Source: Streptomyces thermovulgaris
GTDB lineage: Bacteria; Actinomycetota; Actinomycetes; Streptomycetales; Streptomycetaceae
Direction: 5' to 3'
NCBI RefSeq assembly: GCF_002155915.1
Contig: NZ_MUME01000096.1
Location: forward strand, 1 to 37,662
Length of the DNA stretch: 37,662 nucleotides
This document shows positions 1 through 37,662 of this stretch, one piece after another. The notes below the pieces were generated by a model. The model was not told where the DNA came from. It did no database searches and worked only from the letters and a program-made list of their open reading frames with translations. Every line of letters begins with the position of its first letter. Positions within the stretch are counted from its first letter, which is position 1. The translations under genes were made by a program, and so were the position numbers.

Positions 1-2
1 GG

Positions 3-914
3 GCGGCCAAGCGGTCCGAGCGCACCGTGGCCCTGCTGTTCACGGTGTCGATGCTGGCCACCATCGGTTTCATCGCCTCCTATGTGGCGATCCCGATCGA
101 CACGTCGGTCTACGTCTTCCCGCTGGGGCACATCAACGCGCTGAACTTCGCGCTGGGCCTGACCCTGGGCGTGGCGCTGTTCACCATCGGCGCCGGCGCG
201 GTGCACTGGGCCCGCACGCTGATGTCGGACGTGGAGATGGCCGACGAGCGGCACCCGATCGAGGCGTCGCCCGAGCTGCGCGCCAAGGTGCACGCCGACT
301 TCGCGCAGGGCGTGAAGGAGTCGGGGATCGGCCGGCGCAAGCTGATCCGCACCACGATGCTGGGTGCGCTGACCCTGGTGCCGCTGACCGGTGTGGTGCT
401 GCTGCGGGACCTCGGTCCGCTGCCGGGAACCAGCCTGCGGCACACGCTGTGGGCCAAGGGCAAGCGGCTGGTGAACATGAACACCCTTCAGCCGCTGCGT
501 CCGGAGGACGTCACGGTCGGTTCGCTCACCTTCGTCATGCCCGAGGGGCTGAAGGAGACCGACGAGGATTTTCAGAACGAGATCGCCAAGGCCGCACTGA
601 TGATCGTCCGGCTGGAGCCGGAGGACATCAAGGACAAGCGCGAGCTCGACTGGGGCCACGAGGGCATCGTCGCGTTCTCGAAGATCTGCACCCATGTGGG
701 GTGCCCGGTCTCGCTGTACGAGCAGCAGACGCACCACGTCCTGTGCCCGTGCCACCAGTCCACCTTCGACCTCGCCGACGGCGGCCGCGTGATCTTCGGT
801 CCTGCCGGACATGCCCTGCCGCAGCTGCGGATCGGCGTGGACAGTGAGGGTTACCTCCAGGCGCTCGGCGACTTCGAGGAGCCCGTCGGTCCTGCATTCT
901 GGGAGCGCGGATGA
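3..914 (+). CDS. qcrA: Rieske iron-sulfur subunit of cytochrome bc1 (QcrA), 5' truncated
   Basis: The open frame runs in from the window edge, so the N-terminus is missing; 303 codons plus stop are present. It carries the 2Fe-2S cluster of the menaquinol:cytochrome c oxidoreductase on the outer membrane face. Cluster box 1 is CTHVGC (codons 687-704) and box 2 is CPCH (744-755), giving the two Cys-His pairs. Hydrophobic segments before the Rieske domain (window residues about 9-30, 38-65 and 108-140) fit the three-helix anchor of actinobacterial QcrA rather than the single helix of most bacteria. Its stop overlaps the qcrB start by 4 nt (ATGA), so the two are translationally coupled; qcrC should lie upstream, outside the window. 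Confidence 0.97.
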   Translation, partial: AAKRSERTVALLFTVSMLATIGFIASYVAIPIDTSVYVFPLGHINALNFALGLTLGVALFTIGAGAVHWARTLMSDVEMADERHPIEASPELRAKVHADFAQGVKESGIGRRKLIRTTMLGALTLVPLTGVVLLRDLGPLPGTSLRHTLWAKGKRLVNMNTLQPLRPEDVTVGSLTFVMPEGLKETDEDFQNEIAKAALMIVRLEPEDIKDKRELDWGHEGIVAFSKICTHVGCPVSLYEQQTHHVLCPCHQSTFDLADGGRVIFGPAGHALPQLRIGVDSEGYLQALGDFEEPVGPAFWERG

Positions 915-2548
915 GTACCACATCAGCGAACGTGTCCCGCGCGCGCGGGAAGGCACCGGCCGGCGAGCGGTTCGCCGACTGGGCCGACGGCCGGCTGGGG
1001 ATCTATTCCCTGGCCAAGTCCAACATGCGCAAGATCTTCCCCGACCACTGGTCGTTCATGTTGGGTGAGGTCTGCCTCTACAGCTTCCTCATCATCATCC
1101 TCACGGGTGTGTATCTGACCCTGTTCTTCGACCCCTCGATGAGCGAGGTGGTGTACCACGGGTCGTACGTCCCGCTGCAGGGCCAGCTGATGAGTGAGGC
1201 GTTCAGCTCGACCCTGGACATCTCCTTCGACGTCCGTGGCGGTCTGCTCATCCGGCAGATCCACCACTGGGCCGCGCTGATCTTCCTGGCGGCCATGTTC
1301 GTGCACATGATGCGCGTGTTCTTCACCGGCGCGTTCCGCAAGCCGCGTGAGGTCAACTGGCTGTTCGGCTTCCTGCTGCTCGTCCTGGGCATGTTCACCG
1401 GTTTCACCGGCTACTCGCTCCCGGACGACCTGCTCTCCGGCACCGGTGTCCGCTTCACCGAGGGCGCGATCCTGTCCGTGCCGATCGTCGGCACGTACAT
1501 CTCGTTCTTCCTCTTCGGAGGCGAGTTCCCCGGCCACGACTTCGTGGCCCGGTTCTACGCGATCCACATCCTGCTGCTGCCGGGCATCATGCTGGGTCTG
1601 GTCGTGGCCCACCTGATCCTGGTCTTCTACCACAAGCACACGCAGTTCGCGGGTCCCGGACGGACGAACAACAACGTCGTCGGCATGCCGATGCTGCCGG
1701 TGTACATGGCCAAGGCCGGAGGCTTCTTCTTCCTGGTCTTCGGCGTCCTGGCGGCCCTCGCGGCACTGGTGCAGATCAACCCCGTCTGGACGATCGGCCC
1801 GTACCGCCCGGACATGGTGTCCACCGGCGCCCAGCCGGACTGGTACATGGGCTTCGCCGAGGGTCTGATCCGGGCCATGCCCGGCTGGGAGATCAACTTC
1901 ATGGGGCACACGCTCGTCCTGGGCGTGTTCATCCCGCTGGTCATCTTCGGCCTGGTCCTCGCGGCGATCGCGCTCTACCCGTTCATCGAGGCCTGGATCA
2001 CCGGCGACAAGCGCGAGCACCACATCCTGGACCGGTCGCGCAACGCCCCGACCCGCACCGCCTTCGGTGTCGCCTGGATCACCATGTATCTGATCGCCCT
2101 GGTGGGCGGCGGCAACGACCTGTGGGCCACGCACTTCCACCTGTCGATCAACGCGGTCACCTGGTTCGTCCGGATCGGCTTCTTCGCCGGACCGGTCCTC
2201 GCGTTCATCATCACCAAGCGGATCTGCCTCGGCCTGCAGCGCCGCGACCGGGAGAAGGTGCTGCACGGTCGCGAGACCGGCATCATCAAGCGCCTGCCGC
2301 ACGGTGAGTTCATCGAGGTCCACGAGCCGCTCAGCCAGGAGCAGCTCTACACCCTCACGGCGCACGACCAGTACAAGCCGGCCGAGATCGCTCCGGAGGT
2401 CGACGAGAACGGCGTCGAGCGCAAGGTGGGCATCACGCAGAAGCTGCGCGCCAAGCTCAGCCACGCGTACTACGGCGAGGGCAACCAGATCCCGAAGCCG
2501 ACCGTCGAGGAGTACAAGGAGATCACCAGCGGTCACGGCCACCACTGA
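911..2548 (+). CDS. qcrB: Cytochrome b subunit of cytochrome bc1 (QcrB)
   Basis: 545 aa. This membrane subunit carries both b hemes and the quinol sites of complex III. Visible hallmarks are the first heme-ligand helix with QIHHWAALIF...FVHMMR, the second with FYAIHILLLPG...VVAHLILVFYHKH, and PDWYMGFAEG, the actinobacterial form of the PEWY quinol-oxidation motif. The last 120 or so residues are hydrophilic and charged, a C-terminal extension typical of actinobacterial QcrB. The ATG overlaps the qcrA stop (ATGA). A perfect 14-bp hairpin 40 nt after the stop ends the operon. Confidence 0.97.
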   Translation: MSTTSANVSRARGKAPAGERFADWADGRLGIYSLAKSNMRKIFPDHWSFMLGEVCLYSFLIIILTGVYLTLFFDPSMSEVVYHGSYVPLQGQLMSEAFSSTLDISFDVRGGLLIRQIHHWAALIFLAAMFVHMMRVFFTGAFRKPREVNWLFGFLLLVLGMFTGFTGYSLPDDLLSGTGVRFTEGAILSVPIVGTYISFFLFGGEFPGHDFVARFYAIHILLLPGIMLGLVVAHLILVFYHKHTQFAGPGRTNNNVVGMPMLPVYMAKAGGFFFLVFGVLAALAALVQINPVWTIGPYRPDMVSTGAQPDWYMGFAEGLIRAMPGWEINFMGHTLVLGVFIPLVIFGLVLAAIALYPFIEAWITGDKREHHILDRSRNAPTRTAFGVAWITMYLIALVGGGNDLWATHFHLSINAVTWFVRIGFFAGPVLAFIITKRICLGLQRRDREKVLHGRETGIIKRLPHGEFIEVHEPLSQEQLYTLTAHDQYKPAEIAPEVDENGVERKVGITQKLRAKLSHAYYGEGNQIPKPTVEEYKEITSGHGHH

Positions 2549-2588
2549 TCACATGATCACCGACCGCTGAGCGTTGCACGCCACAACG

Positions 2589-2621
2589 AGAGGCCCCGTC
2601 CGAACCCCGGACGGGGCCTCT
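2589..2621 (+). terminator. Terminator of the qcr operon
   Basis: Perfect 14-bp stem, arms 2589-2602 (AGAGGCCCCGTCCG) and 2608-2621, with a 5-nt loop. It is followed by only two T residues, as is usual for high-G+C actinobacterial terminators. It separates qcrB from trpD. A -10-like TAGGGT at 2641-2646, just past the hairpin, could serve trpD, but no good -35 sits at normal spacing. Confidence 0.85.
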
Positions 2622-2702
2622 TGCCGCATGCCGGGCTGGATAGGGTGGAGTCGTCCGAGACCACGCGTCCCGATGCACGGGACACCGACCCAGGAGCGGC
2701 CC

Positions 2703-3767
2703 ATGAGCGCTGTGACCCCCGCAGGAGGCGACACCGCGGCGGGCCTTTCCTGGCCCGTCCTGCTGAACGGCCTGCTGGAGGGCCGGGACCTCACCGCCGA
2801 CGAGACCGCCTGGGCGATGGACCTGATCATGCGCGGGGAGGCGACCGACGCGCAGATCGCCGGCTTCGTGGTGGCCCTGCGGGCCAAGGGCGAGACGGTG
2901 GAGGAGATCACCGGCCTGGTCCGCGCGATGTACGAGCACGCGAACGTGATCGAGGTGCCGGGCGAGACCGTCGACATCGTCGGCACCGGCGGCGACGGCG
3001 CGAAGACGGTGAACATCTCCACGATGTCCTCGATCGTCGTGGCCGGAACGGGCGCCAGGGTCGTCAAGCACGGCAACCGGGCCGCCTCCTCCGCCTCCGG
3101 GGCCTCCGATGTGCTGGAGAAGCTCGGCGTCAACCTGGAGCTGCCCCCGCGGCGGGTGGCCGAGGTCGCCCAGGAGGCCGGCATCACCTTCTGTTTCGCC
3201 GTCAAGTTCCATCCGGCGCTGCGGCATGCCGGTGCCGCGCGCGGCCAGCTGGCCATCCGCACGGTGTTCAATGTGCTCGGCCCGCTGACCAACCCCGCCA
3301 AGGTACGGGCACAGGCCGTCGGCGTCGCGGACCCGCGCATGGCCCCGATCGTCGCCGGGGTCTTCGCCGAGCGCGGCAACTCCTCCCTGGTCTTCCGGGG
3401 CGACGACGGCCTCGACGAGCTCACCACGACCTCCACCTCCCGGGTGTGGATCGTCCGGGACGGCACGGTCACCGAGGAGCGCTTCGACCCGCGCGACGTC
3501 GGCATCGAGCCGGTGCCCGTGGACGCCCTGCGCGGCGGGGACGCCTCCTACAACGCCGAGGTCGCCCGGCGGGTGCTGGACGGCGAGAAGGGGCCCGTGC
3601 GGGACGCCGTCCTGCTGAACTCGGCGGCGGCGCTGGTGGCGATGCGGCCGGGCTCGGGCACGCTCACCGAGCAGATCCGGGAGGGCATGGAGCGCGCGGC
3701 GGAGTCGATCGACTCCGGGGCGGCCAGGCGCGCCCTGGAGCGCTGGGTGGCGGCCAGCAACGCGTGA
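2703..3767 (+). CDS. trpD: Anthranilate phosphoribosyltransferase (TrpD)
   Basis: 354 aa. Transfers phosphoribosyl from PRPP to anthranilate, the second committed step of tryptophan synthesis. The PRPP-binding loop [21 protein letters not shown] and the anthranilate-side [21 protein letters not shown] are both intact, as is the [11 protein letters not shown] segment. The open frame extends upstream to 2574, but ATG 2703 is chosen because AGGAG (2691-2695) precedes it at good spacing and the family starts here; the extra upstream residues would run into the qcr terminator region. It stands apart from other trp genes; a separate anthranilate synthase is encoded at 27.4-29.3 kb. Confidence 0.95.
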
Positions 3768-3780
3768 CGGCACGGTGCGC

Positions 3781-3812
3781 GGTCCCGCGATCCGGACACG
3801 GGTTGCGGGACC
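3781..3812 (+). terminator. Putative terminator after trpD
   Basis: Arms GGTCCCGC (3781-3788) and GCGGGACC (3805-3812) form a perfect 8-bp stem with a 16-nt loop, 13 nt after the trpD stop. The 3' arm overlaps the proposed -35 of the next transcription unit (3803-3808), so terminator and promoter share bases. There is no T tract. Confidence 0.5.
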
Positions 3813-3832
3813 ACGGCCGGTTCACGTAATTT
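3803..3832 (+). promoter_or_regulatory. Candidate promoter of the SAM-IV leader
   Basis: TTGCGG (3803-3808), an 18-nt spacer and TAATTT (3827-3832). Transcription would begin near 3839, immediately before the first base of the SAM-IV aptamer, which supports the assignment. Inferred from sequence only. Confidence 0.5.
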
Positions 3833-3840
3833 CCCCTGCA

Positions 3841-3952
3841 GGTCATGAGTGACAGTCAAGTGGCCCCGGCCGACTGTCCGGCAACCCTCCGTCCGTGGCG
3901 GGGTGCCCCGGGTGAGGACCGGGCCGCAGACAGCAAGGTCTGCGGCAAGCGC
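3841..3952 (+). promoter_or_regulatory. SAM-IV riboswitch aptamer
   Basis: Contains the conserved elements of the actinomycete SAM-IV class: GGTCATGAGTGACAGTC, then GGCCCCGGCCGACTGTCCGG, GCAACCCTCC, GCGGGGTGCCCCGGGTGA and the terminal hairpin GCCGCAGACAGCAAGGTCTGCGGC (split here as CCGCAGAC, loop AGCAAG, GTCTGCGG). The first GACAGTC pairs with GACTGTC to make P1/P2. SAM-IV shares the SAM-I binding core but differs in peripheral helices and pseudoknot. Recognised by eye from remembered members of the class; a covariance-model search (Rfam SAM-IV) would settle it. It sits upstream of the short ORF at 4001 and the class V aminotransferase at 4271. Confidence 0.9.
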
Positions 3953-3994
3953 GGACCCCTCGTGTCCACCAGGGGTCCTGGTCGTACGAGGGAG
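3953..3994 (+). promoter_or_regulatory. Expression platform: two mutually exclusive stems over a ribosome binding site
   Basis: Stem A pairs GGACCCCT (3953-3960) with AGGGGTCC (3971-3978), 8 bp perfect. Stem B pairs CCCTCGT (3957-3963) with ACGAGGG (3986-3992), 7 bp perfect. They share 3957-3960, so only one can form. Stem B masks the GAGGGAG ribosome binding site (3988-3994) of the ORF at 4001; stem A leaves it free. The pairings are read directly; the link to SAM binding is inference. Confidence 0.65.
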
Positions 3995-4000
3995 TCTTCC

Positions 4001-4021
4001 GTGAGCAAGCGAATGCGTTAG
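4001..4021 (+). CDS. Six-residue leader ORF (MSKRMR) downstream of the SAM-IV aptamer
   Basis: GTG AGC AAG CGA ATG CGT TAG. A canonical Shine-Dalgarno GAGGGAG (3988-3994) ends six bases before the GTG, much better than most sites in this window. The peptide is short and basic and matches nothing I recognise as a functional protein. Its last codons (4012-4017) form the 5' arm of the hairpin at 4012-4046, so a ribosome translating to the stop would occupy that arm. It is probably a regulatory ORF whose translation, rather than its product, matters. No experimental evidence is available to me. Confidence 0.55.
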   Translation: MSKRMR

Positions 4022-4060
4022 GGCCGCAGAGCCCCGCCTCCGCATTTTCTCGTCTTTTTC
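4012..4060 (+). terminator. Putative intrinsic terminator overlapping the leader ORF
   Basis: Outer arms AATGCG (4012-4017) and CGCATT (4041-4046) enclose an inner GGGC (4021-4024)/GCCC (4031-4034) stem, and the hairpin runs straight into a T-rich stretch (ATTTTCTCGTCTTTTTC). T runs like this are exceptional in so G+C-rich a genome. The 5' arm lies in the last codons of the six-codon ORF. The stem has internal loops, so stability is moderate. Confidence 0.5.
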
Positions 4061-4140
4061 GTCCTTTTCCGTCTCTTCTTCGCTTTCTCTTCTCCTCCGG
4101 TCCGTCCTTTCCGGCCGCCTTCGTTCCGGCGTCCGGCCGG
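4045..4140 (+). other. 96-nt adenine-free, pyrimidine-rich leader segment
   Basis: From 4045 to 4140 there is not one A, and the first 60 or so bases are mostly C and T in TCTT/CTTT/TCCT clusters. The transcript would be C/U-rich and poorly structured at its start, the composition expected of a Rho loading site. It occupies much of the 249-nt gap between the leader ORF and the aminotransferase; the rest (4141-4270) holds only the RBS and no other gene that I can see. Confidence 0.5.
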
Positions 4141-4270
4141 ATGCCCGGTCCGGGACAGAGCCCGACGCGGAATCCGACGAGGAAGACGCCCACCTCATTT
4201 CCGTCCCCCCTCCGCGCCGAGCCGTGCCCGCTCGCGTGGTGATTCCGCCTGCCTCCACGGGAGTTCGCCC

Positions 4271-5611
4271 ATGTCCGTCTCCACCGTCGCCGCCGAGAAG
4301 TCCGTCTGCTCCCCGCTGCCCGTTCTGGGAACGGAGGTCACCGTCCCGCTCGTCACCGGCGGCGAGGTCGCCTACGCCGCGCTGGACTACGCCGCCAGCG
4401 CACCCGCCCTGAAGCGGGTCTGGGACGACGTGGCGGCGTACGTGCCGTACTACGGCAGCGTGCACCGCGGTGCGGGCCACCTCTCCCGGCTCTCCACCGA
4501 GCTGTTCGAGGACTCCCGCAGAACGGTCGCCGAGTTCCTCGACTGCCGCGGCGACGACGACGTGGTCTTCACCCGCTCCACCACCGACTCGCTGAACCTT
4601 CTGGCCCGTGCGCTCCCGGCCGGCTGCCAGGTGTTCGTCTTCGAGACCGAGCACCACGCCGCCCTCCTGCCCTGGCGGGGTGCGCGGGTCACCGTCCTCG
4701 ACGCCCCGCGCACCCCGCAGCAGGCCGTACGGACGCTGGAGTCGGCCCTGGCCGGCCGCGACCCCCACGGCCCGGCCCTGGTCTGCGTCACCGGTGCCTC
4801 CAACGTCACCGGCGAGCTGTGGCCCGTGAAGGAGCTGGCCGCCGCCGCGCACGCCCACGGCGCCCGCATCGTCCTGGACGCCGCCCAGCTCGCCCCGCAC
4901 CGCCCGGTGTCGGTCCGCGACCTCGACGTCGACTGGGTCGCCTTCTCGGGCCACAAGCTGTACGCCCCCTTCGGCGCGGGCGTGCTGGCCGGCCGCGCCG
5001 ACTGGCTGCGCGAGGCCGAGCCGTACCTGGCGGGCGGCGGCGCGAGCCGGGTGGTCGCACGGCGCGCCGACGGGGGAGTGGACGTCCAGTGGCACCACGG
5101 CGAGGCCCGTCACGAGGCCGGTTCCCCGAACGTCATCGGCGCCTACGCCATCGCCTCCGCCTGCAGAGCGCTGACCGAGGCCGGCTTCGACGCGCTGGTC
5201 GCCCGCGAGCAGCACCTGATCCGCACGGTCCGCGAGGGCCTCGCCGGGATCCCGGGAGTGAGGGTCCTGTCCCTCTTCGGCGACGACGCCCCCAGGGTCG
5301 GGGTGATCTCCTTCGTGGTCGCGGGCTGGAACAGCTCCCACCTCGCCGCCGCCCTCTCCGCCGAGTACGGCATCGGCGTGCGCGACGGCCTCTTCTGCGC
5401 ACACCCCCTGCTCCGCGTCCTGCTCGACGGCGCCGCACGGGCCCAGGACGGCTGCGGCACCGCGGACGCCGCCGTCCGTGTCAGCTTCGGCGCGGGAACG
5501 CCCGACGAGCACGTGGAGCGCTTCGTGCGGGCGGTGAGGGAGCTGGTGGAGAACGGCGCGAAGTGGCGCTACCGCACGGAGAACGGCCGCTGCGTCCCGG
5601 TGGCGCGGTGA
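4271..5611 (+). CDS. Class V aminotransferase, SufS/cysteine-desulfurase-like PLP enzyme
   Basis: 446 aa, fold-type I PLP enzyme. The PLP lysine is K229 in SGHKLYAPFGAG, the pyridine-binding aspartate is D203 in VLDAAQ, and TEHHAALLPW (126-135) gives the stacking histidine. HEAGSPNVIGA (281-291) matches the SufS FEAGTPN segment, and C376 in VRDGLFCAHPL aligns with the SufS catalytic cysteine, so sulfur-transfer chemistry is plausible. An upstream SAM-IV riboswitch also argues for a role in sulfur amino acid or SAM-linked metabolism. The start ATG 4271 has GGGAG upstream. No Suf scaffold genes are adjacent, so this is probably not the Fe-S assembly enzyme. The exact substrate is unknown. Confidence 0.85.
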   Translation: MSVSTVAAEKSVCSPLPVLGTEVTVPLVTGGEVAYAALDYAASAPALKRVWDDVAAYVPYYGSVHRGAGHLSRLSTELFEDSRRTVAEFLDCRGDDDVVFTRSTTDSLNLLARALPAGCQVFVFETEHHAALLPWRGARVTVLDAPRTPQQAVRTLESALAGRDPHGPALVCVTGASNVTGELWPVKELAAAAHAHGARIVLDAAQLAPHRPVSVRDLDVDWVAFSGHKLYAPFGAGVLAGRADWLREAEPYLAGGGASRVVARRADGGVDVQWHHGEARHEAGSPNVIGAYAIASACRALTEAGFDALVAREQHLIRTVREGLAGIPGVRVLSLFGDDAPRVGVISFVVAGWNSSHLAAALSAEYGIGVRDGLFCAHPLLRVLLDGAARAQDGCGTADAAVRVSFGAGTPDEHVERFVRAVRELVENGAKWRYRTENGRCVPVAR

Positions 5612-5627
5612 GCGGACTCAAGGCCGC

Positions 5628-5662
5628 GGGCCGGTGCCGTACGGGCCGTACGGCACCGGCCC
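5628..5662. terminator. Bidirectional terminator between convergent genes
   Basis: Perfect 15-bp inverted repeat, arms 5628-5642 (GGGCCGGTGCCGTAC) and 5648-5662, loop GGGCC. It lies 16 nt after the aminotransferase stop and 73 nt beyond the stop of the reverse-strand Lrp-domain gene, so it can serve both. Confidence 0.85.
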
Positions 5663-5735
5663 CGCGCACGGGTGCGGCCGGCCGTGGACGGCCCGGGCAC
5701 GCGCGCTGCGCGCCCCGCGGACGCCCGGACGTCCG

Positions 5736-6017
5736 TCAGGAGTCCAGCCCGATGGCGAACGCGGCCTCGAGGTCGTGCTGCGAGTAGGTGCGGAAGGCCA
5801 CATGCGTGTCCGTGGCCTGCACCCCCGGGATCTTGCTGATCCGCCCCGGGATGACCTCCGCCAGGTCCTCGTGCTGCCGCACCCGCACCATGGCGATCAG
5901 GTCGTAGGTCCCGGTCACGGAGAACACCTCGCTCACGTTGTCCAGCGAGGCGATCTGCTCGGCGATCTCGGGGATCCGGTCCACGCTGGTCTTGATGAGG
6001 ACGATCGCGGTGATCAC
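5736..6017 (-). CDS. Stand-alone AsnC/Lrp ligand-binding (RAM) domain protein
   Basis: 93 aa. The whole protein is one alpha-beta ferredoxin-like RAM domain: ITAIVLIKTSVDRIPEIAEQIASLDNVSEVFSVTGTYDLIAMVRVRQHEDLAEVI...IPGVQATDTHVAFRTYS. No helix-turn-helix precedes it; the GTG start at 6017 has GAGGGAG upstream and the region before that is non-coding. Such domains oligomerise and bind amino acids in Lrp-type regulators; DNA-binding-free versions may sense ligands or modulate other Lrp proteins. The partner is unknown. It converges on the SAM-regulated aminotransferase. Confidence 0.9.
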   Translation of the reverse strand: MITAIVLIKTSVDRIPEIAEQIASLDNVSEVFSVTGTYDLIAMVRVRQHEDLAEVIPGRISKIPGVQATDTHVAFRTYSQHDLEAAFAIGLDS

Positions 6018-6059
6018 GGCTGTTTCTCTCCCTCGGGGGCCGGAGCAGGGGCGGCCCTC

Positions 6060-6065
6060 ACTCTA
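6060..6065 (-). promoter_or_regulatory. Candidate -10 of the Lrp-domain gene
   Basis: Reverse-strand TAGAGT (6065 to 6060), 42 nt upstream of the GTG at 6017. An inverted copy of the local repeat GATCCGGACG occupies 6074-6083, inside the -10/-35 spacer. No strong -35 is visible. Confidence 0.4.
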
Positions 6066-6208
6066 GGGGATGCCGTCCGGATCGTGCCGTGGGCCGAGGG
6101 GCCCCGGCTCGCACCTCCACCGCGCCGTCGTCACCCGCCGGCGCTCCGTGCCGGTCCCGCGCGACCCGGCGGCAAGGGCCTCGCGTGCCGAGGCCGGCCC
6201 GATCCCCC

Positions 6209-6262
6209 GATCCGGACGGCCCGATGCGGACGCCACCCCCTTGGGCCGGCCCGATCCGGACG
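6209..6262. repeat. Three copies of a GATSCGGACG repeat between Lrp-domain and rhomboid genes
   Basis: GATCCGGACG at 6209-6218, GATGCGGACG at 6223-6232 and GATCCGGACG at 6253-6262, in the same direction, the outer two each followed by a C-rich run within a few bases. A fourth copy lies inverted at 6074-6083. The 254-nt gap 6018-6271 contains nothing else I recognise. Confidence 0.6.
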
Positions 6263-6271
6263 GCACCCCCC

Positions 6272-7015
6272 TCAGCCGCTCCCGCTCCCCCCACCGCCCC
6301 CGGGGAGCCGCGCCAGGCGCCCTCTGGGCGGGCCGAAGCCGGCCCAGGCGCAGGCGAAGCCCAGGGCGAAGCCCACCACATGGGCCAGATAGGCCACGCC
6401 CGGCCCCTGCGCCGGGCGCCCGGCGGCCATCCACTGCAGAGCCGCCCAGAACGGCAGCACGACCCATGCGGGAAACCGCAGCGGCAGGAAGAACAGGAAC
6501 GGGAAGAGACTGGTCACCCTGGCCCGGGGGAACAGGTGAAGAAACGCGCCGAGGACCGCCGAGACGGCCCCCGAGGCCCCCACCAGGGACTGCTCGGAGC
6601 CGGCGTGGGCAGCCGCGTAGCCCACCAGGGCGAGAGAGCCGCAGCCGACGTAGAACAGCGTGAACCGGACGGAGCCCATGCGCTTCTCGGTCATCGCCCC
6701 GAAGACGTGGAGGAAGAGCATGTTGCCGAGCAGGTGCACCCAGCTGCCGTGCACGAACAGGGCCGTCGCCGGGGTGAGGACGGCCCGCGGCGTCCCGGCG
6801 AACAGCTCGGCGGGAACCACGCCCCAGCGCCGGAAGTACGCCCGCTGGGCGAGAGCCAGTGCCTCACCGGTGCCGTAGCCGGGGACGAGCCCCGCCGCCG
6901 GGCCGGTCACGAAGATCAGGCAGCACAGGGCGATCAGGGCGCAGGTCGCCGGAGCCCGTGTGGTCCGTACGGTCCCGGCCGCCTGGACGGCCACCGTGTT
7001 CCTGTTGCCGGTCAT
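6272..7015 (-). CDS. Rhomboid-family intramembrane serine protease
   Basis: 247 aa from ATG 7015. The catalytic serine is S148 in GASG and the histidine is H212 in AYLAHVVGF; the oxyanion/loop motif H94xxxN98 (VHLLGNMLFLH) is present. About six hydrophobic segments fit the basic rhomboid fold. It would cleave single-pass membrane proteins within or near the bilayer; the substrate is unknown. The frame stays open 43 codons further upstream (to 7144), but those residues are Arg/Pro-rich and unlike a rhomboid N-terminus, so the start is set at MTGNR. The C-terminal tail is a run of Gly/Ser. Confidence 0.9.
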   Translation of the reverse strand: MTGNRNTVAVQAAGTVRTTRAPATCALIALCCLIFVTGPAAGLVPGYGTGEALALAQRAYFRRWGVVPAELFAGTPRAVLTPATALFVHGSWVHLLGNMLFLHVFGAMTEKRMGSVRFTLFYVGCGSLALVGYAAAHAGSEQSLVGASGAVSAVLGAFLHLFPRARVTSLFPFLFFLPLRFPAWVVLPFWAALQWMAAGRPAQGPGVAYLAHVVGFALGFACAWAGFGPPRGRLARLPGGGGGSGSG

Positions 7016-7173
7016 GTGAACAAAGCATGACGTAACAGGACGCAACCGTACGTATTTCCCCGCCGTCGTGGACACACCCGGCGACGAGTCGCCGCCAGGC
7101 CGTAGGGTTACGTGCCACACGCTCCGGGAAAGCCGGCGCGTCACGGAAACTAGAAGGAAAGCGAACAGTCACG

Positions 7174-7413
7174 ATGACGGTTCCCCTGCCGACCGCCACG
7201 ACGCGGTGGCGCTGCACCCTCTGCGGCAACCTCACCCGCTTCGACGTGACACGCTCGTCGAAGGTCGTCGAGTACGTCCACCTCGATCTGGCCGGGGAGC
7301 CCACGGTCGAGGAGCGCGAGGTGCTCAGTGAGACGATCGAGTCGGTGCGTTGCCGCTGGTGCAACGCCGTGGACCAGGTGGAACTCGTGGACAGGCCGGG
7401 CGCCGGCTCCTGA
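7174..7413 (+). CDS. Small two-CXXC zinc-ribbon protein
   Basis: 79 aa with CTLC (residues 14-17) and CRWC (60-63) flanking a short beta-rich stretch, the layout of a zinc ribbon. Conserved in Streptomyces as a hypothetical protein as far as I recall. A -10-like TAGGGT lies at 7103-7108 and an AGAAGGA purine tract near 7151, which is somewhat far from the ATG. The stop is 61 nt before the NYN-domain gene in the same direction, so the two may be co-transcribed. The small size and zinc ribbon suggest nucleic-acid or protein binding; function unknown. Confidence 0.8.
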   Translation: MTVPLPTATTRWRCTLCGNLTRFDVTRSSKVVEYVHLDLAGEPTVEEREVLSETIESVRCRWCNAVDQVELVDRPGAGS

Positions 7414-7474
7414 GCGGAGCGGGCCCCGCACGGACGGTCCCCCGCGGGGGTCCCGCAGGCATGGGGGTTGACGG

Positions 7475-8824
7475 ATGGTGGAGACACGAGGCGGGGGGCC
7501 GGCCGACGGCGCCGCTGAGGTGCTCGACCGTCCGCTGCCCGACGGAGTGCGTCGCCGGGTCATCCGGATAGTCTGCGACGCCTTCGGCGGGCTGAGGGTC
7601 GGCGAGCTGCCGACGCAGCTGCGGCAGTATGCCCGGTTCACCCCCAGCCGCCGGGCGAAGTTCGCGGGCAACGCGATGGCGGCGGCGCTGGAGACCGACC
7701 CGGCGTTCCGCCGGCGGATCGGGGAGAAGCTCAAGGAGGCCCAGCCGGAGCTGTCCGAGGCCGTGGAGTCCGGATGCCCGCCGCCGGCCGCGGACCCGCT
7801 CGACGTGGCGGCCGTGGCGTATGTGCTGCGGCCCGCGGGCTGGGTGAAGCTGGTGACCACGGCCGGCGAGGAGGCGCAGCGGGCGGAGGCCGAGCGCGTC
7901 GACGAGCAGAACCGGGCCGAGCTGGAGCGGCTGCGCGCCGAGCTGGCGGCGGCCCGTGAGCAGAGCCGGGCGGACACCGAGCGGCTGCGCGCCGAACTGG
8001 AGGCCGCCAGGAAAGAGGCCGAGTCGCTGCACCGCAAGCTGCGGTCCGCGCTCAGCGACGTCAAGCGGGGCGAGGCCGCGCTGCGCAAGGCGCACGCCGA
8101 GACGGAGGCCGTGCGTGCCGAGGGGCAGGCACAGGTGTCGGCCGCCGAGAGCGAGGCCCGGCGGCTCAAGGCGCGCCTGGGCGAGGCGGAGGCCGCGCTC
8201 GAGGCCACTCGCAGGGCGGCCCGCGAGGGGCGCAGCGTCGAGGACATGCGGGTGCGGCTGCTGCTGGACACCGTGCTCGACGCGGCGCAGGGGCTGCGCC
8301 GGGAGCTGGCGCTGCCGCCGGTGTCCGTACGGCCCGCCGAGACCGTGGACGCGGTGGAGCCGGGCCGGATGACCCCCAGGGACATCGCCGCCCGCGCGCT
8401 GTCCGAGCACGACCCGGCGATCCTCGACCAGCTGCTCGCGCTGCCGCAGGTGCACCTGGTCGTCGACGGCTACAACGTCACCAAGACCGGCTATCCCCAG
8501 ATGCCGCTGGAGAAGCAGCGGCTCAGGCTCCTCGGCCAGCTCTCGCAGCTCGCCGCGCAGACCGGCGCGGAGGTCACCTGTGTCTTCGACGGGGCCGAGC
8601 TGGCCGCCCCGGTGCTGCTCGCGCCGCCGCGCGGGGTGCGGGTGCTGTTCTCCAAGCCGGGCGTCACCGCGGACGAGCTGATCCGCCAGCTGGTGCGGGC
8701 CGAACCGCCGGGCCGGCCGGTCGTCGTCGTCTCCACCGACCGGGAGGTGGCCGACGGGGTCGCCAAGGCGGGTGCGCGGCCGGTCGCGTCGGCGGTTCTT
8801 CTCAAACGCCTGTCGCGCGGATGA
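7475..8824 (+). CDS. NYN-domain (YacP/Rae1-like) protein with long coiled coil
   Basis: 449 aa. Residues 1-125 are a conserved N-terminal helical region, about 130-265 are a Glu/Ala/Arg heptad-rich coiled coil, and the C-terminal third (from about 325) is a PIN-like NYN domain with VHLVVDGYNVTKTGYP, VTCVFDGAELAA and VVVVSTDREVADGVAKAGA. The acidic residues at the ends of these strands (DGYN, FDG, STDRE) are where NYN nucleases bind metal, so RNA cleavage is plausible. The YacP/Rae1 family in firmicutes is a ribosome-associated mRNA endonuclease. The long coiled coil is not part of that family's core and may drive oligomerisation. Confidence 0.85.
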   Translation: MVETRGGGPADGAAEVLDRPLPDGVRRRVIRIVCDAFGGLRVGELPTQLRQYARFTPSRRAKFAGNAMAAALETDPAFRRRIGEKLKEAQPELSEAVESGCPPPAADPLDVAAVAYVLRPAGWVKLVTTAGEEAQRAEAERVDEQNRAELERLRAELAAAREQSRADTERLRAELEAARKEAESLHRKLRSALSDVKRGEAALRKAHAETEAVRAEGQAQVSAAESEARRLKARLGEAEAALEATRRAAREGRSVEDMRVRLLLDTVLDAAQGLRRELALPPVSVRPAETVDAVEPGRMTPRDIAARALSEHDPAILDQLLALPQVHLVVDGYNVTKTGYPQMPLEKQRLRLLGQLSQLAAQTGAEVTCVFDGAELAAPVLLAPPRGVRVLFSKPGVTADELIRQLVRAEPPGRPVVVVSTDREVADGVAKAGARPVASAVLLKRLSRG

Positions 8825-8980
8825 AAACGGGCATAAAGAAATATGCACATCAAGGGCAACGTACGGGCTTAAGGCCGGAATTACCGGGACTGTTGTGCAA
8901 CCCAGTGTCAATCCTGTCTCACCTCTGGTGAGTTGAAGGCAAAGAATGTATTGAGTGACGGGGATTTTTCTGCGGAGGAT

Positions 8981-9010
8981 TTGAATTCATCACGACGAGG
9001 TCACTAGGGT
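8981..9010 (+). promoter_or_regulatory. Promoter of the first NlpC/P60 gene
   Basis: TTGAAT (8981-8986), an 18-nt spacer and TAGGGT (9005-9010), close to the SigHrdB consensus. The start would be near 9017, about 46 nt before the chosen GTG. The 5' flank (8825-8980) is unusually A+T-rich for this genome, with several TTGA and AAAG runs. Confidence 0.65.
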
Positions 9011-9062
9011 CTGGCGTCGAACCTCCGAGCGGGTGATCACTCAGAAGAAGGAGCTCGCTTCC

Positions 9063-10103
9063 GTGGCGTCCCACCGTCGACCCAAGCAACCGAGTCGCGC
9101 ACGTGTGAGTCTGCTCACCAGCGTGGCGGCAGCGGCCGTAGCCGTCAGCGCCCAGGCCGCGAACGCCGCCCCCAGTGAGAAGCCCACCAAGGACGAAGTC
9201 AAGTCCAGGGTCGACAAGCTCTACCAGGAGGCGGAGCAGGCCACCGAGAAGTACAACGGGGCCAAGGAGAAGCAGGAGAAGCTCCAGAAGGAGATCTCCG
9301 CCATCCAGGACAACGTCGCCCGCGGCCAGCAGGAGCTCAACGAGCTGCGCGACGCCCTGGGCGCGGTGGCGGCCGGCCAGTACCGCACCGGCGGACTCGA
9401 CCCCTCGGTCCAGCTCTTCCTGTCCTCCGACCCGGACGAGTACCTCGAGAAGGCCTCCACGCTCGACCAGCTGAGCGGCCAGCAGCTCGAGGCGCTGAAG
9501 AAGATCCAGGAGAAGCAGCGCGAACTCGCCCAGCAGCGGGCCGAGGCCACCGCCAAGCTCAAGGACCTCTCCGCCACCCGTGCCGAGCTGGGCAAGAAGA
9601 AGAAGGAGGCCCAGGCCAAGCTCGCCGAGGCGCAGCGGCTCCTCAACTCCCTCACGGCGGAGGAGAAGGCGAAGCTCGAGGCCGAGGAGGCCCGCGCCAG
9701 CCGTGCCTCCACCGAGCGGGTGGAGCTCGGCAAGACCACCCCCGCCTCCGGCCGGGCCGCCGCCGCGTTCGCCGCCGCCCAGACCAAGCTCGGCTCCCCC
9801 TACGTCTACGGCGCCAACGGCCCGTCCACCTTCGACTGCTCGGGGCTGACCTCCTGGGCGTACGCGCAGGCCGGGGTGCAGCTGCCGCGCACCTCCGAGG
9901 CCCAGACCAACGCGGGCACCCGCATCTACTCCCAGAGCCAGCTCCAGGTCGGCGACCTGGTCTTCTTCTTCAACGACCTGCACCACGTCGGCCTCTACGC
10001 GGGCAACGGCCAGGTGCTGCACGCCCCGCGGCCCGGCACCGTGGTGCGCTACGAGTCGATGAACACCATCGGCGGCCCGTTCATGTTCGGCGTCCGCGTC
10101 TGA
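9063..10103 (+). CDS. Secreted NlpC/P60 peptidoglycan endopeptidase (first of tandem pair)
   Basis: 346 aa from GTG 9063, chosen over the in-frame GTG at 9033 because AAGGAG (near 9050) sits 9 nt before it. Residues 1-36 form a signal peptide ending ANA. Residues about 40-220 are a long coiled coil like that of RipA-type hydrolases and may hold the enzyme inactive or bind an activator. The C-terminal NlpC/P60 domain has catalytic C259 (FDCSGLTSWAYAQAG), H308 (HHVGLY) and third residue H320 (VLHAP). It would cleave D-Glu-diaminopimelate-type stem peptide bonds outside the cell. Followed by a paralogue. Confidence 0.93.
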   Translation: MASHRRPKQPSRARVSLLTSVAAAAVAVSAQAANAAPSEKPTKDEVKSRVDKLYQEAEQATEKYNGAKEKQEKLQKEISAIQDNVARGQQELNELRDALGAVAAGQYRTGGLDPSVQLFLSSDPDEYLEKASTLDQLSGQQLEALKKIQEKQRELAQQRAEATAKLKDLSATRAELGKKKKEAQAKLAEAQRLLNSLTAEEKAKLEAEEARASRASTERVELGKTTPASGRAAAAFAAAQTKLGSPYVYGANGPSTFDCSGLTSWAYAQAGVQLPRTSEAQTNAGTRIYSQSQLQVGDLVFFFNDLHHVGLYAGNGQVLHAPRPGTVVRYESMNTIGGPFMFGVRV

Positions 10104-10268
10104 GACCCTCCCGCCGCAACGGCCCTGCGCCCCGGGGAAACGGGACGTCCTCCGGGAGCGGGGAGCGGTGCCCCGTTCGAGGGAATCGCCGTTGCGCCAC
10201 ACGGCCGTACGCCCCGCCTGTGACCTGCGTCGAAGGCGGGGCTTCGCCGTTCGCGACCACCGAGGGCA

Positions 10269-10299
10269 TTGGCCCGTCCCGCCGCCGGAGGGCTACTGT
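10269..10299 (+). promoter_or_regulatory. Candidate promoter of the second NlpC/P60 gene
   Basis: TTGGCC (10269-10274), a 19-nt spacer and TACTGT (10294-10299). The start would fall about 35 nt before the GTG at 10342. The 238-nt gap upstream also contains a perfect GCAACGGC/GCCGTTGC inverted repeat with arms about 70 nt apart. Confidence 0.4.
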
Positions 10300-10341
10300 C
10301 TGCCGCGTTTCCCGTTCGCCAGTGGAAGGAGCGCGGCTTCT

Positions 10342-11367
10342 GTGGGGTCCCACCGTCGCCTTGCACCGTCCTTGGGGCCCGACCGGGGTTCCGCCGTCGC
10401 CGTCGGTCTGCTGACCGCCGCGGCCGCCGCCCTGGGCTCCGTACCGGTCGGCCCGGCCGCCGCCGCGCCGCACGGCGACACCCGGGCCGAGGTGGACCGT
10501 CTGCACCAGGAGGCCGAGAAGGCGACCGAGGCCTACAACAAGGCCGATGAGCGCATCGGCCTTCTGCGGACCCGGGCACGCGACCTGCAGGACCGTGTCG
10601 CCCGGCGGCAGCAGCGCGTCAACGGGCTGAGGGAGTCGCTCGGTTCGGTCGCCGGCGCCCAGTACCGCTCCGGCACCGACCCCTTCCTCGCCCTGCTGTT
10701 CTCCCGCGACCCGGCCGACTACCTCGACCGGGCCGCCGCCCTCGACCGGATCGGCGCCCACCAGGCCGGTGTGCTGAAGGACCTGCGGCGGACCCTGCGC
10801 AACCTCTCCCAGGAGCGCGCCGAGGCCACCCGGGTCCTCGCCGAACTCGAGCGGAACCGCGAGGCGGCCGCCGCCCACAAACGCACCGTGGAGCGGAAAC
10901 TCGCCGAGGCCCGGCGGCTGCTCGGCTCCCTGTCCCCGGAGGAGCGCGAGGCACACGACCGTGCCTCCCGCGCCCGCCGCGACGGCCTCCTGCCCGGCAC
11001 GGGCGACGGCCCGGCCGCCTCCGCCCGCGCGGCCGCCGCCCTCGCCGCCGCCCGCTCCGTGCTCGGCCGTCCCTACGTCTGGGGTGCCAACGGGCCCTCG
11101 AGCTTCGACTGCTCGGGCCTGACGCAGTGGGCGTACGCGCAGGCCGGGGTGCGGCTGCCGCGCACCTCGCAGGAGCAGCGCAACGCCGGCCGGCGCATCC
11201 CGCTGTCCCAGGCCCGGCCCGGCGACCTCGTCGTCTACCGCTCCGACGCCGGGCATGTCGCGATGTACGCGGGCAACGGCCGGGTGATCCACGCTCCCCA
11301 CCCGGGTGCCCGGGTGCGCTACGACCCGGTGGACATGATGCCGGTCTCGTCGGTCACCAGGATCTGA
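10342..11367 (+). CDS. Secreted NlpC/P60 peptidoglycan endopeptidase (second of tandem pair)
   Basis: 341 aa from GTG 10342, with AAGGAG at 10325-10330. Architecture mirrors the preceding gene: signal peptide (residues 1 to about 38, ending AAAA-P), coiled coil, then NlpC/P60 domain with C257 (FDCSGLTQWAYAQAG), H305 (GHVAMYAGNG) and H317 (VIHAP). Both proteins open with the same SHRR motif after the start and share QAGV.LPRTS, so this is a local duplication that has diverged. The coiled coil here is richer in Arg, while the neighbour is richer in Lys/Gln. It has its own promoter-like site, so the copies may be separately expressed. Confidence 0.92.
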   Translation: MGSHRRLAPSLGPDRGSAVAVGLLTAAAAALGSVPVGPAAAAPHGDTRAEVDRLHQEAEKATEAYNKADERIGLLRTRARDLQDRVARRQQRVNGLRESLGSVAGAQYRSGTDPFLALLFSRDPADYLDRAAALDRIGAHQAGVLKDLRRTLRNLSQERAEATRVLAELERNREAAAAHKRTVERKLAEARRLLGSLSPEEREAHDRASRARRDGLLPGTGDGPAASARAAAALAAARSVLGRPYVWGANGPSSFDCSGLTQWAYAQAGVRLPRTSQEQRNAGRRIPLSQARPGDLVVYRSDAGHVAMYAGNGRVIHAPHPGARVRYDPVDMMPVSSVTRI

Positions 11368-11442
11368 CGGCCGCTCACCCGCCGGCCGGGCTCCGGCCCT
11401 CCCGGCACCCCCCCGCTCCCTGCCGCCGTCCGGGGCGGCGGT

Positions 11443-12672
11443 TCACCGGGCCGTGGTGCGCGTCCTCGGGGAGCCGACCGGGCCGGCCGGGCCGGCCGGC
11501 CCGGAGACCGTCGAACGCCACAGCGTGCGGCACGCGGTGACACAGGCGGTGACCAGCAGACCGTTGCGGAGGAACAGCAGGCCGATTCCCAGGGGGTCGC
11601 CGGCCACGACCTCCGCGAAGAAGAGCGGGAACTCCAGGACCGTCACCAGGGCCGCCGCCAGCACCAGTCCGGCCGGCACCACCATGCCGCTGCCCTGGAA
11701 GCACAGGCAGACGGCGGCCAGGGCGACCAGCCACACCAGGTACTGCGGGCTGATCACACGGCTGGTGGCCGTGAAGAGCAGGACGGCCGTGAACGCGGCG
11801 TCCGCCAGGGCGGTCGGGCCGAGGCGGTGCGCGCACAGCCGCCACAGCAGCAGCCAGCCGAACGCGGCCCCGGTCAGCGCCAGGGAGGCGAGGCTCACCA
11901 CCTCGACGTACGGCCCGACGAACTCCACCGAGCCGTAGTGCAGCAGCACCTGGCCGCTCCAGCCGAAGTGCCGGGCCACATGGAAGACGAGCGCGCCCAG
12001 CGACTCCACCTCCGTGCCCCGGTCCCGCTGGGCGGTCAGGAAGGACAGCGCCCCCGGCATGGTGAGGAGGAACAGCGAGCCGAGAGCGATCACGGTCACC
12101 GCCGCGGCCGCCCACGACCGGCGCCGGGCCGAGCCGGTCAGCAGCAGCACCGGCCACACCTTCAGCAGCGCCCCGAAGCCGGCCAGCACCCCCATGGTCC
12201 GCGGACGCCGGGTCCCCGCGAACAGCGCGGCCACCGCCACCGCCGTCACCATCACGTCGTAGCGCGTGTACAGCGTCGGGCCCAGCAGGGCCGCGCCCAC
12301 CGTCCACGTCCAGGCGCCGCGCAGCGGACGGCCGGGGCGCCGCCCGCCGTACAGCAGCAGGCACAGCACCGTCAGATCGGCCAGCAGGGCCAGGACGCCG
12401 AAGGCGACGGTGTACTCCAGGAACGGCAGGAGAGCGGGGGAGAGGATCGCCAGCGCGGCGGCGGGCGGATACTGCCAGGTGACGTCGTCCGGCGGAAAGG
12501 CGCCGCCGCGCAGCACCTCGTACCAGCCCCGGTAGATCACCGACACGTCGGTGGTGACGTCCGGCCCCGGGAAGACGAACACCTTGAGGACGAAGAGCAG
12601 CAGCAGCGTCCGGCTGGCGGCCCAGACCGTCAGCACCCCCGCCAGACTCCGTCGTGTGCCCGTACCGTCCAC
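11443..12672 (-). CDS. GT87-like polytopic membrane glycosyltransferase
   Basis: 409 aa with about ten hydrophobic segments. QYPPAAALAILSPAL (early loop) and SRVISPQYLVWLVALA are characteristic of the GT-C/GT87 alpha-mannosyltransferase family that uses polyprenyl-phosphate-mannose outside the membrane. Acidic residues near the first loop (FPGPDVTTDVSVIYRGW) are candidates for the catalytic base. It starts at GTG 12672 and is divergent from a PimB-like gene, which fits mannolipid or glycoprotein mannosylation. The C-terminus ends in GPAGPAGPVG repeats and is probably disordered. The actual acceptor is unknown. Confidence 0.8.
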   Translation of the reverse strand: MDGTGTRRSLAGVLTVWAASRTLLLLFVLKVFVFPGPDVTTDVSVIYRGWYEVLRGGAFPPDDVTWQYPPAAALAILSPALLPFLEYTVAFGVLALLADLTVLCLLLYGGRRPGRPLRGAWTWTVGAALLGPTLYTRYDVMVTAVAVAALFAGTRRPRTMGVLAGFGALLKVWPVLLLTGSARRRSWAAAAVTVIALGSLFLLTMPGALSFLTAQRDRGTEVESLGALVFHVARHFGWSGQVLLHYGSVEFVGPYVEVVSLASLALTGAAFGWLLLWRLCAHRLGPTALADAAFTAVLLFTATSRVISPQYLVWLVALAAVCLCFQGSGMVVPAGLVLAAALVTVLEFPLFFAEVVAGDPLGIGLLFLRNGLLVTACVTACRTLWRSTVSGPAGPAGPVGSPRTRTTAR

Positions 12673-12774
12673 ACCAGGCCCCGTCCGTCCGCTTTCCGTC
12701 CGAGCATGATCTCCCGGACGGCTGCGCGCGGGCCGGGAGGCATGGCCGTATCCGGCCGTCTCACCCGGATTGGG

Positions 12775-12780
12775 TAGGGT
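12775..12780 (+). promoter_or_regulatory. -10 box consistent with a leaderless PimB-like transcript
   Basis: TAGGGT lies 8 nt before ATG 12789, so transcription would start at or within a base or two of the start codon. No good Shine-Dalgarno precedes the ATG. Confidence 0.5.
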
Positions 12781-12788
12781 CGGCGGCG

Positions 12789-13931
12789 ATGCACAAGACC
12801 CTCATCGTAACCAACGACTTTCCGCCCAGGCCCGGCGGAATCCAGGCGTTCCTGCACAACATGGCGCTGCGGCTGGACCCGGAGCGGCTGGTCGTCTACG
12901 CCTCCACCTGGAAGCGGAGCCGTGAGGGCGTCGAGGCGACGGCCGCCTTCGACGCGGAGCAGCCCTTCACCGTCGTGCGCGACCGTACGACGATGCTGCT
13001 GCCCACCCCCCGGGTGACCCGGCGCGCGGTCGGGCTGCTGCGGGAGCACGGGTGCACCTCGGTGTGGTTCGGGGCGGCGGCCCCGCTCGGGCTGATGGCG
13101 CCGGCCCTCAGAAGGGCGGGCGCCCGGCGGCTGGTGGCCACCACCCACGGCCACGAGGCCGGATGGGCCCAACTGCCCGCCGCCCGCGGGCTGCTGCGCC
13201 GCATCGGGGAGAGCACGGACACCCTCACCTATCTCGGCGAGTACACCCGCTCCCGGATCGCCGCCGCGCTGACCCCCGAGGCCGCCGCGCGGATGGTGCA
13301 TCTGCCGCCGGGGGTCGACGAGAAGACCTTCCACCCGGACTCGGGCGGCGACGAGGTGCGCGCCCGGCTGGGACTCACCGACCGGCCGGTGGTCGTCTGC
13401 GTCTCACGGCTGGTGCGGCGCAAGGGCCAGGACACCCTCATCCGGGCCATGCCCCGGATCCTGGCCGCCGAGCCCGACACCGTGCTGCTGATCGTCGGCG
13501 GCGGGCCGTACGAGAAGGGCCTGCGCCGGCTCGCGGCGGAGACCGGCGTGGCCGGCTCCGTGCGCTTCACGGGCCCGGTGCCCTGGGCCGAACTGCCCGC
13601 GCACTACGGCGCCGGCGACGTCTTCGCCATGCCCTGCCGCACCCGGCGCGGCGGGCTGGACGTCGAGGGACTGGGCATCGTCTACCTGGAGGCCTCCGCG
13701 ACCGGTCTGCCCGTCGTCGCCGGGGACTCCGGAGGCGCGCCCGACGCGGTGCTCGACGGCGAGACCGGCTGGGTCGTGCGCGGCGGCTCCCCCGAGGAGG
13801 CCGCCGACCGCATCGTCGCCCTCCTCGAGGACGCCGGGCTGCGCCGCCGCATGGGGGAACGGGGCCGGCGCTGGGTCGAGGAGAAATGGCGCTGGGACCT
13901 GCTGGCGGACCGGCTCAAGGAGCTGCTGTGA
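12789..13931 (+). CDS. pimB: GT4 glycosyltransferase, PimB-like phosphatidylinositol mannosyltransferase
   Basis: 380 aa, GT-B fold. The opening TLIVTNDFPPRPGGIQAFL is the PimB'/PimC hallmark; the C-terminal nucleotide-sugar half has VVCVSRLVRRKGQDTLIRAM and the EX7E motif EGLGIVYLE within RGGLDVEGLGIVYLEASATGLPVVAGDSGG. By homology it would transfer mannose from GDP-mannose to phosphatidylinositol monomannoside on the cytoplasmic face. Streptomycetes make PI mannosides but not lipoarabinomannan like mycobacteria, so the exact acceptor remains open. The start ATG follows a TAGGGT box with no leader. It is divergent from the GT87 gene and converges on fadD. Confidence 0.8.
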   Translation: MHKTLIVTNDFPPRPGGIQAFLHNMALRLDPERLVVYASTWKRSREGVEATAAFDAEQPFTVVRDRTTMLLPTPRVTRRAVGLLREHGCTSVWFGAAAPLGLMAPALRRAGARRLVATTHGHEAGWAQLPAARGLLRRIGESTDTLTYLGEYTRSRIAAALTPEAAARMVHLPPGVDEKTFHPDSGGDEVRARLGLTDRPVVVCVSRLVRRKGQDTLIRAMPRILAAEPDTVLLIVGGGPYEKGLRRLAAETGVAGSVRFTGPVPWAELPAHYGAGDVFAMPCRTRRGGLDVEGLGIVYLEASATGLPVVAGDSGGAPDAVLDGETGWVVRGGSPEEAADRIVALLEDAGLRRRMGERGRRWVEEKWRWDLLADRLKELL

Positions 13932-14019
13932 GGCCCTTCCCGGCCCTTCTCGCCCTTCCCCGGCCGGCCCGCGCGGCCCTCCGCCCGGGCCCCGCCCGGC
14001 GGGGAGCCGCTCGGTGGGG

Positions 14020-15816
14020 CTACTTGGCGTAGAGGGCCTCGATCTCGTCCGCGCACTCCTTGGCCACCACGTTCCGCTTGAGCTTCATCGACGGCGTGAG
14101 GTGGCCCGCCTCCTCCGTGAACTGGAAGGGGAGGATGCGGAACTTCCGCACCGACTCCGCCTTCGACACCGCGGCGTTGCCGTCGTCGACCGCCGTCTGG
14201 ATCGCCGCCAGCAGATCCGGGTCCTCGCGCAGCGACGCCGGAGTGGAGTCGGCCGGCTTGCCGTGCTCGGCGCACCAGCGGCGCAGGAACTCCTCGTCCA
14301 GGGTGATCAGCGCGCCCACGAACGGCCGTCCGTCGCCCACCACCATGCACTCGGAGACCAGCGCGTGCGCCCGGATGCGGTCCTCGATCACGGCCGGGGC
14401 GACGTTCTTGCCGCCCGCCGTGACGATGATCTCCTTCTTCCGCCCGGTGATCCGCAGGTACCCGTCCTCGTCGAGGGTGCCGAGGTCGCCGGTGTGGAAC
14501 CAGCCGTCGCCCAGGGCCTCCTGCGTCGCGGCCGGGTTGTTCCAGTACTCCTTGAACAGGTGCTCGCCGTGCAGCAGCACCTCCCCGTCGTCCGCGATAC
14601 GGATCACGGAGCCCGGCAGCGGCTGCCCGACCGTGCCCATCTTCTGCCGGTCCCAGGGGTTGAAGGCGGTGGCCGCGCAGGACTCGGTCAGGCCGTAGCC
14701 CTCCAGCACCGTGAAGCCGATGCCGCGGAAGAAGTGGCCCAGGCGCTCGCCGAGCGGGGCACCGCCGGAGATCGCGTACTCGCCGCGCCCGCCGAGCACC
14801 GCGCGCAGCTTGCTGTAGACCAGCTTGTCGAAGACCTTGTGCTTGAGCCTGAGCCCGAAGGACGGGCCCTCCGGGGCCTCCAGCGCCTTGCTGTACGCGA
14901 TCGCCGTGTCCGCGGCCCGGTCGAAGATCCTGCCCTTGCCATCCGCCTGCGCCTTGGCACGGGCCGAGTTGTAGACCTTCTCGAAGACCCGGGGCACGCC
15001 GAGGATCAGCGTGGGACGGAACGCGGCCAGCTCGTCGGTGAGGTTCTTGATGTCCGGCACATGGCCCAGCTTGATCGGCGCCATCATCGACGCGACCTCC
15101 ACCAGCCGCCCGAAGACGTGCGCCAGCGGCAGGAAGAGCAGCACGGAGCACTCACCGGTGCGGAACAGGGGCCGCAGCCGCTCCACCAGGTTCCCGCACT
15201 CGGCGAAGAAGGAGCGGTGGGTGAGCACACAGCCCTTGGGCCGCCCGGTCGTGCCGGAGGTGTAGACGATGGTCGCCGGGTCGTCGGCCTTCGCCAGCGA
15301 GCTGCGCTCCTCGACCGTGGCGTCGCTGATGTCCCGTCCGGCCCGGTCCAGCTCCTCCAGCGCACCGGCCTCGATCTGCCAGACGTTCTTCAGCGCGGGC
15401 AGCGCCTCGCGCACCGAGGCCACGACGGCGGCGTGGCTGTCCAGCTCCACGATGCAGGCGGTCGCCCCGGAGTCGCCGAGGATCCACTGCACCTGCTCCG
15501 CCGAGCTGGTCTCGTACACCGGGACGGTGACGGCACCCACGCTCCAGATCGCGAAGTCCAGCAGCGTCCACTCGTACCGGGTCCGTGACATCAGACCCAC
15601 CCGGTCGCCCGGCTGGACCCCGGAGGCGATGAGCCCCTTGGCGGCGGAGCGCACCTGGGCGAGGAAGTCTCTCGCCGTCACGTCCTGCCAGACGCCGCCG
15701 ACCTTTCGCGCGATCACGGCGACATCGGGGTGCTGCGTGGCATTTCTGCGGACGATGTCGGTCAGATTGCCGTCCGTAGGGACCTCGTAGAGAGCCGGAA
15801 GGCTGAACTCGCGCAA
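14020..15816 (-). CDS. fadD: Long-chain fatty acid--CoA ligase (FadD15-like)
   Basis: 598 aa, ANL superfamily. It activates fatty acids as acyl-adenylates, then CoA thioesters. The AMP-binding P-loop TIVYTSGTTGRPKG lies at about residues 182-195, the gate motif GYGLTESCAATAFN in the middle, the hinge region DLGTLDEDGYLRITGRKKE, and the C-terminal lysine candidate in LTPSMKLKRNVV. It begins with TTG at 15816 with GAGGAG eight bases upstream. Its reverse-strand leader is about 160 nt and carries an inverted repeat (15947-15963). It faces the PimB-like gene across an 88-nt C-rich gap. Confidence 0.92.
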   Translation of the reverse strand: MREFSLPALYEVPTDGNLTDIVRRNATQHPDVAVIARKVGGVWQDVTARDFLAQVRSAAKGLIASGVQPGDRVGLMSRTRYEWTLLDFAIWSVGAVTVPVYETSSAEQVQWILGDSGATACIVELDSHAAVVASVREALPALKNVWQIEAGALEELDRAGRDISDATVEERSSLAKADDPATIVYTSGTTGRPKGCVLTHRSFFAECGNLVERLRPLFRTGECSVLLFLPLAHVFGRLVEVASMMAPIKLGHVPDIKNLTDELAAFRPTLILGVPRVFEKVYNSARAKAQADGKGRIFDRAADTAIAYSKALEAPEGPSFGLRLKHKVFDKLVYSKLRAVLGGRGEYAISGGAPLGERLGHFFRGIGFTVLEGYGLTESCAATAFNPWDRQKMGTVGQPLPGSVIRIADDGEVLLHGEHLFKEYWNNPAATQEALGDGWFHTGDLGTLDEDGYLRITGRKKEIIVTAGGKNVAPAVIEDRIRAHALVSECMVVGDGRPFVGALITLDEEFLRRWCAEHGKPADSTPASLREDPDLLAAIQTAVDDGNAAVSKAESVRKFRILPFQFTEEAGHLTPSMKLKRNVVAKECADEIEALYAK

Positions 15817-15946
15817 AACTGCTGCTCCTCGTAGGGCACCGGCGCCACGACGCTGTTGGAATCCAGAAACGCCGGACGGCCCGGACGTTACCCGTCAGTA
15901 CGGTTCTTCGACAGGGGGTCCGGCGAGATGTTCGTTGTGTCACACG

Positions 15947-15963
15947 GTCCGTGCCGCACGGAC
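15947..15963. promoter_or_regulatory. Palindrome in the fadD leader, possible operator
   Basis: GTCCGTGC-C-GCACGGAC, a perfect 8-bp inverted repeat with a single central base, just after GTGTCACAC (15937-15945). It lies downstream of the proposed fadD start site. It could be a repressor operator or an RNA hairpin. Confidence 0.45.
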
Positions 15964-15979
15964 TGATGTTCCTGTGCGC

Positions 15980-16010
15980 ACAGTAGTCGACCCGCTGATC
16001 ACCTAGCCAA
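15980..16010 (-). promoter_or_regulatory. Candidate fadD promoter
   Basis: On the reverse strand, TTGGCT (16010-16005), a 19-nt spacer and TACTGT (15985-15980). This places the palindrome at 15947-15963 about 10 to 25 nt inside the transcript. Confidence 0.4.
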
Positions 16011-16066
16011 CCCGCGGCGGGCCGCCGTCCCCGCTCCACCGGGCCCCGCCGCCCGGTGTTCCTGAG

Positions 16067-16072
16067 TAGGCT
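16067..16072 (+). promoter_or_regulatory. -10 box consistent with a leaderless metallophosphoesterase transcript
   Basis: TAGGCT is 8 nt before ATG 16081 and only 2 nt before the alternative ATG 16075, which favours 16081 as the real start. Confidence 0.45.
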
Positions 16073-16080
16073 CCATGGAC

Positions 16081-16875
16081 ATGGCATCCACATCGGCCGG
16101 CGGCAGGACACGCATCCACGTGGTCAGCGACGTGCACGGCAACGCACGCGACCTGGCCCGGGCGGGCGAGGGAGCCGATGCCCTGATCTGCCTGGGCGAC
16201 CTGATCCTCTTCCTCGACTACGCCGACCACTCGCGGGGGATCTTCCCCGAGCTGTTCGGCGTGGAGAACGCCGACCGCATCGTCGAGCTGCGCACCGCCC
16301 GCCGTTTCGCCGAGGCCCGCGAGTTCGGCGCCCGGCTGTGGGCAAGCCTCGACGGCGACCGCGAGACGATCATCGAACAGGCGGTGCGCAGACAGTACAC
16401 GGAGCTCTTCGCCGCGTTCCCCGCCCCGACGTACGCCACCTACGGCAATGTCGACATCCCGCACCTGTGGAAGGAGTACGCCCGCGAGGGCACCACCGTG
16501 CTCGACGGGGAACGCGTCGAGATCGGCGGCCGTGTCTTCGGCTTCGTGGGAGGCGGCCTGCGCACCCCCATGCGCACTCCCTACGAGATCAGCGACGAGG
16601 AGTACGCCGCGAAGATCGAGGCGGTCGGCGAGGTCGACGTCCTGTGCACCCACATCCCGCCCGAGGTCCCCGAGCTCGTCTACGACACCGTCGCCCGCCG
16701 CTTCGAACGCGGCAGCCGCGCCCTGCTCGACGCCATACGCCGCACCCGCCCCCGCTACGCCCTCTTCGGCCATGTCCACCAGCCGCTGGTCCGGCGGATG
16801 CGGATCGGCGCGACCGAGTGCGTGAACGTGGGGCACTTCGCCAGGGCCGGCCGGCCCTGGGTGCTCGAATGGTGA
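16081..16875 (+). CDS. Calcineurin-like metallophosphoesterase
   Basis: 264 aa from ATG 16081 (ATG 16075 is the alternative). Metal-binding motifs in order: DVHGN (D17, H19), LGDLI, GNVD where most family members have GNHD, CTHIPPE and FGHVHQP. It is a soluble cytoplasmic hydrolase of phosphomonoesters or diesters; the substrate cannot be told from sequence. The GN[VC]D variant occurs in other small phosphodiesterases, so activity is likely retained. A leaderless-type -10 precedes it and the next gene is in the same direction 145 nt away. Confidence 0.85.
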   Translation: MASTSAGGRTRIHVVSDVHGNARDLARAGEGADALICLGDLILFLDYADHSRGIFPELFGVENADRIVELRTARRFAEAREFGARLWASLDGDRETIIEQAVRRQYTELFAAFPAPTYATYGNVDIPHLWKEYAREGTTVLDGERVEIGGRVFGFVGGGLRTPMRTPYEISDEEYAAKIEAVGEVDVLCTHIPPEVPELVYDTVARRFERGSRALLDAIRRTRPRYALFGHVHQPLVRRMRIGATECVNVGHFARAGRPWVLEW

Positions 16876-17020
16876 GCGTTCCGGCAGACGGCGCAGGTGG
16901 GGGTGGAGGCCGACGGCCTGCCGCGCGGTAGCCTTCACGCTGCGCACACATGCGCACGACACCCTCACCACCGGCCGAGTACGGCCGCACCACCGGCGCG
17001 CATCTGGAGGAGCCACGGCG

Positions 17021-17494
17021 ATGGCGGAACACACCAGCTCGAGCATCACGATCGAGGCGGCACCGGCCGACGTCATGGGGGTGATCGCCGACTTCGCCCG
17101 CTACCCCGACTGGACCGGCGAGGTGAAGGAGGCCGAGGTCCTCAAGGTCGACGACCAGGGCCGCGCCGAGCAGGTGCGTCTCGTCATGGACGCGGGTGCC
17201 ATCAAGGACGACCAGACCCTGGCGTACACCTGGGTCAGCGACCACGAGGTCTCCTGGACCCTGGTCAAGTCCCAGATGCTGCGCTCCCTGGACGGCACCT
17301 ACCTCCTCAAACCGACCGGTCCCCGCACGACCGAGGTGACCTACCGCCTCACCGTGGACGTCAAGATCCCCATGCTGGGCATGATCAAGCGCAAGGCGGA
17401 GAAGGTCATCATCGACCGCGCCCTGGCGGGCCTCAAGAAGCGGGTCGAGTCGATCGGCTCGTCCGGCTCAGCGGACGGCGCGTCGGACGGGTGA
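17021..17494 (+). CDS. SRPBCC/START-like polyketide-cyclase-type protein
   Basis: 157 aa. SITIEAAPADVMGVIADFARYPDWTGEVKEAEVLKVDDQGR is the characteristic N-terminal strand-helix region, and the C-terminal helix (KRKAEKVIIDRALAGLKKRVES) closes the hydrophobic cavity. Such proteins bind lipids, quinones or polyketides. GGAGGAG (17006-17012) precedes ATG 17021. No biosynthetic cluster is nearby, so a housekeeping lipid-binding role is more likely than polyketide cyclisation. Two tandem-repeat arrays follow it. Confidence 0.85.
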   Translation: MAEHTSSSITIEAAPADVMGVIADFARYPDWTGEVKEAEVLKVDDQGRAEQVRLVMDAGAIKDDQTLAYTWVSDHEVSWTLVKSQMLRSLDGTYLLKPTGPRTTEVTYRLTVDVKIPMLGMIKRKAEKVIIDRALAGLKKRVESIGSSGSADGASDG

Positions 17495-17550
17495 CGACGG
17501 CACGAGCACCCCGACCGGGACCCGCGGGCCCACCCGCCTTTCCCCGGCCC

Positions 17551-17620
17551 CACGCGTTCCCGCACGGCCTCGTGCGGCCGCGTGCGGTCTCGCACGGCCT
17601 CGTGCGTCTTCACGCGTCCC
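17551..17620. repeat. 10-bp-period tandem array A
   Basis: Seven consecutive 10-bp units with consensus near CGYRCGGYCT: CACGCGTTCC, CGCACGGCCT, CGTGCGGCCG, CGTGCGGTCT, CGCACGGCCT, CGTGCGTCTT, CACGCGTCCC. CGCAC and GTGCG units alternate, so many small hairpins are possible. It lies in the 304-nt gap between the SRPBCC and ArsA-like genes. Confidence 0.75.
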
Positions 17621-17640
17621 CCGCCCTCCGTCCCCAGGCG

Positions 17641-17690
17641 TCTCATGGGGCCTCATGGGTCCTCGTGACTCCTCATGACTCCTCACGTCG
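17641..17690. repeat. 10-bp-period tandem array B
   Basis: Five consecutive 10-bp units: TCTCATGGGG, CCTCATGGGT, CCTCGTGACT, CCTCATGACT, CCTCACGTCG. The consensus differs from array A but the period and phase are the same. No coding frame on either strand here looks genuine. Confidence 0.8.
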
Positions 17691-17784
17691 GCCGTGAGGG
17701 CCGAGGGCACGCCGGTGCCGGAAACGCGGCACGGTCCCCGACGGGCCGCGCGGGTCGAGCCGCCCACCATCCCCCACCTACCGT

Positions 17785-17790
17785 TACCGT
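17785..17790 (+). promoter_or_regulatory. -10 box consistent with a leaderless ArsA-like transcript
   Basis: TACCGT is 8 nt before ATG 17799; a second TACCGT-like copy starts 6 nt earlier. There is no Shine-Dalgarno. Confidence 0.45.
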
Positions 17791-17798
17791 TCACCCCC

Positions 17799-18965
17799 AT
17801 GCGCACCCTCCTGATCACGGGCCCCGGCGGCAGCGGCCGTACCACCGTCTCCGCCGCCACCGCACTGACCGCCGCCCGTGAAGGCGTGGAGACCCTCGTC
17901 CTCAGCGCCGACCGCACGGACACCCTGGGCACGGTGCTGGGAGTGCCCACCGGGGCCTCCCCGGTGCCGGCCGCTCCGCACCTCACCGCCTGGCGCCCCG
18001 ACGCGGCGGCCGGCTTCCGGACGGACCTGGCCGCCTTCCAGGACCGCGCCCGCAACGTCCTGGACCTCCTCGGAGCCTCCCGTCTCGACGCCGAGGAGGT
18101 CACCCCGCTGCCCGGGGCCGAGGAGCTGGCCCTGCTGCGGGCGTTGCGCGACGCGGCCCTGTCGGAGCGGTTCGAGCTGCTGGTCGTCGACCTGCCGCCC
18201 GTGTCGCAGGCGCTCGCCCTGCTGGCCCTGCCCGAGGAGCTGCGCCGCTATCTGCGCCGCCTACTTCCCCCCGAGCGGCAGGCGGCCCGCGCCCTGCGCC
18301 CGGTCCTCGGCCGGCTCGCGGGGGTGCCCATGCCGGGGGAGTGGCTGTACGAGACGGCCGCCCGCTGGGACGTCGAGCTGGCCGCCGTGGAGGCGGTCGT
18401 CGCGGACCCCGGAACCTCCGTGCGCCTGGTGGCCGAGCCGGGCCCGGCCGGTGCGGACGCCGTCCGCGACGCGGTGCTCGGCCTGGCCGTGCGCGGTCTG
18501 GCCGTCGAGTCCCTGGTGGCCGGCCGTGTGCTGCCCGAGGCTCCCGCCGGCTCGTGGCTGGCGGGACCGGTCGCGCAGCAGCGCAAGGTCCTGGACGAGT
18601 GGGAGGAGAAGTACGACGTCCACCGGGCCGCCCATCTGGGCCGGGACCCGCGCGGGCCGGACGATCTCGCCGAGCTGGCCGTGCCCGGCGCCGCCCCGGC
18701 GACCGCCCGGGTCGAATGGCCCGTCACCGACCGGCTCGCCGAGGACGGGATGCTGGTGTGGCACATCCCGCTGCCCGGGGCCGTACGGGACGAGCTGGAG
18801 CTCATCCGGCGGGGCGACGAGCTGGTGCTGACCGTCGGCCCGTTCCGGCGCGTCGTGCCGCTGCCGTCGGCGCTGCGGCGGTGCTCGGTGGACGGGGCGG
18901 GACTGCGGGACGGCGAGCTGCGGATCCGTTTCGTGCCGGATCCCGCGCTGTGGCCGCGTGGCTGA
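17799..18965 (+). CDS. ArsA/GET3-like protein with degenerate P-loop and Hsp20-like C-terminal domain
   Basis: 388 aa. It has the ArsA-family layout: an N-terminal P-loop (GPGGSGRTT, residues 8-16), a Walker B-like LLVVDLPP at about 128-135, and a C-terminal all-beta region (VWHIPLPGAVRDELELIRRGDELVLTVGPFRRVVPLPSALRRCSVDGAGLRDGELRIRF) matching the ArsA Hsp20-like domain. The canonical deviant Walker A is GKGGVGKT; here the signature lysine is P9 and the Walker lysine is R14, so ATP hydrolysis is doubtful. It is not an arsenite pump subunit on present evidence: no arsB is nearby. Its ATG follows a leaderless-type -10. The DUF5304 gene and glkA lie downstream. Confidence 0.75.
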   Translation: MRTLLITGPGGSGRTTVSAATALTAAREGVETLVLSADRTDTLGTVLGVPTGASPVPAAPHLTAWRPDAAAGFRTDLAAFQDRARNVLDLLGASRLDAEEVTPLPGAEELALLRALRDAALSERFELLVVDLPPVSQALALLALPEELRRYLRRLLPPERQAARALRPVLGRLAGVPMPGEWLYETAARWDVELAAVEAVVADPGTSVRLVAEPGPAGADAVRDAVLGLAVRGLAVESLVAGRVLPEAPAGSWLAGPVAQQRKVLDEWEEKYDVHRAAHLGRDPRGPDDLAELAVPGAAPATARVEWPVTDRLAEDGMLVWHIPLPGAVRDELELIRRGDELVLTVGPFRRVVPLPSALRRCSVDGAGLRDGELRIRFVPDPALWPRG

Positions 18966-19072
18966 GGAGGCACCGCCCGCCCGGACCGCGCCGTCCGCCC
19001 TCCTGCGCGAGATGAACCCCGCATCCCCGTTCGGGTAACGTCGTAGGGACGAACCGTAGTCAGGAGTCCGCC

Positions 19073-19615
19073 ATGAGCGAAGAGCGCGTACCGTCCGACG
19101 CCGCTCAGGAGGAGCCCGGGAACAAGGCGCCGCAAGCCGACGCCGATGCGTGGGCCACGGCCTGCGCCGAGGACCTCGCACGGGAGAGGGACCGCCGTCG
19201 CTCCCAGTACGGCCCGCCTCCCGGCGCGGCCGCCGAGGAACTGCGCAAGTTCGTCGACACCGTGGCCGAGAAGCTGTCGTCGTTCCAGCCGCCGCTGCTC
19301 GGCGGGATCGCGGGGCCCATGGCCCAGCAGGTGGTGCGGCAGGTCGTGCAGCAGGCCAAGGCGGTCGTCGAGCCGGTCATAGAGCGGAACCCCGACGTGT
19401 TCGACCACCTCGCGGCGGCCGGCAGCGAACTTCTCGCCGCCTACCGCTCCGCCGTCGAGTCGCACGAGCGCCGCTGGACGATGTCCCGCACCGGCGACAC
19501 CGACGACGGACCGAACCGGCTGAAGGACGAACTCACCGAGCTGGACGACCGCCCCGGCGGCCGCCGTGACCGCGGTGAGGGCACCGGCGGCGGCGAGCGC
19601 ATCGACCTGGACTGA
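19073..19615 (+). CDS. DUF5304 protein upstream of glucokinase
   Basis: 180 aa, hydrophilic, Ala/Arg/Glu-rich. The core QYGPPPGAAAEELRKFVDTVAEKLSSFQPPLLGGIAGPMAQQVVRQVVQQAKAVVEPVIERNPDVFDHLAAAGSELLAAYRSAVESHERRW is recognisable as DUF5304. CAGGAG precedes ATG 19073. From memory, the S. coelicolor counterpart beside glkA has been implicated in carbon catabolite effects on development and in interacting with an oligopeptide-binding protein; I cannot verify this here. Its position 117 nt before glkA in the same direction suggests a joint regulon but a separate promoter is possible. Confidence 0.8.
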   Translation: MSEERVPSDAAQEEPGNKAPQADADAWATACAEDLARERDRRRSQYGPPPGAAAEELRKFVDTVAEKLSSFQPPLLGGIAGPMAQQVVRQVVQQAKAVVEPVIERNPDVFDHLAAAGSELLAAYRSAVESHERRWTMSRTGDTDDGPNRLKDELTELDDRPGGRRDRGEGTGGGERIDLD

Positions 19616-19732
19616 TCCCCTCCCCGCGGAACCCGCCGCCGGGCCCGTCTCTCCCGGCGGACGGCGAACCGGTGGGGGCGGGGCCTCGGGTACGGTTGGC
19701 CATAGCGGGGCTCGACCGAAACTGAGGGATTC

Positions 19733-20686
19733 ATGGGACTCACCATCGGCGTCGACATCGGCGGCACGAAGATTGCGGCCGGCGTGGTAGACGAGGAAGG
19801 AAACATCCTCTCGACCTTCAAGGTGCCGACCCCCACCACACCCGAGGCCATCGTGGACGCCATCGCCTCGGCGGTGGAGGGCGCACGCGCGGGACACGAC
19901 ATCGTCGGCGTGGGCATCGGCGCGGCCGGCTACGTCAACCGGCAGCGCTCCACCATCTACTTCGCCCCCAACATCGAGTGGCGCAACGAGCCGTTGAAGC
20001 AGAAGGTCGAGGAGCGCGTCGGCCTGCCGGTCGTCGTGGAGAACGACGCCAACGCCGCCGCCTGGGGCGAGTACAAGTTCGGTGCCGGCAAGGGCCATCG
20101 CAACGTCATCTGCATCACCCTCGGCACCGGCCTCGGCGGCGGCATCATCATCGGCAACAAGCTGCGCCGCGGTCACTTCGGCGTGGCCGCGGAGTTCGGC
20201 CACATCCGGATGGTCCCGGACGGGCTGCTGTGCGGCTGCGGCTCGCAGGGCTGCTGGGAGCAGTACGCCTCCGGGCGCGCCCTCGTCCGGTACGCCAAGC
20301 AGCGCGCCAACGCCACCCCCGAGAACGCCCGGCTGCTGCTGGAGCTCGGCGACGGCACTCCCGCCGGCATCGAGGGCAAGCACGTCTCCATGGCCGCCCG
20401 CCAGGGCTGCCCGGTGGCCGTCGACTCCTACCGCGAGCTGGCCCGCTGGGTCGGCGCGGGGCTCGCCGACCTGGCCTCCCTCTTCGACCCGTCCGCCTTC
20501 ATCGTCGGCGGCGGTCTCTCCGACGAGGGCGAGCTGCTCCTGGAGCCGATCCGCAAGTCGTACCGGCGCTGGCTGGTCGGCGGCAACTGGCGCCCGGTCG
20601 CCGAGGTCCTCGCCGCTCAGCTCGGCAACAAGGCCGGTCTGGTGGGGGCGGCCGACCTGGCCCGGGAGCCAGACCCGGTCATGTAG
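19733..20686 (+). CDS. glkA: ROK-family glucokinase
   Basis: 317 aa. Phosphorylates glucose to glucose-6-phosphate with ATP and in Streptomyces is central to carbon catabolite repression. The phosphate motif DIGGTK lies at 8-13, the catalytic aspartate is D105 in ENDANAA, and the ROK zinc site is H157 with C167, C169 and C174 (EFGHIRM...CGCGSQGCWE). GAGGG precedes ATG 19733. As a kinase-type ROK protein it has no N-terminal HTH. A -10-like TACGGT lies about 40 nt upstream. Confidence 0.95.
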   Translation: MGLTIGVDIGGTKIAAGVVDEEGNILSTFKVPTPTTPEAIVDAIASAVEGARAGHDIVGVGIGAAGYVNRQRSTIYFAPNIEWRNEPLKQKVEERVGLPVVVENDANAAAWGEYKFGAGKGHRNVICITLGTGLGGGIIIGNKLRRGHFGVAAEFGHIRMVPDGLLCGCGSQGCWEQYASGRALVRYAKQRANATPENARLLLELGDGTPAGIEGKHVSMAARQGCPVAVDSYRELARWVGAGLADLASLFDPSAFIVGGGLSDEGELLLEPIRKSYRRWLVGGNWRPVAEVLAAQLGNKAGLVGAADLAREPDPVM

Positions 20687-20795
20687 CACCGCCGCGCCAC
20701 ACGCGGCCGCTCACCGTGCGCGCCCACCGCTCCCTCCCTCCCTTCCTTCCGGGGCCGGTGGGCGCCGCCGTACGGGGAACCGGGCCGGCCGGGCG

Positions 20796-20801
20796 TATGT
20801 T
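20796..20801 (+). promoter_or_regulatory. -10 box consistent with a leaderless EEP-family transcript
   Basis: TATGTT is 7 nt before ATG 20809 and overlaps the alternative in-frame ATG at 20797, which favours 20809 as the start. Confidence 0.4.
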
Positions 20802-20808
20802 GATCGTC

Positions 20809-21630
20809 ATGTTGCTGCCCCACTCCCGTACCGAGTCGGACGGCACCGCCGTCATCCGTGTCCTGAGCTACAACATCCGGTCGCTGCGGGACGACACCGA
20901 GGCCCTCGCCCGGGTGATCCGCGCCTGCGCGCCCGACCTGGTCCTCCTCCAGGAGGCGCCGCGCTTCTTCCGCTGGCGCAAGAAGCTGGCGAGACTGGCG
21001 GCGGCCTGCGACCTGGTGATCCTCACCGGGGGCGCGACGGCCGCGGGCCCGGCGATCCTCTGCTCGCTGCGGGTCGCGGTGGAACGCACCGAGGACGTGC
21101 TGCTGCCGCTCACCCCCGGTCTGCACCGGCGCGGCCTCGCCACGGCGGTCGTCCGGATCGCGGGCGCCCGGCTCGGCGTGCTCAGCTTCCACCTCTCGCT
21201 CGACAAGGACGAGCGGTACGCACAGGCCGGCATGGTCCTGGACAAGCTGGCCGGGATGGGCGTGGACCACGCGGTCGTGGGCGGCGACCTCAACGAGGGA
21301 CCGGACGGCCCGGCGTTCCGGCGGCTGACCGGCCCGCTCCAGGACGGCTGGGCCACCGCTCCCTGGGGCGGCGAGCACACCTGGACGCCTGCCGGCGAGC
21401 CGCACCGGCGCATCGACGCCGTCCTCGCGACCCGCGGCATCGAGGTCCTCGGCTGCGGGGTGCCCTCCCCGCGCTCCGCCTCACCCGCGCGGGGGGACGC
21501 CTCTCAGGGCCGCCCCCACGTGACGGAGGCGGACCTGGCGGCGGCCACGGACCATCTGCCGGTGCTGGCCGCCCTCAGGGTCCCGGCGGCCGTCCCGGCG
21601 GCCCGGCGGCCCGCACAGCCGCAGCCGTAG
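20809..21630 (+). CDS. Endonuclease/exonuclease/phosphatase (EEP) family protein
   Basis: 273 aa from ATG 20809. EEP motifs are in order: VLSYNIRSL, LVLLQEAPR (metal Glu), LSFHLSLDKDERYAQA, VVGGDLNEGPDGPAF (metal Asp/Asn), RIDAVLAT and ATDHLPVLA (catalytic His). It may act on DNA, RNA, phospholipid or inositol phosphates; nothing in the sequence decides. No signal peptide, so cytoplasmic. It ends 1 nt before the stop of the reverse-strand membrane-protein gene. Confidence 0.85.
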   Translation: MLLPHSRTESDGTAVIRVLSYNIRSLRDDTEALARVIRACAPDLVLLQEAPRFFRWRKKLARLAAACDLVILTGGATAAGPAILCSLRVAVERTEDVLLPLTPGLHRRGLATAVVRIAGARLGVLSFHLSLDKDERYAQAGMVLDKLAGMGVDHAVVGGDLNEGPDGPAFRRLTGPLQDGWATAPWGGEHTWTPAGEPHRRIDAVLATRGIEVLGCGVPSPRSASPARGDASQGRPHVTEADLAAATDHLPVLAALRVPAAVPAARRPAQPQP

Positions 21631-21631
21631 C

Positions 21632-22324
21632 TCAGACCACCGCGCCGCGGCCCGGGTCGTCGTCCTCCTCGTCCGGGTTCATGCGTGCCACCAGCGTCGC
21701 GAAGCCGCCGAGGAAGCCGCCGATGCCGAGCGTGGCGAGCCACCACGTCATCTCCCAGTCGAACATGACGGCCAGCAGAAGCAGGACGGGACCGCCGATC
21801 ACCGCGAACCAGGCGCTCATCGTCACCGCGTCGACGGAGGACAGCGGCGGCGGCTCCGGCGGGACGAAGTGGCCCTCGTCGTCCTCGTCGAAGTCGTCGT
21901 CGGACGGCTCGGCGAGCGAGTAGTCGCGCGGTCCCACGCCCCCGAGGCCGACCCCGGGCGCGAAGGAGACCGAACTGCCCAGCGGCCCGGCCGGGGCGGG
22001 CCCGTCGCCGTCCTTGCCGCTTCTTTTCTCCGCGTTCTCCGCGTTCTCCCCGCCGCCGGTGTCCGCCTCGGGCCCGTCGTCACCGGGCTCCGGCGGCAGG
22101 GCGAGGTCCCGGACCGGACGGCGGGGCCGCGCCCCCGGCGGGTCCGGCGGCTCCTCGCCGTACCCGGCGACGATCGCCGCCCAGGCGGCCTCCTCGTCGG
22201 CGTCGAGAGGGGCACCGCCCCTGCCGCCGGGCTCCCCGGACCCGCCGGCCCTCCCGGCCGGCTGCACCGGGTCGGCCGGCTCCCGGCCCTCGCGGTTCTC
22301 GCGGTCGGAGTCGTGCTCAGCCAC
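21632..22324 (-). CDS. Acidic membrane protein with two C-terminal helices
   Basis: 230 aa. The first 150 residues are hydrophilic, Pro/Gly/Asp/Glu-rich and likely disordered, with acidic runs such as SDDDFDEDDEGHF. Two transmembrane helices follow (SAWFAVIGGPVLLLLAVMF and WWLATLGIGGFLGGFATLV), with an acidic tail. The GTG start at 22324 overlaps the stop of the upstream hydrolase by 8 nt and is preceded by AAGGAAGGGA, so the two genes form a translationally coupled operon. I do not recognise a function; it resembles small Streptomyces membrane proteins of unknown role. Confidence 0.75.
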   Translation of the reverse strand: MAEHDSDRENREGREPADPVQPAGRAGGSGEPGGRGGAPLDADEEAAWAAIVAGYGEEPPDPPGARPRRPVRDLALPPEPGDDGPEADTGGGENAENAEKRSGKDGDGPAPAGPLGSSVSFAPGVGLGGVGPRDYSLAEPSDDDFDEDDEGHFVPPEPPPLSSVDAVTMSAWFAVIGGPVLLLLAVMFDWEMTWWLATLGIGGFLGGFATLVARMNPDEEDDDPGRGAVV

Positions 22325-23096
22325 CTGCGGCCGTCCCTTCCTTGCCGACACTGGGTGCGAGCCGGCCGATGAAGGCGTAGCTCTCCTCGAAGATCCGGTC
22401 CGCATCGTGGTCCAACGTAGCGACGTGGTAACTGTGTTCCAGCAGGACCTCCGTGACGTCCGTGGAGGAGACGCGGCCGAGGACCCGGGCCGAGTCGGCC
22501 GGCGGCACCACATGGTCCCGCGGGCTGCGCAGAAGCAGCAGCGGCTGTGTGACCTGGGGAAGCTCGCCGTCGACCAGCCGGAGGAAGGTCCTGAGCGAGT
22601 GCGCCGCGTGCAACGGCACCCGGTCGTACCCCAGTTCGGCGGCACCCTCCTTGGCGATGTCGCTCGCGATGCCCTTCCGCGTCCGCACCAGATGGCGGGC
22701 CACGGGCAGCGCGTACGCCGACAGACCGTGGATCCTGACGGCCGGGTTGACCACCACGACCCCGGCGACCGCGTCCCCGTGCCGGGCGGCCAGCCGCAGC
22801 GCGAGGGCGCCGCCCATGGACAGACCGGCCACGAACACGTACGCGCACCGCTCGCGCAGCAGGCGCAGCGCGCGGTCCACCTCCGCGTACCAGTCCTGCC
22901 AGCCGGTGAGCTGCAGATCCTCCCAGCGCGTGCCGTGTCCGGGCAGCAGCGGGAGCGAGACGGTCAGACCGCGCTCGGCGAGATACTCCCCCCAGGGGCG
23001 CAGCGACTGGGGGGTTCCGGTGAAACCGTGGCAGAGGAGCACACCGACCTCCCCGCCGTCGTGGCGGTACGGCTCGGCTCCGGGGAGCACCGGCAC
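22317..23096 (-). CDS. Alpha/beta hydrolase, Est30-like carboxylesterase
   Basis: 259 aa. Triad S93 in GLSMGG, D194 in SPRDHVV and H224 in HSYHVATLD; oxyanion loop HGFTGTP (23-29). Length and spacing match Geobacillus Est30-type carboxylesterases and monoacylglycerol lipases. There is no signal peptide, so it acts on cytoplasmic acyl esters. It starts at GTG 23096 with AGGAGAG upstream. It is coupled to the membrane protein and divergent from a PlsC-type acyltransferase, which suggests a small lipid-remodelling locus. Confidence 0.85.
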   Translation of the reverse strand: MPVLPGAEPYRHDGGEVGVLLCHGFTGTPQSLRPWGEYLAERGLTVSLPLLPGHGTRWEDLQLTGWQDWYAEVDRALRLLRERCAYVFVAGLSMGGALALRLAARHGDAVAGVVVVNPAVRIHGLSAYALPVARHLVRTRKGIASDIAKEGAAELGYDRVPLHAAHSLRTFLRLVDGELPQVTQPLLLLRSPRDHVVPPADSARVLGRVSSTDVTEVLLEHSYHVATLDHDADRIFEESYAFIGRLAPSVGKEGTAAGG

Positions 23097-23193
23097 GTCG
23101 CTCTCCTGTGTGTGTCGGGGGCAGGTATTTCACCGTACGCGACCGCACGGGCACCGACCAGGGCCGCAGGGGCCCAGGACCGGTCGCGGGAGT

Positions 23194-23199
23194 TATTGT
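23194..23199 (+). promoter_or_regulatory. Candidate -10 of the PlsC-type gene
   Basis: TATTGT, 29 nt before the TTG start at 23229, with AGGAAG (23215-23220) between. No convincing -35. Confidence 0.35.
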
Positions 23200-23228
23200 C
23201 TGATCGGCGCACACAGGAAGGCAGTGGG

Positions 23229-23966
23229 TTGTTCTACAGCACGTTGAAGGTGGCCCTCGGGGGACCGCTGAGGCTGGCCTTCAGGCCCTGGGTGGAGGGC
23301 CTGGAGAACGTACCGGCCGAGGGGCCCGCCATTCTGGCCAGCAACCACCTGTCCTTCTCCGACTCCTTCTTCCTGCCCGCGGTGCTCGACCGCAAGGTCA
23401 CCTTCATCGCGAAGGCCGAGTACTTCACCACGCCCGGGCTGAAGGGCCGGCTGACCGCCGCGTTCTTCAAGGGGGCCGGCCAGCTCCCGGTGGACCGCTC
23501 CGGAGCCCGCGGCGCCGGCGAGGCGGCGGTCAGAAGCGGCATGGAGGTGCTCAGGCGCGGCGAGCTGTTCGGCATCTACCCGGAGGGCACCCGCTCGCCC
23601 GACGGCCGCCTCTACCGCGGCAAGCCGGGCGGCCTGGCCCGCGTCGCCCTGGCCACCGGGGCGCCCGTCATCCCGGTCGCCATGATCGGCACGGAGAAGA
23701 TCCAGCCGCCCGGGAAGATCGTTCCCAAGCTGATGCGTCCCGGCATCCGCATCGGCAAACCCCTGGACTTCAGCCGTTACCAGGGCATGGAGCACGACCG
23801 TTTCGTGCTGCGCGCGGTGACGGACGAGGTCATGTACGAAATCATGAAGCTCTCCGGCCAGGAGTACGTCGACATCTACGCCACCGCCGCCAAGCGGCAG
23901 CTCGCGGAGGCCGCGAAGGCCGCGAAGGAGGAGGGCGGCGCGAAGACCGCGGGGGCGGCGGACTGA
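23229..23966 (+). CDS. 1-acylglycerol-3-phosphate acyltransferase-like (PlsC family)
   Basis: 245 aa from TTG 23229, chosen because family members begin MFY and AGGAAG lies 8 nt upstream; upstream in-frame residues belong to the opposite-strand hydrolase and intergenic DNA. The HX4D catalytic motif is H40-D45 (NHLSFSD) and the substrate motif is EGTRS (119-123); VIPVAMIGTEKI is the third block. It acylates lysophosphatidic acid or a related lysolipid at the inner membrane face. The C-terminus is an Ala/Lys/Glu-rich helix. Confidence 0.88.
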   Translation: MFYSTLKVALGGPLRLAFRPWVEGLENVPAEGPAILASNHLSFSDSFFLPAVLDRKVTFIAKAEYFTTPGLKGRLTAAFFKGAGQLPVDRSGARGAGEAAVRSGMEVLRRGELFGIYPEGTRSPDGRLYRGKPGGLARVALATGAPVIPVAMIGTEKIQPPGKIVPKLMRPGIRIGKPLDFSRYQGMEHDRFVLRAVTDEVMYEIMKLSGQEYVDIYATAAKRQLAEAAKAAKEEGGAKTAGAAD

Positions 23967-24040
23967 GCGGAGCGGGAAAAGCGGCGGCCGGTGCGGCCGG
24001 GAGGGCCGTGAAGGCGGCCGGGGCCGTGCCGCACCATGCC

Positions 24041-24070
24041 GGAAGGAACGGGCCGGGAAGGAACGGGCCG
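24041..24070. repeat. 15-bp tandem duplication upstream of macS
   Basis: GGAAGGAACGGGCCG occurs twice in tandem (24041-24055 and 24056-24070), followed by AGAAGGAGAAG. It lies 45 nt before the proposed macS start, in the untranslated region. Confidence 0.7.
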
Positions 24071-24114
24071 AGAAGGAGAAGCAGGCGGATCGGGGCGAAC
24101 CACCAGGGGGGGAC

Positions 24115-25389
24115 ATGCCGGAGCGCGAGCAGGCCATGAGGATGTCGGTGGAGCAGCCGCTGTGGCGCGCGCTCGCCGGATACCGCGTGCTGACCATGCT
24201 CTACGCGATCGGCCTGTTCGCCACCGCCCACGACCAGTTCCCCCGGCCCTGGGTCGCCGTCGCCTTCTTCGGCGTCCTGTTCGTGTGGACCCTGGCCACC
24301 CTCCCCAAGGTCGCGAACGCCGCGAGCTGCACCAGGCGCTTCCTGGCCGCCGACCTCACCCTCGCCCTGACCGGCATCCTCCTCACGCCCGTCGCCGACG
24401 CCCCCGAGCGGATCGCGGACGGCGGCCCGACCCTGCCGACGATCTGGACCGCCGGCTCCGTCCTCGCCTTCGCCATCAAGGGCGGCTGGCGCTGGGCCGC
24501 CCTCGCCTCCACCGCGGTCGCCGTCGCCAACCTGGTCGAGCGCGGCTCCCCGGCCCGTGACACCGTGCACGCCGTGATCCTGGTCTGGGTCGCCTCCATC
24601 GCGATCGGTTATGTCGTCGAGGTCGCCCGGGCCTCCGAGCGCACCCTCGCCCGCGCCCTGGAGATCGAGGCGGCCACCCGTGAACGGGAGCGTCTGGCCC
24701 GGGACATCCACGACGGCGTGCTGCAGGTGCTCGCCATGGTGCAGCGGCGCGGCGCGGTGATCGGCGGCGAGGCGGCGGAGCTGGGCCGGCTGGCGGGGGA
24801 GCAGGAGGCGGCGCTGCGCACCCTGGTCTCCGGCGGCCCGGTCCCCGCCCCCCGGAGGTCCGGGGACACGGGCGGGGAGACGGCCGTCCGGGACGCCGGC
24901 GACCGCGCGGGCGACCGCCGCGGCGAGGACGGCGAGGAGCACGACGGACCCGTCGACCTGCGCTCGCTGCTCGCCCCCTGCGCCGGTCCCCGGGTCAGCC
25001 TCGCCGAACCGGGAGCCCCGGTGCTGCTGCCGTACGCCGTCGCCCGTGAGGTGGCCGGGGCCGTCGGGGCCGCACTGGACAACGTCCGCAAGCACGTGGG
25101 CGAGGACGCGCGGGCCTGGATCCTGCTCGAGGACGAACCGGAGGCGGTGACCGTGACCGTGCGGGACGACGGTCCGGGCATCCCGCAGGGACGGCTCGAC
25201 CAGGCCGAGCGCGAGGGCCGGCTCGGCGTGTCCCTGTCGATCAAGGGCCGGATGCGCGACATCGGCGGCACCGCCGAGCTGATCTCGGTGCCGGGCCAGG
25301 GCACGGAGGTCGAACTCACCGTACCGAAGAGCGCGATGACGAACGCACCGGAGAAGACGAGCACCCGGGGGAAGGCGGAGAGCCGATGA
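24115..25389 (+). CDS. macS: MacS-like sensor histidine kinase (NarL-type)
   Basis: 424 aa. About four transmembrane segments occupy residues 20-165, with short external loops. The dimerisation box RERLARDIHDGVLQVLAMVQ carries phosphoacceptor H199, and a linker of variable Asp/Gly/Arg-rich sequence precedes the HATPase_c domain with N-box DNVRKHV and G-box DDGPGIPQG. Start ATG 24115 follows GGGGG; ATG 24136 is an alternative and nearer to what I remember of homologues. It overlaps the response regulator by 4 nt. In S. coelicolor the MacRS pair is reported to influence morphology and actinorhodin production; I assign it by synteny and recall. Confidence 0.82.
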   Translation: MPEREQAMRMSVEQPLWRALAGYRVLTMLYAIGLFATAHDQFPRPWVAVAFFGVLFVWTLATLPKVANAASCTRRFLAADLTLALTGILLTPVADAPERIADGGPTLPTIWTAGSVLAFAIKGGWRWAALASTAVAVANLVERGSPARDTVHAVILVWVASIAIGYVVEVARASERTLARALEIEAATRERERLARDIHDGVLQVLAMVQRRGAVIGGEAAELGRLAGEQEAALRTLVSGGPVPAPRRSGDTGGETAVRDAGDRAGDRRGEDGEEHDGPVDLRSLLAPCAGPRVSLAEPGAPVLLPYAVAREVAGAVGAALDNVRKHVGEDARAWILLEDEPEAVTVTVRDDGPGIPQGRLDQAEREGRLGVSLSIKGRMRDIGGTAELISVPGQGTEVELTVPKSAMTNAPEKTSTRGKAESR

Positions 25390-26063
25390 GCGCAGAGCAG
25401 GGCCCGATCAAGGTGATGGTGGTCGACGACCACCCGATGTGGCGCGACGCCGTCGCCCGCGACCTGACCGAGGCCGGCTTCGAGGTCGTCGCCACCGCGG
25501 GCGACGGCGAGCAGGCGGTGCGCCGCGCCCGGGCGGCGGCGCCCGACGTCCTCGTCCTCGACCTGAACCTGCCCAGGAAGCCCGGTGTCCAGGTCTGCAA
25601 GGAACTCGTCGCCGCCGACCCGTCGTTGCGCGTGCTGGTGCTGTCCGCGAGCGGCGAGCACGCCGACGTGCTGGAGGCGGTGAAGTCGGGCGCCACGGGC
25701 TATCTGGTGAAATCGGCCTCCACCCAGGAGCTGCTGGAGGCGGTGCGCCGCACGGCCTCCGGCGACCCGGTGTTCACCCCGGGCCTGGCCGGCCTGGTCC
25801 TCGGCGAGTACCGGAGGCTGGCCGCCGAGCCCGCGCCCGCGGCGGACACCGGCACACCGAAGGCACCCCGGCTCACCAACCGCGAGACCGAGGTGCTGCG
25901 CCTGGTCGCCAAGGGGCTGAGCTACAAGCAGATCGCCGAGCGCCTGGTGATCTCCCACCGCACGGTGCAGAACCATGTGCAGAACACCCTGGGCAAGCTG
26001 CAGCTGCACAACCGGGTGGAGCTGGTGCGGTACGCCATCGAACAGGGACTTGACGACGCGTAG
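25386..26063 (+). CDS. macR: MacR-like NarL/LuxR response regulator
   Basis: 225 aa. The receiver domain has acidic D14/D15 (VVDDHP), phosphoacceptor D59 (LVLDLNLP), and the conserved S/T and K (VLSAS, YLVKSAS). The LuxR-type HTH is LTNRETEVLRLVAKGLSYKQIAERLVISHRTVQNHVQNTLGKLQLHNRVELVRYAIEQG. ATG overlaps the kinase stop (ATGA), so kinase and regulator are produced together. It would bind target promoters as a phosphorylated dimer. Confidence 0.9.
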   Translation: MSAEQGPIKVMVVDDHPMWRDAVARDLTEAGFEVVATAGDGEQAVRRARAAAPDVLVLDLNLPRKPGVQVCKELVAADPSLRVLVLSASGEHADVLEAVKSGATGYLVKSASTQELLEAVRRTASGDPVFTPGLAGLVLGEYRRLAAEPAPAADTGTPKAPRLTNRETEVLRLVAKGLSYKQIAERLVISHRTVQNHVQNTLGKLQLHNRVELVRYAIEQGLDDA

Positions 26064-26218
26064 GCCGGCGCACGTGCCGACGCCCGGGCCGGCCACGGAT
26101 CCCCGGAGTAAACCCCGCATTCTCCGGCACAGTCGTCCTTCCGGGTGATTTCTCCCGTGTCGACGGATGATCAACTGCCGGGCAAATCGCCGGAATTGAC
26201 CTTCCCGCACATATCGGA

Positions 26219-26232
26219 GTGACGTGCGTCAC
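26219..26232. promoter_or_regulatory. Crp-like palindrome upstream of pfkA
   Basis: GTGACG-TG-CGTCAC, a perfect 6-bp inverted repeat. It fits the S. coelicolor Crp pattern GTG(N6)GNCAC exactly (GTG ACGTGC GTCAC). It ends 4 nt before the proposed -10. A second short repeat GTGAG-C-CTCAC follows at 26240-26250. Confidence 0.55.
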
Positions 26233-26235
26233 CAT

Positions 26236-26241
26236 TAGCGT
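26236..26241 (+). promoter_or_regulatory. Candidate -10 of pfkA
   Basis: TAGCGT, about 38 nt before ATG 26280. The Crp-like palindrome occupies the spacer region just upstream. The 216-nt gap 26064-26279 otherwise shows only A+T-richer sequence. Confidence 0.4.
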
Positions 26242-26279
26242 GAGCCTCACCACGAAACCTGCGGTGAAGGGACATTTCC

Positions 26280-27308
26280 ATGCGGGTCGGAGTACTGACC
26301 GGAGGCGGCGACTGCCCCGGACTCAACGCCGTCATCCGGGGCGTCGTCCGCAAGGGCGTGCAGGAGTACGGCTACGACTTCGTCGGCTTCCGGGACGGCT
26401 GGCGGGGGCCGCTGGAGAACGACACCGTCCGTCTCGACATCCCCGCGGTGCGCGGCATCCTGCCGCGCGGCGGCACCATCCTCGGCTCCTCGCGGACCAA
26501 CCCCTTCGTCCAGGAGGACGGCGTCCGGCGGATCAAGGACAACCTCGCCAAGCAGGAGGTCGAGGCGCTCATCGCGATCGGCGGCGAGGACACCCTCGGC
26601 GTGGCCGCACGGCTCAGCGACGAGTACGGCGTGCCCTGCGTCGGCGTGCCCAAGACCATCGACAACGACCTGTCGGCCACCGACTACACCTTCGGCTTCG
26701 ACACCGCCGTGAGCATCGCCACCGAGGCGATCGACCGGCTGCACACCACCGCCGAGTCCCATATGCGGGTCCTGGTCTGCGAGGTGATGGGCCGGCACGC
26801 CGGCTGGATCGCCCTGCACGCCGGTCTCGCCGGCGGTGCCAACGTCATCCTCATTCCCGAGCAGCGTTTCGACCTCGACCAGGTGTGCGCCTGGATCACC
26901 TCCCGCTTCAAGGCGTCCTACGCCCCGATCGTCGTCGTCGCCGAGGGGGCCATGCCCAAGGACGGCGACATGGTGCTGAAGGACTCCTCGCGGGACTCCT
27001 TCGGACACGTCCGTCTCTCCGGCATCGGCGAGTGGCTGGCCAAGGAGATCGAGAAGCGCACCGGCAAGGAGGCCCGGACCACCGTCCTCGGGCACATCCA
27101 GCGCGGCGGCACGCCCACCGCCTTCGACCGCTGGCTGGCCACCCGCTTCGGGCTGCACGCCATCGACTGCGTCCACGACGGCGACTTCGGCAAGATGGTC
27201 GCCCTGCGCGGCACCGACATCGTCCGTGTCCCGATCTCCGAGGCCACGGCGAAGCTGAAGACGGTGGACCCCAAGCTGTACGAGGAGGCCGGGGTCTTCT
27301 TCGGCTGA
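26280..27308 (+). CDS. pfkA: 6-phosphofructokinase (PFK A family, PPi-type active-site signature)
   Basis: 342 aa. Phosphorylates fructose-6-phosphate at C1. GGGDCPGLN (8-16) is the phosphate-donor loop, GGEDTLG (101-107) the donor-specificity site, PKTIDND (124-130) holds catalytic D128, and MGRHAGWIAL and PEQRFDLD follow. D104 and K125 occupy the two positions where ATP enzymes such as E. coli PfkA have Gly; Asp and Lys there are typical of pyrophosphate-dependent enzymes, yet some Streptomyces enzymes of this clade have been reported to use ATP. The donor should be considered open. GAAGGGA precedes ATG 26280. Confidence 0.93.
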   Translation: MRVGVLTGGGDCPGLNAVIRGVVRKGVQEYGYDFVGFRDGWRGPLENDTVRLDIPAVRGILPRGGTILGSSRTNPFVQEDGVRRIKDNLAKQEVEALIAIGGEDTLGVAARLSDEYGVPCVGVPKTIDNDLSATDYTFGFDTAVSIATEAIDRLHTTAESHMRVLVCEVMGRHAGWIALHAGLAGGANVILIPEQRFDLDQVCAWITSRFKASYAPIVVVAEGAMPKDGDMVLKDSSRDSFGHVRLSGIGEWLAKEIEKRTGKEARTTVLGHIQRGGTPTAFDRWLATRFGLHAIDCVHDGDFGKMVALRGTDIVRVPISEATAKLKTVDPKLYEEAGVFFG

Positions 27309-27321
27309 CACCGGGCCGGCC

Positions 27322-27342
27322 CCGGGTGCGGGCCGCACCCGG
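27322..27342. terminator. Bidirectional terminator between pfkA and anthranilate synthase
   Basis: Arms CCGGGTGCG (27322-27330) and CGCACCCGG (27334-27342), 9 bp perfect with a 3-nt loop, in the 69-nt gap between convergent genes. No T tract. Confidence 0.7.
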
Positions 27343-27377
27343 CCGGCGGTCCGCGCCACGGCGCCGGCCGGCACCGG

Positions 27378-29273
27378 TCACGGCCGGCGCAGCAGGGGCG
27401 CGGCCAGCAGCCCGGAGAGAATCTCCTGGCCGTTCAGCGTCAGCACGGACTCCGGGTGGAACTGCAGACCGGCGAACCCGGGGCCGCGCAGCGCGTGCAC
27501 CTCACCGCTGGCGCTCCGGCTCACCTCCACGCCGTGCGCGGCGAGTTCGGCATGGGCCTCGTCGTCGCAGAGCGCCACGAAGCTGTTGTAGAAGCCGACG
27601 GTCTCGGTGCGGCCGAACAGGTCGATCGTCGTCTGCGCTCCCTGGTACGGCACCTTCTTGCGCACGATCTCCAGCCCCAGCTCGGCCGCGATCAGCTCAT
27701 GCCCCAGACAGACGCCCAGCACACTGTGCCGGCGCTCCCTGATCACCTCGGCGGTCAGGGCACGCAGCAGACGCATCTTCGGGTCGGTCGGGTCGGAGGG
27801 GTCGCCGGGGCCGGGGCCGAGGACCACCGGGCCCTCGTGCGCCAGGACGGCCTCCCGCAGCCCGTCCTCGTCGTAGCGGCGGACGGTCACCGCGAGCCCC
27901 GAGGACCGCAGCACATGGGCGAGCATCGCGGTGAAGGTGTCCTCGCCGTCCACGACCAGCGCGTGCCCCTCCGGGCGGTCCGGCCGCTTCTGCATCCGCA
28001 GCCAGAACGGCGCCAGCAGGGCCCGGCGCCCGTCCAGCGCCGCCCGCACCCGCGGGTCGTCGGCGAGCCGGGGCCGCCGCGGCTCCGTGCGCGGCCGGCC
28101 GGGCCGTACGCCCAGTGCCGTCAGCATCCCCGCCGCCTTCGCATGGGTCTCCGCGACCTCGCTCTCCGGGTCCGAGCCGCGGACCAGGGTGGCGCCGACG
28201 GACAGCCGCAGCCGCCCGGAGGCGTCGATGTCGGCGGTGCGGATCAGGATGGGGGAGTCGAGGGTCGGGCCGCCGCCGGGGTCGCGGCCGAGCAGGGCGA
28301 GGGCACCGGCGTAGTAGCCGCGCCCCGTGGTCTCGTACCGCTCGACGACCCGGCAGGCGTTCTGCACGGGCGAGCCGGTGACGGTGGCGGCGAACATGGT
28401 CTCCCTGAGCACGTCCCGCACATCCAGGGACGACCGCCCGCGCAGCTCGTACTCGGTGTGCGCGAGGTGGGCCATCTCCCTCAGCCGCGGCCCCACGACG
28501 ACCCCGCCCCTGTCGCCGACGGTGCACATCATCTTGAGCTCCTCGTCGACGACCATCGACAGCTCCTCGATCTCCTTGCCGTCGGCGAGGAAGTCCAGCA
28601 GATGCCCGGGCGTCGGCCCCTCGGGGGGATACCGGTAGGTGCCGCTGATCGGGTTCATCACCACGGTTCCGCCGGACATCCGCACATGCACCTCGGGACT
28701 GGCGCCCACCAGCGTCCGCCCGCCCGTCCCCGGGCCCTGCCCGCCGGGGCCCACCCGGTCCCCGGTGTGCACGACGAAGGTCCAGTACGCGCCCCGCTCC
28801 TGCGTCAGCAGCCGCCGGAACAGGGCCAGGGCGTCGGCCCGCCCGAACCCCGGGATGCGGCCCCGGTACGTCCGCCGGATCACGAAGTTCGCGCCCTCGC
28901 CCGCGCCGATCTCCTCGCGCAGCACGCGCCGGACGATCTCCGCGTACTCCTCGTCGTCCACGTCGAAGCCCTCGTCCTCGACGCGCACCCGGTGCGCGGG
29001 AAGCCGCTCCAGCGCCTCGGCCAGCGGAAGGGCGTGTCTCTCCTCGGGGGTCAGCACCAGCAGCGGAGTGCCGTCGTCGCGCACGTCGAAGCCGCGCTCC
29101 CGGATCTGCCGGAAGGGGATCAGCGCAAGGCCCTCGTCGGGCAGCTCGGCCAGACGGTCGTGGGCGGTCACCGGGCCGAGCAGCACCTCGACCAGGTCGT
29201 GGTCGTGCCCGGGGGTGCGCCGGCGGAGCAGGGCGAAGGGGCGTGGGTCGTGCAGCAGGCGTGCCAGGTCCAT
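27378..29273 (-). CDS. trpEG: Fused anthranilate synthase (PhzE-type TrpE-TrpG)
   Basis: 631 aa: chorismate-binding synthase domain (1 to about 415) fused to a class I glutamine amidotransferase (about 430-631). The synthase half has GASPEVHVRMSGGTVVMNPISGTYRYP and VVDEELKMMCTV, the latter resembling PhzE rather than classical TrpE. The amidotransferase triad is C522 (GVCLGHE), H606 and E608 (FHPES). It makes anthranilate from chorismate and glutamine, though PhzE relatives stop at 2-amino-2-deoxyisochorismate. The Trp attenuator upstream argues for a role in tryptophan supply. ATG 29273 is the first codon of a clean homologous N-terminus. Confidence 0.88.
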   Translation of the reverse strand: MDLARLLHDPRPFALLRRRTPGHDHDLVEVLLGPVTAHDRLAELPDEGLALIPFRQIRERGFDVRDDGTPLLVLTPEERHALPLAEALERLPAHRVRVEDEGFDVDDEEYAEIVRRVLREEIGAGEGANFVIRRTYRGRIPGFGRADALALFRRLLTQERGAYWTFVVHTGDRVGPGGQGPGTGGRTLVGASPEVHVRMSGGTVVMNPISGTYRYPPEGPTPGHLLDFLADGKEIEELSMVVDEELKMMCTVGDRGGVVVGPRLREMAHLAHTEYELRGRSSLDVRDVLRETMFAATVTGSPVQNACRVVERYETTGRGYYAGALALLGRDPGGGPTLDSPILIRTADIDASGRLRLSVGATLVRGSDPESEVAETHAKAAGMLTALGVRPGRPRTEPRRPRLADDPRVRAALDGRRALLAPFWLRMQKRPDRPEGHALVVDGEDTFTAMLAHVLRSSGLAVTVRRYDEDGLREAVLAHEGPVVLGPGPGDPSDPTDPKMRLLRALTAEVIRERRHSVLGVCLGHELIAAELGLEIVRKKVPYQGAQTTIDLFGRTETVGFYNSFVALCDDEAHAELAAHGVEVSRSASGEVHALRGPGFAGLQFHPESVLTLNGQEILSGLLAAPLLRRP

Positions 29274-29379
29274 GGGGCGGTTCCTCGTGTGCCGTCGTGT
29301 CGGTTCTCCGTCGATGGCCGCCGGCCTTCGCCGGTGTGCCGCCGATGCCGGTGAGGAACGGCCCGGGCGCCCGAAACGC

Positions 29380-29406
29380 CGAAGACCGCCCCTCGGGCGG
29401 CCTTCG
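29380..29406 (-). terminator. Attenuator terminator of the trp leader
   Basis: On the reverse strand arms CGAAGGCCGCCC (29406-29395) and GGGCGGTCTTCG (29391-29380) form a 12-bp stem with one G-U pair and a 3-nt loop. It lies between the Trp-rich leader peptide and the synthase. The antiterminator alternative pairs GGCGGCC (29439-29433) with GGCCGCC (29402-29396), which removes the 5' arm. Confidence 0.85.
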
Positions 29407-29438
29407 CAGAGTGTGGGTACGCGCAGTCGGCGGGCCGC

Positions 29439-29489
29439 CTAAGGAGCGGTCCACCACCAGTTCCGGTGCAGGGATGCGCGTACGGACAT
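29439..29489 (-). CDS. trpL: trp leader peptide MSVRASLHRNWWWTAP
   Basis: 16 codons plus stop. Three consecutive TGG Trp codons sit at 29459-29451, ten codons in. Ribosome stalling there when charged tRNA-Trp is short would free the region just after the stop to pair with the terminator arm (see the terminator at 29380-29406). A similar WWW leader before a trpEG attenuator was described in S. venezuelae. The ATG has no Shine-Dalgarno and follows a TAGGGT box by 6 nt. Confidence 0.88.
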   Translation of the reverse strand: MSVRASLHRNWWWTAP

Positions 29490-29495
29490 GCCCGC

Positions 29496-29501
29496 ACCCT
29501 A
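29496..29501 (-). promoter_or_regulatory. -10 box of the trp leader, leaderless start
   Basis: TAGGGT on the reverse strand (29501-29496), 6 nt before the leader-peptide ATG. Transcription would begin at or near the ATG, so the leader peptide itself is probably translated from a leaderless mRNA. Confidence 0.5.
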
Positions 29502-29644
29502 CCGCACACGAGGTCGCCCGGACGCACCACACGGCGGTTTCCGGCGCGGGCGGGGGGTGGAAGGGAGGACGAGGACAGGCGCCGGCCGGGCGAGAACCCG
29601 CCCGCGCTCCGCCGCACGTGCCGTGCCCGACCCAGGAGTACGCC

Positions 29645-30865
29645 ATGTCCGCATCGCGCCCCCCACGAACATCACGCCCGGTCCGGCGGGCGCTCACCGC
29701 GCTCGCCGTCTGCGCACTGCTCGTGGCCGGCTCGCCGGCCGCCGCCCGTACGGCATCCGACGGGGACACCAAGACGGTGACGTACCGCGGTCACACGTTC
29801 ACCGTTCCGGCCGACTGGCAGGTCGTCGACCTCGAGAAGAACCCGACGGCCTGCGTCCGTTTCGACCGCCACGCCGTCTACCTCGGCGAGCCCGGGGAGC
29901 AGCAGGACTGCCCCGCGCGCGCCGCCGGACGCACCGAGGCCCTGTGGGTGCGGCCCGCGGCGGCCACGAAGGCCTCCGTCACCGAGGACCGCGTCTCCCG
30001 GGTCTTCCGGGCCACGGCCACCGACGAGGGGGTCGAGATCACGGCCCCGTACCACCAGGACCGCGCGACGGTCCAGCGGGTGCTGGAGAGCGCCGGGCTG
30101 CCGGTCTCCTCCGCCCGCGCCGAACAGCCGGGCGACATCCCCTCCGCCCTCGCCGTGCCCGCCGACGCGACCGCTTACCGGGGCAAGGGCTTCGACACCT
30201 GCGCCGCCCCGAGCCAGACGGCCATGGACGCCTGGAGGGCCGGCTCGCCCTACCGGGCCGTGGGCATCTACATCGGCGGCATCAACCGCGCCTGCGCCCA
30301 GGCCAGGCTGACCCCCGAGTGGGTGCGGACGCAGTACACGAACGGGTGGCGTTTCTTCCCGCTCTACGTCGGTCCGCAGCCCACCTCCGGCGCGGGCAGC
30401 TGCCAGAACGACTGCGCGGCCATCACCGACCCGGTGCCGCAGGGGAGGGCCGCCGCCGAGGACGCGGTCGCCCGGGCCGCCGCGCTCGGCCTGGGCAAGG
30501 GATCGGTGCTCTACAACAACGTGGAGCAGTACACGCGCGGCGGCACCCTCACCACCCGCGTCCTCGGCTATCTGGAGGCCTGGACCGAGCGGCTGCACGA
30601 ACTGGGCTACCGCTCCGGCGCGTACGGCAGCGTCTCCTCCCTGGTCCTCGACCTGGTCGACAACGCCGCGAAGACCACTCTCCCCGATGTGATCTTCTTT
30701 GCGCACTGGAACGGCGAGGCCACCACCGACCACCCCAGCCTGCCCGCCACGATGTGGGCGAAGCAGCAGCGCATCCACCAGTACGCGGGCGACAGGACCG
30801 AGACCTACAAAGGGGTGACCATCAACATCGACCGGGACCAACTGGACGTCGGAACCGGCGCATGA
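29645..30865 (+). CDS. Secreted DUF1906 (GH25-like) protein
   Basis: 406 aa. A signal peptide (residues 1 to about 36, ARRALTALAVCALLVAGSPAAA type) is followed by a beta-rich N-terminal domain of about 120 residues that I do not recognise. The C-terminal DUF1906 region runs from YRGKGFDTCAAPSQTAMDAWRAGSPYRAVGIYIGGINRACAQARLTPEWVRTQYTNGWRFFPLYVG to HWNGEATT...RIHQYAGDRTETYKGVTINIDRDQLD, a TIM-barrel glycoside hydrolase-like domain related to Rv2525c. It could act on the cell wall or on extracellular glycans; no activity is proven for the family. AGGAG precedes ATG 29645. Confidence 0.85.
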   Translation: MSASRPPRTSRPVRRALTALAVCALLVAGSPAAARTASDGDTKTVTYRGHTFTVPADWQVVDLEKNPTACVRFDRHAVYLGEPGEQQDCPARAAGRTEALWVRPAAATKASVTEDRVSRVFRATATDEGVEITAPYHQDRATVQRVLESAGLPVSSARAEQPGDIPSALAVPADATAYRGKGFDTCAAPSQTAMDAWRAGSPYRAVGIYIGGINRACAQARLTPEWVRTQYTNGWRFFPLYVGPQPTSGAGSCQNDCAAITDPVPQGRAAAEDAVARAAALGLGKGSVLYNNVEQYTRGGTLTTRVLGYLEAWTERLHELGYRSGAYGSVSSLVLDLVDNAAKTTLPDVIFFAHWNGEATTDHPSLPATMWAKQQRIHQYAGDRTETYKGVTINIDRDQLDVGTGA

Positions 30866-31024
30866 CCGCTGGGCGCACCCCTCGCACCGCCCCCCTTTTC
30901 CTCTTTCCGTCCCTCGCGCACCGCCCTTTCGGGCCGCTGCTTCGCGTCACCCGTCTCGTCCCATCCGCCTCACACCATCTGTCTCATTTGATGAGCAGTT
31001 GAGCAGGCCGGTCGGGCGACCCCG

Positions 31025-31030
31025 TAGGGT
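31025..31030 (+). promoter_or_regulatory. -10 box consistent with a leaderless DAHP synthase transcript
   Basis: TAGGGT, 7 nt before GTG 31038. A TTGAGC at 30999-31004 lies 20 nt upstream, a long spacer. The upstream 30866-31000 segment is pyrimidine-rich with no gene. Confidence 0.45.
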
Positions 31031-31037
31031 GGAAGAC

Positions 31038-32390
31038 GTGACCGTGAACGCTAAGACCAGCCCGAGTGCTGGCAACACCTGGCGAAATCTGCCCGCGGCG
31101 CAGCAGCCCGAGTACCCCGACCCCGAGGCTCTGCGCGCAGTGATCGCGGACCTCGAGACGTATCCGCCGCTCGTCTTCGCAGGCGAGTGCGACCAGCTGC
31201 GCGCCCGGATGGGAGCCGTTGCCAGGGGCGAGGCGTTCCTCCTGCAGGGAGGCGACTGCGCCGAGACGTTCGACGCGGTGTCCGCCGACCAGATCCGCAA
31301 CAAGCTCAAGACCCTGCTCCAGATGGGCGCCGTGCTCACGTACGCCGCCTCGGTGCCGGTGGTGAAGGTCGGCCGGATCGCCGGCCAGTACTCCAAGCCG
31401 CGCTCCAAGCCGACCGAGACCCGTGACGGGGTGACGCTGCCGAGCTACCGGGGCGACGCGGTCAACGGCTTCGAGTTCACCGAGGCCGCCCGGGTGCCGG
31501 ACCCGGAGCGGCTGAAGCGGATGTACCACGCCTCGGCCGCCACGCTGAACCTGGTGCGCGCCTTCACCACCGGCGGCTACGCCGACCTGCGCCAGGTGCA
31601 CGCCTGGAACCAGGACTTCGTGAAGTCCTCCCCCTCCGGCCAGCGCTACGAGCAGCTCGCCCGTGAGATCGACAACGCGCTCAACTTCATGCGGGCCTGC
31701 GGCGCGGACCCGGAGGAGTTCAAGACCGTCGAGTTCTACTCCTCGCACGAGGCGCTGCTGCTCGACTACGAGGCGGCGCTGACCCGTGTCGACTCGCGCA
31801 CCGGGCAGCTGTACGACGTCTCGGCGCACATGCTGTGGATCGGCGAGCGCACCCGGCAGCTGGACCACGCGCACATCGAGTTCGCCTCGAAGATCCGCAA
31901 CCCGATCGGTGTCAAGCTCGGCCCGACCACGACGGCCGAGGAGGCGCTGCAGTACATCGAGCGGCTCGACCCCGACCGGGAGCCGGGCCGGCTGACGTTC
32001 ATCGTCCGCATGGGCGCCGACAAGATCCGCGACCGGCTTCCCGAGCTGGTGGAGAAGGTCACGGCGTCGGGCGCGACCGTGGCCTGGGTGACCGACCCGA
32101 TGCACGGCAACACCTTCGAGGCGGCCTCCGGCCACAAGACCCGCCGCTTCGACGACGTGCTCGACGAGGTCAAGGGCTTCTTCGAGGTGCACAAGGCGCT
32201 GGGCACGCACCCGGGCGGCATCCATGTGGAGCTGACCGGTGACGACGTCACCGAGTGCGTGGGCGGCGGCGACGAGATCTTCGTCGACGACCTGCACCAG
32301 CGCTACGAGACGGCCTGCGACCCGCGGCTGAACCGCAGCCAGTCCCTCGACCTGGCGTTCCTCGTCGCGGAGATGTACCGGAACCAGTGA
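31038..32390 (+). CDS. aroH: Class II 3-deoxy-7-phosphoheptulonate (DAHP) synthase
   Basis: 450 aa from GTG 31038 (GTG 31044 is also in frame). Condenses phosphoenolpyruvate and erythrose-4-phosphate, the first step of the shikimate pathway. Plant/mycobacterial class II motifs: FAGECDQLRARM...EAFLLQGGDCAETF (metal Cys), KVGRIAGQYSKPRS, RGDAVNG, WNQDFV, CHEA-type SSHEALLLDYE, and GHKTRRFDDV. There is no class I TIM-barrel allosteric N-terminus. The adjacent anthranilate synthase and the distant trpD share its chorismate branch, but it has its own promoter and terminator. Confidence 0.95.
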   Translation: MTVNAKTSPSAGNTWRNLPAAQQPEYPDPEALRAVIADLETYPPLVFAGECDQLRARMGAVARGEAFLLQGGDCAETFDAVSADQIRNKLKTLLQMGAVLTYAASVPVVKVGRIAGQYSKPRSKPTETRDGVTLPSYRGDAVNGFEFTEAARVPDPERLKRMYHASAATLNLVRAFTTGGYADLRQVHAWNQDFVKSSPSGQRYEQLAREIDNALNFMRACGADPEEFKTVEFYSSHEALLLDYEAALTRVDSRTGQLYDVSAHMLWIGERTRQLDHAHIEFASKIRNPIGVKLGPTTTAEEALQYIERLDPDREPGRLTFIVRMGADKIRDRLPELVEKVTASGATVAWVTDPMHGNTFEAASGHKTRRFDDVLDEVKGFFEVHKALGTHPGGIHVELTGDDVTECVGGGDEIFVDDLHQRYETACDPRLNRSQSLDLAFLVAEMYRNQ

Positions 32391-32401
32391 GACGGCCGCC
32401 T

Positions 32402-32473
32402 CGCGGGAGGCGCACCGGGTGGGGCGCGGATCACACACGATCCGCGCCCCACCCGGCTTTTGCGCCTCTCGCG
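32402..32473 (+). terminator. Very long terminator hairpin after DAHP synthase
   Basis: An inner perfect 18-bp stem, arms 32415-32432 and 32439-32456, loop ACACAC, is extended outward by 13 more pairs (32402-32414 with 32461-32473, one G-T pair) with a CTTT bulge on the 3' side. The bulge supplies the T run. The outer 3' arm overlaps the proposed -35 of the bfd promoter. Confidence 0.85.
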
Positions 32474-32487
32474 GGGGCGAGTAAGGT
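32459..32487 (+). promoter_or_regulatory. Candidate bfd promoter
   Basis: TTTGCG (32459-32464), a 17-nt spacer and TAAGGT (32482-32487). The -10 overlaps the iron box, so a bound repressor would block it. Confidence 0.5.
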
Positions 32488-32500
32488 TAGGTTTGCCTTA
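32482..32500. promoter_or_regulatory. Iron box (DmdR/IdeR operator) upstream of bfd
   Basis: TAAGGTTAGGTTTGCCTTA, 19 bp, resembles the Streptomyces DmdR1/IdeR consensus TTAGGTTAGGCTCACCTAA with outer TAAGG/CCTTA symmetry. Fe(II)-DmdR would repress bfd in iron sufficiency. The match is imperfect in the right half. Confidence 0.7.
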
Positions 32501-32553
32501 CCGAGAATGCGGAAGGGTGTCGTCGAACCGTTCCCGGCGCAGGGGTGAACCGC

Positions 32554-32808
32554 GTGTACGTCTGCAGTTGCTTCGCCGTCACCGAGCAGCAGGTCGAGCA
32601 GCACGCGGAGAACGGCGCCCGCACCCCCCGCCAGATCGCCTCGGTGTGCAAGGCGGGCACGGACTGCGGCTCGTGCGTCCGCCGTATCCAGGCCCTCCTC
32701 GGCAGAGGCGCGGCCCCGCACCGGGAGACGGCCGGCCGGGGGCGTCCTCTTCCGGCGGGCCCGGCCATGGCCCCGGCCCCGTGCCCGGACCTCGGCGAGG
32801 CCGCCTAG
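32554..32808 (+). CDS. bfd: Bacterioferritin-associated ferredoxin (Bfd)
   Basis: 84 aa from GTG 32554, which gives the family start MYVCSCFAV; the frame also opens at GTG 32545. AGGGG is 8 nt upstream of the chosen GTG. The 2Fe-2S cysteines C4, C6, C38 and C41 fall exactly where E. coli Bfd has them (VCSC ... CKAGTDCGSC); C32 is extra. Bfd reduces bacterioferritin to release stored iron. The C-terminal 30 residues are a Pro/Ala/Gly tail absent from short enterobacterial Bfd. The iron box upstream fits use under iron starvation. It converges on bfr. Confidence 0.9.
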   Translation: MYVCSCFAVTEQQVEQHAENGARTPRQIASVCKAGTDCGSCVRRIQALLGRGAAPHRETAGRGRPLPAGPAMAPAPCPDLGEAA

Positions 32809-32842
32809 TCCTCCGGCCGGTCCCCGCTTCCTGCCGTGCCGG

Positions 32843-33322
32843 TCACTCCTCCGGCTGTTCGACCACCTGGGCGAGGTAGAGGGCCTCGCCGAGCTTGTCC
32901 ACCAGCTCCAGCTGGGTCTCCAGGTAGTCGATGTGGTGCTCCTCGTCGGCGAGGATGTCCTCGAAGATGTTCGCCGACGTGATGTCGCCCTTCGCCCGCA
33001 TCATCTCGATCCCGCGCCGCAGCCGGTCGACGGCCTCGAGCTCGATCTGCCGGTCCGCCTCGAACATCTCCGTCACGGTCTGCCCCACGCGGACGTGGAA
33101 CAGCCGCTGGTAGTTGGGCAGACCCTCGAGGAACAGGATCCGGTCCGTGAGGACCTCGGCGTGCTTCATCTCGTCGAACGACTCGCGGCGCGTGTACCGC
33201 GCGAGTTTGTACCAGCCGTTGTTCTCCTGCATCTTCGCGTGCAGGAAGTACTGGTTGATGGCGGTCAGTTCAGCGGTGAGCTGCTCGTTGAGGAACTCGA
33301 TGATCTCGGGGTCGCCTTGCAT
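32843..33322 (-). CDS. bfr: Heme-binding bacterioferritin (Bfr)
   Basis: 159 aa from ATG 33322, chosen because AAGGAG precedes it and MQGDPEIIEFLNEQL is the family start; the frame stays open 19 codons upstream. The ferroxidase ligands are all intact: E18, E51, H54, E94, E127 and H130, and heme ligand M52 is present. It forms 24-mer shells storing Fe(III). Its partner Bfd is encoded head-on, 34 nt away. No iron box is visible at its own start. Confidence 0.95.
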   Translation of the reverse strand: MQGDPEIIEFLNEQLTAELTAINQYFLHAKMQENNGWYKLARYTRRESFDEMKHAEVLTDRILFLEGLPNYQRLFHVRVGQTVTEMFEADRQIELEAVDRLRRGIEMMRAKGDITSANIFEDILADEEHHIDYLETQLELVDKLGEALYLAQVVEQPEE

Positions 33323-33468
33323 CGTCAAGGCTCCTTCCGCACGGGGGGCGGGGCTGGCGGTTGCGCGGCATGATTCCACCGGCCCTCACGGCTGTCCAGT
33401 AAGTTCACACTCAGTATGAATTGCCCCGATTACCCCGGGGCTGGTCATGTGCACCCTCCTGCGTCTGC

Positions 33469-33474
33469 CAGGAT
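33469..33474 (+). promoter_or_regulatory. -10 box consistent with a leaderless molybdoprotein transcript
   Basis: CAGGAT, a weak form of TANNNT, 6 nt before ATG 33481. The first base differs from consensus, so confidence is low. Confidence 0.3.
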
Positions 33475-33480
33475 GGAGTC

Positions 33481-34137
33481 ATGGGTCAGCCGGTGGAACG
33501 CACGTCCGGGAACGTGTCTGGAGGGGTGTCGCAGGGGGCGGTGCAGCCGGGGCTTCCGCCGGGACAGCGGTCGCAGCGGGGCTGGCCGGTCACCCACTAC
33601 GGGCCGGTGCCCAGGTTCCGGCCCGAACGCTGGGACTTCCGGGTCTTCGGCGCCACCGCCGACGGGGAGAAGCACAGCTGGACCCACGAGGAGTTCACGA
33701 CCCTGCCCTACACCACCGTGGTGGCCGACCTGCACTGCGTCACGAGGTACAGCGTGCTCGGCGCCGAGTGGGGCGGCATCCTGGCCCGCACCATCCTGGA
33801 GCTCGTCCCGCCCGCCCCGGAGGTCACCCATGTGATGGCGTGGGCGGAGTACGGCTACAGCGCCAATCTGCGCCTGTCCGACTTCGCCTCCGAGCGCACC
33901 CTCTTCGCCACCCACAAGGACGGCGAACTGCTCACCGCCGAGCACGGCTTCCCGCTCCGTCTGATCGTCCCCCACCTCTACGGCTGGAAGGGCCCCAAGT
34001 GGGTCCGCGGCGTGGAGTACATGACCGCCGACCGCCGCGGCTTCTGGGAGGAGCGCGGCTACCACAACATCGGCGACGTCTGGAAGGAGCAGCGGTACTC
34101 CTACCAGGAGGAACCGGGGGACGGACCGGAGCTGTGA
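33481..34137 (+). CDS. Sulfite-oxidase-fold molybdopterin oxidoreductase
   Basis: 218 aa from ATG 33481; the frame opens earlier but those residues are not conserved. The SUOX domain has molybdenum-ligand C86 in VADLHCVTRYSVLG and the cofactor-contact segments GVEYMTADRRGFWEERGYHNIGDVWKEQRY and RLIVPHLYGWKGPKWV. It lacks the twin-arginine signal of exported MsrP/YedY, so it is probably cytoplasmic or uses a hitchhiker. Substrate unknown; sulfite is not established for this subfamily. Confidence 0.85.
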   Translation: MGQPVERTSGNVSGGVSQGAVQPGLPPGQRSQRGWPVTHYGPVPRFRPERWDFRVFGATADGEKHSWTHEEFTTLPYTTVVADLHCVTRYSVLGAEWGGILARTILELVPPAPEVTHVMAWAEYGYSANLRLSDFASERTLFATHKDGELLTAEHGFPLRLIVPHLYGWKGPKWVRGVEYMTADRRGFWEERGYHNIGDVWKEQRYSYQEEPGDGPEL

Positions 34138-34149
34138 CGGCGGCGCGGC

Positions 34150-35040
34150 TCAGCCGTCCCTGAGCTTCTTCAGCAGGGCCACGTCCGCCGCGTGGCCCTC
34201 CTTGCCGCCCGGGGTCTCGATGATCAGGGGGACGCCCTCGGTGGCGGGGTGGGTCATCAGGGCACGGAAGGGGTCCGCGCCGATGTGACCGGCGCCGATG
34301 TTCGCGTGCCGGTCCTTGCGCGCACCGGCCGCGTCCTTGGAGTCGTTGGCGTGGATCAGCTTCAGCCGTCCCTCGCCGACCGTCTCCACCAGCCGGTCCA
34401 GCGTCCGGTGCATGCCGTCCGGGCCGGTCAGGTCGTGCCCGGCGGCGAAGACATGGCAGGTGTCCAGGCACACACCGAGCCTCGGATGGGCGTCCAGCGC
34501 CTCGAAGTACGGCCCGAGGTCCCGGATGCGGGAACAGAGGGAGGCACCCTGTCCCGCGGTCGGCTCCAGCAGCAGACACGGGTCGTCGTCGTGGGTGAGC
34601 TCGTCGAGCAGCGGCAGCAGATGCTCCCGCACCTGCTTCAGCGCCGCCGCCCGGTCCCGGCCGCCGGTCGCGCTCCCGGTGTGCACCACGACACCCAGGG
34701 CGCCGATCTCCCGCCCGCGCCGCAGCGAGTGCCGCAGCGACTGGACGGACCGCTCCACGGTCGCCTCGGTGTGCGAACCGAAGTTGATCAGATAGGGCGC
34801 GTGGACGTACGCCGGGATCGACTCCTCGGCGCAGGCCGTGCGGAACGCCTCGTCCTGCCGCGGATCGCCGGAGGGCGTGGCCCAGCCGCGCGGGTTGGCG
34901 ACGAAGACCTGCACGGCCTCGGCCCTCAGCTCACGGGCATAGGACAGGCCCACCGAGTACAGCCCGCCGGCGACGGGCACATGGCCGCCGACGGGGTTGC
35001 GGAGGGGGCCGGGAAGGGCGCGGGACTGCTCACTGCTCAC
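34150..35040 (-). CDS. nfo: Deoxyribonuclease IV / AP endonuclease (Nfo)
   Basis: 296 aa, xylose-isomerase-like TIM barrel. Zinc/trinuclear metal motifs: YVHAPYLINFGS, VVVHTGSATG, CLLLEPTAGQG, GVCLDTCHVFAAGHDL, LKLIHANDSKD, DRHANIGAGHIG and LIIETPGGKEG, the standard Nfo set. It cleaves abasic sites in base-excision repair. It starts at GTG 35040. It is convergent with the molybdoprotein gene; the PASTA kinase gene lies upstream on the same strand. Confidence 0.95.
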   Translation of the reverse strand: MSSEQSRALPGPLRNPVGGHVPVAGGLYSVGLSYARELRAEAVQVFVANPRGWATPSGDPRQDEAFRTACAEESIPAYVHAPYLINFGSHTEATVERSVQSLRHSLRRGREIGALGVVVHTGSATGGRDRAAALKQVREHLLPLLDELTHDDDPCLLLEPTAGQGASLCSRIRDLGPYFEALDAHPRLGVCLDTCHVFAAGHDLTGPDGMHRTLDRLVETVGEGRLKLIHANDSKDAAGARKDRHANIGAGHIGADPFRALMTHPATEGVPLIIETPGGKEGHAADVALLKKLRDG

Positions 35041-35117
35041 CTGTTCAGGGTGTCATGTGCCCGGCGGGACGTGGCCGCCGGGCGCCCTGCGTCCGTCGCC
35101 CGGGCCCTCCTTGGGGC

Positions 35118-37058
35118 TCACCGGATGGTGATCGTGACCGTCGATCCCTTCGGGGCCAGGTCGCCGCCCTTCACGGACTGCCGCCGGACGGTGTCGCCGA
35201 ACAGCCCGAGCAGACCGCGGTCCTCCTCGACCGCGAAGCCGGCGGCCTCCAGCTCGCTCCTGGCCTCGTCCACCTTCTTGCCGACCACGTCCGGCACCCT
35301 GACCATCTCCGGGCCCTTGGACAGCGTCAGCGTGACCGTGCCGCCCTCGGCGATCCGGCTGCCGCCCGCCGGGGCCTGCCGGGCGACCCGGCCCTTGTCG
35401 AACTCGGAGTTCACCTGCTCGGAGGCGATCCGCACCTTCAGACCGGCGCCCTCCAGGGCGGACTTCGCCTGGTCCAGGTCCTTGCCGGTGACGTCCGGCA
35501 CGTCCACCGCGCGGCCCTTGCTGACGACGAGCGCGATCGCCGAGCCGGCGCGCCGCTCGGTGCCCGCCGCGGGCCTGGTGGCGATCACCGAGCCCCTGGC
35601 CACGCTCTCGCTGAACTCCCGGGTCACCATGCCCGGCTCCAGCCCCGCCTTCTTCAGCAGGGACCGTGCCTCGTCCAGCGGACGGCCCTGGAGATCGGGC
35701 ACCTTCACGATCCGCGGTCCGTCGGAGACGGTGAGCGTCACCGAGCCGCGGACACGGATCCGGGTACCCGCCTCGGGGTCCGTACTGATCACCGTGCCGC
35801 GCTCGACCGTGTCGCTGTGGGCGTGCCTGACCTCCTTGACCTCGAGGCCGGCCTCCTCCAGCCGCTTCCTGGCCTCCGCCTCGGTCTTCGCCAGCAGCGG
35901 CGGGACCTTGGTGAACTGGCCCGAGTTGATGTACCACACCCCTCCGCCGAGGAGGAGGACCAGCAGGGCGGCGGCGACGACCGTGAGCGGTCTCCGCCGG
36001 AGCCGGAACGGCAGCCGCGGACCGGACGGCGGCGGAGGCGTCTCGAGACGGGCGGTACGGTCCAGGCCGTCCCCGGCCGGTTCCGCCCCGGGGCCCCCGC
36101 CGGCGGACGGGCGGCGCGGCACCGTGAGCGCACGCGGGATCACGCTCGTGCGGTCCTCCGCGTTGTCGTGCTCCGTGGAGCGGGCCTGCGGCGGCAGGGC
36201 GTCCAGCTGCTCCTCGCTGAGCCGGGCGCGTGCCTCGCGGACGCGGGCGAGCAGCGCGACCGCGTCCTGCGGCCGGTCGTCCGGGACGCGCGCGGTGGCC
36301 CGGGCGACCAGCTCGTCCAGCTCCTGCGGCAGCCCCGGAACGGCGGCCGACGGAGCCGGCACGTCCTCGTGGAGGTGCCGGTAGAGGACCTGGGCGGGGG
36401 ACTCCCCCTGGTGCGGCTTCTCGCCGGTCAGCATCTCGTACAGCACGACACCGCACGCGTACACGTCGACCCGGGGGTCGGCCGTGCCGTGCTCGATCTG
36501 CTCCGGCGCGAGGTAGGAGACGGTGCCGAGGACGGCCCCGGTGGTGTTCGTCGCCGTGTCCACGGAGCGCACCAGCCCGAAGTCGGCGACCTTGACCCGG
36601 CCGTCGTCCCCTATCAGGACGTTCTCCGGCTTCATGTCCCGGTGCACGAACCCGGCGCGGTGCGCGGCGCCCAGCGCGGCGAGCATCGGCTCCAGGATGT
36701 CCAGCGCGGCCCGCGGCTGCAGCGCCCCGCGTTCGCGCAGCACGTCGCGCAGGGTGCAGCCGGGGACGTACTCCATCGCGAGGTACACGTACGACCCGTC
36801 GGTGCCCTGGTCGAAGACCTGCACCACGTTCGGGTGGGAGAGCCGGGCGACCGACTTGGCCTCCCGGATGAACCGTGCGACGAACGAGCCGTCGGCCGCG
36901 AGCGACGGATGCATCACCTTGAGCGCGAGGACCCGGTCCAGCCGGGTGTCCATGGCCCGGTAGACCGTGGCCATTCCGCCGGCGGCGATCCGCGCGTCGA
37001 CGCGGTAACGGCCGTCGAGCACCTGCCCGACGAGAGGGTCCTGAAGGGTCGTGTCCAC
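35118..37058 (-). CDS. PASTA-domain Ser/Thr protein kinase (PknB family)
   Basis: 646 aa from GTG 37058. Kinase domain at about 18-275: ATP lysine K47 (LALKVMH), alpha-C glutamate in FIREAKS, catalytic HRDMKPEN with D141, DFG at 159-161, and YLAPEQ. The Leu of HRDLKPEN is replaced by Met. A disordered Pro/Arg-rich juxtamembrane region precedes the single helix PLTVVAAALLVLLLGGGVWYI, then four extracellular PASTA repeats (KVPPLLAKTEAEA, KVPDLQGRPLDEA, DVPDVTGKDLDQA, RVPDVVGKKVDEA) that would sense muropeptides. It likely controls growth, septation or development. An in-frame extension to 37382 is non-native thiG-adjacent sequence. Confidence 0.92.
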   Translation of the reverse strand: MDTTLQDPLVGQVLDGRYRVDARIAAGGMATVYRAMDTRLDRVLALKVMHPSLAADGSFVARFIREAKSVARLSHPNVVQVFDQGTDGSYVYLAMEYVPGCTLRDVLRERGALQPRAALDILEPMLAALGAAHRAGFVHRDMKPENVLIGDDGRVKVADFGLVRSVDTATNTTGAVLGTVSYLAPEQIEHGTADPRVDVYACGVVLYEMLTGEKPHQGESPAQVLYRHLHEDVPAPSAAVPGLPQELDELVARATARVPDDRPQDAVALLARVREARARLSEEQLDALPPQARSTEHDNAEDRTSVIPRALTVPRRPSAGGGPGAEPAGDGLDRTARLETPPPPSGPRLPFRLRRRPLTVVAAALLVLLLGGGVWYINSGQFTKVPPLLAKTEAEARKRLEEAGLEVKEVRHAHSDTVERGTVISTDPEAGTRIRVRGSVTLTVSDGPRIVKVPDLQGRPLDEARSLLKKAGLEPGMVTREFSESVARGSVIATRPAAGTERRAGSAIALVVSKGRAVDVPDVTGKDLDQAKSALEGAGLKVRIASEQVNSEFDKGRVARQAPAGGSRIAEGGTVTLTLSKGPEMVRVPDVVGKKVDEARSELEAAGFAVEEDRGLLGLFGDTVRRQSVKGGDLAPKGSTVTITIR

Positions 37059-37065
37059 GCAGGTG

Positions 37066-37071
37066 AGTCTA
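37066..37071 (-). promoter_or_regulatory. -10 box consistent with a leaderless PASTA kinase transcript
   Basis: TAGACT on the reverse strand, 7 nt before GTG 37058. No Shine-Dalgarno is present. Confidence 0.45.
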
Positions 37072-37115
37072 CGAGCAGCCCCGGGCGGTCCCTCCGGACT
37101 GCGACCGACCTGTGA

Positions 37116-37662
<547 letters not shown>

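Follow-up and report, generated by a model that had tools for sequence, protein, structure and literature searches.

A conserved six-codon reading frame behind the SAM-IV riboswitch of Streptomyces and its possible link to premature transcription termination

Riboswitches that act through upstream reading frames

The closest described systems are known from Mtb. In the accessible portions of the two reports, the Mbox riboswitch uses a translational platform to control a conserved upstream open reading frame (uORF), rv1805A, with Rho-dependent premature termination before the pe20 operon (PMC12810186), and a B12 riboswitch relays to ppe2 through uPPE2, a uORF whose translation is needed (PMC11260477). 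The principle of a riboswitch-controlled uORF with premature termination is therefore already published for Mtb, with Rho dependence given for one of the two cases. The locus described here shares with Mbox the riboswitch, a predicted translational platform and the conserved uORF, which follows the aptamer immediately and has a Shine-Dalgarno sequence to itself (SD; uORF in 142/145 same-genus genomes, SD in 149/149 loci), and Rho-type premature termination is also proposed here. In contrast, Mbox is a Mg2+ aptamer with a different uORF, its principal 3' end precedes that uORF, and the available part of the report mentions no hairpin anchored at a stop codon (PMC12810186). With the B12 system the locus would share the relay from riboswitch to gene via a uORF; however, in the portion available that relay works by termination-reinitiation at an overlapping AUGA (PMC11260477), whereas here the two frames are 53-292 nt apart.

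Two further kinds of regulator are related. Actinobacterial leader-peptide attenuators (NCBIfam NF042934; the Cys-rich Ms5788A and Ms4527A) also place a short leader ORF, often with hairpins, before a sulfur or amino-acid gene, but the Streptomyces-type uORF has no conserved codon run and its initiation would be under the control of an aptamer. As in other members of SAM-IV (Rfam RF00634), the locus combines a full-length aptamer match with a predicted masking of the ribosome-binding site (RBS), except that the RBS in question is that of the six-codon uORF and not that of the enzyme (142/145 same-genus genomes). In S. lividans, SAM-IV lies upstream of a cysteine desulfurase gene, and MSKRMR is not among the eight leader peptides listed in the accessible part of that study (PMC8079986). 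The original prediction had regarded a SAM-IV riboswitch acting through a tiny ORF as undescribed. The route from riboswitch via uORF is known from Mtb (PMC12810186, PMC11260477), and what survives of the claim concerns SAM-IV: the partly accessible literature searched on SAM-IV with uORFs, leader peptides and Actinobacteria, and more widely, contained no description of this arrangement, the 2008 SAM-IV and 2020 polycysteine papers falling outside its scope.

The SAM-IV locus and its six-codon uORF

The window, i.e., the whole stretch of 37,662 nucleotides of Streptomyces thermovulgaris DNA analysed here, contains a single Rfam match, which is also the only SAM-IV found in this genome (Table 1). 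The covariance-model match covers the full length of RF00634 and its 112 bits far exceed the gathering score (38); by this measure the element at 3841-3957 is a SAM-IV riboswitch, as predicted originally, and thus a predicted SAM sensor. Its neighbours are trpD on one side and an aminotransferase class V gene on the other; qcrA and qcrB are found farther upstream. In profile searches the aminotransferase is SufS-like, yet it stays under the NCBIfam cut-offs; its start lies 249 nt behind the uORF stop. On the other side of the aptamer, the TTGCG stretch of the possible promoter reaches 90-95% conservation when the 149 loci are aligned, and a promoter scan gave no consensus site. We take the CGCGG strand at 3950-3954 to pair with the P3 loop of the aptamer in the pseudoknot.

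Table 1 Features of the SAM-IV leader and its flanks (positions in the window; swap statistics in kcal/mol)
Feature	Position	Strand	Basis
Probable trpD terminator, inverted repeat GGTCCCGC...GCGGGACC 3' of trpD	3781..3812	+	Sequence; predicted function
Possible promoter, TTGCGG - 18 nt - TAATTT, directly 5' of the aptamer	3803..3832	+	Sequence; predicted function
SAM-IV aptamer	3841..3957	+	Rfam RF00634, 112 bits, model 1-116 of 116
CGCGG at aptamer 3' end, putative pseudoknot strand; last two G overlap stem A	3950..3954	+	Sequence
Stem A, SD left free	3953-3960/3971-3978	+	Sequence; swap statistic -1.19 (139 loci)
Stem B, covers SD	3957-3963/3986-3992	+	Sequence; weak swap statistic, -0.37 (139 loci)
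Shine-Dalgarno CGAGGGAG of the uORF	3987..3994	+	Sequence
uORF GTG AGC AAG CGA ATG CGT TAG (MSKRMR)	4001..4021	+	Comparison, 142/145 same-genus genomes
Outer stem AATGCG/CGCATT of the original prediction, particular to this genome	4012-4017/4041-4046	+	Comparison, 149 loci
Stop-codon hairpin GGGC-CGCAGA-GCCC, first pair uses third base of stop codon	4021..4034	+	Comparison, 127 distinct sequences
Pyrimidine-rich, G-poor tract, possible Rho loading region	4038..4127	+	A1 C37 G12 T40 in 90 nt
Aminotransferase class V / cysteine-desulfurase-like PLP enzyme, own SD 4256-4263	4271..5611	+	PF00266, 256 bits

SAM-IV is present in 147 of 150 same-genus genomes. Pooled with secondary copies and the class-wide sample, these gave 165 same-genus loci, 157 of them distinct and 149 with the uORF. 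Since 28 of the 149 had been collected via the uORF pattern itself, a separate count was made with one primary SAM-IV locus per genome (145 genomes, i.e., the 147 without G055 and G096; secondary copies are under-sampled), and the uORF is found in 142 of the 145, in every case with CGAATG and TAG. Because the search required CGN-ATG, the RM dipeptide is partly given by construction; CGA within CGN, the TAG stop and the length of 21 nt were not required, and all three are invariant in the 149 distinct loci, with CGA as codon 4 and ATG as codon 5. The start codon is GTG in 140, ATG in 8 and TTG in 1; codon 6 is CGN in 141/149 (third base A83, C30, T24, G4); codons 2 and 3 vary, giving 36 distinct uORF sequences. 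An SD match of 4-6 nt precedes all 149, and inspection of the 8 loci that failed the search revealed no such uORF in any. A strict form of the pattern matches 101/150 same-genus genomes, once each (reversed control, 0), and 18/296 genomes or 1/114 genera of the class-wide sample; in named genomes it matches at least 119 stretches, and among the 80 matches listed nearly all are Streptomyces, with one Streptantibioticus and three other labels.

The ORF of the original prediction is thus conserved among same-genus genomes (142/145 genomes; CGA-ATG-NNN-TAG in 149/149 distinct loci), and on this comparison the uORF is more than a chance frame. It looks translated, because its start base varies, its last wobble position is largely free and its length is fixed. 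By simple ORF calling with a GC3 filter, CGA accounts for 3.7% of Arg codons under a strict gene filter (337 genes, 80 named contigs) and 7.2% under a loose one, and TAG for 64 of the 337 stops in genes from the 80 named contigs; the fixed CGA and TAG point to something beyond the peptide sequence. Pairing of CGAATG (4010-4015) with downstream sequence was considered as the cause of the invariance and set aside, since the outer stem gives no swap signal. Elsewhere in the S. thermovulgaris genome, each of two exact patterns for Cys/RM leader peptides had 0 matches.

Eight distinct same-genus loci lack the uORF. In three of them (L131, L171 and L180), a frame resembling the aminotransferase N-terminus begins at the riboswitch's own RBS. 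L131 and L180 have neither uORF nor spacer, and their nearest relatives in the set carry the uORF, so both elements seem to have been lost there; a uORF that is merely a remnant of the gene's own start is accordingly not favoured, in a check that covered L131 and L180. From the sequences, the uORF seems to replace the gene start with the same sign of control. Judging by L131 and L180, together with the aminotransferase genes that other genera seem to control directly, translation of the uORF likely favours expression. The five other loci (L185 and L187-L190) are secondary copies of SAM-IV; behind each comes a longer leader peptide of the VDLLRVNSALC type.

Alternative stems, stop-codon hairpin and spacer

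Stems A and B, the RBS and the MSKRMR frame all lie at the positions predicted for them. Across loci, comparison supports the competing stems by swap statistics (Table 1), which are obtained by exchange of arms between loci, scatter widely and ignore kinship; the signal of stem B is weak. Occupancy of the pseudoknot was mimicked, in thermodynamic terms only, by removing the two G common to stem A and the pseudoknot strand. Without them, the SD becomes harder to open by more than 0.5 kcal/mol in 126/139 loci (mean 2.45) and easier by more than 0.5 kcal/mol in 6/139. Masking of the RBS by the competing stems, as anticipated, is therefore favoured upon occupancy of the pseudoknot strand, as far as thermodynamics goes. 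The predicted lowest-energy fold of the present sequence covers the SD in both states, even without SAM; any switching would therefore need to be kinetic. In 10/149 loci (L015, L048, L134, L142, L160, L181-L184 and L186), the uORF follows the aptamer by only 12-14 nt and stems A and B have no room; masking there must be direct, if there is any.

Sequence comparison shows a small conserved hairpin at the end of the uORF (4021-4034), the first pair of which takes in the last base of the stop codon. With arms fitted for each sequence and kinship ignored, a stem of 4 bp or more forms in 121/127 distinct sequences and in 48% of shuffles; for 5 bp or more the figures are 86/127 and 17%. Six sequences lack even 4 bp. 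The overlap of a hairpin with the end of a short ORF, a trait of leader-peptide attenuators, is thus seen in the same 121 sequences. Some changes are compensatory, with A-U and C-G replacements (e.g., GAGGCC-AGC-GGCCUC in L405); the segment around the hairpin folds better than shuffles in 109 distinct sequences (mean z -1.28, versus -0.05 for a control segment), and the swap statistic is -1.04.

The stem named in the original prediction is a different one. The prediction had placed a terminator-like hairpin at 4012-4046, with its 5' arm in the last codons of the ORF and a T-rich run behind it, i.e., a classical intrinsic terminator. This genome does have AATGCG/CGCATT followed by TTCTCGTCTTTTT, and a 4-bp core, TGCG/CGCA, recurs in 83/149 loci, but the full 6-bp stem is found in 1/149, its swap statistic of -0.11 carries no signal, the segment 4008-4060 folds here about as well as its shuffles do (z -0.56) and a terminator scan of 3700-4400 found none. 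On the frequency of 1/149 and the missing swap signal, we rejected the outer hairpin as a conserved terminator. Behind the stop-codon hairpin, a U-tract (at least 5 T in 8 nt) occurs in 2/91 matched hairpins, so a classical intrinsic terminator is unlikely at this position as well, and with the empty scan we rejected it. As a conserved mechanism, the intrinsic terminator at 4012-4046 is already largely refuted, and we consider it very improbable as an explanation of the locus. What held of the prediction is a conserved hairpin at the end of the ORF, overlapping its stop; the proposed stem and the T-rich run as terminator are not supported.

The spacer between the uORF stop and the aminotransferase start (143/149 loci with the gene located) is 53-292 nt long, with a median of 106. 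Its sequence is unconserved, while its composition is conserved in comparison: C exceeds G in 142/142, pyrimidines make up 70% and the median C-G is 0.222. In 162 control gaps before other genes, pyrimidines make up 51% and C-G is 0.01, and 2.5% of the gaps reach 0.222. Thirty-seven of these gaps held the uORF motif; in the cleaned set of 125 without them, the median C-G is -0.021 and none reaches 0.222 (1/138, 0.7%, with a looser gene filter). Given this rut-like composition and the missing U-tract, Rho-dependent or U-less premature termination fits better than an intrinsic terminator, as judged from sequence. For S. clavuligerus, the accessible part of a 3'-end study reports a premature transcription unit ahead of CRV15_21540, which encodes an aminotransferase class V-fold enzyme. 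The unit carries a predicted SAM-IV and shows a drop in read ratio among the most extreme; hairpin 3' ends that lack a U-tract are treated there as a class (PMC8269248). The premature stop that had been proposed before the aminotransferase thus has a reported counterpart in another species (PMC8269248, in the portion available).

Two readings would account for parts of this anatomy by other routes. Ribosomes on the uORF could shield the leader mRNA from decay, the stop-codon hairpin acting as a 3' stabiliser of a short leader RNA and not as a terminator. The available text of the same S. clavuligerus report notes that stem-loops protect 3' ends and that processing may have produced some of the ends mapped (PMC8269248), and the missing U-tract agrees with such a role; however, stabilisation needs neither a conserved tract composition nor a hairpin whose first pair is at the stop codon, and we think it quite unlikely. 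Alternatively, the ribosome that ends at the uORF could scan, or be handed over, to the aminotransferase start, so that control would be translational throughout. The ppe2 case is a precedent (PMC11260477, as far as its text was available), and the G-poor spacer folds weakly, but the spacer of 53-292 nt (median 106) stands against the overlapping AUGA of ppe2, the aminotransferase start is preceded by a separate SD (4256-4263), and the premature transcript reported in the accessible part of the S. clavuligerus study would go unexplained (PMC8269248). Reinitiation of this kind is unlikely in our judgement.

Short frames in other genera and a model of coupling

In a family-level search, SAM-IV was found in 49/51 genomes. 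Among 23 loci of other genera in the family, 16 have the uORF or a near form (one codon shorter in L392 and L405), four (L399, L401, L406 and L407) have a longer reading frame directly behind the aptamer, the enzyme motif not being found at L407, and the remaining three (L410, L411 and L414) belong to neither type. Outside the family, the aminotransferase motif occurs at 31 of 105 distinct loci, and all 31 have an SD-backed in-frame start close behind the aptamer. A further 21 loci of other genera, chosen by eye, have a short ORF in the uORF position; 19 contain Cys codons, and the next gene is metY in all 17 where it was recognised. Nine of the 21 have CGAATG within 120 nt, as do 2/84 others (Fisher p 4e-6), and it is in frame as Arg-Met in all nine (L062, L064, L069, L074, L211, L226, L229, L238 and L254). 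Eight of the nine hold Cys codons, and metY is next in the seven where the gene was recognised; double control by SAM and cysteine is possible at these loci. A short ORF behind SAM-IV thus appears as a recurring arrangement, and the Streptomyces uORF looks like a Cys-Arg-Met form in which Cys has been replaced. Spacers of the other genera have more C than G in 12/12 measurable cases. The hairpin at the uORF stop gave a mixed result there and is not general, and we dropped it as a feature of other genera. Separately, some genomes carry SAM-IV pairs on opposite strands, oriented away from each other and ~120-220 nt apart, which may serve divergent operons (G464:C1:1096541-1096906, G454:C2:180862-181262, G474:C169:14065-14498, G438:C104:70479-70827 and G451:C17:380745-381161).

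The Cys-codon frames bear on whether the uORF is itself a sensor, i.e., a leader peptide responding to an amino acid (Met or slow CGA-AUG decoding in Streptomyces, Cys in relatives), with SAM-IV as only a second input. The invariant CGA-ATG (149/149) agrees with this, as do the Cys-codon uORFs at the same place in other genera, 9/21 of them with CGA-ATG, and two of three longer peptides behind SAM-IV, of the VDLLRV...ALC type, tested against NF042934 pass that leader-peptide model (L215 and L263, whereas L185, a same-genus secondary copy, fails); the model has a 20-residue limit, below which MSKRMR, with 6 aa, falls. However, no run of one codon, which an attenuator would be expected to have, is conserved in the 149 uORFs, a single Met is conserved besides the start, and codons 2 and 3 vary, which leaves amino-acid sensing as the primary input rather improbable. 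A combined form, in which both signals meet, seems to us a tentative possibility and may serve as a working idea: SAM would set uORF initiation, and the speed of the ribosome over a fixed codon pair would set its timely arrival at the stop, where it holds back the stop-codon hairpin. The pair would be Cys-CGA-AUG before metY in other genera and CGA-AUG alone in the Streptomyces family, the invariant CGA-AUG being a built-in ribosome timer.

The reading that we favour, with a probability of roughly 55%, is that SAM-IV with a translational platform gates the uORF, and that the uORF ribosome and the stop-codon hairpin decide readthrough into the aminotransferase gene. For it we infer uORF translation, the response to SAM, the direction of the effect and the kind of termination. 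As a plausible coupling mechanism, the switch would control the start of the six-codon uORF and not the start codon of the aminotransferase. At low SAM, a loose aptamer would let stem A form and leave the SD free; the ribosome would read xxRMR and halt on the TAG whose last base opens the first pair of the hairpin, and by terminating there would prevent the hairpin, so that RNA polymerase could continue into the aminotransferase gene. At high SAM, both closing G of stem A would be taken up by the bound aptamer, leaving stem B to cover the SD, and the uORF would fall silent; the stop-codon hairpin and the untranslated C-rich, G-poor RNA would then lead to premature termination, either Rho-dependent or U-less. 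A six-codon uORF cannot alone shield a tract that extends ~100 nt beyond it, and a purely Rho-based model therefore needs the hairpin or another link. We draw the link to termination from anatomy, composition and one 3'-end data set of another species, in its accessible part (PMC8269248), and on these grounds it probably holds. Counted against the favoured reading are the shortness of the hairpin, the 6/127 sequences in which it falls below 4 bp, its mixed occurrence in other genera, the missing U-tract, the 10/149 loci without room for the stems, the weak signal of stem B (-0.37) and a lowest-energy fold that covers the SD even in the SAM-free state.

If this coupling is true, a riboswitch class regarded as covering the start of an enzyme gene becomes a relay that would be able to act on transcription without a U-tract terminator, and the six-codon frame would be the link between riboswitch and transcription. 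It would make testable both a coupled translation that decides premature termination in Streptomyces and, across Actinobacteria, the combination of aptamers and leader peptides as two-input gates.
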